This document shows positions 1 through 64,000 of a stretch of 64,000 nt of DNA, in pieces. Each line of letters opens with the position of its first letter. Within the stretch, counting starts at the first letter, position 1. A program made the position numbers and the translations under genes. A model generated the notes under the pieces. That model saw nothing but the letters and a program-made list of their open reading frames with translations, ran no database searches and had not been told where the DNA came from. The stretch is from Saccharomycodes ludwigii (lineage: Eukaryota; Ascomycota; Saccharomycetes; Saccharomycodales; Saccharomycodaceae). Location of the stretch: positions 1 through 64,000 of the forward strand of contig NC_060203.1 in the NCBI RefSeq assembly GCF_020623625.1, in the 5' to 3' direction.

Positions 1-62
1 CACACCCACACCCACACACCCACACACACCCACACACACCCACACCCCACCCACACACCCAC
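1..62. repeat. Telomeric C1-3A repeat, left chromosome end
   Basis: The window begins with an irregular run of CA, CCA and CCCA steps, the C-rich strand read 5' to 3' from the chromosome tip. This heterogeneous pattern is the kind seen at Saccharomyces telomeres, not the long uniform repeats of Kluyveromyces or Candida. It ends near base 62, where ordinary AT-rich sequence starts. Confidence 0.95.
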
Positions 63-99
63 TTAGTCACCAATTCGACTCCCCACCTTCACACAAATA

Positions 100-590
100 T
101 TATAACCCGAATACTTCATCATCCGACCAATTTATTTATCCGAATATTACAACCCGAACACTTCATAATCCGACCAATTTATTTATCCGAATATTATAAT
201 CCGAATACTTCACAATCCGAGTCAAATATTTATCCGAATATTATAACCCGAATACTTTGTAATCCGACCGAATTATTTATCCGAATATTATACTCCGAAT
301 ACTTCACAATCCGACCAATTTATTTATCCGAATATTATAATCCGAATACTTCATCATCCGACCAATTTATTTATCCGAATATTATACTCCGAATACTTCA
401 CAATCCGATCGATTTATTTATCCGAATATTATACTCCGAATACTTCACAATCCGATCGATTTATTTATCCGAATATTATAACCCGAATACTTCATCATCC
501 GACCAATTTATTTATCCGAGTGTATATAACCCGACTATTGTGTAAGCCGACTCAATTATTTATCCGAATACATATAACCCGAGTAATGGC
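100..590. repeat. 47-bp subtelomeric satellite, about 10 units
   Basis: Units start at exact 47-bp spacing (100, 147, 194, 241, 288, 335, 382, 429, 476, then slightly diverged copies to about 590). Each unit carries three CCGA-type motifs (an ACCCGAA or ACTCCGAA, an ATCCGAC and a TATCCGAA) separated by AT-rich spacers. Units differ by a few bases, and the array fades into related but degenerate sequence to about 900. The motif resembles no telomere-binding site I can name with certainty. Confidence 0.9.
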
Positions 591-599
591 TAATCCGAC

Positions 600-3550
600 T
601 ATATTTATATTCACCATATCGTAATTATCCCAATATATTTCTACCACAAATGCTTTCTAATCTCGTCAATATATATTTATACCCACACCCAATCTCTTTT
701 AACCCTGTCCATATATTTCTAATCCAAACTCATTATACTCTCACCAATATATTTATCCCACATCCATTATAATCAAAATGTACAAATTATCCCCAATATC
801 TTCTAATTCCATCTCAATTATTCATCCAAATATACTCCCACTTATACCACCTTGCTAATCCCAATCATTTTCCACTTCTAATCTCATTAATCATCTTTAT
901 ATTAAATATGTACTACATATATGAACTAACATATTAATAACTACAATAATATTATTATACTACATATATGAATTAATATATTTATAATCTCAACATTATT
1001 ATAATACCACATATATTCATAACTACAATAATATTATTATACTACATATATGAACTAATATATTAGTAACTACAATAATATTATTATACTACATATATTT
1101 ATATTCTCAACATTATTATTATACTACATATATAACAATCATCTTACTCTCATATTCATAATAATCATATTAATACTAATCCATATATAATAATAATATC
1201 TTTATAATAATCATCTTGTTCTAGTATTCATAATACCAACACTATTATTATACTACATATATTTATAAGCTCAACAGTATTCTAATATTAAATATATAAT
1301 AATTAGCTTACTCTCATATTCATACTAATCATCTTAATTCCATATTCATACTAATCATCTTACTCTCATATTCATAATAATCATCTTACTCTCATATGCA
1401 TAATCTCAACATTATTATTATACTGCATATATAATAATCATTTTACCCTCATATTCATAATAATAATATCTTTATAATAATCATCTTGTTCTAGTATTCA
1501 TAATACCAACACTATTATTATACTACATATATTTATAAGCTCAACAGTATTCTAATATTAAATATATAATAATCATCTTACTCTCATATTCATAATTATC
1601 ATCTTAATTCCATATTCATAATCTCAATAATAATCTTATACTAAAGATATAATTATAATCTTAATTCCATATTCATAATAGTAATAATAATCATCTTATC
1701 CTCATATTTATACTAATTATATCTTTATAATAATATTATTCCAATATCCATAATCCCTCCAATATTCTTATAATATTAATAATACCATTATAATAATCAT
1801 CTTACCCTCATATTCATAATAATAACAATATCTTTATAACTATAATCTTCTTTTAATATTCATACTACCAACAATATTCCAATAATGACAGTAATCCATA
1901 TATCATTATCATCTTAATTCCATATTATCATTATAATTATAATAGCAATCCATATATAATAATAATCTTACCCTCATATTCATAATTACCCCAATAACAT
2001 TATTATAATAATATCCTTCTTCTAGTTATAATACCAACAATATTATTATAATAATCTTACTCTCACATTCATAATAGCAATCCATATACAATAATAATCT
2101 TACCCTCATATTCATAATAATAATAATATCTTTGTAATAATATTCTTCTTCTATTTATAATACCAACAATATTATTATATTAATACTAATCCATATATAA
2201 TAATCATCTTACTCTCTTGTTCATAATAATAGTAATATCTTTATAATAATAATCTTAATTTCATATCTATACTATTAATAATACCATTATACTAATAATC
2301 TTAATTCCATATTAATAATACCAACAATATTATTATAATCATCCTCCTCTTATATTTATACTCATAACTATATCCTTATAATAATTCACATACTAATTCT
2401 AATCCATATATAATACTCATCTTATTCTTATAGTTATAATCTCAATAATATTCTTGTACTCATTATATAATAATTATTCATAATATATTTATAATAATAA
2501 TAATATCTTTATAATTATAATCTTCTTCCAATATCCATAATCACAATAATACTAATCCATATCTAACCATCTTATTCTAATATTTGTAATCCCAACAATA
2601 TTCTTATACTATATATATTCTTCCAATATCATTATAGTAATAATATCCTATATATAATACTTATCAATCAACTGTTATTATCCATACATCATAATTATTA
2701 ATTCATACTTATACTCTCAATAATATTTCCAATTTCAATATTATAAATATCTTATTATACTTATAATCTTAAAAAGTTATTTATATTATATCTATAATAG
2801 TTATCCCTACTATATTTATAATTTATATATAATAATTATTCAATTATACTACTTATATATTATGATTATAATATACTTATACTACTTATATATAATAATT
2901 ATTCAATTATACCACTTATATATTTATAACTATAATATACTTATATTACTTATATATTTATAATTATAATATACTTATACTACTTATATATAATAATTAT
3001 TCAATTATACTACTTATATATTTATAACTATAATTATAATATACTACTTATATATTTATATCTATAATATACTAATAATACATATATTATAATTATAATA
3101 TACTTATACAACTCATATATTTATTATCTTACTATACTTTGATTATAATATTTCTATACTATATATATTTATAATTCATATGTACTTACATTACTTGGTT
3201 ATTTATAATATAAATACATAATTATAATATACCTACTCTCATAATATAATAATTATTCCCACTATACTTATAATTCATATATACTTATACCACTCATCAT
3301 ATAATAATTATTCCTAATATATTCATATTCCACATATATTTATAATCTAAATCAACTAATAACTTATCAACATCCATCCATTCATAATAATTATCCCACT
3401 AATCTTATAATAATAATATGTTTGTTATATTCATATCCTTATACTATATATATATATAAATTGATAATCTCAATCAAATAATCCTCCATTTATATTTATA
3501 ATAATCATCCATTCATATTCATATTCATATCCTCCATTAATATTTATAAT
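600..3550. other. Gene-free AT-rich subtelomeric DNA
   Basis: There is no credible open frame. The sequence is dominated by short recurring words such as ATTATTATACTACATATAT, TAATAATCATCTTA and CTTATATATTTATAA, in loosely periodic order, as in a decayed satellite. I see no RNA gene or control site that I can support. Confidence 0.6.
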
Positions 3551-3553
3551 AAT

Positions 3554-4930
3554 GTCATAATAACTATCCATCCATCTTTATAATCAAAATAAATCCTCAT
3601 AACTATAATACTCTGAATGTCTCAATATAGTTATCCTCCATATATATTTATTGTCTCACTCCAATAATTATTCTACTATATTTATAATACCAATATCATA
3701 CTCCCAATAACATCTACAATCATATCATAATAACTATCCATCCATCTTTATAACCAAAATAAATCCTCATAACTATAATACTCTGAATGTCTCAGTATAA
3801 TTATCCTCCATATATATTTATTGTCTCACTCTAATAATCATTCTCCTATATTTATCATGCCAATATCATAATTATTCTACTAATCGTATCCCCAATTCAT
3901 ATTTATAATTATCATCCATTCATATTCATATTCACATCCCCCATTAATATTCATAATAATGTCATAATAACTTTCCATCCATCTTTATAATCAAAATAAA
4001 TTCTCATAACTATAATACTCTGAATGTCTCACTATAATTATCCTCCATATATATTTATTGTATCACTCCAATAATCATTCTACTAATCGTATCTCCAATT
4101 CATATTTATAATTATCATCCATTCATATTCATATTCATATCCTCCATTAATATTCATAATAATGTCATAATAACTATCCATTCATCTTTATAATCAAAAT
4201 AAATTCTCATAACTATAATACTCTAGATATCTCAATATAATTATCCTCCATATATATTTATTGTCTCACTCCAATAATTATTCTACTATATTTATAATAA
4301 CAATATCATACTCCCAATAGCATTTATAATCATATCATAATAACGATCCATCCATCCTTATAACCAAAATAAATCCTCATAACTATAATACTCTGAATGT
4401 CTCAGTATAGTTATCCTCCATATATATTATTGGGAAAAATCGGGGTCACCGATTAAACCCGCTTTATTATTCAAGTTACTAGACATCTTAATATCTAATA
4501 GTTACTCTTTTATAATAATTGTTCGCTCTCTCCTTTATATAATTCATAACTATATAATTATATAAAGGAATAATTTTAATTAATATATTCTTAATTCTTA
4601 GTTTTGTGTCCTTTATATACCTTGATTTCCCTGTTTCAATCAAGGTACACCAGTTCGGGTATATCGTCATAAATAGGGGCTTGAGTGTGTAATATGACGT
4701 CATCAATTTATTACCGATATAATTTCGGGAATATTACCCCTAATTATTCGATAGTCCATATTAAACATTTATAATATTCTTTGCCGATAATCCATCGGGA
4801 AATAAACGGTTCAATTATTGGACAGACAATGTCAAATGTCCAACATATATTTATTGTATCACTCCAATAATCATTCTACTAATCATATCCCCAATTTGTA
4901 TTTATAATAATCATTCATATTCATATTCAT
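3554..4930. repeat. 170-240 bp subtelomeric tandem repeat, about 5 units
   Basis: A block containing TCATAATAACTATCCATCC, followed by a conserved stretch ending in CTCCATATATATTTATTG, recurs with starts near 3554, 3725, 3961, 4164 and 4335. Spacing alternates between about 170 and 200-237 bp because some units carry an extra segment with ATTCATATTTATAATTATC. The last unit is split by the LTR at 4428-4845 and resumes after it. No protein is encoded. Confidence 0.75.
4428..4845. mobile_element. Solo LTR, copia-type, with 5-bp target duplication
   Basis: This 418-bp block interrupts a satellite unit whose intact sequence is known from neighbouring copies. TATAT is duplicated on both sides (4423-4427 and 4846-4850), as expected for integrase-made insertions. 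The ends are imperfect inverted repeats of the TGTTGG/CCAACA type. It contains an inverted repeat with 13-bp arms (4532-4544 and 4556-4568). Its middle resembles the nested LTRs at 50424-51765, so they are probably the same family. No internal coding part remains. Confidence 0.7.
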
Positions 4931-7900
4931 ATTCATAATTTCAATAACATTTATACTCATGCCTCACCACTCTTATACTCTATATCCTAGTCGTCTCATT
5001 CTACATTTATAATCATATCCAATACTTATCCTCCAAATATCTTTATTGTCTAACTCCACTTCTATTCCATCTATATCAATAGTTATACCAATCTACTTGT
5101 CACCTTAATATACTAATTATTCAAATATATTCATAATCCCAATCTAATAATTATCTCATTAGAATAACTATTCTAATATACTTATACTATCCGTATAATA
5201 ATTATCCAAATTTATCAATAATCCTTGTATCATGGTCAATATGTTTTTATAATCTCAATATCCAATAACTCCACACTATCTATAATCCAATTCCAATTAT
5301 ACTAATAATATATCAATAACTCAAACATACTTCTAATCATACTCCATCTAGAATCCCTCATCATATTCAAGCCAAATATCTCCAATATATAATTTTTATT
5401 TCATTCATAATCCTAACATACCCACATCTCCCAATACACAATCCCAACTCACTTATCATCTAAATACATTTCTAATTCAAATGTATAAATCTTCACAACT
5501 CACTTGTAATCTAAGTACAGTAGTAATCATAATATAACTAATAATCTCACCCTATCTATAATTCAATAAATAAATAATCCCAATACTCTAGTAATTCCAT
5601 CTCAATTCTGATCCTATTATACTAATCTCGTCTTCATATCTATAAATATACTAATACTCCCATCATAATTATAATCCTAACTCTAATCCCATCATACTTT
5701 TGATACTATTTCTAATCCCAGCATTCATAATAATTGCATCTATTAAATATATCATCTATCAAAATAACTCTTTCAAAATATCTCATCACCTAACAAAATA
5801 AAAAGAATAATAATAATAAATCCTACTTTCTCCACAACTCAACTCAATTATCCACCACTATAACTCCAACCTGTTTGTCAAACACTCCACTTATCCTCTC
5901 AATATAACTATCACTAATAATATTATCATATCCTTGTCTCTTTGTTTGTTTTTTTTACCCAATGTGTTCTTGTATCTTGTATATTATCCAATTCATTCCT
6001 CATATCATATGACTTTTAATTAAAGAATCAGCCATATCAATGATAATCACTAGCTCTAATATAAACCTGTAAATTTATATTGCAAGCATAATCCATACAA
6101 CTCAACTCATCATTTCTTAACAACTCTACTAACTTATCAACCAAAGAAAAAAAAATTATTTTTTTTAACAAATCTTACACGTGCAAAAAAACATAACTTG
6201 TTATCCGACAAAAAAAAAAAAATTTTTTTTAACAAATCTGATCCGCGCAAAAAGCACAACGTGATCAAAGAATAACACACACGAACTAAGCTACAACAGT
6301 CACATGATTATTTTCATAAATTATCGACGAACAGAGAGAAAAAAAAAAAAAAGAAAAAAAGAAAAAAGAAAAAAAGAAAAAAAGAAAAAAAGAAAAAAAT
6401 TTTTTTTTAAGAAATCACACCCGCACAGAAAACCATTAAACATAATCAACCAAATACAACCCAACTCAAAACTCAAATATCCTAATAATTCCTACAAATA
6501 AAATAAAATCTAAAACAAAATATCTACTACAATCACTCACTTACTCACTTATTCGAATAAATCCTGACTAAATTTAAAAAAAAAAATAAAAAAAAAATGT
6601 GATCTTTCCTTCTTCTTTCAAACACTATCCATAATGTAATCCACCTATCAATCCTGTCTTTTTTATTTTAAATTGTTGTAAACTCTAATAATCTTCTTGG
6701 TTCATGTTAATTTACTTGTTATTCTGTGTATTTTACTTGTTTCTTATTACATATACACTTTGTATAATGAATATAATCAATGTAATCAAGTTGTGTAATG
6801 TGCTAATTGAAATACAACTTTTTCTTTATTTGCCACCCGCTTCTTTTACATCGTGAAAATATTTGGTGCCCAATCCAATCTCGTATAAATAACTCGCTTT
6901 TTTTTTTATTTGGTAGTTGTACGCCTTCTCAATGCGTCGCTTTCTGTGAGATCAATTAATATTTTTTTTCGCGTTTATTACTGTGTCGTATATTTTCTTC
7001 TTGATTGTATTTGTTTGCTTGTTATACGTTCATTATGCAGCAGTAGCAATCTAATCCCATCGCGTGTATCTCCCAATAAATAATTTCAAAAAGTAAATAT
7101 TAATTTTTAATGAAACAAAATTTCTTTTTTTGTATAATCCACGTGATCCTATTTTCCCAATCTATAAATTACTAAACGAGAAATAAAAACAAAAATATTA
7201 TTTTTTTTTAACAAATCCGATCAGCGCGGTAAACACAACTAACTAAGAAGAAGGAACACTGCTACAGCTCTAACACACAAATAACCCCCATTAATAATTT
7301 AATAAATCCTACTCGCCCAAAAAAAAAAGTTACGTTCTTGAATAAAAATAATCATACACTGTGTCCAACAATAACTCACTCACATAAATTTTAATTAAAT
7401 AATTTGTTTTTATTTTTTTACCAAATAGATTGTATTTAGTGCATATATGTGTAACAACTATCGTAATATAATTTTATTTGTCTTTTTTTTTTTTGTTCAA
7501 TTTATTTATCCAATTTACAATCCAACCTCTCCTTGTACAACTAAAATATCAGTCACACTAATATGAAGCGCTCGCTTTTTTTTTTTTTTTTTTTTTTTGA
7601 CATCAAATATATCACGTGGTTAAAAAAGACGATTTGCTTTCATTTCTAGTTTATATTTTTTTTTTTTCCTTTTTTTTTTTTTTTAAATCTTCGCCCGAGA
7701 CAAAACACGCCTCGATTTCTTATCATGTGCGACTCGACGCGTTACATTCTGATATATTCGTCATCTCGTTTATTTCTATTTTCCTTTTTTTTATCCTAAA
7801 TTCTATACGCGCAAAAAAATAAAATAAAAAAAAATATATCACAATTAAGTACAAATCTTATCTTTAGCAATAAACCATTTACATAATTGTTTTTTATTTT

Positions 7901-8066
7901 TTTTATTTTTTTTATTTTTTTTTTACTTAATTATTATGTATAAAATAGCAAATAAACACTATAAGACACAGAGTTATTCCCAATAATGCCTAAACCATCA
8001 ATTGGGATGTAAGTAACACTAGTACATGTTTTTTCTTGTAATTAATTTAAAGCATGTTTTATAATA
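4931..8066. other. Gene-free subtelomeric DNA with poly(A)/poly(T) tracts
   Basis: AT-rich sequence with no supported gene. From about 6100 it changes character: long A-runs followed directly by T-runs, then a short motif with a GCGC or GTGC core (see the separate entry). There are also E-box (CACGTG) words near 7140 and 7611. Open frames here are made of homopolymer codons and are not credible. Confidence 0.6.
6147..7233. repeat. Dispersed poly(A)-poly(T)-AACAAATC motif, 4 copies
   Basis: An A-run and T-run junction is followed by AACAAATC or a close variant and then a C/G-containing tail and another short A-run. The copies lie at 6167-6190, 6231-6253, 6409-6432 and 7210-7233. The second and fourth copies share GATC then GCGC. 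GC-containing words are rare in this AT-rich zone, so the recurrence stands out. Function is unknown. Confidence 0.5.
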
Positions 8067-9479
8067 ATGACTCCTACTGATAAAAAGTCCTACGTTTTCC
8101 AATGCAAAATTAACGAAAAACCTGCTCAATCTATAGCCGGTAAAGGCACTCGTATCACCATTGAAAAGGATGGTAAAATATATAGTGATATTATTGATGC
8201 CGTTACTGGTGCTGCTGTTGGTGCTTTGGGATGGGGTGATGAAGACATCGTCGATATTATCACTGAAGCAGCCAAGACCTCTACCTATTCTTTCCCATCT
8301 TTGATTGGTAACAAACAATCCGAAGAACTGGCTAAATTTTACATCGACAATTCCCCAAAGGATGCATTTGCTTCTGCTTTATGGTGTTGCTCTGGTTCGG
8401 AAGCTAATGAAAGTTGTATGAAAATCATGTACCAGTACTGGTTAGAACGTGGCAAGACAAAAAAAACAAAATTTATTTCTAGAAAGAGCTCTTATCATGG
8501 ATTTACTATTGGTTCTCTATCTATTGCTGACAATGCTCGTGTGGTTGCCTTTAAGGATATCTTATTGCCAGAAACTCAATGTCTAAAGATGCCGGTTTGC
8601 TACCCATACAGATTCCAAAAAAAGGGCCAAACCGAAGCTGAATATGTCCAAGAATTACTAGGTAACTTGGAAAAGTTGATTGTTGATAATGATCCCGAAA
8701 CTATTATTTCTGTTACTGTTGAGACTTTGCCGGGCTCATCCATAGGCACTGTTCCGCCACCAAACGGATACCTACCAGGTATTCGTGCCTTGTGCAACAA
8801 ATACGATATCTTGATGCACTTGGATGAAGTCATGTGTGGCACTGGTAGATCGAATCCAAACGGTGGATTGAATTGCTGGGAAAACTTCATGCCATTGAAC
8901 CAAGGTCCAGATTTGCAATCAGTTGGTAAGGCTTTGGGATCTGGCTATGTCACTATTGCTGGTGTTTTGATCAGTCCAAAGGTTAAAGATGCATATGTTA
9001 ATGGCAGTAACAGCGTCGTTGGTTCACACACCTATGCCTCCCATGCATTTAACTGTAGTGTTGCGTTAGGTATCCAAAAAAAAATCATTGAAAAAGGTTT
9101 GACTAAGAACATCTTCAAAATGGGCAACTTGATGGGTGAAACTTTGAAGAAGAAGTTACTAGCTAACGATAACATTGTTGGTGATGTCAGAGGTATTGGT
9201 GGGTTTTGGTCGTTGGAATTTGTTAGGGACAGAAAGGGAAAGATTAGCTTTGCTCCCAAATTAGATGTTGGCCACAGATTTCAAGCTGTGTGTTTTGAAA
9301 ATGGCATAAATGTCATGGGTATGACTGGCACCTATGATTATACTACAGGGGAAGGTGATGTTGCACTGTTGGCGCCATCATTTATCATTACTGAGAACGA
9401 TGTCGAGGAAATTGTTGAGAGAGTTGTTAAATCAGTCGATGAGTTGACTGCTGTTTTGAAAAGGGAAGGTGAATTTTAA
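8067..9479 (+). CDS. Class III PLP-dependent aminotransferase
   Basis: A 470-residue protein with the full layout of class III (omega-amino acid/acetylornithine/GABA type) aminotransferases. It has SGSEAN at 109-114, SYHG at 142-145, a DEVMCGTGR segment with Asp253, which would bind the PLP pyridine nitrogen, and VGKALG with Lys288 as the likely Schiff-base lysine. It has no signal peptide, so it is probably cytosolic. It is not the usual yeast UGA1, CAR2, ARG8 or BIO3; it resembles the uncharacterised fungal aminotransferases often found near chromosome ends. The amino donor cannot be read from the sequence. The ATG at 8067 starts the conserved fold at normal length. It is the most telomere-proximal intact gene. 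Confidence 0.88.
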   Translation: MTPTDKKSYVFQCKINEKPAQSIAGKGTRITIEKDGKIYSDIIDAVTGAAVGALGWGDEDIVDIITEAAKTSTYSFPSLIGNKQSEELAKFYIDNSPKDAFASALWCCSGSEANESCMKIMYQYWLERGKTKKTKFISRKSSYHGFTIGSLSIADNARVVAFKDILLPETQCLKMPVCYPYRFQKKGQTEAEYVQELLGNLEKLIVDNDPETIISVTVETLPGSSIGTVPPPNGYLPGIRALCNKYDILMHLDEVMCGTGRSNPNGGLNCWENFMPLNQGPDLQSVGKALGSGYVTIAGVLISPKVKDAYVNGSNSVVGSHTYASHAFNCSVALGIQKKIIEKGLTKNIFKMGNLMGETLKKKLLANDNIVGDVRGIGGFWSLEFVRDRKGKISFAPKLDVGHRFQAVCFENGINVMGMTGTYDYTTGEGDVALLAPSFIITENDVEEIVERVVKSVDELTAVLKREGEF

Positions 9480-9598
9480 GAAATAAGATCTGAATGTTTG
9501 TTTTTTTTGTTATTTTTTTTTTTTGGAATTATTATTTTTAGCTTGTTCTAAGCTGATATTTATTGGCATCTTGGCTTATTTTTTGTTGGAACTAAATC

Positions 9599-9944
9599 TG
9601 TTGGAACCATATTCCAATGGAAAGTAAATCAAGCAATGAATTTTGAAACATGTTTCATATTTTAGGAGGCGCAGTCAAATTTTGGTGGCGCGATTCAGGA
9701 TTTAAGGTGACAATAAAGATAGAGCGAACAACGAATTGGAAAATATAATTTATGATATATAAAGGACACAAAAAATGAAGATTGAAAATAGAACAAATAA
9801 AATACATCTTATATATTTTATATAATTATAAATAATAGAAGAGAACACTCAGTAATAATACTATAATCAATTATATACATTTACTACAACATAACAGTTT
9901 CACAATTAATCTACAAAGAATGTCCCATCCCTACAATTCCAACA
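9599..9944 (+). mobile_element. LTR copy 1, Ty1/copia-like element
   Basis: A 346-bp repeat with perfect 8-bp inverted ends, TGTTGGAA and TTCCAACA. As in Ty1, the gag start lies inside the LTR (ATG at 9920). A TATATAAAGG box is at 9755-9764. It is about 94% identical by eye to the copy at 10483-10827. A second TGTTGGAAC lies just upstream at 9584. Confidence 0.85.
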
Positions 9945-10482
9945 ATAATAATACTTCAGATCAGGTTTCATCTGAACATGGCACTCACACTGGGGGGAAT
10001 TCAGTTATGCTTTCTAAGGACGATGTACTCGACAAGTTCAATAATTTGATACTCTCTTTTGATAATAAGGGTATGGACAAGAGTAACTTCGTTCCTGGTA
10101 TGAAAATGTTTATATTTAGAATGAAACGTGATGGTTTAGGTTGTTTGCTTGAAAATGATGCTGTATCCGTCCTTGGTCCGGAGACGTTAAAAATGGCAGG
10201 TGAATTTTTTTTGTATTTTAAAAAATATTTTCCAGATGGATTTGATTCAAGCAATGGTTTGCAAATTCTGATTGATATCAATGCTGGTATTTATGATAAA
10301 ACAAAAACATCAATTGTGAGAGAAATTTTGCAGGAATGGTCCAACTTGTATTATGATGGTAACGTTAGTGCAGCAAACTACATAACTAAGGTGAAAAATT
10401 TGATAGCTAAAACTAAGAATTACCATTGTGAAATGAGTGAATACGAGATGAAAAGGAGAATTATCGCATCTGTTAATGAGCA
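9945..10482 (+). pseudogene. Gag remnant of copia-like retroelement (fossil)
   Basis: This stretch continues the frame that opens inside LTR copy 1 and ends where LTR copy 2 begins. The predicted protein has a Ser/Asn/Thr-rich start and then a helical, charged segment of the kind seen in copia/Ty1 Gag. No protease, integrase or reverse transcriptase sequence follows, so the element between the two LTRs is a broken, internally reduced copy. The LTR similarity suggests a moderate age. Confidence 0.65.
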
Positions 10483-10827
10483 TGTTGGAACCAAATTCCA
10501 ATAGGGAATTAAATTAAGCAATTAAGTTTGAAACATGTTTCATATTTTAGGAGGCGCAGTCAAATTTTGGTGGCGCGTTTCAGGATTTAAGGTGACAATA
10601 AAAATAGAGCGAACAACGAATTGGAAAATATAATTTATGATATATAAAGGACACAAAAAATGAAGATTGAAAATAGAACAAATAAAATACATCTTATATA
10701 TTTTGTATAATTATAAGTAATAGAAGAGAACACTCAGTAATAATACTATAATCAAGTATATACATTTACTAAACACACAGTTTCACAATTAATCTACAAA
10801 GAATGTCCCATCCCTACAATTCCAACA
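10483..10827 (+). mobile_element. LTR copy 2, Ty1/copia-like element
   Basis: A 345-bp repeat with the same TGTTGGAA/TTCCAACA ends as copy 1. It is followed by about 35 bp of the same gag beginning before the sequence switches to unrelated DNA near 10862. It therefore serves both as the downstream LTR of the first unit and as the upstream LTR of the second. Confidence 0.85.
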
Positions 10828-10891
10828 ATAATAATACTTCAGATCAGGTTTCATCTGAACAGAGCATTATCCCGATTTTAAAAACATTATT

Positions 10892-11797
10892 TTGTACCAA
10901 AACAGTGGTAAGTTAAATGTTGACTTCGAAAAAATCTATGAAGTTATCATAAATTTATATGAAGAAAAAGAATGGAAACCAATCAAGGCAAAATTGGTAC
11001 CGGGTATTAAACAGTACAAAGAATTTAAGTTTGAATATGGGGGTACCAAGTACATGCTCGTCAATAAACGAACAATCAGTGATGAAGAAATCCAAATGAA
11101 CTCATTAACTGATTCGACTACGTTAAAACAACAAGTTTTGAAAAATGAAAATTTTAAAAATTTTGCTGTTGATGTTTTGAAGTTTGTCACAGTTTCTACC
11201 TCCTCTAGAGTCAAAAATGAATTTGTTGAGACTTTTTCAAAAACTCTTGACAATATCCATCAGGTATCAAGATTTATTTATGAACATAAAGACAAGAAAA
11301 CTGTTGCTGTTTCTTTTGAAGAATCCAAATTACGTCACTATCTTTCTGAATGGAAATTAGATTTATTAAGAAGCCATAAAAATAAGGATGGTTATGTTCA
11401 AATCGGCTATGATCAACTGATTGCTCTTTTGCGTGCTACAGTTAAGTCTGTTAGTAAACAACGTCAACAGAAAGAAGAGGCCGCTCGTAAGTTAATGGAA
11501 GAAACAGTTTCAGCTGCTGTTACAGAACATGAACAATTGGTTTCAGATCTTGCTCCTTTTCATACTATTCTACAATTGAATGGATCTTACCTCAAACAAT
11601 CTAGCGTCGTTCAAGCTAAAGCGAAAGACGAATGGCTCAAGCAACCTAGAGATGCGAGAAAAGGAAAATTTGATGCATGGGCTCAGGCATGGTGGTGTAA
11701 AAATAAAGCAGATGCTATTATGATCGAGTTCGACAAATTAGCTAAAGATTCGACATTAGGTGCGTTTCTTGCAAAACAAAATGCGTTTCAAGAGTAA
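10892..11797 (+). CDS. Unrecognised open frame between two LTR copies
   Basis: An open frame of about 300 codons lies between LTR copies 2 and 3 and is not part of any Gag or Pol I recognise. It is Lys/Glu-rich, with a probable coiled-coil near residues 185-215 (KQRQQKEEAARK) and a Trp-rich patch near the end (AWAQAWWC). Its base composition is less AT-biased than the flanks. An A-rich tail-like stretch (11855-11915) separates it from LTR copy 3. This layout (LTR, short gag start, foreign coding sequence, A-rich stretch, LTR) is what is expected when a retroelement copies an unrelated RNA. The start is not resolved and the family is unknown. A cellular gene, a plasmid gene or an old virus copy are all possible. 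Confidence 0.45.
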   Translation: MYQNSGKLNVDFEKIYEVIINLYEEKEWKPIKAKLVPGIKQYKEFKFEYGGTKYMLVNKRTISDEEIQMNSLTDSTTLKQQVLKNENFKNFAVDVLKFVTVSTSSRVKNEFVETFSKTLDNIHQVSRFIYEHKDKKTVAVSFEESKLRHYLSEWKLDLLRSHKNKDGYVQIGYDQLIALLRATVKSVSKQRQQKEEAARKLMEETVSAAVTEHEQLVSDLAPFHTILQLNGSYLKQSSVVQAKAKDEWLKQPRDARKGKFDAWAQAWWCKNKADAIMIEFDKLAKDSTLGAFLAKQNAFQE

Positions 11798-11919
11798 CCA
11801 TCTATTGTGGTTTTTTAAATATAAACCAGCAATTGCTTGTTATGGTTGTAGTTTCAATAAAGAAAAGAAAAAAAATATAAAAAATTAAAAATAATACAAA
11901 AAAAAATAAAACATACTCC

Positions 11920-12267
11920 TGTTGGAACCATATTTCAATAGGGAATTTAATTAAGCAACTAAGTTTTTCAGGCACGCTTCATGTTTTGAGGCGCGTTTTT
12001 AGGAGGCACAGTCAAGTTTGGTGGAGCATTTCAGGATTTAAGATGGCAATAAAAAGAGAGCGAACAATAAATTGGAACATATAATTTGTGATATGTAAAT
12101 GAAAATTAAGAAGAAAATGAAAAAAGAATAGTTCTTATATAATTATGTAGCTATAAATAAGAGAAGAGATTACTCAGTAAAAATACTATAATCAAGTATA
12201 TAAATTTACTAAACACACAGTTTTATAGTTGATATACAAAGATTGTCCCATCCCTACAATTCCAATA
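11920..12267 (+). mobile_element. LTR copy 3, diverged, Ty1/copia-like element
   Basis: A 348-bp repeat alignable end to end with copies 1 and 2 but clearly more diverged (roughly 80% by eye). A short piece of gag-start sequence follows to about 12310, so this copy was also once a 5' LTR. No further internal sequence is present. It is a fossil. Confidence 0.8.
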
Positions 12268-12599
12268 ATAATAATAATAACACTTCAGATCCGGTTTTAC
12301 CTGAATACAAATATTTGTTATTTTTGACTTCAAGAGATGATTGGATTGTACGAGTATAGAAAGCAAGACGTATCTAAAAACCAACATATATAAAAACACT
12401 ATTAAGTACCTATATAATAATAATAAAAAAATGAAAGGTTGACTTTTTATAAATTCTAGATTAAAATATGTTTATGTAAATATGGTAGTTATTAGTTTTG
12501 TGCTGGTTCGATTTATACAAGCACAATGTTAAAATCTTATAACTGAAAATAAATAAACAAATTTACTCATTTTATACGATTTGTTATTAAAAAAAGTGA

Positions 12600-12825
12600 A
12601 GCCCTAAAACGTAAAAGTCATAGAAAAACAGAGTCAAACAATTGGAGGTTAAGAAATGGGATCAAAAAAATAGTGTCCAGATGTTAGGGTCAAACATTTA
12701 AAGCCCTAAAAAAATAAAATCCAAAAAATAAAATCCAAAACATATAATCCAAAAAATATAATCCAAAACATATAATCCAAAACATATAATCCAAAACATA
12801 TATAATCCAAAAAATAAAGCCCTAA
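12600..12825. promoter_or_regulatory. Cluster of Tbf1-like AGCCCTAA motifs
   Basis: AGCCCTAA occurs at 12600-12607, 12702-12709 and 12818-12825, with TTAGGG at 12684-12689 between them. ARCCCTAA is the known binding core of yeast Tbf1, a factor of subtelomeric boundary (STAR) elements. The cluster sits between the retroelement fossils and the gene-free zone. Binding is inferred, not shown. Confidence 0.45.
12716..12817. repeat. 14-bp tandem repeat (ATATAATCCAAAAC-type)
   Basis: About seven copies of a 14-bp unit built on AATCCAAAA and AT-rich spacers, with one-base and two-base variants. They lie between two of the AGCCCTAA motifs. Confidence 0.75.
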
Positions 12826-12829
12826 AAAA

Positions 12830-15800
12830 AACATCAGAAAAAGTGATAATCATGCAGTCCGAAAATAACATATATCCCGATATGCCATCACTGCCATTCG
12901 AAGCTTAACCCGAGTTTCATTCTTATCTTATCTCAAAAAAAAATTAAAAAAAAAAAATCTAATCTTTCATTCAATCTTTTCCATCCCCACTTTCAACAAC
13001 AACAACAACAACAACCAAGATAAACTACAATAACACTGCGAAACAACTTTTAACTTTTGTACAATCTTATATTCTGTATGTCTTGTCTATATAAATTACA
13101 GTTCCAATTTAATATTTAATCAGAATAACACAAATCTATATACACTTTGCCATGTCTATACAACCTTATCGATAAACAATTTACTCCTTTTTTTTTATTT
13201 TTATCTAGAGCACGTGATTGACAACGTAACTACTTTTTTTTTATTTTTTTTTTTTTGGTTGCATAAACGCATCTTCCATTTCGAGTTGCTACTACAACTA
13301 CTACTACAAAAAAAGAAACAGTATCAATCATTTGAACAGAAAAAAAAAAAAAAAAAAAAAAACCCTTTACACAATTACTTTAATTCATACACACATACTT
13401 TTTATATCGAATAACCTATACAAAAAAAAAAATATACAAAGTGCCTGTGCAACAAATTCCAAATTCTTTGATGGAGATTTATGGCGGTCTGCCAATTTTG
13501 TGAACACATAGTTGATCTGAGTATTCTGTATTTTGTGAGCGTATGCATATTAAATCCATTCCAATTCTCAATATCACACACCAAATTTACTTCCAGCATC
13601 AGAATGTAGAAATATAAATTGATAATACAAGCAGTTAACCAATAGAAATTTTCACAAGTTTTTTAATGGAATTTACGTTTCTAGCTTGTGTTTAGATTAA
13701 TACAAAGAAAATTATATTCCTCATGCTACAGGAGTAATACCATAGTTATATCTAGGTTTGTGTTATATATACAAGTCTCTTTAGGGGGAAAAAAGTTATT
13801 TGTTCATGGCTTTGGCATAACAGTAATTGTACTCAAAATAATAAAATTAGCTGCATTTGAACAGTCTGAAAAGTGTTCTACCGAAATATCAAATAAACTG
13901 GGCTATACACTTAAGTGCTGTGTATATTATCACAAAATATGTTGTTTTTTTTTACGGAATATGGAGCTTTTTTTTTTAATACATTGTCTCAAAGTCTTTT
14001 ATTAGCCCACTGAACAATCATATAAATATTGCCATATTACTATACTGTTTTTGGATCACTAATATGCCCCAATCTCAATTATTTACTCTACAGGTTCGGA
14101 TAGTTTTCAAGTTGGTAAAAATGTTACCAAGCAAGATTTACATTTCACCCAAGAATTTGTAATCCAAGAGCGTAAAATAGATTGTACATTACACATTATT
14201 GGCCTACACTTTGTAGGATCTTATTTCACCTAAAGTTTTATTTTTTACTTGTCTGTTCAAACCATCACAAAAGAGATTATTCTTATGGCATCAACAAATA
14301 AGTGGTAACTTATGCCTCCTCGTATCAAGGCAATTGTTCACAAACTATTCTATATAGCACATCTTTCTTTTGTTGTTTCCTTATTTCAGATGTTTTGATG
14401 TTATGATAAGTGATAAAATATCTTACAGTATGAAACACAGAAATGTGAATGTTGTAATTGGCCAAAAGCTATGGCAATTGAATGATCTATTATTTATGAT
14501 TTATACTTGTAGTAATGATGATGTGTTTCGTAAAGAGATATGAAACAAAACTCTCTGTCTCTTTTCATGTGATAAGTTCTCAAAAACAATCTCTAAATCA
14601 GTATTGTTATCTCCAGTAACAATTTAAAAATTTTGACAATGACCCTGTCTAGCTTATAAAGCATGTGTGTGTAAAAATTACAGGAAATACTAAAAAGATA
14701 CGTCAAGGTTCCTGTTTTACCAACAAATATAAAATGTTACTACACTTGATCTGTTTACAAAAATCATCTACCTTGATCTCAGTTCAAAATGTCATTAAAA
14801 ACTAGAACCAAGTAGTAGTCAAGTGTCTTGCTGATTTGGATTGATTGCTGTTATTCCACGAAATTACATTTAGAATATTGATCAATAGCATTAATAATCG
14901 TGCTCCAAATACAATCTTCTTTTATTTTCCTGTAAATATTATTCACAAAATAATGTACGTGGTGCCAAAAAGAAAATGAAGGGAATTGGTATCACAAATA
15001 CACATCCCAGTTTTGTATAAGTTTTTCAACAACTGCTATGTAACAAGATCACTACTGCGTTTCCACAATTGGATGATCTTATTAATTTCAAATGATTGAA
15101 TTGGTAACATATAAAACAAAATAGACTGTAATTATTAATTAAGATTCAGTACTGTGAAGTGCCTAAAAGTGTAACAAAATATATGTTTCATTATATTATT
15201 TGCAATGTCCTTGCTTTTAATCAAAATAAATATCCTTCTCTTTCTAATAGCAAGCCATTTCTTACCAACTCATGTTAGTCACACAATAAATCACAAATAA
15301 ACTTGTTATCTACTCACTTGTCCATGTAAACATATCTCCCAATATATTGATACAATATTCCATAGTAATACTTGTGTTACTCCTGTAATTAGGGGGAAAA
15401 AAAAAAAAAAGTCCATTTCAAACTAAATCAGAATTTCAAATTCCACACTAATCATATAATGTCATTTTGTAATAAACCTTTTTTTGATGAATATAATATC
15501 TAAATTGACATGCACATTTAGATTTTATGTATGCAATAGCTGGTCTTCATAAATATCATTGAATCTTTGAATAATCTTAAATATAGTAATGTTTGGTCTA
15601 CACTTAGTAGATATAAACCGAGCATGTGTGTTGTCAGTTCTAGATCTAGTAGGATATTAGAATAAAAAGAAAAGCCTTATTACTAACCCACTTTTTTAAA
15701 ATAATAATTAGAAACGAAGTTATAAGTGGTAATACCAATGGTTTACATGTCCACAGTATTAGAATGAAAAACTAAATATAACAAAAGTACTCGGGTATCA

Positions 15801-17681
15801 GATCGCAGAGTATAACCTTATTTGTTATTTGATTGATTTGTGAATTGATACTTTAATAAATAGGCACTTTTTGTGTTTTCAGTGTATCTTTTCTTTTTAA
15901 ACTTTTATCATGCTTAATCAGTTATACACCACTTATATTTTGGATGACATGTGAATATTGATGTGTGCTTATTAGTAGCAATATGGTCCTTCACTCCAGT
16001 ACAGTCATTATGATTCCAACAAACACGCAATGGTTATCCACTAGAATAACAAAATAATAATAAACAGCCCCTTTATAGTGTTGTTTTTCTTCACTCCAAT
16101 CAGTATATATCCAGTTGAAACATTCTTTAAAAGTGTAAATCTGATTTCGTATTTTGATATGTTTTATAAATACTACCTGAATATCTGTTTTTTGATCAAA
16201 AACTTTTCTAATTTCTTGTAAGTTGTTGTACATTGTGTAAAATACTTGTTTTGTTTTGTTTTGTTATTTCTGATAATCAACAAACTGTTTTTTTTTAACT
16301 TTGTTGGTAATTCACAGCTTAAAAATATTTAGCATTTTTTACGAAAAAAATCTTTTTTTTTTTTTTTGCAGCCAAAGAAACAATTTTTTTTTTCGTTCGC
16401 TCAAAAATATCCTCTAAATTCACAATGTTATTTTATCAATAAAACTTTAATAAATGTTGTCTAATATGAAATATAGAAAGTGAAATTGCATTTGAACACC
16501 AGTTATTTCAAGAGTTATGGAGAGTTAGAAATGCACCAAGTTTTCACCCAATATATTTTATAAATTCACCAGAGAAACTATGCCATTGTAACTATCAAGA
16601 CCATAAATAATTTCAAGCATTCAGATAACATATGAAGCAACAAGAATTAAAAACTAAGTGGTTTAATATTACATATTGCAACAAGAACAGTAGATCTGAT
16701 AAAACCCAATGAATAAACTTAAGACTAGTTTTCAATAACAAGTTTGTTTTGTTTTATGGATTGTGTTACAATTCATTATATGTAAAGAATAAAGTTTATT
16801 TTTGTTAATTAACACCAAATAGCAGCAAACTTAAAATGAATGAATCACAACATCTCAATTGAACATACACAATGAATCAAATACCATTCAATATTGTTTC
16901 CAAATTTCTATCTATATTACAAGATCTCTACTTGTATGTTTTTTCTTTTAATATACGCTAAAGTTGATGAAATATGACAAGTACTCCGTTGACAAGGAAT
17001 GCATATTGCTGCATATTCACACTCGTCTTTCGATATAAGCTTATGATTATACATTGTGATAAAGCAAGCACTTATATGAACTAATTATTAACAAACACTT
17101 GACTTATGGAATAATAAAAAAATAGAGCTTGTTAACTAAAGAATAATATATATGAAGGGAAACTTGATCACCAATCATGTTACAAATAAACATCGATTTT
17201 ATAGAATCTGGGCAGACTTATAAGCTTGGAATTATTGGTTCAAAAAACACAACATAAATTATCTCATTGATCGAGTATTTACTTCCAAAAAAATAGATCT
17301 ATCTTATTCTTTATAGTTTAAGACACTTTTCTTCACTATTATTATTACACTTTTGAACTCAGCGATAGAAGAAGAATTAAAATAAAAAATTCAGTATGAG
17401 AAACAAGAAAGAAAATAATATTCCAATGTTATCAATAAATAATCAGAAAAAAAAAATTTATTAGAAATAAAAACAACTTACAGTATGAAAACTAAATTGA
17501 TTTAATGGTATTAAAATAACGAACTATAAAATAATACAAAAAAACAGACAATATCAAAGTTGAATGAAATAAAGACAAAAAAACATTATGAACTCAAAAA
17601 AATAACCGACGAACTTAAAAAAAAAATAAACTAAACATATCAGATACGATTGGAAACAAATATTTGTTTACAAAAGTGAGT
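12830..17681. other. 4.8-kb stretch without a credible gene
   Basis: No open frame here has both an ATG and protein-like composition. The longest candidates are 80-105 codons and resemble chance frames. From about 13440 the sequence is not low-complexity: it lacks the long homopolymers and satellites of the outer subtelomere and looks like decayed unique sequence. An E-box (CACGTG) lies near 13212. It lies 3' of the adhesin gene, so it is not that gene's promoter. It may be a gene graveyard; I recognise nothing in it. Confidence 0.5.
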
Positions 17682-20600
17682 TTAAAATAAATTGAAAAAT
17701 AAAACAAATAAAGTAAAGGACATCTTGAAAGTCGATATTCTGTTTGAAACAGCACCAGCTTGGTAAATAGAAATTAATCCACTAGATCCTGGTTGAGATT
17801 GAATACTTTGAACTTCAATACCAGTTGTACTAGAAACAGTTTCTGATTGAATAGTAGTAGTAATAACTTTGCTACCAGATGTGGTCTTGGTAATAACATT
17901 GTCGGAATTACCAGAGTTACCATTGGCACTCTTGGTAACAGTGGTATAAACAGAACCAGAAGAAATAGTCTCGAAATATTCACTAGCATTGCCTGGAGAA
18001 CCTGATCCGTTTTCATTATTATTGTTTGGAACAATAGTAGATGTAATAACAGATGTGATGGTACTACCTGATGTAGTGTACACGCTAGTCTTGGTAACAG
18101 TAACTGGTGTATTACCAGTTTCGGAACTACCAGATCCACCATTGTTGTTGTTGTTATTTGGAACAATAGTAGAGGTGATAGTAGCAGTAATGGTGCTACC
18201 AGATGTAGTGTACACACTAGTCTTAGTAACAGTAACTGGTGTATTAGCAGTTTCGGAACTACCAGATCCACCGTTGTTGTTGTTGTTGTTTGGAACAATA
18301 GTAGAGGTGATAGTGGCAGTAATGGTACTACCAGATGTGGTAAACACACTAGTCTTAGTAACAGTAACTGGTGTATTACCAGTTTCGGAACTACCAGATC
18401 CACCATTGTTGTTGTTGTTATTTGGAACAATAGTAGAGGTGATAGTAGCAGTAATGGTGCTACCAGATGTAGTGTACACGCTAGTCTTGGTAACAGTAAC
18501 TGGTGTATTACCAGTTTCGGAACTACCAGATCCACCATTGTTGTTGTTGTTATTTGGAACAATAGTAGAGGTGATAGTAGCAGTAATGGTGCTACCAGAT
18601 GTAGTGTACACACTAGTCTTAGTAACAGTAACTGGTGTATTAGCAGTTTCGGAACTACCAGATCCACCATTGTTGTTGTTGTTATTTGGAACAATAGTAG
18701 AGGTGATAGTAGCAGTAATGGTGCTACCAGATGTAGTGTACACGCTAGTCTTGGTAACAGTAACTGGTGTATTACCAGTTTCGGAACTACCAGATCCACC
18801 ATTGTTGTTGTTGTTATTTGGAACAATAGTAGAGGTGATAGTAGCAGTAATGGTACTTCCAGATGTAGTGAATACACTAGTCTTAGTAACAGTAACTGGT
18901 GTATTGGAAGTCTCAGAACTAACGGAATAAACCTCGGAACCGGAATTGTTAGAACCACCATTATTGTTGTTGCTATTGTTTGGAACAGTGGTGGTAGTAG
19001 CATCGCATGTGACAATAGTCGAGGTTATGGTTCTGCCAGATGTAACAATCACAGTAGTTCTTGTAACACTAGAAGGCAATCCAGGTGTCTCAGTAGTTGG
19101 ATTAACTGGAGAAACAGTTTCAGAAGTAAAGGTAGTACCTGGAATAGTAGTCAATGGAGATGATTTAGAGCTAGTAGTATTGAAATAACCAAATCCTGGT
19201 GTTTCAACGTAAATGATAGTGGAAGTGGTAGACAATCCATTAGAGCCAGTGGTAGTAAATATAGTAATTAAATAAGTTGAGGTAAATGAACCAGTCCAAA
19301 AAGTATAAGTGGTACTAACACCATTAAATTCTGGAGTCTCAACTGTGTAGGTGGTAGAGGTGGTTGGTTTGCCATCAGTACCAGTAGTTGTAACTACAGT
19401 AGTACCAATAGTGGAAGTGTATGTACCAGTCCATGGTGTGTACGTAGTTGTAACACCGTTGGTTTCTGGAGTCTCAACTGTGTAGGTGGTAGAGGTGGTT
19501 GGTTTGCCATCAGTACCAGTAGTTGTAACTACAGTAGTGCCAATAGTGGAAGTAATTGTACCAGTCCATGGAACATAAGTGGTGGTAACACCGTTGGTTT
19601 CTGGAGTCTCAACTGTGTAAGTGGTAGAGGTGGTTGGCTTACCATCAGTACCAGTAGTTGTAACTACAGTAGTGCCAATAGTGGAAGTAATTGTACCAGT
19701 CCATGGAACATAAGTGGTGGTAACACCGTTGGTTTCTGGAGTCTCAACTGTGTAGGTGGTAGAGGTGGTTGGTTTGCCATCAGTACCAGTAGTTGTAACT
19801 ACAGTAGTGCCAATAGTAGATGTGTAGGTACCAGTCCATGGAGTATAGGTAGTTCTGACACCGTTGGTTTCTGGAGTCTCAACTGTGTAGGTGGTAGAGG
19901 TGGTTGGTTTGCCATCAGTACCAGTAGTAGTAACTACAGTAGTGCCAATAGTGGAAGTGTATGTACCAGTCCATGGTGTGTACGTAGTTGTAACACCGTT
20001 GGTTTCTGGAGTCTCAACTGTGTAGGTGGTAGAGGTGGTTGGTTTGCCATCAGTACCAGTAGTTGTAACTACAGTAGTGCCAATAGTGGAAGTAATTGTA
20101 CCAGTCCATGGAGTATAGGTAGTTGTGACACCGTTGGTTTCTGGAGTCTCAACTGTGTAGGTGGTAGAGGTGGTTGGTTTGCCATCAGTACCAGTAGTAG
20201 TAACTACAGTAGTGCCAATAGTGGAAGTGTATGTACCAGTCCATGGTGTGTACGTAGTTGTAACACCGTTGGTTTCTGGAGTCTCAACTGTGTAGGTGGT
20301 AGATGTGGTTGGTTTGCCATCAGTACCAGTAGTTGTAACTACAGTAGTGCCAATAGTGGAAGTGTATGTACCGGTCCATGGTGTGTAGGTAGTAGTAGTA
20401 CCTTCAACTTCTGGAGTCTCAACTGTGTAGATAGTAGAGGTGGTTGTAATACCATCTGCACCAACACTGGTGGTAACACTGGTACCAATAGTGGAAGTGT
20501 ATGTACCGGTCCATGGTGTGTAAGTGGTAGTAGTACCTTCAACTTCTGGAGTCTCAACTGTGTAGATGGTGGAAGTAGTTGGAATACCATCTGATCCAAC

Positions 20601-23273
20601 ACTGGTGGTAACACTGGTACCAATAGTGGAAGTGTATGTACCAGTCCATGGTGTGTACGTAGTTGTAACACCGTTGGTTTCTGGAGTCTCAACTGTGTAG
20701 GTGGTAGAGGTGGTTGGTTTGCCATCAGTACCAGTAGTTGTAACTACAGTAGTGCCAATAGTGGAAGTAATTGTACCAGTCCATGGAGTATAGGTAGTTG
20801 TGACACCGTTGGTTTCTGGAGTCTCAACTGTGTAGGTGGTAGAGGTGGTTGGTTTGCCATCAGTACCAGTAGTAGTAACTACAGTAGTGCCAATAGTGGA
20901 AGTGTATGTACCAGTCCATGGTGTGTACGTAGTTGTAACACCGTTGGTTTCTGGAGTCTCAACTGTGTAGGTGGTAGATGTGGTTGGTTTGCCATCAGTA
21001 CCAGTAGTTGTAACTACAGTAGTGCCAATAGTGGAAGTGTATGTACCGGTCCATGGTGTGTAGGTAGTAGTAGTACCTTCAACTTCTGGAGTCTCAACTG
21101 TGTAGATAGTAGAGGTGGTTGTAATACCATCTGCACCAACACTGGTGGTAACACTGGTACCAATAGTGGAAGTGTATGTACCGGTCCATGGTGTGTAAGT
21201 GGTAGTAGTACCTTCAACTTCTGGAGTCTCAACTGTGTAGATGGTGGAAGTAGTTGGAATACCATCTGATCCAACACTGGTGGTAACACTGGTACCAATA
21301 GTGGAAGTGTATGTACCAGTCCATGGTGTGTAAGTGGTAGTAGTACCTTCAACTTCTGGAGTCTCAACTGTGTAGATAGTAGAGGTGGTTGTAATACCAT
21401 CTGCACCAACACTGGTGGTAACACTGGTACCAATAGTAGATGTGTATGTACCGGTCCATGGTGTGTAAGTGGTAGTAGTACCTTCAACTTCTGGAGTCTC
21501 AACTGTGTAGATGGTGGAAGTAGTTGGAATACCATCTGAACCAACACTGGTGGTAACACTGGTACCAATAGTGGAAGTGTATGTACCGGTCCATGGTGTG
21601 TAAGTGGTAGTAGTACCTTCAACTTCTGGAGTCTCAACTGTGTAGATAGTAGAGGTTGTTGGAATACCATCTGAACCAACACTGGTGGTAACACTGGTAC
21701 CAATAGTGGAAGTGTATGTACCGGTCCATGGTGTGTAAGTGGTAGTAGTACCTTCAACTTCTGGAGTCTCAACTGTGTAGATGGTGGAAGTAGTTGGAAT
21801 ACCATCTGAACCAACACTGGTGGTAACACTGGTACCAATAGTGGAAGTGTATGTACCGGTCCATGGTGTGTAGGTAGTAGTAGTACCTTCAACTTCTGGA
21901 GTCTCAACTGTGTAGATAGTGGAGGTAGTTGGAATACCATCTGAACCAACACTGGTGGTAACACTGGTACCAATAGTGGATGTGTATGTACCGGTCCATG
22001 GTGTGTAAGTGGTAGTAGTACCTTCAACTTCTGGAGTCTCAACTGTGTAGATAGTAGAGGTGGTTGTAATACCATCTGCACCAACACTGGTGGTAACATT
22101 AGTACCAATAGTAGATGTGTATGTACCGGTCCATGGTGTGTAAGTAGTAGTAGTACCTTCAACTTCTGGAGTCTCAACTGTGTAGATGGTGGAAGTGGTT
22201 GTAATACCATCTGCACCAACACTGGTGGTAACACTGGTACCAATAGTAGATGTGTATGTACCGGTCCATGGTGTGTAAGTAGTAGTAGTACCTTCAACTT
22301 CTGGAGTCTCAACTGTGTAGATAGTAGAGGTTGTTGGAATACCATCTGATCCAATACTGGTGGTTAAACTAGTACCAATAGTAGATGTATATGTGCCAGT
22401 CCATGGTGTGTATGTGGTGGTAACATCTTCAGCAGCTGGACAATATGACTCTTCTTCATCAAAGGTAAATATATAATTGGTCATATCATCAAGAAGAGTT
22501 CCATCGGGCAAACTTATTGTAAAAAACAAACTTGCTTTAGTAATTGCGTTTGAAAATACAATTCTTATTGGATAGTATGACCCAGCGTTCATTGTTATTT
22601 TAGCCACAGCATAATTTTGTATTCCCACATGCCAATTTTTAATTGCATCCACCAAAAAATTAGTTGTTGATGCAGTAATATCATTTTGCTGACAACATCC
22701 AAATGCATTTTCGCCGAACAACAAGCCAGCAGAATCATCAACATATCCTAATGTAAAGGTGTAAGAACCAGTTTGTGGTGCTAAAAAGTAACCAGTAAGT
22801 TCCATTGTAAAATTAGTGAATGTTGTATTGTAATCAAAAATTACTGGTAAAGTGTAAGGAAGTTGGTTATCATTATAACAAAGTGTAGCATCATGTCCAT
22901 ATTGATATGGACAATGCCAATTTGTTCCTTGTTGATCAGGTTCACCGTTACAGAGGTAGTACTGAGATGGATCATTTTCATTATATTGACAAGGAAATCC
23001 TGACTGAATTATGACGGAGGTAATACCATTTTGCTCGTGATAAGGTTTTGAATTTTGATAATAGCCATATGCCATATATTCTCTACTTGTATAAGTTGTT
23101 GTATCGTAAATATTATAGGGAAACCATCTCACCTTAAACCCATTACTAGGTTTTGAAATCGGATTACAACCACCATTGGAATCAACCGCTGCTTGGACAT
23201 AAATGTTTTTTGACCATTGTAATAAAAAAAGGACTAATATTAAAACCCCTTGTTTATAATTACTAGTTAACAT
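17682..23273 (-). CDS. FLO-type cell-wall adhesin with PA14 lectin domain
   Basis: A 1863-residue flocculin. An N-terminal signal peptide (about 1-28) precedes a PA14/Flo lectin domain (about 30-280). That domain has the vicinal Asp179-Asp180 (the DcisD calcium and sugar-binding pair of Flo proteins) and the paired cysteines of AFGCC (191-194). About 24 tandem 45-residue Ser/Thr units of the Flo1 type (TTTYTPWTGTYTSTIG) follow, then seven 44-residue units ending in Asn runs and GGSGSSET. A hydrophobic C-terminus (MSFTLFVLFF) looks like a GPI-anchor signal. The protein should be exported, heavily O-mannosylated and fixed to the cell wall for flocculation or surface adhesion. It is longer than Flo1 (1537). 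The subtelomeric site and long upstream gap suit a silencing-controlled FLO gene. The exact sugar specificity cannot be read. Confidence 0.93.
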   Translation of the reverse strand: MLTSNYKQGVLILVLFLLQWSKNIYVQAAVDSNGGCNPISKPSNGFKVRWFPYNIYDTTTYTSREYMAYGYYQNSKPYHEQNGITSVIIQSGFPCQYNENDPSQYYLCNGEPDQQGTNWHCPYQYGHDATLCYNDNQLPYTLPVIFDYNTTFTNFTMELTGYFLAPQTGSYTFTLGYVDDSAGLLFGENAFGCCQQNDITASTTNFLVDAIKNWHVGIQNYAVAKITMNAGSYYPIRIVFSNAITKASLFFTISLPDGTLLDDMTNYIFTFDEEESYCPAAEDVTTTYTPWTGTYTSTIGTSLTTSIGSDGIPTTSTIYTVETPEVEGTTTTYTPWTGTYTSTIGTSVTTSVGADGITTTSTIYTVETPEVEGTTTTYTPWTGTYTSTIGTNVTTSVGADGITTTSTIYTVETPEVEGTTTTYTPWTGTYTSTIGTSVTTSVGSDGIPTTSTIYTVETPEVEGTTTTYTPWTGTYTSTIGTSVTTSVGSDGIPTTSTIYTVETPEVEGTTTTYTPWTGTYTSTIGTSVTTSVGSDGIPTTSTIYTVETPEVEGTTTTYTPWTGTYTSTIGTSVTTSVGSDGIPTTSTIYTVETPEVEGTTTTYTPWTGTYTSTIGTSVTTSVGADGITTTSTIYTVETPEVEGTTTTYTPWTGTYTSTIGTSVTTSVGSDGIPTTSTIYTVETPEVEGTTTTYTPWTGTYTSTIGTSVTTSVGADGITTTSTIYTVETPEVEGTTTTYTPWTGTYTSTIGTTVVTTTGTDGKPTTSTTYTVETPETNGVTTTYTPWTGTYTSTIGTTVVTTTGTDGKPTTSTTYTVETPETNGVTTTYTPWTGTITSTIGTTVVTTTGTDGKPTTSTTYTVETPETNGVTTTYTPWTGTYTSTIGTSVTTSVGSDGIPTTSTIYTVETPEVEGTTTTYTPWTGTYTSTIGTSVTTSVGADGITTTSTIYTVETPEVEGTTTTYTPWTGTYTSTIGTTVVTTTGTDGKPTTSTTYTVETPETNGVTTTYTPWTGTYTSTIGTTVVTTTGTDGKPTTSTTYTVETPETNGVTTTYTPWTGTITSTIGTTVVTTTGTDGKPTTSTTYTVETPETNGVTTTYTPWTGTYTSTIGTTVVTTTGTDGKPTTSTTYTVETPETNGVRTTYTPWTGTYTSTIGTTVVTTTGTDGKPTTSTTYTVETPETNGVTTTYVPWTGTITSTIGTTVVTTTGTDGKPTTSTTYTVETPETNGVTTTYVPWTGTITSTIGTTVVTTTGTDGKPTTSTTYTVETPETNGVTTTYTPWTGTYTSTIGTTVVTTTGTDGKPTTSTTYTVETPEFNGVSTTYTFWTGSFTSTYLITIFTTTGSNGLSTTSTIIYVETPGFGYFNTTSSKSSPLTTIPGTTFTSETVSPVNPTTETPGLPSSVTRTTVIVTSGRTITSTIVTCDATTTTVPNNSNNNNGGSNNSGSEVYSVSSETSNTPVTVTKTSVFTTSGSTITATITSTIVPNNNNNNGGSGSSETGNTPVTVTKTSVYTTSGSTITATITSTIVPNNNNNNGGSGSSETANTPVTVTKTSVYTTSGSTITATITSTIVPNNNNNNGGSGSSETGNTPVTVTKTSVYTTSGSTITATITSTIVPNNNNNNGGSGSSETGNTPVTVTKTSVFTTSGSTITATITSTIVPNNNNNNGGSGSSETANTPVTVTKTSVYTTSGSTITATITSTIVPNNNNNNGGSGSSETGNTPVTVTKTSVYTTSGSTITSVITSTIVPNNNNENGSGSPGNASEYFETISSGSVYTTVTKSANGNSGNSDNVITKTTSGSKVITTTIQSETVSSTTGIEVQSIQSQPGSSGLISIYQAGAVSNRISTFKMSFTLFVLFFNLF
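17986..18910 (-). repeat. 132-bp intragenic adhesin repeat array, 7 units
   Basis: Seven near-identical 132-bp units encode TPVTVTKTSV, TTSGSTIT and an Asn run followed by GGSGSSET. Variation is limited to single-residue swaps (G/A/S before NTP, Y/F in the middle). The last unit is altered at its end. Confidence 0.9.
19185..22424 (-). repeat. 135-bp intragenic adhesin repeat array, 24 units
   Basis: Each unit is 135 bp. Two unit types alternate in blocks: one with SVTTSVG and EVEG, and one with TVVTTTGTDGKP and ETNG. Five consecutive units (two of the first type, three of the second) are duplicated with an exact 675-bp offset; for example, the same local variant occurs at 20281 and 20956. 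The last unit (19185-19320) is degenerate. Confidence 0.9.
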
Positions 23274-25170
23274 TCCCGTTAATTACCAAAAGTTGTTTTT
23301 CTTTTTGAATTTTTTTGATTTAATTTATACTTGGAAAATTTGAATTATTAAATGTTGAAAATAGAAATTAAAAAAACTAAATACTCAAAAATGTTTCTAT
23401 TTATATAATAATTTTCTTTTTTATATCTATTAAAAATTTAAAATCAATTTGTATCTTAATTTTAGTTTTATTTTTTTAAACGCAAAAAAAATAATTTCCA
23501 TTGTGTTTTAAGATAAAAAAAAAATTCAGATACAATTGATTTTATTTCAATTGTCTGTTTTCACTTACAAAAATCATACAGTAAAATAAATATCATAATG
23601 TAATATTTATATTTTCAATTTTGTATACATTTTTCGATTTTTTAACCAGAACGAATGTAGAATACTTTAATTGTTTTCACTTAAAAAAAATTTTTTTTTA
23701 TTAGGGTTAAATTATTTAGTGTTAATTAAAAAAGGCTTTCAACATGAATAAAAGAATTAAATTGTGTGAGTAAATTTCAATAAAAATCACATATTTACTA
23801 TATATATAATCACTTTGCGGCTTTAATTGTTATTTTACAGTTTATTTTCTTTTTGTTTCTGAAATACCCCAACTTTCTTTTGTGAAAATAGTGTGGTTTT
23901 GACCAATTCGAGAAACATGAAAAGAAAAGTGTTCCATTATATTTATATTGTTAATAATTTTTCAACAAACTTTTTTGTTTTTTTTCTTTTTTGATGATGT
24001 GCCGTTCGTCATTTTCCAAAAATGAAAAAAAAAAATTTTTTTTGTTTTTAAGCGTGAACATTTTATATACGACATAATTTTTTTTTCCTTTTCCATTTTT
24101 CTGTTCTGCATGAAGGAAAAAAAAAAATATTAGACAGACTAAGAAATTAACACACACGGAGATATTTATTTGCGCGCGTAAATTAAATGAAAAAGAAAAA
24201 AAAATCGGATATTATATAGATGAGTATTATGCAAAGAATCGGAATAACTACTAAATTCCCCATCAAACAGTTTAGTGGATTATATCAGAATATAACCAAA
24301 CACTGCTGACAAATAAAAGTTAGACAAGTTCCTATTAAATTATCCCTCTTTAAAAAATTCAGATTTTACAATTATATTATAATTTGTGATAGTAACATAG
24401 CATCTAATAAGTGGCCATGTTGATATTTATTTATAAGTTATTAACGTTCTAAAAACTTGGCAAAAAGAAAATATTGGGGAAAATTGAACTCATATAACTA
24501 AACATATCTTTTCTATTTAGTTTATCATGCATTATATGTGTTTTTAGTACTCTATACTAATTCTTCTTTCCCCTTCTATAATATTTAAATACTTAATATT
24601 ATATATAGAACATTTTGATTGATATATTTTTAATCTCAATGATTCGTCTTTTAGGTAACAATCATACACTTCTTTCTGTTAAACTAAGTTTAATAACCTC
24701 TATTTTTATTAAAAATAAAAAAGTTTTAAAAAAAAACTTGCTATTAAAACAATACTGAGCAAAAATATAAATGCTCATTTAATATATATTTATATTTACC
24801 TATGACTAAGATAATATATATATCATTCCTCGTCGAGATTTTTTTATGATTGTTATTTTTTTATTTAAAAAGACCTAATATATTTCGTTATTATCAGAGC
24901 TTTGAATATTTATAATGATAAATATTTGTTTATAACAATAATAATAATAGCGATTGTATCTATATAAAGCTTATAATTAAAAATAATACTACAAGTCTTT
25001 TTTTTTAAAGCACTGATTTAAAAATAGCAATATAAAATTTGATGTAATGTAACAAAAAACGTTAACTCTTCAACTATTTCCACGGAATTTAAAAATGGGT
25101 CATCTTGAAAATACATAAAAATTTTACAATAAAAAAAAAAAGAAAAAAAAAAAAAAAAAAAAGGAATTTT
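23274..25170. other. Gene-free upstream region of the adhesin
   Basis: About 1.9 kb of AT-rich DNA, no supported gene. As the region upstream of a minus-strand FLO gene it is likely a long promoter, as FLO genes often have. A TTAGGGTT (Tbf1-type) motif lies at 23701-23708. A stretch near 24560-24650 faintly recalls the LTR core seen at 51200, too weakly to call. Confidence 0.45.
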
Positions 25171-25179
25171 TGGATAAAA

Positions 25180-26745
25180 ATTTATATTTCCTAACTCTTT
25201 TTTTACCATATTCAAAGACTTCTTGGTGCTCAAAGTTTTTTTGTTTTGTGATAAAAACCCTAATAAAAATACTTGCAGCTAATTAGCCTTATTCAAAAAA
25301 TGTGCATTAAATGCTACGTAATGGTCATCAGTCCTTAAAGTCCAATAATCATGGATTGTTTGAATAGAATTGTCTTCCATAACCTTCGTGGTAAATCATT
25401 GAATAAACTGATCAACATTAAAGTCAATATTTCAATAATTGAGAACAATATTAAATTCCTTATTCATAGGTGTGAATAATTTTAAAACCGTCCTTTTTTC
25501 ATACTTTTCATTCATTTGTGCTACTAGAGTATGAAATTATGTATATTTACGCGAATACAAAATGGACAAATCGTTACAGCTTTTAGCAAGTTCCTCAAGT
25601 GTTAATTTGCCTGTTCGTCCACTATTTTCAAAAATAGCAACTGGTGAATTTGTATTAACTAGTAATGTTGTTAATTTTTGCGATATAGATTTATCCCTTA
25701 TTTCTTATTTTTTGGCCAGATAAGATGCTGGGTATTTTTTATTATTAACTAAATGCACAAATTTAAGATGGTTTGTTAAGGCGGAATTTGATGGTCCTTT
25801 TCTTTTTAATGAACGTTTAGTATTAAACCCAGGATGTTTACAAGTGAAATAAAATAGATCCTTATTACCAATTAACAATTCAGTTGCCAATTCTTTTTTT
25901 AATGTTGGCTTGAAATCCTGATATGTCCATGTTTCCCATTTACTGTTTAGTGCCGAATGTTTTGGATAACATCTCAAAGCTAGTACTTGTGATTCAGTTA
26001 ACCCAGTATATTCAAATTCAGTGGTATTTTTTTTTCCCTCTTGTTACTGCTAACCAAGGCAGTACTAGTGATGGCAGTGGTGTGAATAGTATCAGTGTTG
26101 TTAACAGAATTATCAACAATGGTTTCTTCCAAATCATTCAAAGGAGCGGTACTAGCATTTGTAATAGCGATTGTTGTCTCAGATACACCTTCGTTGGTGG
26201 CATCAATGTCTTGAAGTGTTTCATAATCTTTCTTAGACTGTGTAACGTTATTTTGTGACATTTCTATCATATACTTTTTCTCTGGACATGATACGTGTTG
26301 TATTAATGAAGCTTTCATTCCAATTTATTTAAAAATTAGTATAGGGAAAAGATTTGGCGTTAAAACAAAAAAAAGGTATTGATAAACCTTGATATTAATT
26401 TTTTTTTTTTTTTAGTGATAAAGCTTTTAACCTATTAATAATGTGAACGAATTTATATAGAGAAAATGAGAAAATGCAAGGTTTTATGACAAAAAATGAG
26501 GAAATACAAAGTTTTTTCATATATTTTGGCAAGGTTATCGTATTTTGTCCGACAAGGGATTAGAAAGGATTACGGAATAAAGAATTGATCATGTTTTGCC
26601 TACACTTTTTATCCGCCCTAAATATTGTTTTATATATTCGCGTGGACGCACTCTTGGTCCACCGGTTTACAAAATTACGTACAATCGGACTATCGCTTCC
26701 ACTTGAGAATTTAAAATGAGAAATTGTCTTCCCATTCTTTTTTGA
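25180..26745 (-). pseudogene. Degraded hAT DNA transposon, copy 1
   Basis: Minus-strand remnants of a hAT transposase. An acidic/Ser-Thr N-terminal frame (25998-26318) is cut from the next frame at a T-run near 26028. The next frame (25705-25977) carries a BED-finger-like segment with NHLKFVH, but with only one of the expected two cysteines. It ends at a stop after YLAKK. Further downstream, near 25270-25380, the catalytic-fold motif HDYWTLRTDDHYVAFNAHF is readable in another frame, which matches the hAT RNase H-like core. The rest of the core and the C-terminal hATC domain are absent. It shares its upstream region and an almost identical 561-bp tract with copy 2. Confidence 0.65.
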
Positions 26746-28078
26746 AAACCCTAAGAATGCCTAAATGTAGATGAAGATAAGGATTATATATATATAATCA
26801 AAAAATTGAATAAACCTTTTAATAAGACGGTTGAAGACATCACGATCGATGTCATATCAAGACATTTAGAAACATTAGATACTACATTTAGTATCGATCA
26901 TGGTCCCCATAAAATGCATGCTAAAAAGACTAAAAATCTACCCACCAGCTTCCTATATGGTAGTGGGAAAGTGGATAACATAAAGTATGGTGGTGAACAG
27001 TAACAAGACATTTCAATGATGTCCCAATACAATGACCCACCATCTGCAAGGACAAGAAGCCAATTATCACAAAAAAAAAGAGCAGCAGGGCCAAAGTGAT
27101 AGTGGTTCAAATAAAAATTGTAGTCATCACCATAGTACTCGAAGTGACAGGACCAAGTGTTAGTGTCAGTTTTCAGATATGTCTAGTGGATTAGAAATAT
27201 GGAATAAATACAGATACCTTGTGTTGCGTGGCGCCGTCAGGTTACCTAAAAGGAAATATCTCATCAGTGGTTCAACCAAATCAAATTAGAGCAATCATAA
27301 ATTTAAGAAAACCTTTTCCTATTATTAATTTTCTTTCTTTTTTTCTTTCTTCCCCCTCAGATAAAATTTAGTCCTTCACGTGGTGTTTATAATCTTAGGA
27401 AATTAAATAAATTATTTATTTTATTATCATTATTATTGTTATTATTATTCTTGGTTCTATTTGTTTCTTTTGATTTTATTTTTCGACAAAAAAGGAAAAA
27501 AAGGGTAGTTGTTTTGTGGTAGGGGTAAAAAAAAAAAAAACACTTTATAAAAATAGTCGAGCCCTAATTGCTGTTGCTGTTTTAATCATATGCAATTTTT
27601 GTTTGTCAGATTAAAGCGTAGTGATTATTACTAATGCAGGATATTGAGCCTAAATCATTAAAGCGTAAAAAAATTATTCTAGACTTTTTTTTTTTTGTTA
27701 TCTCTTCAAAAGCAAGTTCCGTATGATATTCAATATGGAAAGAAACCACATAGTAATAAATGCTTGAGGCATATTAGCTGTATTTTATATTTCTTCTCTT
27801 AAGATCATATCCTTGTTTATAATCCTATTACTAATACTATTTCTTTTCTTCTTTCAATTTCTAAAAAAAAAGCGGTTTTCTTAAGATCACAGCTTTGTTT
27901 ATAATCCTATTTCTTTTTATCATTTTTTTTTCGTTATATAAATAGTACAATACAAAAAATTAATTTAATAGTAGCTCCTTCTGGATTTGCCTTTTTCAAT
28001 ACTTAGCAATGCATACTAGAATTAAAAGCTGGTAATAAATAAAACAAAATCAAATAACCATACAAATATATAGTAATA
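26746..28078. other. Intergenic DNA upstream of the metallothionein
   Basis: A short open stretch at 26806-27100 (NNDPPSARTRSQ-like reading near 27030) looks protein-like but is broken and unassigned. An AGCCCTAA motif is at 27560-27567. A segment with CTTAAGATCA and TTGTTTATAATCCTAT occurs twice, about 82 bp apart (27797-27826 and 27880-27910). A TATATAAATAG box lies at 27935-27945, about 135 bp before the ATG, a plausible core promoter. No convincing copper-factor (Ace1/Amt1) site was found. Confidence 0.45.
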
Positions 28079-28753
28079 ATGTGCGCTAGTAAATGTTGTA
28101 ATACTGAAAAAAATATAAAGACATGTGAATGTTCAAACAAGATAAGCAAAGGTCCTGGATGCGTCTCTGAAGGTAACAAATTCGCTGACTGTGTCTGCGA
28201 AAGTGGTAAATTCGGTTGTGAAGATGGTAAATGTGTCTGCAAATGTGTTTGTAAGAATGGCAAATGTGTTTGTGAAGGTGGTGAATGTGTCTGCAAATGT
28301 GTCTGTAAGGATGGCAAATGTGTTTGTGAAGGTGGTGAATGTGTTTGTGAAGATGGAAAATGTGTCTGCAAATGTGTTTGTGAAGGTGGTGAATGTGTTT
28401 GTGAAGATGGAAAATGTGTCTGCAAATGTGTTTGTAAGGATGGTAAATGTGTTTGTAAGGATGGTAAATGTGTTTGTGAAGATAAAAAATGTGTCTGCAA
28501 ATGTGTTTGTGAAGATAAAAAATGTGTCTGCAAATGTGTTTGTGAAGATGGCAAATGTGTTTGTAAGGATGGAAAATGCGTCTGTAAATGTGTTTGTGAA
28601 GGTGGTGAATGTGTCTGCAAATGTGTCTGTAAGGATGGCAAATGTGTTTGTGAAGATGGAAAATGTGTCTGCAAATGTGTTTGTGAAGGTGGTGAATGTG
28701 TTTGCAAATGTGTTTGTGAAGGTGGTGAATGTGTCTGCAAATGTGTTTGCTAA
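28079..28753 (+). CDS. Giant Cys-rich repeat protein, probable metallothionein
   Basis: A 224-residue protein with 69 cysteines (31%). Residues 1-47 are a non-repeated head with nine cysteines (CC, CEC, CVC). Residues 48-224 consist entirely of 19 modules: eleven of 11 residues (xxxxCVCKCVC) and eight of 7 residues (xxxxCVC), where xxxx is EDGK, KDGK, EGGE, EDKK or KNGK. Aromatic residues are nearly absent and there is no signal peptide. CxC spacing, Lys next to Cys and the lack of hydrophobic core residues are metallothionein hallmarks, and Cu(I) clusters are the likely ligand. Yeast Cup1 has 61 residues and Crs5 69; Cryptococcus CMT2 (about 180) is the nearest size class I know. A secreted EGF-like protein is excluded by the lack of a leader. 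The gene lies between two hAT fossils in direct orientation. Confidence 0.85.
   Translation: MCASKCCNTEKNIKTCECSNKISKGPGCVSEGNKFADCVCESGKFGCEDGKCVCKCVCKNGKCVCEGGECVCKCVCKDGKCVCEGGECVCEDGKCVCKCVCEGGECVCEDGKCVCKCVCKDGKCVCKDGKCVCEDKKCVCKCVCEDKKCVCKCVCEDGKCVCKDGKCVCKCVCEGGECVCKCVCKDGKCVCEDGKCVCKCVCEGGECVCKCVCEGGECVCKCVC
28220..28750 (+). repeat. Modular 21/33-bp coding repeats in the metallothionein gene
   Basis: Nineteen modules of either 21 or 33 bp, built on TGTGTCTGC or TGTGTTTGT codon pairs. Several modules are identical at DNA level, so unequal exchange or slippage probably drives the expansion. Because of the repeat, three other frames also stay open, but they are not genes. Confidence 0.9.
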
Positions 28754-29537
28754 TTTGCAAAAAAAGGTTCAAGGTGGATTTTTTCCCTCCATATCCAGCT
28801 TTATTTCAATATTTTCTTTGTACCCATTTTCTTTGATTTTGCCATTTTGCTTTAAATATAAATCAGTTTTATTTATTAATATAATTTGATCGTTAATGTC
28901 ACATGTTGCTCTTATTTTATGGTTCTGCCGTTAGTCAATGAGTCAGCAACGTTTAATATTATTATTTTCTGCTAATAATTATTAATGGTGGTATTACCTT
29001 TTTTTTTTTTTTTTTTCTCGTCTCTAAAAAATATAAAATAATAATAAGTTTATACCTATGTCTTTATATATCATGGAAAGTGATTTACTCAAATTATTAT
29101 TTGCTCAAATAATCAGTTCTTTATATAAGAGCAGTTTGAAAATATTTTAATATATTTTATTACACCTCAAAGGTATAACCCTAAATAATATATTTGATTT
29201 ACACCCCATTTTGCCTTTGTCTTTTTAAAAAAGCTTTTATTTGTTTCCATGAAATATTGAGTCTATAAAGGAAGTCCGTGATAAAGACGGAAATAATATC
29301 AAATGGAGTTAGGGTGTAGACCGTGCTGTGTTGACCGCAGTTGTGCGCGAGCTAGCAGGCATTCTTAAGAATACGTGGGAAACTCATGACGCGAAAAAAA
29401 AATACCTTTAAAAAATATTAGTAACGAGCAAAAAAATATTAGTAACGAGCAAAACAATACTATAACAACAACAAATCTTGTGTACAATATATATCAAAGT
29501 TATTACTATACAGATAAAGTTGAAATAATAATTTTTC
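28754..29537. other. Gene-free stretch after the metallothionein
   Basis: AT-rich DNA with no credible ORF. A roughly 25-bp direct duplication containing AATATTAGTAACGAGCAAAA lies near 29408-29455. It includes an AACCCTAA word near 29175. Confidence 0.45.
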
Positions 29538-32000
29538 TTAATCTATCAAAAAAAAAATGACTTTATTTGAAATACTAATATTATTATAGCTAATGGCAGC
29601 TTTGTTTTTACTATTAGTGGAAATGGGCAGATTAGTGTTACTAGGAGAAGAGTAAGTCAAATCAGAATTGGAGGTAGAATTAGAAGTTGAATTAGAAGTA
29701 GAATTAGAAGTGGATTCAGAAGTGGAATTGGAAGTATAAGTACATCCAGATATAGAATTTGAAGTCATAAAACTATAATTATTGCCTGTTCCATAAAAAA
29801 ATTCTTTATAAATCGTTTCAAAATTTGAATTTATCGCAGGCAAATTTTCACAGGTATTATTATTCATATCAACAATGTTATTATTAACAAGTGCCGTACT
29901 ATTAAAATTGGTATTATTATTACCATCATCATCGTTACTATTAAATATTGCGACATGGTCCTCCAAATTTGAATTTATTTCACCCATTTCAGCAATCTTA
30001 AAAAAATCATTTAGTAATTTTACAATTATTTCCGATTCATTATCAGAATTACCAAATTCCAGATCAATAAATTTATAACTCGTCGATCCAAGTAAGGAAG
30101 TGGCAACTCTTAGCAAGTCATTGTTATTATACTTACTAGAATATTTCCCAAACTGCGCTTTGAAATCTTTTTCTCAATTACTATGTAAAACTTGAATCTT
30201 TATTAATCTATCAGTGATAGGTTGTAAAAACTTTAGCGAATTCATGAGCGAAACCATAACCAGAGGATAATGAGGTTCATTTTGAGAATAAAATAAAACT
30301 AAGTTTTGCAATATACTGGTTATTTTAAGCAATTCTTTCATAATTTGAAAATCTTTTTCTGTAAAAGCATCAGCCTTAATATCAATCGCTTTATATTCTG
30401 GGAGTACCAAAAACTCCTTTAATCCAAGGGCTCCATTTAAGGCATCATGCAATGAATTCCATCAAACATGGATATCCACTCTTTAGGTAATATCTCCCTC
30501 TTTAATTTTTGTAGAACAATATTTCTAAACATGTGGGTATGTTTAGGTGATCTTTTAAAACAAGTGTGGTGTATATTTATTTGGTTTAAAACATCTAAAA
30601 TATCATCTTTATCATATTCTTCATCATCAAAAGTACATTCCACTTCACCATTTGCTAATATTTCAGGATCAATGCTCTCATATTCTTCCCTTTCGTCACC
30701 TCCAATATTATCTTGATAATATTTGTTTTCTGGCCTTTTTTTCTCTCTCTTTAAAGTTAAACCAAAAAATGATTTTGCAAAATAAAGAAGTACAATATAA
30801 AAAACATCCATTATAGTTAGTTTTGATATCTACAAAGGCATCATCTAAATGAGTGCAAATAAATTTACTTGATTTTATCGCAACCGCAGCATTATCAGAT
30901 GTAAAATAAAGAGAATTCTTGGATAAAAAGCTATATTTCTTGACTATCTGTTTCCAACATTCAAAAGCCTCTTGATGATCAAATTTTTTCTGTGGTCAAA
31001 ACCCTACTAAAAATACCTTCATTTCATTAGCCTTGTTTAAAAAATGTGCATTAAATGCAATATAATGATTACCAGCCTTTGAGATCCAAAAATCATGACA
31101 TATTCCAATAAAATTATCTTCCACGGTGTTCCTAATAAAGTGTTGAATAAATCGTTACAGCTTTTAGCAAGTTCCTCAAGTGTTAATTTGCCTGTTCATC
31201 CACTATTTTCAAAAATAGCAACTGGTGAATTTGTATTAACTAGTAATGTTGTTAATTTTTGCGATATAGATTTATCTCTTATTTCTTATTTTTTGGCCAG
31301 ATAAGATGCTGGGTATTTTTTATTATTAACTAAATGCCCAAATTTAAGATGGTTTGTTAAGGCGGAATTTGATGGTCCTTTTCTTTTTAATGAACGTTTA
31401 GTATTAAACCCAGGATGTTTACAAGTGAAATAAAACAGATCCTCATTACCAATTAACAATTCAGTTGCCAATTCTTTTTTTAATGTTGGCTTGAAATCCT
31501 GATATGTCCATGTTTCCCATTTACTGTTTAGTGCCGAATGTTTTGGATAACATCTCAAAGCTAGTACTTGTGATTCAGTTAACCCAGTATATTCAAATTC
31601 AGTGGTATTTTTTTTTCCCTCTTGTTACTGCTAACCAAGGCAGTACTAGTGATGGCAGTGGTGTGAATAGTATCAGTGTTGTTAACAGAATTATCAACAA
31701 TGGTTTCTTTTAAATGAGTCAAAAAAATAGTATTAACACTTACAACAATGTTTGTTGCTTTAAACAAAATATCATTTGTGGTATTAGTGTTCTAAATTAT
31801 TTCATAGTTTCTCTTGGTCTGTAAAATGTTGTTTTACGACATTTTTATTTACTTTTTTGTTTTTTTTTTGTTTTTTTTTTGTTTTTTTTTTTGTTTTTTT
31901 TTTTTTTTTTCCAAATATGGTTTGTTTTGTGTTAAGGAAATTACTAAAAGAAGAGAGAAAAAATTTAACGCTGAGATGCTAATTTAATAAAAGCAAAACC

Positions 32001-32031
<31 letters not shown>

Positions 32032-32270
32032 TTATTAATAATACAGATGGATTCGTATGGAGAACATGAGGAAATACGAGATTATCGTAGTTTGTCCGAC
32101 AAGCAACCATAAAAAACACGGAACAAATAATTAATGTCCATATTTCCGTACACACCTTGGATCCACGTGATCATATTATTAATTTACCAGCTTGCAAAGA
32201 CACACGTAATTGAACCACTTTTTACACATTTCATTCTTTTCATCTGAAAATTTAAACTGGGAATTTTTGT
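29538..32270 (-). pseudogene. Degraded hAT DNA transposon, copy 2 (longer)
   Basis: Several minus-strand frames together cover most of a hAT transposase, with multiple frameshifts and stops. In order they are an N-terminal Ser/Thr-rich part (31579-31767), a BED-like segment (31286-31558), HDFWISKAGNHYIAFNAHF near 31045-31105 and YFTSDNAAVAIKS near 30870-30915 (the two Asp-containing motifs of the hAT catalytic core). Then come an acidic insertion (30437-30811), an LGLKEFLVLPEY segment (30174-30452) and ATSLLGSTSYKF (near 30080-30110, the usual ATLLDPRYK position). The C-terminal hATC dimerisation domain is missing; the last frame (29538-30116) instead ends in Asn-rich and repeated STSN sequence. 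It has the same orientation as copy 1. Confidence 0.7.
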
Positions 32271-32389
32271 TTTTTTCTTCTGTTTTCCAAAAAAATATTA
32301 AAATCAATTCATTACACACAAAAAAAAAAAAAAAAAAAAAAAGGATATAAATATAAACGTAAATCTGAAACACAGATCACAAACCACTT

Positions 32390-33247
32390 TTACTTTCTAG
32401 CCAAAATATAAAAAGTTCCCCATTCAACTCTTAACTTAGTATCATCAGTCCAACCAAATTCTTCTTTCAACTCGCCAACAAACATATCAGCAATATTTTT
32501 CCCTTCTCCTCCATATTTTTGTTGCCAATTGTGGTAGGCACTCCAACTATACAAATATTTTCTAAAATCAGCCATGGTATAGTCATCTCTAGCAATTTGG
32601 AAAGCAGTCTTTTTGTTACTTTTCATTGGAACATAGTCAATTTTAATCACGTCTGAGAAAAGATCAGTTGGTAACTTAATATCCCTGCAAAAATTCCTCA
32701 AATATGATTTACCAGGCTGTTGCCAGCATGGGCCCATGTACCTATCATCGTCAAAAACAAATTTCTCATAAATTTCGTTTGCCTTTGGATAATCAAGAAA
32801 TCTTGGTTCGACATAAGCCCAAATAGCCAACGTACCATTAGTTTTCAAAACTTTATAAGCTTCCTTGAAGAACTTGTCTGTATCAAACCAATGAATGGCT
32901 TCTGCACAAGTGATTAAATCAACTGAATCTGGTGGAAGAACAGAGCTCAGGTTTTCAGCTTTACAACACAAAAATTTTATAGTTTTGTCAGTGTTTTTTT
33001 GTTCAAATTCTTTTTTTAGTTCGTTAGCTGGTTCTAACATCTTACTTGAAGGATCGGTACCGACAACATGATGGAAGTATTTCAATAAAGGGAAAGTTCC
33101 AATACCAGTACCACAACCAACGTCAACTGCAGTTTCTCTTTCACCCTTATGATATGAAAGAATGGCGTTATATAAAGATTCAGGGTATGTTGGTCTGTTA
33201 TCCTTGTAATGTTTTGAATCAAACTTTTGGTCTGCAAATGTAGACAT
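32390..33247 (-). CDS. TMT1: SAM-dependent carboxyl methyltransferase, TMT1/CRG1 family
   Basis: A 285-residue class I methyltransferase. Motif I is VDVGCGTGIG (41-50), followed by TDPSSKML (64-71) and CAEAIHWFD, the usual post-motif of the trans-aconitate methyltransferase family. The C-terminal WSAYHNW and WGTFYILARK match both S. cerevisiae Tmt1 and Crg1. Tmt1 methylates trans-aconitate and 3-isopropylmalate; Crg1 methylates cantharidin-like diacids. Sequence alone does not separate the two. The perfect Leu3 site upstream (33509-33520) favours the TMT1 role, because 3-isopropylmalate is both the Tmt1 substrate and the Leu3 co-activator. Length matches the family. It is likely cytosolic. 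The hAT fossil lies downstream and THI5 upstream. Confidence 0.85.
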   Translation of the reverse strand: MSTFADQKFDSKHYKDNRPTYPESLYNAILSYHKGERETAVDVGCGTGIGTFPLLKYFHHVVGTDPSSKMLEPANELKKEFEQKNTDKTIKFLCCKAENLSSVLPPDSVDLITCAEAIHWFDTDKFFKEAYKVLKTNGTLAIWAYVEPRFLDYPKANEIYEKFVFDDDRYMGPCWQQPGKSYLRNFCRDIKLPTDLFSDVIKIDYVPMKSNKKTAFQIARDDYTMADFRKYLYSWSAYHNWQQKYGGEGKNIADMFVGELKEEFGWTDDTKLRVEWGTFYILARK

Positions 33248-34097
33248 TTTCTTTTTTTATTTTTTTTTTGAGGTTTTGTTAATATAGTGACAACTATGTA
33301 GTTTTTTTTCCTTAACAAAAGTGTAGGGTTTCAAAGTAGGGGATACATTTCATCAACAATAATCCACAGTAGATATCTTTTGGCCTTACTCCTTTTATAT
33401 AATTAAATTACGAGGAATGGTCTTAAGATACAAAACAAATCTTAAAGTTTAGGAGCGATTATTTTTTTATTTTTAAGGGGTAAGATCAGATTTTCCTTGG
33501 CAGTTTTCGCCGGTACCGGCAGAACAAAAAGGTTCCGTTTGTTTACATAGATATATACCGTTTTATTATCTCAGTAATTCACAATTGTTTGTATAGTTTA
33601 TATGATTTGTTGCCGCGCCACCATGTGATTTGTAGTAGATTTACACTCTAAACAAATAAGCTTGTACCTCTCTCCCCTTTTTAATGTTCATGTACGTCGT
33701 TTATTTTAGAATAAACACACAAGACGAGTACCCCTATATCGGTTGCTATCCGAACAACGCATATCCGTACATTTCGTACTTTTGCTTTTAAAAAGTATAT
33801 TAAAAAAAAATATGATTCTTTCACGTTACTCACATTTTAATACTATTATTTTTTTCATAACAAACGAGGTTATATAAAAAAAGAGGTAATAAATCTAATT
33901 TAATCATAAAAAACAAAAGACTAACAAATTTCTTTTTTTTTTAATATTTTTTTTAGATAAGTGATTTGAAGTGCAAAAAAGAATACACTAGAAATCATTT
34001 CACCGCATTAAAAATCTTGCACAATACTTATTAAGAATGGCAGTTCATTAACACACACGTACATAATATTATATATACCAGTATATAAATCTATATT
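33248..34097. other. Intergenic region, TMT1-like promoter and THI5 3' flank
   Basis: 850 bp without an ORF. Apart from the Leu3 palindrome I see only AT-rich sequence, one CATGTGAT (Cbf1-like) word near 33623 and T-runs. Confidence 0.5.
33509..33520. promoter_or_regulatory. Leu3 binding site (GCCGGTACCGGC)
   Basis: A 12-bp perfect palindrome, identical to the classical Leu3 recognition sequence CCGGTACCGG with its flanking G and C. It lies 262 bp before the ATG of the TMT1-like gene and about 580 bp beyond the 3' end of the THI5 gene, so it can only serve the former. GC-rich palindromes are rare in this AT-rich region, which argues against chance. Confidence 0.7.
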
Positions 34098-35126
34098 TCA
34101 ATGTTTCAATGGAACAACTAATCTCTTGAAAGACCCCTCTTCTCTGCATTTTTCTTGGTGAATACCCATCAATCTTTGGGCTTCTAATGGGTCTTCCACT
34201 TCGTTGGGTTCTGGCCATGACAAATATTCATTGGTGTAATTGGACTTGTAATCCAATGGCAAAATCTCCAATCTCTTACCGTACCCAGTAACTTTTTTCC
34301 AATCACGATGCACATTGTACAAAGAACTGGAAAAGTAAGCAAAACATCTTTGGTATTGTTTGTAAGCCAAATCAGTATTCAATTGTGGCTTCAAATCTGT
34401 ATATGTAGCCCAAGATTGTTCTGGGTGGTTCAAAACATCATCAGTGGCCTTTTTAATGGCAATCAAAAACTTTCTAACTTTGTCTCCATTCTTGGCCAAA
34501 AATTCATCATTACAAATGTACAAAATAGTACAGAAACAGCAACAACCCAAACAAGCCAACTTGTCAATTCTCAACATTTGAACATCAGTAACTGGTCTGC
34601 CCTGCTTTTTGCAGTATTCTTCCAATTCCACTTGTTGAATACATTCAATACCAATACCAGCATGAATCTTGCCCTCGATGATATATTTGGCAACATTCAT
34701 ACCACATCTAACAGCAGTGTAGTCGTTTGGTGTCATACCATAATGCTTGGTCAATTCGTCCAATTGGATCTTACCAAATTCACCAACATAACCAATCTTT
34801 TTACCCTTCAAAGATTGGAAATCTTCAGTGATACCGCTGCCTTTCAAGTACAATAACCCAGTGAATGGTTCGTCTAACAAAGAGGCAACAGAAGTAACAG
34901 GGAACCCTCTAGCTTTAGCGGCCAAAGTGTGAATCATAGCTTTCAAACCCATGTCGACTTTACCAGACCCAATTAATTCAGTTACATCGGATGGATTGCT
35001 TGGTTCCAAAATAGCAATATCTAAGCCTTGCTCTTTGAAGTATCCCTTGGTTTGAGCCAAATAAATTGGAATGTGGTATGCAGCAGCTTGCCAGTTAAGT
35101 AAAAAGGTGATTTTATCAGTGGACAT
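34098..35126 (-). CDS. THI5: THI5-family pyrimidine (HMP-P) precursor synthase
   Basis: A 342-residue Thi5/Thi11/Thi12/Thi13-type enzyme, which makes the thiamine pyrimidine (HMP-P) from PLP and its own active-site histidine in a single-turnover, iron-dependent reaction. Lys62 (PLP anchor) and His66 (the sacrificed residue) lie in [12 protein letters not shown]. The CCCFC iron-binding motif is exactly at 195-199, and length matches S. cerevisiae (340). All key residues are present, so it should be active. A TATATAAAGG box on the minus strand (35217-35226) lies about 90 bp upstream. THI5 genes are commonly subtelomeric in yeasts, as here. It is probably repressed by thiamine, though I see no defined control site. 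Confidence 0.97.
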
Positions 35127-36201
35127 TTTGTTCTTGTTTGTTCTTGTTTGTTGATCTTTGTGTTTTTAGAAAGGAAAGGAAAGGAAAGCAAATATCTTGA
35201 TGATAATTATCCATGGCCTTTATATACGTTTCATTTTACATTTTTATTTGTTCATTTCCTCCCCTGTTGAGTAGAAGTATTCAAAAAAAAATAAAAGAAC
35301 GTGGATTATAAATCTTTGTATTTTGAATTTATAAGCTATGCCTTAGAGGTATGTGTGCCTTATTACTGGATTTTATTTTTTGTTAGCATGTTTGTAAAGA
35401 TGTCTAGTTTATTATTCAAATGTTTAAGGCAATTTTTTTTCTTATATTTTTTTTTTTTATTAGGCGCAGAAAAAAAAAATATAAAATTGTGTTGCATAAT
35501 ATTTTGATGTTGTAGGAAAAACCTAAATATACAAAGGAGAATGAATATTTTTTCTTCAAAGTATTTGAAAAAGGTTAATAACAGAGCATAAGAGAATATA
35601 CATGATATACTTTAATATATTGACAAAGTTAGTTGTTTTTTAGTCACTTTTTATATGTAAAGATACACTTGTTTGAATATTATTATAAGGCTATAAGAAT
35701 AAAATAAACTATTAGCAGATTCAAACCTTTTTCATCAATCTCTTAACAAAAAAAAAGGGGTTTGATACATTGCGGTTCGTTAGAATCATAATGCTGTACC
35801 AAAATCTTATTCTTAATATTTAAAATAAGATTTATTGGATTAAATTGGATATAGATTTTTATTCACTTGTTTATTTATAAAAATAATAACAAACACCCTA
35901 AAAAAGGGCAAAGTAAATGTCATCTTTTACAAGCGATAACCCCGTTAAGCACATGCTTAAAATATATTAAATTCTTATTTTTTTTTATTCATTATTACTA
36001 AATTTCCAAAAGAATTTTAGTGATAAACCGATTAAGATACCATGTCACATCTTTTGAGACATTTCTTTATGGAAAATAATAGATATATTAAAAAAAAAAT
36101 CATTTACTTTTATTATCAACTCATATCATACATATAAGCACTTATACACCCATTGTTATGCAAATATATACATAATGCCTGCCTTACGTTCACTTGCTTA
36201 T
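35127..36201. other. Intergenic DNA between THI5 and the 249-residue ORF
   Basis: About 1.1 kb of AT-rich sequence. It contains the THI5 core promoter at its left end. No other gene, RNA or site is supported. Confidence 0.5.
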
Positions 36202-36951
36202 TCATGAAACCAAGTTTGCAAATCTTGTTGTCAATGGGTTATTTGATATGATAGTCAACATTTTGAAAGTTGGATCATCATTCAACATTAAAGTTAAGTC
36301 ATCCCTAAAACACACTTGTTTGTTTTTTTGTTTTGCCTCTCTCTCTTCCTCCGCAAGTGTTCTATTATTATTAGTATTTATACAAATATCTCTAATTCTA
36401 GGCGAAAGCATTTTTATCTTGTGGAAATTTTCTTTTAATTTATATTTCAGATTTAATAATAAAAAATGGTTTAACCTTGTGTCATAATTTTCTTTATCTT
36501 GATATATTTCATCTTTGTAAGCCACGTTTTGTACCAAGTTATTTGCGGATTTTGATTTCAAGGCCTTCATTGTTTCATCTATTACCTCGCTATTCCAAAA
36601 ATTAGCTTCATATATCGATGTATCTTCCTTATCATAAGGTGTTATACTTTGATTATTTTCTAAGGACAAAGTATCGCTATAATGTTGGTAGTAATAATAA
36701 TTTAAATCAGAACATTCTTCTTCCTCGTCCTCTATTTTCAGGACTCTTAGAGTAATAATATTTTTTGGATGACAATCTTTTGTGAAATCTATCAAATTGG
36801 GATCAAAATCATTGTTACATATAAAATGATGCATTCTTATATTCCATCTTTTAAGCTTATAAAATAATCTGTTAAAATACAACTGTAACTCTGTGTACGT
36901 ATATTGGTCTAATAATACTTTTTTAATTATTTTTTCCCTTCTTTTCCACAT
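36202..36951 (-). CDS. Hypothetical protein, 249 residues
   Basis: An ATG-started frame with no family I recognise. The N-terminus is basic and aromatic (MWKRREKIIKKVLLDQYTY). An acidic patch (IEDEEEECSDLNYYYYQ) follows at about 73-89, and a Lys-rich helix precedes MLSPRIRDICINTNNN; the C-terminus ends TRFANLVS. There is no signal peptide, membrane segment or known motif. Composition is protein-like rather than homopolymer-driven, and no longer frame competes, so I take it as a real or recently lost gene. It lies at the border between the subtelomere and the conserved block, immediately downstream of PAN3, where S. cerevisiae has nothing similar that I recall. A lineage-specific or fast-evolving gene is likely. 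Confidence 0.55.
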   Translation of the reverse strand: MWKRREKIIKKVLLDQYTYTELQLYFNRLFYKLKRWNIRMHHFICNNDFDPNLIDFTKDCHPKNIITLRVLKIEDEEEECSDLNYYYYQHYSDTLSLENNQSITPYDKEDTSIYEANFWNSEVIDETMKALKSKSANNLVQNVAYKDEIYQDKENYDTRLNHFLLLNLKYKLKENFHKIKMLSPRIRDICINTNNNRTLAEEEREAKQKNKQVCFRDDLTLMLNDDPTFKMLTIISNNPLTTRFANLVS

Positions 36952-37370
36952 AATAGACCAAAATAGTTCTATTTTACCTTCAGTTAATCAGTAGTTGATC
37001 CTTTTTTTATTATATATAATTTAATTATCAAGTATAGGCTATTTTATTGACTTTTTTTTTTTTTTTTTTTTTTTTTTTGATATAATTCCTGATATGATCG
37101 TTATTATGTGTCGTTTCATATTAAACAGTCTTTATTATTTTTTATTTTATAATATGATTGGCATGAAGAAATATTTTTTGATTTGTACTGACACAGGAAA
37201 ATGATAACGCATTGGCACAAAAACAAGAAAAACGCTAAAATAAATCAAGACTTTTTTTTTTTAAAAAAGGAAAAAAAGCATGAAAACTTATAAACTATGA
37301 ATTGAACCTTTTTTTAATATTATGTGCTTACTTTTGTTCTTGACATACCACAAAATTGATAGTAGTATTG

Positions 37371-37405
<35 letters not shown>

Positions 37406-37419
37406 AGAAATATAAATAA

Positions 37420-39732
37420 TTAAATTAGACTTCTAAAAGTAGTATCTATTAGGTGCTTCAATTCTTTATAAGTGATAACAATACAATTCATTTCATCAGG
37501 GGTTACCAATAAAACTTTCTCTTCACTACCTGCATCTAATTTATTCAAACAACGCAACACATGTGTCAAGTCCATAATTTTCTTACCTCGTTCATCAGTT
37601 TGATGGAAAACAAAATGATAAAACAATTTGATGGGGAACTTCGAGCCATTATCAGACCATGTTAAATCATTCGCAAATTCAGGTCGGTGTAATATAAAAT
37701 TTAATTTACAGATCAACCTAAATAAACGATCATTTTCTAATTCCTTTGATAGCAATGATTCTAAATATTCAGTATTTGTCTGTAGAAAATCAACAACATC
37801 TAGCATTTTGTACCCTAATAACTTACTTAAATCTTTAACATTTTTACTGGTAATATCTTTAGAAAATAGATACTGGAAAATAGATTGAAATTCTGGATCA
37901 TCTTCCTTAATATCAAATTTTTGCAAAAAATGTCCCAATTTTATAAAATCTTCTTGCTGGTGTTTAAAAATTCTTTCCTTTATGTTTTCGTTTCCATTCT
38001 TAACATTGTCAGTTATGCTTTCATTCATTAAATATGTAACACCGCATCCAAATAACTTTATTTTTCCTGGCACGCTAGTCATCAATATCGAGGACAAGTT
38101 AAAAGTACCCACATACAAGTCTTGAGCATGTATATCTTTAATTGCATTCACTATTTGAATCAAATAAGCCCACACGTAATCTTTAGTGACACTGGATTTT
38201 TTTAAAACTAAGTCATCGTCATTTCCCTCTTCTGTTTTATTGTTCTTTGTAATTTTATGCATAAAATAGTAATCTTTCAAAGTTATACTCAGGGGATAGT
38301 AGTCATAAACAAAGCACAAAGAAGTATCATTAAATGCTGTGGTAGTAAATAAATTTTTCAACGTTAATATGTTGCTATTTTTTTTCAAACCCAACGACCA
38401 TTTGGAAAATGTTGATGCAATAAGTTTAGGATTTGCTATTTCAATGGGGGCATTTGGTATTCTATACAATAAACAAACAGTTCCATCCTCGTTCGAAAAC
38501 ACTTTATAACATTTACAACTGGGTGAAGTCACATAGTTTAATGGAACCAAACCAAAATATTCGTTTACAATAGAAGGAATAAATTCTTGTGGGTTAGGAA
38601 TCGTGTAATTCAATAGATCTTTATTTTTTTCAACCAATTCAATACGAACATTATTTGGAATGAACAACATCTGAGGTGTCCTTTGGTGTGGCTCAATGGG
38701 AACCTGTAAATGTGGTGGAGGGTCTGGCGCATACAAATGATGTTGTAAATAGGATGATGTTAGGGGAAGACCAGATGCAGTGGATGGCACGGATGGGAAT
38801 CCATTTTGAAATGTAGTAACTGCACCGATACCATTCGATGTTAGATGTAATGATGAAGCTGAGGTAGATAAAGGTAAAGATCCTTCTTCTTTGCTCATAA
38901 TTATTGAGTTATTTGCATTCAGCATTGCCGTCGCCGTTGCCGAAGAATTAATATCTTGGGTTTTAGGCGATAGTAATCTAGTGAATACGCCTCCATTTCC
39001 AGCTATTCCAGTAGTATTAATGGTGGCAACAGGGGATGTTGGTGAGGGTAAGTTATTAGTATTTTTATCTTTGGCAATAATAGAGGGCTTAATATTACTT
39101 ACCAATTTATTGTTACTGGAAACTTTTTTTTTCATAAAAGTTGAAGATGGAACATCATTGAGGTTTTTAGCGTTGTTATTATTTAATGTAATATTATTTC
39201 CTGCACTATGAGGTGTAAATGTTTGGGCATACGGATTAAATTTGGAAGAGGAAGAAGAAGAAGCAGAAGCAGGAATAACAGCGATATTCTCTGTTGTTAA
39301 TTTTGTATTGTTCAATGATAATGATGACTCCATATCATCAGCCTTTGGAGCTATTATTTTCGAAAAAGGCGTAAAGGGCAACGTCCTATTAGGGTTAAAT
39401 TTTGAGGGTGTTCTTTTTTCTTTTGGAACCATTTCTTCATTTTTGTCTTCTTGGTCTGCATTATCCTCCCCATTATTATTTTCTTGCTGTTGCTGTTGCT
39501 TGTGTTTTTGACTTTTTTGGTCCTTTATTTGCTCACTATCATTATCATTCGCTTCTCCTTCTTCTTCTTCTTCTTCTCCTTCTTCTTCTTCTCTTTTAGA
39601 TTCATCATGCACTTTTACCGCTTGGATGTCTTTTTTTTTTATATCATGATTGTAACAACATCCATTGTTTTCATTTTTACAAAACCCATATAAGGAAATA
39701 TATCTACAGGGAATGTCTTTTGCCCATTCCAT
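37420..39732 (-). CDS. PAN3: PAN3, regulatory subunit of the Pan2-Pan3 deadenylase
   Basis: A 770-residue protein starting at MEWAKDIPCRYISLYGFC. The frame is open further upstream, but this is its first ATG and it aligns with S. cerevisiae Pan3 (DWAKDIPCRN). It has an N-terminal CCCH-type zinc finger (Cys9, Cys18, Cys25/26, His29), an acidic linker, a PAM2 motif (SKFNPYAQTFTP, about 163-174) for binding poly(A)-binding protein, a pseudokinase domain with a degenerate DFG (KLFGCG) and a C-terminal knob. Pan3 brings Pan2 to poly(A) tails for mRNA tail trimming in the cytoplasm. A second PAM2-like segment (SKFNPNRTLPFTP) lies at about 110-122. Orientation agrees with YKL025C in the S. cerevisiae block. 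The downstream T-run (37375-37400) is probably non-coding. Confidence 0.95.
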   Translation of the reverse strand: MEWAKDIPCRYISLYGFCKNENNGCCYNHDIKKKDIQAVKVHDESKREEEEGEEEEEEGEANDNDSEQIKDQKSQKHKQQQQQENNNGEDNADQEDKNEEMVPKEKRTPSKFNPNRTLPFTPFSKIIAPKADDMESSLSLNNTKLTTENIAVIPASASSSSSSKFNPYAQTFTPHSAGNNITLNNNNAKNLNDVPSSTFMKKKVSSNNKLVSNIKPSIIAKDKNTNNLPSPTSPVATINTTGIAGNGGVFTRLLSPKTQDINSSATATAMLNANNSIIMSKEEGSLPLSTSASSLHLTSNGIGAVTTFQNGFPSVPSTASGLPLTSSYLQHHLYAPDPPPHLQVPIEPHQRTPQMLFIPNNVRIELVEKNKDLLNYTIPNPQEFIPSIVNEYFGLVPLNYVTSPSCKCYKVFSNEDGTVCLLYRIPNAPIEIANPKLIASTFSKWSLGLKKNSNILTLKNLFTTTAFNDTSLCFVYDYYPLSITLKDYYFMHKITKNNKTEEGNDDDLVLKKSSVTKDYVWAYLIQIVNAIKDIHAQDLYVGTFNLSSILMTSVPGKIKLFGCGVTYLMNESITDNVKNGNENIKERIFKHQQEDFIKLGHFLQKFDIKEDDPEFQSIFQYLFSKDITSKNVKDLSKLLGYKMLDVVDFLQTNTEYLESLLSKELENDRLFRLICKLNFILHRPEFANDLTWSDNGSKFPIKLFYHFVFHQTDERGKKIMDLTHVLRCLNKLDAGSEEKVLLVTPDEMNCIVITYKELKHLIDTTFRSLI

Positions 39733-40206
39733 GTTATTGTTAAGAGCAGAATCTATTTGAATAGTGTTAGTGTTTTTATTACAATTGATAATAATATAAA
39801 TGTTAATAGTATTATCAATATAACTATTATTAATTGTTATCACCTTTAATTCAACTTCCGACTAATTTTAAAAAAAAAAAAAATAAAAAAAAGCTTTAGG
39901 GTTGACAAGTGAGAGAAAGATACCGCATAGGAATTTATTGTAGGTTTCAAATAAAAGTTGAAAAATAAAAAACAAGAAAAAGTTATTTATATTTACCCGG
40001 ATAAATACAAGATTGATGACTTTTTTTGATACAAAAAAAAAAAAAAAAGAGATAGAAAAGAAATATATATATATATATATTTTAATTGTATTGGAATTAT
40101 CAAAAGGACAGTTATCCGTACATTATTTTGTGCTAACATATAATTAAGAATAAACCAAAGTTATTATTTTACATAAGAAAAACACACAAACACTGTTTCA
40201 TCATCT

Positions 40207-41010
40207 ATGTCTAACGTTATTATTGTTACTGGCTGCTCCAAAGGTTTAGGTAAGGCAATTGTTGAAAAATTATTATCGTTATCTTCCTCAAGACATAACG
40301 ATGTTTTGGTGATAGGTTTGGCAAGATCTAAAGAAAAATTAATTTGTTTGCAAGAAAAATTTGGTTCAGCTCGCTTTCAATACATTTGTGGTGATATAAC
40401 TAGTGTTGAAACCATCACTAAATTATTGAAATTTTTACAGGAGAATAAAATTCATCATATTCAAGGTTTAATTTGTAATGCTGGAGTATTACAACCAGTT
40501 GGAAACGTTAATACTATAAATGTTGCGGAATGGAAAAACTTATTTGATGTCAATTTTTTCAGTATTGTTGATCTTGTAAGTAAATTATTGCCATTTTTGA
40601 AGCAAGCGCCAGGTCCTATTAACACTGCGGGCAACATTATATTTGTTAGTAGTGGTGCCAGCGTAAAGAACTATGATGGCTGGGGCGCTTACGGATCTTC
40701 CAAGGCTGCACTAAATCACTTTTGTGGTACTTTAGCCAGGGAAGAGCCATTGATTAGAGCGGTTTCTGTAGCACCAGGTGTTGTTGACACGGACATGCAA
40801 GTTGAAATCAGGAAAAATGAAAATAAAGGTATGAGTCAAGAAGCTTTGCAAAGATTTATAGACCTAAAAAAAAAAGGACAATTATTGTCACCAGAAGTAC
40901 CAGGTGTTATATATGCTAATTTGGCTTTGAAGGGGATTGAAAATGAAATCAATGGTAAATACATAAGATATAATGATCCTTTGTTACAGGAATACTCTGT
41001 CAATGTATAG
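40207..41010 (+). CDS. IRC24: Short-chain dehydrogenase, IRC24/YIR035C type
   Basis: A 267-residue SDR. It has the cofactor motif TGCSKGLG (8-15), the structural CNAGVLQP (90-97), catalytic Ser148/149, Tyr162 and Lys166 (YGSSK), and VAPGVVDTDMQ. It is close to the S. cerevisiae pair YIR035C/YIR036C (Irc24, a sepiapterin/benzil reductase-like NADPH enzyme) over its whole length, including the C-terminal YxxYNDPLL. One copy here probably stands for both tandem Saccharomyces genes. It is cytosolic; the natural substrate is unsettled. It sits between PAN3 and URA6, next to LYS1-block genes, as expected for the YIR034-YIR036 segment. Confidence 0.9.
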   Translation: MSNVIIVTGCSKGLGKAIVEKLLSLSSSRHNDVLVIGLARSKEKLICLQEKFGSARFQYICGDITSVETITKLLKFLQENKIHHIQGLICNAGVLQPVGNVNTINVAEWKNLFDVNFFSIVDLVSKLLPFLKQAPGPINTAGNIIFVSSGASVKNYDGWGAYGSSKAALNHFCGTLAREEPLIRAVSVAPGVVDTDMQVEIRKNENKGMSQEALQRFIDLKKKGQLLSPEVPGVIYANLALKGIENEINGKYIRYNDPLLQEYSVNV

Positions 41011-41299
41011 TCTGATTTTTTATTTTTTTTATATTCTTTTGTTTGTCACATGTTATGTCATTGTGAACGAAATGTCCTGTGATTATTATGTTATTTTTTT
41101 TTTTAATTATTTTTTTTCGTATTTTTTTTTTTTTCCTATGAAAGAATTGAAAATATCTTGACGAAATTATAACTTGGTAGATATTTTGTAGTAGAAGCAC
41201 TCAATTGCTTGGTTCAAAAACAAAGCAAAACAAACCCCACTTTCTTTTTACTTTTTTTTCTTTCCACATTGGCTATCAACAACCGTGATCATTAAAACC

Positions 41300-42280
41300 A
41301 TGTTTAAATCAGTTGCAAAGTATAGTAACATTCGTCCTTTATTATTGTTCAAAAGATCATCACTTCCATCAAAATCATTTCACTTCGTCTATTTCGCAGG
41401 AAGCACTAATAATACTAAATCACTTCATACGACACGTTTTCTGGGATCTGACATTAAAAACAGTAACAATGATAAAAAAATAAGAAAAACTTTTCATAAT
41501 AAAAACAGCAACGCGATTCCGAATCTTTCAACAAATTCCAATCCTAACAAAAACACGTCTAATAAAAGAAAATCCAGAATTCTTTTAGTTTTAGGTTTAT
41601 TGGCTGTTGGTTCCAGTTTATTTTCAATTAGTTACCAAAAATCTCCACCACAAGCATTTTTAGAAGAAGTCGACATTATGAGCAAAGAAGAATCTCTTCC
41701 AAAAAATTTAAATATTATTTTTGTTTTAGGTGGTCCCGGTGTAGGTAAAGGTACTCAATGTGACAAAATCGTAAAAGACTATGGGTTTGTTCACCTGAGT
41801 GCCGGTGATTTGTTAAGAGCCGAACAAAGCAGACCAAACTCTGAATATGGCGAATTAATTAAAGATTATATCAAAGAAGGGTTAATTGTGCCACAAGAAG
41901 TTACTATTCAATTATTGAAAAATGCCATTTTAGAAAACTATAATAAAAGCCATCAACTCAATTTTCTGATCGATGGTTTCCCAAGAAAAATGGATCAAGC
42001 CATAACTTTTGAAAAGACTGTACATCCATGCAAATTTGTTTTATTTTTCGATTGTTCCGAAAAAGTTATGCTGGAAAGACTGTTGAAAAGATCAAAAACC
42101 AGCGGTAGAGATGATGATAATATGGAGAGTATTAAGAAAAGATTTAAAACTTTTGTGGAAACTAGTATGCCAGTTATTCAATATTTTGAACAACAGCATA
42201 AAGTTGTTAAAATAAACTGTGAAAAATCTGTCGAAGAGGTGTACAAAGATGTTCAAAATGCTATTAAAGACCATGAATGA
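41300..42280 (+). CDS. URA6: UMP kinase URA6 with N-terminal membrane/mitochondrial extension
   Basis: A 326-residue protein from the first ATG. Residues about 135-326 match S. cerevisiae Ura6 (204 residues) closely: P-loop GGPGVGKGTQ (144-153), HLSAGDLLRAEQ, FLIDGFPRKMDQA, TSGRDDDN and a YKDVQNAI tail. It phosphorylates UMP and dCMP for pyrimidine synthesis. The first 130 residues are extra: a basic, Ser/Phe-rich start lacking acids (a mitochondrial-type presequence), an Asn/Lys-rich linker and a hydrophobic segment ILLVLGLLAVGSSLFSI (94-112). An internal ATG at 41678 (Met127, MSKEESLPK) lies just before the kinase and would give a short cytosolic form. Relative to PAN3 and CDC16 it is inverted compared with YKL024C. 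Confidence 0.95.
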   Translation: MFKSVAKYSNIRPLLLFKRSSLPSKSFHFVYFAGSTNNTKSLHTTRFLGSDIKNSNNDKKIRKTFHNKNSNAIPNLSTNSNPNKNTSNKRKSRILLVLGLLAVGSSLFSISYQKSPPQAFLEEVDIMSKEESLPKNLNIIFVLGGPGVGKGTQCDKIVKDYGFVHLSAGDLLRAEQSRPNSEYGELIKDYIKEGLIVPQEVTIQLLKNAILENYNKSHQLNFLIDGFPRKMDQAITFEKTVHPCKFVLFFDCSEKVMLERLLKRSKTSGRDDDNMESIKKRFKTFVETSMPVIQYFEQQHKVVKINCEKSVEEVYKDVQNAIKDHE

Positions 42281-42677
42281 ATTGTGTATAGTTTTTGTCT
42301 ACATATTTACTTAATTGTACTTTAATTAACTTGACAATATTTTTTTTTTTTTTTTTTTTTTTTTTGAAAGTACCTCATTTCTTTTTTAATATTTTTCCAC
42401 ATTAAATGTTAAGACGCTCTTAGTTATATTGCATTTACTAAGCTTGAATTAGAAAAGAGAGAGAGATAAAAAAAAAAAAAAAACTGTATCATTAAACTGT
42501 ACATAGAAAAGTTTTTTTTTTTTTCTCGCCTCCTTTTTTGTTAAATTTTTTTTTTTTTTTTTGAGTCTACCAAATGAGAACTCCTTACTTATATATTTAT
42601 GTTGCTTTTTACCTTCTCTATTAGATTTATCGAGCAAATATATTGGGGGGGTTTAGATCCTCAAGAGATTAATTACA
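42281..42677. other. Intergenic DNA, URA6 to Lys-rich gene
   Basis: About 400 bp, mostly long T-runs (42345-42365, 42545-42562) and A-runs. No motif I can support. Confidence 0.5.
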
Positions 42678-44243
42678 ATGGAAACATCAGTAATAAATGA
42701 AAGATTGCTACTTGATTTTTTATTGAGTGATGATGAAAATAATAACCAGGAACCTGAGCCATCATATTCGTATGATTTATCTTTAAAAGCTTCATCCCTG
42801 ATAGTAACCGAAGTAACATCAACGCAGAAATCACAATCTTGTAGTGAAACTGAGGAACCTAATGTTGTTACTTTCATCCCCGATCATGAAGATAATTTGC
42901 ATGATAAAAGTAATACAATAGAAGAAGAAGATTTTTTGGATGGGTTAGAAGACATGATTGGCGGCAGTTTTACTTTGACAAACAAACCCAACAAGGTTAA
43001 CGACAATCCGAAGAAAAAAAATAAAAAGATTAATAATGGTTCTAAAACAGATGATACTGATTCAGGGACTATAACTGAAAACGATCATATTACTGTAAAA
43101 GTAGAACCGTTCGACTCTGATGAATCCATAAAAAACAACAACGAGAAGAAGAAGAAGAAGGAGGAGAAGAAGAAGAAGAAGAGGAAGGAGGAGAGAAAGA
43201 AGAGGAAGGAAGAGAGAAAGAAGGAGGAGGAGGAGGAGAAGGAGAAGAAGAAGAAGGAGGAGAAGGAGGAGAAGGAGAGGAGGAAGAAGGAGAAGGAGAA
43301 GAAGGAGAAGAAGGAGAAGGAGAAGGAGGAGAGGGAGAAGGAGAAAGAGAAGAGGAAGAAGAAAAAGAAGAAGGAAAAACACACAAAAAATAAACCTCAA
43401 AAAGAAAATAAGGATACAAGCACTAAAGACATAGAGACTGAAGTCAGCACAGATGTGATTACAATTAGTGCACAAAACTTAGGGGCTATAGAGGATACAA
43501 TTTGTGATTTAGATGAAAAAGTTGGGAATTTTAATAATGGTAAGGAAATTAATGCTAACATACCTGACGGCAAGAATGCGGATGGTAAAGGGTCTTGTTC
43601 TCCTAGACAAGGAAAAAGTGATAAAGATCATTATAATGTTTTAAATGAAACAATAAGACAAAGGAAGAGGAGGGAAAAAAAAACAAAGAATAAAGTTAGT
43701 ACCAAATCTACCATTGAAAAAGGTTTGCAAGCTCCTGATGGAATAAGGGAAAAAGACAAAGATAATGCCGAAAACAAAACGTTCAAATTTAAAAAGTATC
43801 AATCCAAACCATCAAAAACTGCTGATAAAGTTACTAGACTTTCTGAAGATTACAATAGCGATGTTGATAACAAGGAAGAGGTCTCTGAGAGGCCAAACAA
43901 CAAAAGATTTAAAAAAAATAAAAACTTAAAAAGTAAAAGAAATAAGAGACTTTTAAGGAAAGACAAAGAAATTAATGATGGTGATATTAATCACAAAATC
44001 CTCAAATCTATAATAGAAAAAGAAGGCAACCAATCTACTACAGAACAGAACATAATTTTAGATAAAGAGCTTAAAAAAGTTAATCTTTCTGAAAACGACT
44101 CTGACAAAAGCAAACCTGATAAAAATAAGACTGTCAAAAATAAGACTGTCAAAAATAAGACTATCAAAAATAGGACTACCAAAAAAAAAGGACTGTCAAA
44201 AATAAGTAAAATTGGAAGAGAAAAAGAGCACAGTATTGTATAA
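42678..44243 (+). CDS. Lys/Glu-rich protein, position of YKL023W (SKA1)
   Basis: A 521-residue protein of strongly charged composition. The N-terminal 130 residues are acidic and mixed (LLDFLLSDDENNNQEPEPSY, DFLDGLEDMIGGSF). About 155-235 is an uninterrupted Lys/Glu/Arg stretch that could form a single stable alpha-helix. The rest is basic, with several nuclear-localisation-type clusters and a short VKNKT repeat near the end. No enzyme motif is visible. In S. cerevisiae the gene between URA6 and CDC16 in this orientation is YKL023W (SKA1, a Ski-complex-associated factor); the position agrees, but the sequence is too low in complexity to confirm it. It could be a nuclear or RNA-associated protein. 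Confidence 0.7.
   Translation: METSVINERLLLDFLLSDDENNNQEPEPSYSYDLSLKASSLIVTEVTSTQKSQSCSETEEPNVVTFIPDHEDNLHDKSNTIEEEDFLDGLEDMIGGSFTLTNKPNKVNDNPKKKNKKINNGSKTDDTDSGTITENDHITVKVEPFDSDESIKNNNEKKKKKEEKKKKKRKEERKKRKEERKKEEEEEKEKKKKEEKEEKERRKKEKEKKEKKEKEKEEREKEKEKRKKKKKKEKHTKNKPQKENKDTSTKDIETEVSTDVITISAQNLGAIEDTICDLDEKVGNFNNGKEINANIPDGKNADGKGSCSPRQGKSDKDHYNVLNETIRQRKRREKKTKNKVSTKSTIEKGLQAPDGIREKDKDNAENKTFKFKKYQSKPSKTADKVTRLSEDYNSDVDNKEEVSERPNNKRFKKNKNLKSKRNKRLLRKDKEINDGDINHKILKSIIEKEGNQSTTEQNIILDKELKKVNLSENDSDKSKPDKNKTVKNKTVKNKTIKNRTTKKKGLSKISKIGREKEHSIV
43143..43379 (+). repeat. 237-bp uninterrupted homopurine tract
   Basis: Every base on this strand from 43143 to 43379 is A or G, arranged as mixed AAG/GAG/GAA/AGG codons inside the Lys/Glu-rich gene. 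Long mirror-rich purine tracts can form triplex (H-DNA) and stall replication. Confidence 0.9.
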
Positions 44244-44506
44244 AGACGAGCAAAGAATAAAAGAAAATAAAAGTGCTGAGAAAATGTTAAAAATAAAAAG
44301 TGATTACAAGTGTATTGATTCGGTCAATTACGAGTGGTAGAAATTCCTTTTTTCCTATTTTTTTCCTATTTTTTTTTTTTTTTTTTTTTTACTACTACAT
44401 GAGTTTATGCATGAAATACATTATGAATATTTTGATATAGCACACATATTTAAAATTAACATGAAGAACAATAGTTTTAATAACAAGCTATATCCATTTG
44501 CTATCT

Positions 44507-46675
44507 TTATTCAACCTCCATGTCGCTGTCCGAATCGGAATCATAATTCATTTTAATTTTGTTTGCAATTTCAGTGGCAGACATTTTATTAAATGAATTT
44601 CGTTTCTCATTGATCCCCTCCTCACTACTATCACTACTTGGATATTTTGTAAATTTAGATGATACAACTAATGGATGTGACTTATCTATATCGGTAAACA
44701 AATTGACCTCCATGGCCTTATCGAGTAGTTCTTGCGCAATTTGGCTAGATGGTTGCAAAGCTAAAGATTTATGTAAAACATCAATAGATTTTTCTAACTT
44801 GTTCATTTTCAAATATATTAATCCCAATGATGAGTAAACGTTTTCGTCCTTTTTAGATACTTCAAATACCAACTTGAAACATTCCACCGCTTTCTCCAAT
44901 TCATTCAATTTTCTGTAGGTATGTCCCAAGTTAACATGAATACTGAGCCAAGATTTAGAATTCGATCCCACTTTATTTATCAAATCCCATGCTTTCTTGA
45001 AATACTTTTTCGCTTTAATAAAATTTGATTTTTGATAAAACACAACACCTATTTCGTTTAATAACAAGGGGTCATAAGGACATATGTCATACGCTAACAT
45101 CAAATATTCTTCTGCCAAAACAAAAGAATCCATTAAAATATATTGAATGCCTAGGAAAAGATTAGGCAAGTGGGAACCAGGAAAAAATCTTGCTGCGGTT
45201 GAATATGCGGCTATAGCTTGCTCATGTTCTCCCTCTGCTGCATAGGTGTGGCCAAAACCAATCCATGAACAACACAAGTTAGGATCCAATATGGAACTTT
45301 TGGAAAAATATTTGCGAGCCTCTGTTATTTTATTTGTACTTAAGTAATAAACACCAACGCTATACCATGAAACCCCATTTTTAGAACAGTCTTCAGCTAA
45401 CTTATGGGATATTTGAAATAGTTTATTCTTCCCGCCCAATTCGTATAGACATGAAATGTATATCGGTAAAATCTTAAAATTGTACGGATCTTTAGCAATG
45501 ACTTTCTCGCAAGTCTTTAAACATTCCTGGTAGTTGCAAGCCAGTATTAATTCCTCTGCTTCGCTAGTTAGATAATCGCCATTTTCTAATTCATCAAAAT
45601 TATAATTACGGTCTAAAACATTTCTAGCCGCATTTATTGTATCCATGTTTAAATATTTTGATAATTTTATAGTATATAAAGATTTTATTAGCTCTATATC
45701 CTCTGCTGAACATAATTGCGACTCAAAATCTAAGGATTGGAAAAAGGACCATTGTTCAGCTGGACTTAAAAAATAATTGGAGATTAAAGTGTCAAACGCC
45801 TCAAAATTCTTAACGTCAACAAACACAGCCTCCTTAAAACATTCTTTAGCAAACTCCAAATTATTCAACGCCGTATAGATTTTGCCCCTCAAAAAACATA
45901 AAGATGATTCAAGTTTAATCCCCCCATCTTCAGATTGTTGGGCGTTTTGAAAAAACTGAGTACTATCCAAATCTTGTTGCTGGCGGAAAGGATTTGTTTC
46001 GCCAATTAATTCTAAAGCTTCATCGTATTTTTCTAAATTAACTAGGCATAACGCACATAAATATTGGCAAATAATGCTTGTGGAGTATAAATTATCACGC
46101 GACAAAAAGTTAATTGCTTTGATATACATCCTATCATTATAATAAACTTGTGCCAACCAGAACGCATCGTTTGGATCTTTGGTAATTGAATAAACTTTGT
46201 CTCCTACAAACTCTGCGGTTTTATAATGGTGTTGCATAAGGGCATCGTGTCTCCAAAGCCTTAGTCTTTCGGCTGAGGATAATTTTTCCATACTTTTGTT
46301 GTTTTCGTTGATTATCTCATCTGACAGTTTTTTTTCCATATTTAAGTTGTAGTTTTGTGCTGTAGTAGTGTTTGCATTCAGCAAATTAGAAAATTCTTCT
46401 GGATTAACATGGGGTGTTCCAAATGGCGATTTATTTACAAGCAATGGGTTGGCAGTATTTGTTGTGGGCTCGTTGTTAGTGTTATTCTGCAAAATGGGTT
46501 TAAACGGTGTCTGTAAGTTAGCTGACAGGTTATTGGATGTAAGGTGGTTATTATTTGCAAACACTCGATTTCTACGATTATATCCACCAATATCGGTTCT
46601 TGTTACTAAAGGTGATATTGCCAAGGTGGACGTATTATGGGATGGCGTTTGCCCTGTATTGTTGTTGTTATGCAT
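44507..46675 (-). CDS. CDC16: CDC16, TPR subunit of the anaphase-promoting complex
   Basis: A 722-residue protein with an Asn-rich, low-complexity N-terminus (about 1-130) and then continuous TPR helices to about residue 670. Typical blocks are WLAQVYYNDRMYIKAINFL, WIGFGHTYAAEGEHEQAIAAYS, LLNEIGVVFYQKSNFIKAKKYF and SSLGLIYLKMNKLEKSIDVLH. The acidic, Ser-rich tail resembles phosphorylated APC/C tails. Cdc16 is a structural arm of the APC/C ubiquitin ligase that drives anaphase and mitotic exit in the nucleus. S. cerevisiae Cdc16 is 840 residues; the difference lies in the disordered N-terminus. Same strand sense as YKL022C relative to PAN3 and MAK11. MND2, another APC/C subunit, lies 13 kb away. 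Confidence 0.95.
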   Translation of the reverse strand: MHNNNNTGQTPSHNTSTLAISPLVTRTDIGGYNRRNRVFANNNHLTSNNLSANLQTPFKPILQNNTNNEPTTNTANPLLVNKSPFGTPHVNPEEFSNLLNANTTTAQNYNLNMEKKLSDEIINENNKSMEKLSSAERLRLWRHDALMQHHYKTAEFVGDKVYSITKDPNDAFWLAQVYYNDRMYIKAINFLSRDNLYSTSIICQYLCALCLVNLEKYDEALELIGETNPFRQQQDLDSTQFFQNAQQSEDGGIKLESSLCFLRGKIYTALNNLEFAKECFKEAVFVDVKNFEAFDTLISNYFLSPAEQWSFFQSLDFESQLCSAEDIELIKSLYTIKLSKYLNMDTINAARNVLDRNYNFDELENGDYLTSEAEELILACNYQECLKTCEKVIAKDPYNFKILPIYISCLYELGGKNKLFQISHKLAEDCSKNGVSWYSVGVYYLSTNKITEARKYFSKSSILDPNLCCSWIGFGHTYAAEGEHEQAIAAYSTAARFFPGSHLPNLFLGIQYILMDSFVLAEEYLMLAYDICPYDPLLLNEIGVVFYQKSNFIKAKKYFKKAWDLINKVGSNSKSWLSIHVNLGHTYRKLNELEKAVECFKLVFEVSKKDENVYSSLGLIYLKMNKLEKSIDVLHKSLALQPSSQIAQELLDKAMEVNLFTDIDKSHPLVVSSKFTKYPSSDSSEEGINEKRNSFNKMSATEIANKIKMNYDSDSDSDMEVE

Positions 46676-48778
<2,103 letters not shown>

Positions 48779-48912
48779 AATGGGTTTTTTTTTTTTTTTT
48801 TTTTTTGTAATTATTATTTTGTGTTAATTTACATATATATGAGGGTTCTATTCATTTGTATATTTATTTAAAATTATTTCTTTATATATATATATTTACA
48901 ACCAACCTTTAC

Positions 48913-50175
48913 TTATTCTAGTTCAACAGTAACTTTCTTGGCTTTTTTACCCATGGAACCCTTCTTCTTTCTTTTGTTTTTCCCACCCAACATTATTTTC
49001 TTCAATTCTTCTGGATCTGCTTCAACTTCACTTTGTTCACCCTCCAAATCCGCCTCAGTTAAAGTACGTTTCTTCATGCTATCAAATTTTTCGACATCCT
49101 CACTTATTAAACTTAAACAATTTAACCTTTCGCCACAATCATAGACAGCTATTTGATCTCTCGAATGTAGATTCCAAACAACAATTCTACCATCAGACCC
49201 GATGGTCACCAAGTACAGACCAAATGGGTTTTCATAAATTTTAAAATCTTTGACACGATTGCTATGGCCTAGTAGGGAAAAGTCGGCTTTCGTGCCCTGG
49301 AAATCATTTATATCATCCAATTCCTCTTCATCCAACTGTTTTTGGGCTGTTTCTTCCTTCAAAAAATTGGTATTGAAAAACGAGACATTCCCATCATTCA
49401 AAGCAACAACTACATATTCTACCCCTTCAATTTTGACAACTTCTAAATGCATAATTGTTTTTCCAGCACTTAATTCAATTTCATGGAAAACTTTGGCATC
49501 TGAGGTTTTATAGAACAGAATTAGATTAGTTAGAGCAACTACAAAAAATTCGGAGTTTTCGCCACACCATCTAACAAATTGGCCATTTTGATTATACTTT
49601 CTCAATTTTAAAATACCTGCTTTTTTAATGGTCATTAGATTCCATAGCCTTATAGTATGATCATCACTCACACTAATTGCAATTCTATTACTTGGATGAA
49701 TGTCTATATCGTTGATTCTGGCTGTATGGCCTTTTAAAACACCAAACTTTTCCCAGTCTTTTACTCTCCATATAGATATGGTTTTATCCTCACTCGCGGA
49801 TAGCAACCATTTCCCCTTGCTTCTTGGATCAGACTCTTTTGTTTCAAAATTGACTGTCTCACCAGAAAATTTTAGCGCCGTAATTGAACCTTGATGGCTT
49901 AACAAAGTACCCAACTCTTTTCTTTTTTGTAAATCATAAATTCTAATATGCTCATCATTGCTACCTGAAACCAAATATCTTTTGCAACTAGCTAAACATT
50001 TAACACTAAGAGCATGTGCCTGAAAATGAAATATTGCTGAAAATAACGGTTCGGATAATGATAAATCTAGGGACACACATAAAATGTTGTGCTCATAAGA
50101 TCCAACGATTATTCTAAATTGATTCTTTCCAGTATTTGCGGCAGAACTTGAATTTTTCTCCTGTGATAAAGACAT
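48913..50175 (-). CDS. MAK11: MAK11, WD40 ribosome-biogenesis factor
   Basis: A 420-residue WD40 protein. Clear repeats include LVSGSNDEHIRIYDL, LLSASEDKTISIWRV, AISVSDDHTIRLWNL and LVTIGSDGRIVVWNL, so a seven-blade propeller is likely with the weaker blades between. The Lys-rich tail (KNKRKKKGSMGKKAKK) looks like a nuclear/nucleolar signal. Mak11 acts in 60S subunit assembly near Rlp24 and is needed for maintenance of killer dsRNA in S. cerevisiae. S. cerevisiae Mak11 is 468 residues; the difference is in the C-terminal extension. Position and strand match YKL021C, next to SPT23. Confidence 0.93.
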   Translation of the reverse strand: MSLSQEKNSSSAANTGKNQFRIIVGSYEHNILCVSLDLSLSEPLFSAIFHFQAHALSVKCLASCKRYLVSGSNDEHIRIYDLQKRKELGTLLSHQGSITALKFSGETVNFETKESDPRSKGKWLLSASEDKTISIWRVKDWEKFGVLKGHTARINDIDIHPSNRIAISVSDDHTIRLWNLMTIKKAGILKLRKYNQNGQFVRWCGENSEFFVVALTNLILFYKTSDAKVFHEIELSAGKTIMHLEVVKIEGVEYVVVALNDGNVSFFNTNFLKEETAQKQLDEEELDDINDFQGTKADFSLLGHSNRVKDFKIYENPFGLYLVTIGSDGRIVVWNLHSRDQIAVYDCGERLNCLSLISEDVEKFDSMKKRTLTEADLEGEQSEVEADPEELKKIMLGGKNKRKKKGSMGKKAKKVTVELE

Positions 50176-50423
50176 ACTCAGGTTAATGATAAATTTATGT
50201 GACTTTTTATCAATGATATTTATCTTCTAAATTTTCAATGTTAGGTTTCAAATTCATTCTTTCAAGAATTGAGCAAATATTTTAGATTAATAGGAAGAGT
50301 TCTACTGAAAGGTGAAAATATAATGAGAAGAACTTCTGTTATGTGACTTACTCGTGCTAAACCAAAAAAAAAAAAAAAAAAAGAAAAAGAAAAGAGAGTT
50401 TTTTTTTTTTATGTAAAACATTT

Positions 50424-51765
50424 TGTTAATTGAGTTTGTTACCCGGAGTGTATCTGTTAGTTTTTTTTTTTTCCTAGAATTTCTGTATTTATATTTTTCA
50501 TTCATTATGACGAGGATTTATCTTTCAGTTTGTCACTGACGTATTCGATCATGTATATGGATATAATCGTATATTTATTATTATTATTTGACCTTTAATA
50601 TATATATATATTAGTTCATTCGTTGTTAACTTTTCTCGCTATCCATATCTTTTTTATATAAACTAAGCTAATAATTATATAGGGATAATGAATTACCTAA
50701 AAAACTAATGCCTTGTGAAAGGTTAAAAATTAATCCTTTATGTGCATATTTTGATTTTCTCAATAATCGAACTTGATCTTTTATTAGCATTGATATATTG
50801 ATTCCTCTGTTATCGATGACTCATATTCGGTCCTATGCGATTACGTCTTTAGTACTTTGCAAACTGTATCAATGTTCTAAGCTTATCACTAATTTAATGG
50901 TTGACAATCTCTATAATACTCTTATTGTGATTATATTTCTCATATTATTAAAGTTTATTTTATGATGTCGCTTGCAAAATGTTGGAATAATTCGTCGTTC
51001 GGGTTGTTACCCGAAGTTAGATTATTTCTCTGTTCCGCAGGAACTTCCATATTAGATTCTTCACTCATTATTATAAGATGTTTACTTTCTAGTTTTGTAT
51101 TATTGGGCCCTTGATCATATGTATATATGATCGTATATTTATTATATCTATATTTCTCTGTCTATGTCTATTTCTATATTATTATATCTATATGGTTCTT
51201 CTTCCCCTTTCTATATAAGCTAAACTAATAGTTATATAGGGATAACGAATTACCTGACAAACTAATGTCTTGTTGTGAAAGGTTGGAAACTAATCCTTTA
51301 TATACCTTTCTGGTTTTATCAATGATCGAACTTAATCTATTATTATCATTGATATAATTTATTTGTTGTTTCATGTTATTTATCTTGAGGTTATTACCCC
51401 TCTTGGTCGAGTAGTTAATCTCTACCTTTCTATTACTATAACTTGTTTATTGTTGTTTCATCTTAGTAGTGTTATCATGATCTGCTTTGTATGAGCGTAG
51501 CACTTTTTGTGGTTGACTCATTTATTACTTTACTTCTTGAGGTAGACATTCTTTATATGTCCTTTCTATGGGTTGTGCTTGGTGTTTCATATATATTTAT
51601 ATAGATGTTATTTATATTTCATTCTTATCTTCGATATTATTAATATGCGCATCGCTAGCAATTGTCTTGCAGCGAGTTCGCATTTTATACGGTGGGCGTA
51701 TGCCCCAACACAAAATGACTTTGCAGCGAGTTTGCATTTCATACGGTGGGTCGTATGCCCCAACA
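50424..51765. mobile_element. Older solo LTR interrupted by a younger LTR (fossil)
   Basis: The outer copy begins near 50424 (TGTTAATTG) and ends at 51765 (CCCCAACA). Its last 50 bp (51716-51765) are separated from the rest by the inner LTR at 50980-51710. Both copies share recognisable blocks in the same order: TTGTTACCCG, GATCGTATATTTATTA, TTATATAGGGATAA, ATTACCT, AATCCTTTAT and TTGCAGCGAGTTCGC. No internal coding region is left. It lies in the gap between MAK11 and SPT23. Confidence 0.7.
50980..51710. mobile_element. Younger solo LTR, 731 bp, 5-bp target duplication
   Basis: TGTTGG and CCAACA ends, with CAAAA duplicated at 50975-50979 and 51711-51715. It is inserted 50 bp from the end of an older LTR of the same family. 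Removing it and one CAAAA restores a continuous older LTR end. It resembles the LTR at 4428-4845 in its core. Confidence 0.8.
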
Positions 51766-51911
51766 CAAATCAACTATATGACAAAAAAGATATCATTTTA
51801 AACGGTAAAATAAAGGTGAAAAGAAAAGACGGAAAAAAAAAAAAAAAAAAAAAAAAAATCAAAATCAAAAAAATATCAAAAAAATATCAAAAAAATAAAC
51901 GTACAAAAAAA

Positions 51912-54900
51912 TTATGATGCCGTCTGTATTCCACTAACAGCATCTCTTATCCCTTGTTGAAAAGCTTCCTTAAAGTTACTCCCCTGTTGAAAAGCATCCT
52001 TGAAAACGCTTTGCATTCTTTTATTACCTAACATCAACTTAGCCAACCAAACCCTAACTATCTCACTGCCTTTATTGGAAGCATAGTGAATCATACTATC
52101 ATCAGAACTTAACTTAAAAGCAATGAATCCCGATAGCAATACCAACATCAAAGGAAGCCAGAAGAAAATTAACATCTTATCGTTTTTAAATTTTTGGCGT
52201 TGTTTATCCAAACCATATTTCATCACCTCATAATCTTCATCAGATGATTCCGAAACTTCTGAACTCATCGGTCTTACACAATTAGTAGTGTTTTGATTGA
52301 TTATATCCAAAGTAGAAGACACATTAGATGCTTCAGCAGATCTTATTGCCAGCATTGATGTTGTTGAGGATAATAACTGTTGTCCCTGTTGCTTTCCAGC
52401 ACCTTCTTGCTTCTGGTGTGGATATAGATCATCGTACTGAGGCGGCAACAAATCATCGTGTAATGAGCCAGATCCCGCTTCTTCAGCTACCTGAGTTGAA
52501 ATTGGAAATTCAGTGTTGCTTTCGTCATCACCAGCAAGCAAACTTTCATCACCATTTTCCTCAAAATCAGACTCGACACCATCATCATCATCAGTAAAAG
52601 AATCATTAACAATTCTTGAAATATGGATTTTGAAGTCGCTATTATTTAAATCCTCGTTATCCAACACAGAAGAATCAAAACTAGACACAGAAGACGTCCT
52701 ACTCAGATTATTGTCTAGTATTAGTAAACCTTCTTCATAAAACTCGCTTTCCATGCTATTGTTAGATATACTACCGCCATGATTAATTATGTAAAGGTCT
52801 CTCGGAGTATATCCGTTGACGGTTTCTAATTTTACATCTGCTCTGCAAATCTTAAAAATCTTTAATAATCTAGAGTCGCCATTAATGCAGGCAAAATGGA
52901 AAGGAGTAAACCCAAACCTGTCCTTGGTATCTGTACGTGCACCTTTCTTAATTAACAAAGAAACTAATTCCACGTATCCTTTCAAACACGATAAATGCAA
53001 TAAGGTTTGTCCGTTGGAGTTACACAACGAGATGTTCGAGCTGGAATTCAACAATTTTATTACTTTTAAAATCAAACTTTCATCTGAATACAATAACTGC
53101 GAAGTGCATTTGAAATTTGAAACTGAACCACCAAAATAACCTGGGTTATTTTCCGGAGTGGACCCATTTGAGCTGTGATCACTTTCATTACCAACAATCC
53201 TTTTTGCAATATTACGTGCATCCTCCAATTTACCATTCATTTTTAAACCAACAATCTGTAGAGCCAATTCAATCAATTGTCTATCAGTATCATCAACATA
53301 GGTGAATATCGCATTAGAATTCGACATGTTTCCTAGGATGTTATACTGTTGATTCTGCCCTTCTTCAAATGGCTCAAAAACAGTGACCAAAACCTGTCCT
53401 GCTTGAGTAGATGGCGGTAGGTATGTAACTATCGTAGAGCTACTCCAACAATTTGTGGATATAGCCTTATTTGGACCAAACTTGACTGTCATTCCCGGTT
53501 TGAAATTGGAACCCAATATTGTAACCTCTATACCACCATTAATGGGACCCTGGGCAGGAATAACACGCTGGATTAAAGGTCTCTTAGGATCGTTCAGATA
53601 GGTATTCATGTCATTTTTATTTGCACTATTATTCGTGGTATTATTGAGAAAAACGTTACCCGCTAGGGAGTTTGAGATTAATGTAATCGCGTCATGATCC
53701 AAATTCATAAGGTTAATATTGTTAGTGTTTGCAGGCTGTTCCATTTGGTGTGGATTTGTGGCAGACAAAAAATCATAGGACAATAGTGGATTATTGCTGC
53801 TAATGTCTTTGTTATACATGCTTATGTTGTTATTGCTCTTACTGCGGTTGACATCTTGTGTTTGTTGGTGGGTTTGTTGAGTGGCACTGTAACGATGGTT
53901 GTGAATATTACCATGTCCGTCAGATAGATATTGGCTGTTGTAGAGCGTATTCGTGTTGGTTGTAAATTGCGGATTGTGTAATTGTTGTGAACTAGCATTA
54001 CTTGAGAGACTATGACAACGAGAGTCAGCGAAATCATCGGGTTTTCTCCTTTTTAATTGACTAGAAGTTCTTCTACTATTAGGAACTGAACTTAGCATCG
54101 AGTTATTTTCAAAGTTTGTATGAGGTTCAGAGCTGTCATCTCCCATAGATGTGGGACTTAACATGGGTACCTTAGGAACTGAGAGTTTAAAGTTGTTGTT
54201 GATATGTGCGGCAGTATCGGCAACACAAGTGTTATCAATAGTATTATTAATTAGTGGCATAGATGAAACAAAATTTGATACATCCGCAGTATTTAATTCC
54301 TCTGTAACACCAACGTTGTCCCTAACATTGACAGTATCAACAACATTATTTTTGTCTGAATACGCCCTTCTCGATAAAACATCCAAATCATTCAATTCTA
54401 TAATATTCTCTATATCTTTAGTTTTATTCTCGGTAGCAATCTTATCTTTGTTATCAATTTTCGGGTCAAGTTGGATGGGAGCATTCTTGTCGTACACAAC
54501 AGTTTTTCTCTCAGAAGCATCTTCTAATTCATTGTTTAACATTACAATATCATTATCTTTATTATGTTCCTTTCTCCTTTTTATTGTTTCTCCTTTTTCT
54601 TTTTCTTTTTCTTCTTCCTCTTCTTTCTCCTCTTCCTCTTCCTCTTCCTCTTCCTCTTCCTCCTCCTCCTCCTTTTCTTGTTGTGAGTTTCCAATAGATA
54701 TCAAATCTTCACTATTACTATTAACACTGCTATTACTCTTCTGTTCACTATTCTTCTTTTTAACGCTGGGTTTTTTATCAATAAGCTTAATATTAGAGGT
54801 GACAGTTTGTGCCAAAACAGTACCTTGGTAATCCTTGACGACAACAATAATTTTAAACCCTTCTGGCTCTTTATGGTGCCTGCAGTAACAGACCATTCGG

Positions 54901-55943
54901 GTTTGTAATTCAAAGACTTTGCAATTATCTTCGTCGTCTTCGTAAGCTGAATTAAACATAACTAGTTGTTTGTTGTTAAATACAACAACCTGTCTGTTTT
55001 CATTATTGCACCAAAATATAATATCGCTTGCTCCAGACTTCCTTCTACAAGCCCTTCTCTGTTCTCTTTTAATACACCTATTACAAACAAAGGCTGGCTT
55101 ATTGGTAGAAGAACAAGTAACAAAAGCTTCCATGTAAAGCAAATTTTTTTGTAATTCCATGGGGTATGCAGTAATATCGGCAGATAGGTAGTTTTTTTGT
55201 TTAATAACACATTCATTGGATAAATGCATGATATTGTGTTTTGGTGGCGGTGAAATCTTGAAGCTCAATTTCATTTGGTTTTCTACACGAGATTGTTCAG
55301 GTAGATTTAGAATTTCTAGCTTATAAGGGTATTGGGAACAATCAGTACTTAATAGTTTTAATGGATCTACGTACACAGAAGGAATTGCGATAGGGGTAGT
55401 GGCTGTAGCAGTGTTGGCATCTGCATTGCCATCCAGAGTTCTACCAAATGGGAGAGTTGATAAAATATCGACACATTGTTCGCGGTATAACTCTGGCGAA
55501 TCACTAAAACCTTTTTCCATTATATACTGGTAAGTGCTACTATAATCTGTGCCCTTTGTCGTGGTAGATTCATTTGGTGCAGTTTGTTTTTTCCTTGGTT
55601 TTTTACTTGGCTTAGTCACGATGTGGCTACTAGTTGCGTAATCATAATTATTTGTTAAAAATTGATCAAATAACAATTCATCTTCAGTCTTTACAATGTT
55701 ATTGTTGGAGGTACTATTAGCGAAATCTTCAGTAAATAAAGTACTTGAAGCACCAGTCGCATCTGTATTAGTAGTGTTATTACTATCAGTACTACTGTTA
55801 CTGTTAGCATTTGCAAATATATTTGCGAATGATGTCGTGCTATTGTTGATGTTATTATCGTTAATTTCACCACCATCTTCTTCTTCCATGGCGGCAGAAT
55901 GGTCAGTGGAAAGCTCCAAAACCTGTTTTCCAAAACTAATCAT
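51912..55943 (-). CDS. SPT23: SPT23/MGA2 membrane-tethered transcription factor
   Basis: A 1343-residue protein with the full Spt23/Mga2 plan. It has a long N-terminal activator half, an IPT/TIG DNA-binding-type domain (about 785-868, PLIQRVIPAQGPINGG), two to three ankyrin repeats (about 978-1048, GQTLLHLSCLKGYVELV and GFTPFHFACINGDSRLL) and a single C-terminal membrane anchor (about 1258-1278, FFWLPLMLVLLSGFIAF). Such factors sit in the ER membrane, sense lipid packing, are ubiquitinated by Rsp5 and cleaved by the proteasome, and then induce OLE1. LPPQY near 1164 is a canonical PPxY Rsp5-type site. A 21-residue Glu-rich run lies near 430. One gene here stands for the Saccharomyces ohnologs SPT23 (YKL020C) and MGA2 (YIR033W). 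Confidence 0.95.
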   Translation of the reverse strand: MISFGKQVLELSTDHSAAMEEEDGGEINDNNINNSTTSFANIFANANSNSSTDSNNTTNTDATGASSTLFTEDFANSTSNNNIVKTEDELLFDQFLTNNYDYATSSHIVTKPSKKPRKKQTAPNESTTTKGTDYSSTYQYIMEKGFSDSPELYREQCVDILSTLPFGRTLDGNADANTATATTPIAIPSVYVDPLKLLSTDCSQYPYKLEILNLPEQSRVENQMKLSFKISPPPKHNIMHLSNECVIKQKNYLSADITAYPMELQKNLLYMEAFVTCSSTNKPAFVCNRCIKREQRRACRRKSGASDIIFWCNNENRQVVVFNNKQLVMFNSAYEDDEDNCKVFELQTRMVCYCRHHKEPEGFKIIVVVKDYQGTVLAQTVTSNIKLIDKKPSVKKKNSEQKSNSSVNSNSEDLISIGNSQQEKEEEEEEEEEEEEEEEKEEEEEKEKEKGETIKRRKEHNKDNDIVMLNNELEDASERKTVVYDKNAPIQLDPKIDNKDKIATENKTKDIENIIELNDLDVLSRRAYSDKNNVVDTVNVRDNVGVTEELNTADVSNFVSSMPLINNTIDNTCVADTAAHINNNFKLSVPKVPMLSPTSMGDDSSEPHTNFENNSMLSSVPNSRRTSSQLKRRKPDDFADSRCHSLSSNASSQQLHNPQFTTNTNTLYNSQYLSDGHGNIHNHRYSATQQTHQQTQDVNRSKSNNNISMYNKDISSNNPLLSYDFLSATNPHQMEQPANTNNINLMNLDHDAITLISNSLAGNVFLNNTTNNSANKNDMNTYLNDPKRPLIQRVIPAQGPINGGIEVTILGSNFKPGMTVKFGPNKAISTNCWSSSTIVTYLPPSTQAGQVLVTVFEPFEEGQNQQYNILGNMSNSNAIFTYVDDTDRQLIELALQIVGLKMNGKLEDARNIAKRIVGNESDHSSNGSTPENNPGYFGGSVSNFKCTSQLLYSDESLILKVIKLLNSSSNISLCNSNGQTLLHLSCLKGYVELVSLLIKKGARTDTKDRFGFTPFHFACINGDSRLLKIFKICRADVKLETVNGYTPRDLYIINHGGSISNNSMESEFYEEGLLILDNNLSRTSSVSSFDSSVLDNEDLNNSDFKIHISRIVNDSFTDDDDGVESDFEENGDESLLAGDDESNTEFPISTQVAEEAGSGSLHDDLLPPQYDDLYPHQKQEGAGKQQGQQLLSSTTSMLAIRSAEASNVSSTLDIINQNTTNCVRPMSSEVSESSDEDYEVMKYGLDKQRQKFKNDKMLIFFWLPLMLVLLSGFIAFKLSSDDSMIHYASNKGSEIVRVWLAKLMLGNKRMQSVFKDAFQQGSNFKEAFQQGIRDAVSGIQTAS

Positions 55944-56976
55944 TTGCTGAAATTTATTTTGTTGTTGTTGGCTTTTTTTTCTTTTTTTTTTTTTTTTTTT
56001 TTTTGTTTCTCTTTTCTCTTTTTTCTATATCATGGAATGATAAAGATAGCAATTAGTAATAGATAGATAAAAATATATAAAATTTTTTTTTCTTCTTTCT
56101 TTTTTCTTCTTTCTTTTTTCTTTTCAAAATTTTACCTTGTACAATTTTATAAATCTATAATTTTTTGTCTCAGTATTTAATTTTTTAAAAAGGATAAAAT
56201 AAGGAAATTACTAAGTAGAAATTCCACTAAAAAACTAAAAAAAAAAAAAAAAACGAGCAAATTTAATTTACTTTTTCTTTCTCTCTTCTAAAAGCTTCTT
56301 TTGTTTATTTATTTTACAGTTCTGTGCGTTGTTTTCTAAGCTATCTCAAATAGTTTTTGTATTTTTTTTTTTTTTTTTTTTTTTTGTCTCTTTTCCTGTT
56401 TGTGGTTCACTCGCTGCGTTTCTTTAAAAGGGGAAGAATCTTCGTATAAAATAAAAAACTAAAATAAGGAACGGTAACAGTTCTTGACCGATTTTTAACG
56501 GACAAAACAGAACAAAAATAAAAATAAAATATAAACTTGCTTTGCTGTTCTTCATGCGGGGTTTGTCGTATACTGATTTTTGTTTTACCCGGATGTATTA
56601 TACACACAGTAATAATCATAAATAACTTTTCTCTTTTATATTTTACCGCAGATAACAAATCAGTTTGACTGGTTTGAAAAACATCGTCATATTTTATATT
56701 CAATGCCATATCTGTGGTGCACGGATTTACTATTATACTTTTTTTTTTACCTCTTTTCTCCCCCTTGAGCCCTTATTGCAATTGATTAAAAGGGAAATAA
56801 ATAATAAAAAAAAATCACCATCATCAGAAATACTAGTAATAATAATAATTGTCTTTGCTCCATTTATCACATCAACAACTTTTAATTCCCTTATAAATAT
56901 AAAACAGCAAAAGTTTTAAAGAGGGGAAACAAAAAAAAAAATATATATATAAAAGGAACCTTCAACTATACCATAT
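55944..56976. promoter_or_regulatory. Divergent SPT23-RAM2 intergenic region
   Basis: About 1 kb with long T and A runs, and a TATATATATAAAAGG box near 56941-56955, about 25-35 bp before the RAM2 ATG. A 100-codon ATG-started frame on the minus strand (56407-56709) has a protein-like beginning (MALNIKYDDVFQTSQTD) but a poor remainder. I do not call it a gene. Confidence 0.45.
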
Positions 56977-57978
56977 ATGTCAATTCAACAAGAACAATAC
57001 ACATTTGATGATTTAGATTTATCCAATGTACCACCAATACAAGATAATAGTAATCACAAACTTGATCATCATCATCCCAGAGAACTATGTAAAATTTTAT
57101 ACTCCAAAGACTATCTCCATACCCTAAAAATATTTAATGCTTTACTAAATTCAAATGAATACTCTAAAAGGTCTTTGTACATCACTAAACAGGTTATTCA
57201 GTTAGTTCCAGCCTATTATACTGCTTGGAATTTCCGTTTCCATATTTTACAAAAGTTAATGGCATTATCGGATACAGAAAATGAAATCACTTTGGATAAA
57301 GAGTTGGATTGGTTGGATGAATTTACCTTAAACAATCCTAAAAACTACCAAATATGGTCCTATAGAGAATCTTTAATTAAGGATACTGTATCTTTTCCCA
57401 ATCAACATAGCTTAAAAAGAGAATTGCCCATTATTGAATTAATGATTGATGATGATACCAAGAATTATCATGTATGGTCTTATAGAAAATGGTGTGTTAA
57501 ATATTACCAGGACTATACTAACGAATGGAAATTCTGTGACAAATATATAGATAGAGATGTTTACAATAACAGTAGTTGGTGTCACAGAATGTTTATCCTA
57601 GAAAATATGATCTTGGTTTCCACGCCCATTGATCGTTTGTCATTAATTGAAAAAGAAACCAAGTATACTATGGAAAAGATAGACTTGGCCCCACAAAATA
57701 TTAGTTCATGGAACTACTACCGTAGATTACAACTATTACTATTAAATAACGGTACCGACAACCATAAAAAAAATATTAATTTACAAAACTCTATTGAATT
57801 TGCAAACAGATTTAACACTACGAGCTCTTATGCACTAGAATATTTGGCCTTTGCTTATTCAGCTTTAGATTCACAAAAATATAGAACACAAATATTAGAA
57901 ATATATCAGTGTTTAGTTACAAAATATGATCCTATTAGAGCAAATTATTGGAAGTATAAGATAAGTGAATTAGAGTAG
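56977..57978 (+). CDS. RAM2: RAM2, alpha subunit of farnesyl/geranylgeranyl transferases
   Basis: A 333-residue protein with the five PFTA repeats of prenyltransferase alpha subunits: YYTAWNFRFHI, NYQIWSYRESL, NYHVWSYRKWC, NNSSWCHRMF and NISSWNYYRR. Ram2 pairs with Ram1 (farnesyltransferase) or Cdc43 (geranylgeranyltransferase I) to lipidate CaaX proteins such as Ras, a-factor and Rho GTPases in the cytosol. S. cerevisiae Ram2 is 316 residues. Start at ATG 56977, directly behind the TATA-rich leader. It is divergent from SPT23, as for YKL019W and YKL020C. Confidence 0.96.
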   Translation: MSIQQEQYTFDDLDLSNVPPIQDNSNHKLDHHHPRELCKILYSKDYLHTLKIFNALLNSNEYSKRSLYITKQVIQLVPAYYTAWNFRFHILQKLMALSDTENEITLDKELDWLDEFTLNNPKNYQIWSYRESLIKDTVSFPNQHSLKRELPIIELMIDDDTKNYHVWSYRKWCVKYYQDYTNEWKFCDKYIDRDVYNNSSWCHRMFILENMILVSTPIDRLSLIEKETKYTMEKIDLAPQNISSWNYYRRLQLLLLNNGTDNHKKNINLQNSIEFANRFNTTSSYALEYLAFAYSALDSQKYRTQILEIYQCLVTKYDPIRANYWKYKISELE

Positions 57979-58229
57979 AAAATATGGTCAATGACTTGTA
58001 TATTTATATATTTACATTTGTAATATTAATCTACACCAAGCATATGTGGTATTTTATTTAAAAAATCGTTTTTTACCGGTCATTGGTCATTCTTTGTATT
58101 ACAAAAAAATGTTTTGCTTCTAAACGTTTCTTTTTTTTTTTTTTTTTTTCGCTTTTTTTTTTTTTTTTTTGGCTTTTTTTTTTTCAACTTCATTGAAGAA
58201 ATGCTCTTCATTCAAACAATAAATACTCA

Positions 58230-58261
<32 letters not shown>

Positions 58262-58337
58262 ATTCAGCTGTTCATCTTTTTTAGTCACCTCTATTGTATT
58301 AAGACACTAACATATATACATATATATAGCATTAATA
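57979..58337. other. Intergenic DNA, RAM2 to YVH1
   Basis: 360 bp with four long T-runs (58130-58190 and 58230-58258) and no motif I can name. Confidence 0.5.
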
Positions 58338-59402
58338 ATGGACAGAATTTTAGGTGGTATATACGTAGGTTCAGTTCAACCAATTATTGATCATACACCA
58401 CTAAAGTCTCAATACAACATCACACATGTATTATCGATAATAAAATTTAAAGTTTTACCAGAATACCTGGTACGGAAAAGTTACGCTTTGAAAAACGTTC
58501 CAATAGATGATTCTGATACTGTAGATATTTTACAATACATAAACGAATGCAATAGATTTATAGATCAATGTTTGTATCCAAACGAGCCTGAATATGATCC
58601 GAGAAAAGTCAATTTCAAGAAGATCCCACAAAGTGGTAATGCTGTTTTCATTCATTGCCATGCCGGTATGTCAAGATCCGTAACTTTTGCTGTATCTTAT
58701 TTGATGTATAGATTTGGATTGAGCTTAACCACCGCTTTACATGCCGTTAAACGGAAGAGACCTCAAGCCCAACCAAATGATAATTTTATGGACCAATTAG
58801 GAATATTTGAAAAAATGGGTGGCCAATACGTAGATGATAATCACATACTCTATAAACAATGGAAATTAAAGAATGCTGTTAAAATTAATCCAGATTCAAC
58901 TGAGATATTAACAACTAATGATGAATTGTTTACCAATAATGAGAATTGTATTGTTACGCCTAATAATATGCAAGAAGATATGAGCTTGATAAGGTGTAAA
59001 AAATGTAGGCAAAGATTAGCATTGTCATCTTCATTTATAAAACATGAGCCTCCAAGCGAAGAGTCTTCTGAAAGTCACTTTATCAGAAGAGCAGCTGGTT
59101 CCCGAAGAGTTGTTGACATCGAAAAGTCACAAGATCAATGTTCACACTATTTTGTTGAGCCATTGAATTGGATGAAAGAGGAATTACAAGGTAAACAACA
59201 ATTAGAAGGAAAATTTAATTGTCCTAATTGTGAAAGTAAAATTGGTGGGTATAATTGGAAAGGTTCAAGATGCAGTTGCGGAAAATGGATGGTTCCTGCT
59301 ATTCATTTATTAGCTGCAAAAGTTGATAAAGTACCTGCAAAGGGTAAAATTTTAACCAATGCTGTTAATTTTACTGGAGAAACTAAGAATGCCAATGTTT
59401 AA
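58338..59402 (+). CDS. YVH1: YVH1, dual-specificity phosphatase and 60S maturation factor
   Basis: A 354-residue protein (S. cerevisiae 364). The N-terminal dual-specificity phosphatase domain has the signature HCHAGMSRS (106-114, nucleophile Cys107) and general-acid region DDSDT (57-61). The C-terminal zinc-binding domain has CKKC, HYFVEPLNWM, CPNC and CSCGKWMVPAIH. Yvh1 displaces Mrt4 from pre-60S ribosomes through the zinc domain and also affects spore maturation and glycogen; the phosphatase activity is not needed for the ribosomal role. Key residues are intact. It corresponds to YIR026C and is convergent with MND2, as in S. cerevisiae. Confidence 0.96.
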   Translation: MDRILGGIYVGSVQPIIDHTPLKSQYNITHVLSIIKFKVLPEYLVRKSYALKNVPIDDSDTVDILQYINECNRFIDQCLYPNEPEYDPRKVNFKKIPQSGNAVFIHCHAGMSRSVTFAVSYLMYRFGLSLTTALHAVKRKRPQAQPNDNFMDQLGIFEKMGGQYVDDNHILYKQWKLKNAVKINPDSTEILTTNDELFTNNENCIVTPNNMQEDMSLIRCKKCRQRLALSSSFIKHEPPSEESSESHFIRRAAGSRRVVDIEKSQDQCSHYFVEPLNWMKEELQGKQQLEGKFNCPNCESKIGGYNWKGSRCSCGKWMVPAIHLLAAKVDKVPAKGKILTNAVNFTGETKNANV

Positions 59403-59616
59403 AATGTTTTATCTTTTTTTTTTTTTTTTTTTTTTTGTATTAGTTTGATTATTTTTGCACATCTTTTGCCATCATTTGTATATATAAGTTAATGTATTAT
59501 ACATTTATATCTTCAAGTTTCACTAACATCTTTTAAAATATTCAAAGAAATGAAATAATTTTTTTTTTCGCAAACAGATGATACAACGTTATTTTCTTAA
59601 TGTTGCTATTTTCATA

Positions 59617-60450
59617 TTACCAACCCTCATTGTGACCTTGTTCCCCCAATTCCTCATTGTATAAGTAAGAATTATGTTCATACTGGCCATGTTCTTCATA
59701 TTCATACTCATCTTCCTCTACCATAGCATAATCTTGACCCATATCATAAGAATCCGTTATATCCCCATCTAAATTAATGTCCATATTTACACTATGCACC
59801 GAAGTATCATGGTTATTATTAGTGTTATTATTATTTTCGTACAGGGATCTACGAAGAACTCTATTAGAATAATCTAATTCTTTTATTTGTAGTGTATTTC
59901 TCTCTTCTTCTTTTAAATAATGTTCTAATTCAGCCATAGTTTTATCACACCCAATTGGAACAAAAGTGTTCCAACCTAAATATTTAATATCTTTTCTCAG
60001 GCTATTCATATATCTGTAGTTTTCCTCAAACATCATGTTACAAGCTACATCATTCTCATTAAAAGTGAAAAACGGAATGTCAGTGCTAGGGGTATATGCA
60101 TTCAAAGGTATGAACCTGTCCATAAACCTTCTTCTCCTCTTATGAAATCCATTTTTAGAATTTTGCTTTCGATATACTTGAGTTCTTTCTTCGATGTTGC
60201 TGTTATTTCCTGAAATTCTATTCAGATTAGCAGCACCCCTTGCATTGTAAGTGGCATTGTTATTGCCATTCCCATTTAATTCTTCTTGAATATGTCTAAA
60301 AAAAGTTGTATCAAATAAAGTTTTCTTGGTATAAGTTAAACATTCGATATTATTATTATTATTATTTTTTTCATTGTTTTGATTATCGTTATAATTAATG
60401 TCAGCCAGATTTGAATCTGATATATTTTCTAAAATAGAGCTAGAAAACAT
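59617..60450 (-). CDS. MND2: MND2/APC15-like anaphase-promoting complex subunit
   Basis: A 277-residue protein, largely Asn-rich and disordered. It has a basic patch (FHKRRRRFMDRFIPLN, about 101-116), then a conserved-looking block ending in YLGWNTFVPIG (156-166) and a Glu-rich C-terminal tail. The (N)xVPIG element followed by a helix and an acidic tail is the recognisable feature of Apc15/Mnd2. The position next to YVH1 in convergent orientation is that of S. cerevisiae MND2 (YIR025W). Mnd2 is an APC/C subunit that restrains the Ama1 form during meiosis and helps mitotic checkpoint complex turnover. Assignment rests on synteny plus the short motif. S. cerevisiae Mnd2 is longer (368). Confidence 0.75.
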   Translation of the reverse strand: MFSSSILENISDSNLADINYNDNQNNEKNNNNNNIECLTYTKKTLFDTTFFRHIQEELNGNGNNNATYNARGAANLNRISGNNSNIEERTQVYRKQNSKNGFHKRRRRFMDRFIPLNAYTPSTDIPFFTFNENDVACNMMFEENYRYMNSLRKDIKYLGWNTFVPIGCDKTMAELEHYLKEEERNTLQIKELDYSNRVLRRSLYENNNNTNNNHDTSVHSVNMDINLDGDITDSYDMGQDYAMVEEDEYEYEEHGQYEHNSYLYNEELGEQGHNEGW

Positions 60451-60986
60451 TGATCTGGGTATATTTCTGGGAATCTTGCTTTACTTCTTACTTTTATAAC
60501 TTGATAATGATCTATAATGAGAATGTAAACAAGATTACACTTGAGTGACTATGTCGTATAAGTAAATTATGAGTGTGTTTAGAGTTGAAAATTTATAAAA
60601 CTACTAAAAAAAAAAAAAAAAAAAAATATAAAAAAATAAAAAAAAAAAAAAAACTTAACAATCTGCACACAAAAAAAAAAAATATATATATATATATCTA
60701 GTTTTAATCCTAAAGTCATTTCTAGAATACACCTAAACAACATCACAAGACTTTTCACTTCCTCAGAATTTCACAGGTACCAAATTTTTAAAAAAAAAAT
60801 AAAAATATGAAAAATATGTTTCAGATATTATCAACTCTACTTCAATAAATAAGATATCTTATTATATATTATGAGTTTGATAAGAAATAAAAATAAACAA
60901 TCTGAGTATCTACAATAATTGGTTAGTTTTTATTGATTTAGTCATTAGGTTTATAATAAACTATAAACAAATGATACCAATATTAT
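60451..60986. other. Intergenic DNA upstream of MND2
   Basis: About 540 bp, very AT-rich, with A-runs (60606-60653, 60670-60682). It must hold the MND2 promoter; no individual site stands out. Confidence 0.5.
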
Positions 60987-61563
60987 TTAATCCAAATTTT
61001 GTTGACTTAATGTTGGTCCTGCACTAGCCCTTGAATTTTTTTGTATGTCTTTAGCGGTTCTGGTAACTTGGGTAGAAACATCATTACCTAAATTATTCAA
61101 AGTTTGGCTCACACCATCAACAAACGTATTTAATGGGTTGATAGACTTGAAATATGAACTGTTCTTTGCGTATGAAATTAACTTGTGGTATAAATATTGA
61201 CCAAAAGAAGTATAAGCTTTGGCAATACCAGATAAATTACTATCTTGAAAATTTAAAATAAAGCCAGCATTTTCACGGACAGCTGCTAATACGATAGCAA
61301 CTAACGCCAAGTCAACAGAAATATGTATCAACTTTATTTTAATTTTATTTTAATTTTTTTTTTTTTTTTTTACAGTACAAAAATTAAATCAATTAATTAT
61401 AAAAGCACTAGTTAGTAATATAATTCTTATTTTCGTTTCGTTTTATCTTTTTTTTTTCTTTTTGTTACGATCTAATGAAAATAGAACTATCAAAACACAA
61501 AATAGCACCTAAAGAATTGAATTTTGAAAAAGTATTGGGTTTTATAATACATACTGATCCCAT
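60987..61563 (-). CDS. Small spliced membrane-type protein, YKL018C-A position
   Basis: Predicted two-exon gene. The long second exon (60987-61331) is open but lacks an ATG at its beginning. Upstream, ATGGGATCA (61555-61563) is followed directly by a perfect GTATGT donor (61549-61554). A perfect TACTAAC branchpoint lies at 61411-61417, and an AG at 61332-61333 joins in frame. The product has 118 residues: MGS, then a short hydrophobic segment (LALVAIVLAAVRENAGFIL), a YLYHKLISYAK region and a polar tail. The position between RAM2 and SWD2 on this strand matches S. cerevisiae YKL018C-A, a small mitochondrial-listed protein (MCO12) of unknown function. The branchpoint-to-acceptor distance (about 80 nt) is long, so the acceptor is the least certain part. 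Confidence 0.7.
61332..61554 (-). other. Predicted 223-bp spliceosomal intron
   Basis: GTATGT donor, TACTAAC branchpoint and AG acceptor on the minus strand, all matching yeast consensus except that the acceptor is AAG. The donor follows three codons, the typical 5' position of yeast introns. Confidence 0.7.
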
Positions 61564-61995
61564 TTTAATCAACAATAAGCAATATTTTTTTTTTTATATT
61601 TGGTAAAAACTTGTTATGAACCTGATCCAAGTTTTTCTTCTTATTCTTCCTATAAACCTTTTTTTATTTTTATTTCCCTGAGAAATAACCTGAATAATTC
61701 TAAAATAGTTATTAAGAAAATAAAAAAAATATTAGTTAAAGTAAAAATGAATACAAGAAAAATGTAAACTGGCGTTTATTTATGTAATTATTTTTTTTTT
61801 TTTTTTTTTTTTTTTCTTTCTTTCTGTTCGCTTATTTTTTGTATGATGAATTTTACATTTTGCTCAACAAGAAAATTCCCTTCCTGGTCGCATTCAGCAT
61901 GTACTTATCTTATTTCCTCTTTTTGTTGACTTTGTTTCTTATAACAGAACCTCGTGTTTAAATCACAAAGAATTATCATCAAACAAGGAGTTATA
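61564..61995. promoter_or_regulatory. Divergent intergenic region before SWD2
   Basis: 430 bp shared as promoter by the small spliced gene and SWD2. It contains a T-run (61790-61815). No specific factor site is supported. Confidence 0.45.
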
Positions 61996-62985
61996 ATGAA
62001 CCTGGATATCAACAAAAATTCATTAAAAAACTTTCAAGTCATCAAATCGTTTAAGTTGCCTGAAAAGGATACAAGTCCAGTAACTTCTTTAAGTTTTGAT
62101 GACCATGGTCAATACTTATTGGCTGCTTATGCCAACAATAACATGCAATTGTTTGACTCAGTAAGTTGCAGATTTCTAAATACAATAGCGTCTAAAAAAT
62201 ATGGTTGTCATGCTGCTCAATTCACACATTCACAGGCAGAGTGTATCTATTCGAGTACAATGAAAAGTTTTGATATAAGACTTTTAAATATGGAAACAAA
62301 TCAATACCTAAGATATTTTATTGGACATGGTGCATTAGTTAGTGATTTAGAGATGAGCCCGCTGCACGATGTTTTTTTATCTGCTTCATATGATGAATCA
62401 GTAAGATTATGGGATCTTCGCGCTTCTAAAGCACAAGCTATCATTCCAAGTTTAGTACCCACCTGTATTGCTTATGATCCAAGCGGCCTGGTCTTTGCAG
62501 TGGGAAATCCAGAGAACTCGGAAATCGGTTTATATAATGTTAAAATGTTACAAGGGGGTCCATTCTTGGTTATTAAAGTAAATACACAGTTTGCAGGGAA
62601 ATGGAATAAATTGGAGTTTTCTAATGATGGGAGGTACCTTTTAGTTTCTTCTTCAGCTGGGAAACAGCTCATCTTGGATGCATTTACAGGTCAACAATTG
62701 TTTGAATTAGTCGGTACCAAGCCCTTCCCCCTGAGAGAATTCATGGATACAGGCTCTGCATGTTTTACTCCAGACGGCTCATTTTGTTTGGGTTCAAGTT
62801 ACGATGGAAGGGTAGCTGTTTGGGATGTAGGCAATTCTATAAGTGGTAGGCCCTTAAACCCATTCACATACATAGAAGGTGCACCGAATTCTTCAACGAG
62901 AACAATAAAATTTAATCCGAAATACGGTATGTTTGTCACATCGGATGAAAATATAGATTTTTATGTATATACAAATGATGATTAA
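61996..62985 (+). CDS. SWD2: SWD2, WD40 subunit of COMPASS and CPF
   Basis: A 329-residue protein, the same length as S. cerevisiae Swd2 and closely similar throughout (KYGCHAAQFTHSQAECIYSSTMKSFDIR, YDESVRLWDLR, SLVPTCIAYDPSGLVFAVGNPEN). The start chosen is the first ATG (MNLDINKN); the frame is open upstream but without an ATG. It folds as a seven-blade WD40 propeller. Swd2 is shared by COMPASS (histone H3K4 methylation, linked to H2B ubiquitination) and the cleavage and polyadenylation factor. It corresponds to YKL018W. Confidence 0.96.
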   Translation: MNLDINKNSLKNFQVIKSFKLPEKDTSPVTSLSFDDHGQYLLAAYANNNMQLFDSVSCRFLNTIASKKYGCHAAQFTHSQAECIYSSTMKSFDIRLLNMETNQYLRYFIGHGALVSDLEMSPLHDVFLSASYDESVRLWDLRASKAQAIIPSLVPTCIAYDPSGLVFAVGNPENSEIGLYNVKMLQGGPFLVIKVNTQFAGKWNKLEFSNDGRYLLVSSSAGKQLILDAFTGQQLFELVGTKPFPLREFMDTGSACFTPDGSFCLGSSYDGRVAVWDVGNSISGRPLNPFTYIEGAPNSSTRTIKFNPKYGMFVTSDENIDFYVYTNDD

Positions 62986-63068
62986 TAATATATAAAGATT
63001 TCTAATATGTAACAATAGCAAAATAGAATTGGAATTTAGAAACGTCATTTTTTTTTTTATTGTTACCT

Positions 63069-64000
63069 TCAGTTATCTTGCAAAAGCTCACTAATATCTG
63101 GATATCTAATTTCCATGTTTTCTTCAGCCCAAGAAACCCAATCTTTTAAAAATTTAATATTTGATCTCTCTAGTGTTTCCATATTACCAATTACACATAA
63201 TTGTCTTCTTGGACGAGTCATTGCAACGTTTAATCTTCTGTCGTCTCTTAAAAACCCAACATCATACGTATCATTACTTCTTACTAAAGATAAGATAATA
63301 ACTTCTTTTTCTCTCCCTTGGAACCCATCAACAGTGGATATTTCCACTTGGCTATACTTAGAATGAACCAAGCTTTTCAACAAGGATACTTGAGCACTAT
63401 AAGGAGAAATTATACCAATGTGATCTTGCAAAACATTGCTATTGAGTAAATCCTTCACATGTTTTAATACTAAATAGGCCTCATTTTCATTATACTTGGA
63501 AGAAATCAATATGCCATCACTATCGTCTCGTTCTTGTCCTTCCAAAAAATCATCTCCTTGTGTATCATACCAAATCAGTGGGATTTCTGTGTTTTCGTCT
63601 ACATCAACACCAGGCAAATCACTTAATAGTCTGTTAGCAACAGAATCTGCCGCCAAAAGCTTGTTTTCATACATCTCTTTGGACGAAAATTCCATAATTT
63701 TTTTATTCATACGGTATTGTACATTTAATAAAAGCTTGAATGAATCACCATAATGATCTTCCAACCTGTCAAAAATAGTTTTGCTCAATGTATTCTTGAT
63801 AGCATCGTTGTCTTCCGTCTTCACTGTAGGTGGCAATTGTTTGTTGTCGCCTGCCAAGACTAACCTTTTCATGTTTGATCTGTAATGGCTAATTAGTGGA
63901 ATCCAGCATTGTGGTTCTAAGCTTTGAGAGACTTCATCAATAATTAATGTACTAAATAATTTGGGGTCTATATCATAAGCTTGCAATAAAACTTTTGAAC
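63069..64000 (-). CDS. HCS1: HCS1 DNA helicase A, C-terminal part (runs off the edge)
   Basis: The 3' portion of a superfamily 1B helicase; the frame continues past base 64000, so the N-terminus and the Walker A motif are outside. Visible motifs in order: II (LIIDEVSQSLEP), III (LAGDNKQLPPT), IV (LLNVQYRMN), V (STVDGFQGREKEVIILSLVRSN) and VI (NVAMTRPRRQLCVIGN). This Upf1/IGHMBP2-like set fits Hcs1, the 5'-3' helicase co-purifying with DNA polymerase alpha. The location next to SWD2 matches YKL017C. Sen1 is a family relative, but synteny argues against it. Confidence 0.9.
   Translation of the reverse strand, partial: SKVLLQAYDIDPKLFSTLIIDEVSQSLEPQCWIPLISHYRSNMKRLVLAGDNKQLPPTVKTEDNDAIKNTLSKTIFDRLEDHYGDSFKLLLNVQYRMNKKIMEFSSKEMYENKLLAADSVANRLLSDLPGVDVDENTEIPLIWYDTQGDDFLEGQERDDSDGILISSKYNENEAYLVLKHVKDLLNSNVLQDHIGIISPYSAQVSLLKSLVHSKYSQVEISTVDGFQGREKEVIILSLVRSNDTYDVGFLRDDRRLNVAMTRPRRQLCVIGNMETLERSNIKFLKDWVSWAEENMEIRYPDISELLQDN

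Follow-up and report, generated by a model that had tools for sequence, protein, structure and literature searches.

The budding-yeast metallothioneins (MTs) Cup1 (PF11403) and Crs5 of Saccharomyces cerevisiae are Cys rich, tied to copper, and much shorter than the 224-aa protein of Saccharomycodes ludwigii described here, which is likewise Cys rich and from a budding yeast. Long fungal MTs are known from basidiomycetes, with 257 aa and 57 Cys in TmMT of Tremella mesenterica and 183 aa in CnMT2 of Cryptococcus neoformans (PMC4755600). The MTs of N. crassa, CnMT, and TmMT share a seven-Cys box with the spacing [CXC]-X5-[CXC]-X3-[CXC]-X2-C, and the passages of that study consulted here give 5 Cu per 7 Cys for the long fungal MTs, with 40 to 42 Cu on 57 Cys and a maximum of 45 (PMC4755600). 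Longer MTs occur in animals, reaching 399 aa in Oikopleura and 319 aa in the Alinda 9md/10md-MT (PMC8283569; PMC7084494); OdiMT2 of Oikopleura has 3 to 7 repeat units in different populations, and its capacity tracks repeat number (PMC8283569).

The S. ludwigii protein has 69 Cys and is encoded at positions 28079 to 28753 (+) of the window, by which we mean the whole 64,000-nucleotide stretch analyzed, which forms the left end of contig C4 (1.68 Mb). Like TmMT and the C. neoformans proteins CnMT1 and CnMT2, which are high-capacity Cu-thioneins, it is a long fungal protein of repeated CxC-rich units, and it holds more Cys in a shorter chain than TmMT does (69 Cys/224 aa versus 57 Cys/257 aa). 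The hosts differ (basidiomycetes versus a budding yeast), with no sequence match shown between the proteins, and so does the spacing. TmMT and CnMT boxes have seven Cys separated by X5, X3, and X2 gaps, whereas Cys in the S. ludwigii tract are separated by 1 or 4 residues only, and gaps of 5 or 2 occur nowhere in the 224-aa protein. Compared by description, OdiMT2 and the Alinda 9md/10md-MT are repeat MTs too but are animal proteins, longer, and made of larger domains that are Cd related or bind divalent metals. A first-pass annotation of this DNA had singled out a repeat MT this large as unusual for a budding yeast; that judgment is supported but does not extend to fungi in general, given the long modular Cu-MTs of other fungi (TmMT and CnMT2; PMC4755600).

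The reading frame, its modules, and its relatives

The frame is open from 28058, 21 bases upstream of its only Met, and needs no intron. It begins with a head of 47 residues and 9 Cys (28079 to 28219, +), which contains the only two aromatic residues of the protein (F, W, Y, or H; 2/224), followed by a tract of 19 modules with 60 Cys (28220 to 28750, +). Eight modules are 7 residues long (xxxxCVC; 21 bp) and 11 are 11 residues long (xxxxCVCKCVC; 33 bp); a KFADCVC unit in the head sits outside this count and would make it 20. CVC and CVCKCVC are constant in 19/19 modules, and variation is confined to four-residue linkers that swap charge (EGGE in 6, EDGK in 5, KDGK in 5, EDKK in 2, and KNGK in 1). 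These dimensions, and the restriction of variation to the linkers, had been read from the sequence in the first-pass annotation and are confirmed here; the host is indeed a budding yeast. From residue 52 onward, the distance between Cys takes two values only, 1 (n = 41) or 4 (n = 18), while over the whole protein the gaps are 1 (43 times), 4 (19 times), and 9 (twice), with 0, 3, 6, and 8 once each. CxC arrangements account for 64 of the 69 Cys, and acidic and basic residues are near balance (36 versus 39). With a very high Cys share (69/224; 30.8%), mostly as CxC, and few aromatic residues, the protein has the composition of an MT in the broad sense. Its Cys-rich modular frame is more than chance, since its Cys content (30%) is far above that of the runner-up (13%) among 64 stop-to-stop frames of at least 100 aa in the window and since a shorter version lies at two further genomic places.

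Look-ups of the 224-aa protein in Pfam, NCBIfam, and PDB returned no metallothionein match, plasmid records likewise gave none, and PF11403 (Cup1) did not match the protein at an E value of ≤1. A genome search with PF11403 gave 0 matches, and its control likewise matched nowhere. The full query found 2 matches among 7,087 candidates in the protein database, neither of demonstrated yeast origin, and a query with the first 90 residues, used to allow for short relatives, found none at an E value of ≤1 among 134 candidates; the reach of both searches is limited by low complexity and by word seeding. The best match (P0002) was a bacterial GrpE protein with a Cys-rich N terminus (E = 1.5e-3; 46% over 28% of the query), which has similar CEDGKC-type repeats but differs by its fused GrpE domain, and the second (P0003) was a protein with weak EGF-like matches. 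Neither was accepted as a homologue, the similarity being judged one of composition (probably so for GrpE). Three prokaryotic loci (L051 to L053) showed 30 to 34% identity. The N terminus of P0002 carries about ten CEDGKCTC-like Cys-rich units, a peculiar arrangement for a bacterial protein and one that looks like a metal-binding repeat. The protein database is rich in yeasts: a copper-fist query returned 172 proteins, and the names among the 120 listed included Lachancea, Kluyveromyces, Torulaspora, and Hanseniaspora. That a database with so many yeast proteins gave 2 matches, neither shown to be yeast, agrees with the protein being unusual for this group. No S. ludwigii protein was named among the 120 listed, so the database may lack the proteins of this species. 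Genome-wide, triplet repeats and flocculins dominated the places listed for two codon patterns aimed at other CxC genes. Four places considered as a second MT were rejected because their filtered frames look like triplet repeats read in antisense or brief runs of Cys; a second MT may still lie elsewhere in the genome.

Subtelomeric copies one module apart

The S. ludwigii NBRC 1722 genome searched here comprises 12,500,424 bases in 8 contigs, and the published assembly of this strain is described as 12.5 Mb in 7 chromosomes with an N50 of 1,848,403 bp (PMC8567612). Three matches to the gene were found, namely, the window gene, a copy toward the right end of C4 (1651479 to 1652117, −), and a copy toward the right end of C7 (784691 to 785329, −), at distances of ~28, ~25, and ~7 kb, respectively, from the contig ends. 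The C4-right and C7-right copies each encode 213 residues with 65 Cys. Alignment of the copies over the open reading frame (ORF) showed 0 substitutions in 642 bases, and the sole difference was one 33-bp gap: the short copies have a single EDKKCVCKCVC module where the window gene has two in tandem, identical in DNA (28478 to 28543, +). This identity points to the gain of a whole module in the window gene or its loss in the short copies, with module counts taken as assembled; an assembly error in module count may also underlie the difference. Over the surrounding DNA, the 12,609 bases aligned between the short copies contain 20 substitutions and 48 gap events; the alignments of these copies with the window copy contain 59 substitutions and 21 gaps in 12,607 bases and 79 substitutions and 47 gaps in 12,576. 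Because the two short copies are nearer to each other than to the window copy, a single module event would suffice. The natural length variants that had been predicted thus exist, differing by a whole module (224 aa/69 Cys versus 213 aa/65 Cys), as paralogues of one genome.

The window begins with C/A-rich telomere-like repeats, and the gene lies within a subtelomeric block, common to these ends, that extends to window position 35991 and matches C4 right over 16.8 kb at 97.1% and C7 right over 15.1 kb at 98.0%. An unplaced subtelomeric contig, C8 (26,468 b), stops at the equivalent of window position 27223, ~0.86 kb before the gene, and its last 3.8 kb have 3 mismatches each to C4 left and C4 right and 13 to C7 right. 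A fourth copy may thus be absent from the assembly.

Two decayed relics of one hAT-like transposase element flank the gene, at 25154 to 26763 (−) on the left and 29434 to 31849 (−) on the right. None of the six relic pieces beside the gene had a Pfam match above the cutoff. An open relative on contig C3 (a 1203-aa frame; L067:218-3829, −) had a hAT dimerization match under the Pfam cutoff (E = 3.9e-4; 20.6 versus 21.4 bits), and a relative on C2 is split into two frames of 782 and 427 aa. Direct repeats of ~710 b form part of the relics: the left one (25568 to 26279, +; 712 b) lies inside the left relic, and the right one (31149 to 31857, +) is 92% identical to it at a spacing of 5,581 b. Exchange between these repeats could delete or multiply a 5.6-kb gene-bearing unit; no tandem array of this unit was seen in the genome assembly. 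Elsewhere in the window are a 1863-aa frame (17682 to 23273, −) that combines a GLEYA domain with 24 stretches of flocculin repeats, 4.8 kb from the gene, with similar repeats also near other contig ends; a THI5-type pyrimidine precursor enzyme inside the common subtelomeric block (34098 to 35126, −; best PDB match 4h65, E = 1.8e-205); and a subtelomeric class III aminotransferase gene (8067 to 9479, +; Pfam E = 5.7e-55).

Metal, regulation, and alternative readings

The product of 28079 to 28753 is probably a cytosolic MT that holds Cu(I), perhaps with Cd(II) or Zn(II). Its composition, CxC arrangement, lack of a hydrophobic N-terminal segment (highest Kyte-Doolittle mean of 0.41 for 11-residue spans starting at residues 1 to 40), and three intact copies all argue for a cytosolic MT, and analogy with the long CxC-rich fungal MTs, which are Cu-thioneins, makes copper the most probable metal. 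What we infer from this evidence is that the protein is expressed, resides in the cytosol, and binds metal, chiefly copper; any advantage of its length is likewise inferred. Cu(I) would be held on a near-unbroken string of CVC pairs, and capacity may step by two or four Cys as 21- or 33-bp modules come or go through slippage or unequal exchange; it may also follow gene copy number in the subtelomeres. Arithmetic from the Cu/Cys ratios of long fungal MTs predicts a load of about 48 to 51 Cu(I) per 224-aa chain, with an upper limit of about 54. A stronger proposal, and a doubtful one, is that the uninterrupted CVC string with its two spacings forms a single unbroken Cu(I)-thiolate chain, free of domains, instead of small separate clusters, its capacity being set by module number and subtelomeric gene number, both changed by mitotic exchange; S. 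ludwigii meiosis is reported to proceed without crossing over.

A Cu(I) buffer also fits the copper resistance of another strain, UTAD17, which was reported to be highly resistant to 2 mM copper (PMC6920815), and the presence of a Cup2/Haa1-type factor in the genome. In a screen covering 232 isolates, with S. ludwigii included in its ethanol part, 10 species grew at 1 mM Cu, and S. ludwigii is absent from the 8 of these that are named in the parts consulted, which counts against copper (PMC5597992). Upstream of the gene are a TATA-like box ~140 bases before the start codon (27935 to 27943, +) and two copies of a 54-nt element (27794 to 27847 and 27876 to 27929, +; 78% alike), spaced 82 b apart and 150 to 285 b before the gene. 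HTHNNGCTGD, which we take to be the canonical Ace1/Amt1 site, was found 0 times on either strand of the 1 kb upstream (0.46 expected). GCTG, presumably the core of copper sites, occurs there 6 times versus 1.96 in 500 shuffles preserving base composition only, and a Cuf1-type pattern, added after the canonical site failed, occurs 4 times versus 0.92. Two copper-fist proteins, on C1 and C5, turned up in the genome search. The C1 protein matches Amt1, the activator of metallothionein 1, in its DNA-binding domain (E = 1e-11) as well as proteins named Cup2 or Haa1 and could be a candidate activator of the gene. Haa1 is known for its part in the weak-acid response, so a copper-activating role for the C1 factor is not proven. 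The C5 protein looks Mac1-like by eye.

It is possible, if unlikely, that this Cys-rich protein buffers thiol or metal but has a main role other than copper handling, serving instead to bind Cd or Zn or to store reduced sulfur. The metal choice is unreadable from sequence, the 1 kb upstream holds 0 canonical copper sites, and S. ludwigii is SO2 tolerant (PMC7903802; PMC6920815), all of which would suit such a buffer, but the characterized long CxC-rich fungal MTs are Cu-thioneins (PMC4755600) and GCTG cores are commoner upstream than in shuffles.

We consider it very improbable that the tract is a functionless repeat frame, kept open because its units, with lengths (21 and 33 bp) divisible by three, were copied recently with the subtelomere. 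Other frames over the tract are also open (211, 239, 247, and 248 aa from stop to stop), and the copies, identical over the 642 aligned ORF bases, are too young for a selection signal, with no substitutions usable for dN/dS. Module-wide pN/pS was 0.20, compared with 0.195 and 1.12 in control frames; because one control equals it, this value is by itself no sign of selection on the protein. Codon use is like that of 17 neighboring ORFs, except that Val is only GTT or GTC (32/32) and Glu only GAA (23/23) in modules that are not independent. Against a functionless frame, all 30/30 CVC blocks are intact in five DNA spellings that differ at third codon positions only, the non-repeat head is likewise Cys rich (9/47) and open, and the only ORF difference between copies is an indel of exactly one module.

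One-residue gaps between Cys favor metal chelation over disulfides. A secreted or cell wall protein with disulfides, an outcome that the first-pass annotation had named beforehand as contrary to its reading, is scarcely credible: a large GLEYA/flocculin gene lies 4.8 kb off and there are weak matches to LDL-receptor (E = 0.023) and EGF-like (P0003) proteins, but the N terminus has no hydrophobic segment and the gaps suit chelation.

Novelty and significance

MT length, modularity, and variation in repeat number are known ideas, as TmMT, the longer animal MTs, and the unit variation of OdiMT2 illustrate. Literature on S. ludwigii and metallothionein was consulted in titles, abstract openings, and passages, with most subscription journals outside its coverage, and did not describe this gene; the main text of the UTAD17 genome paper contains 0 words beginning with "copper" or "metal" (PMC7903802). 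Within that literature, we did not find described the module type, the presence of such a protein in a budding yeast, its Cys count for a fungal MT, or the combination of these with subtelomeric copies.

If it binds Cu as expected, the S. ludwigii protein would surpass in Cys number TmMT, which a 2016 description ranked as the longest MT known at that time, and would be built of 2- and 4-Cys modules rather than the seven-Cys box. Paralogues one exact module apart make the relation of module number to metal capacity testable with natural forms. Situated near three chromosome ends in a species also known as a wine-spoilage yeast, the MT-like gene is a candidate to explain the reported copper resistance of winemaking S. 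ludwigii.
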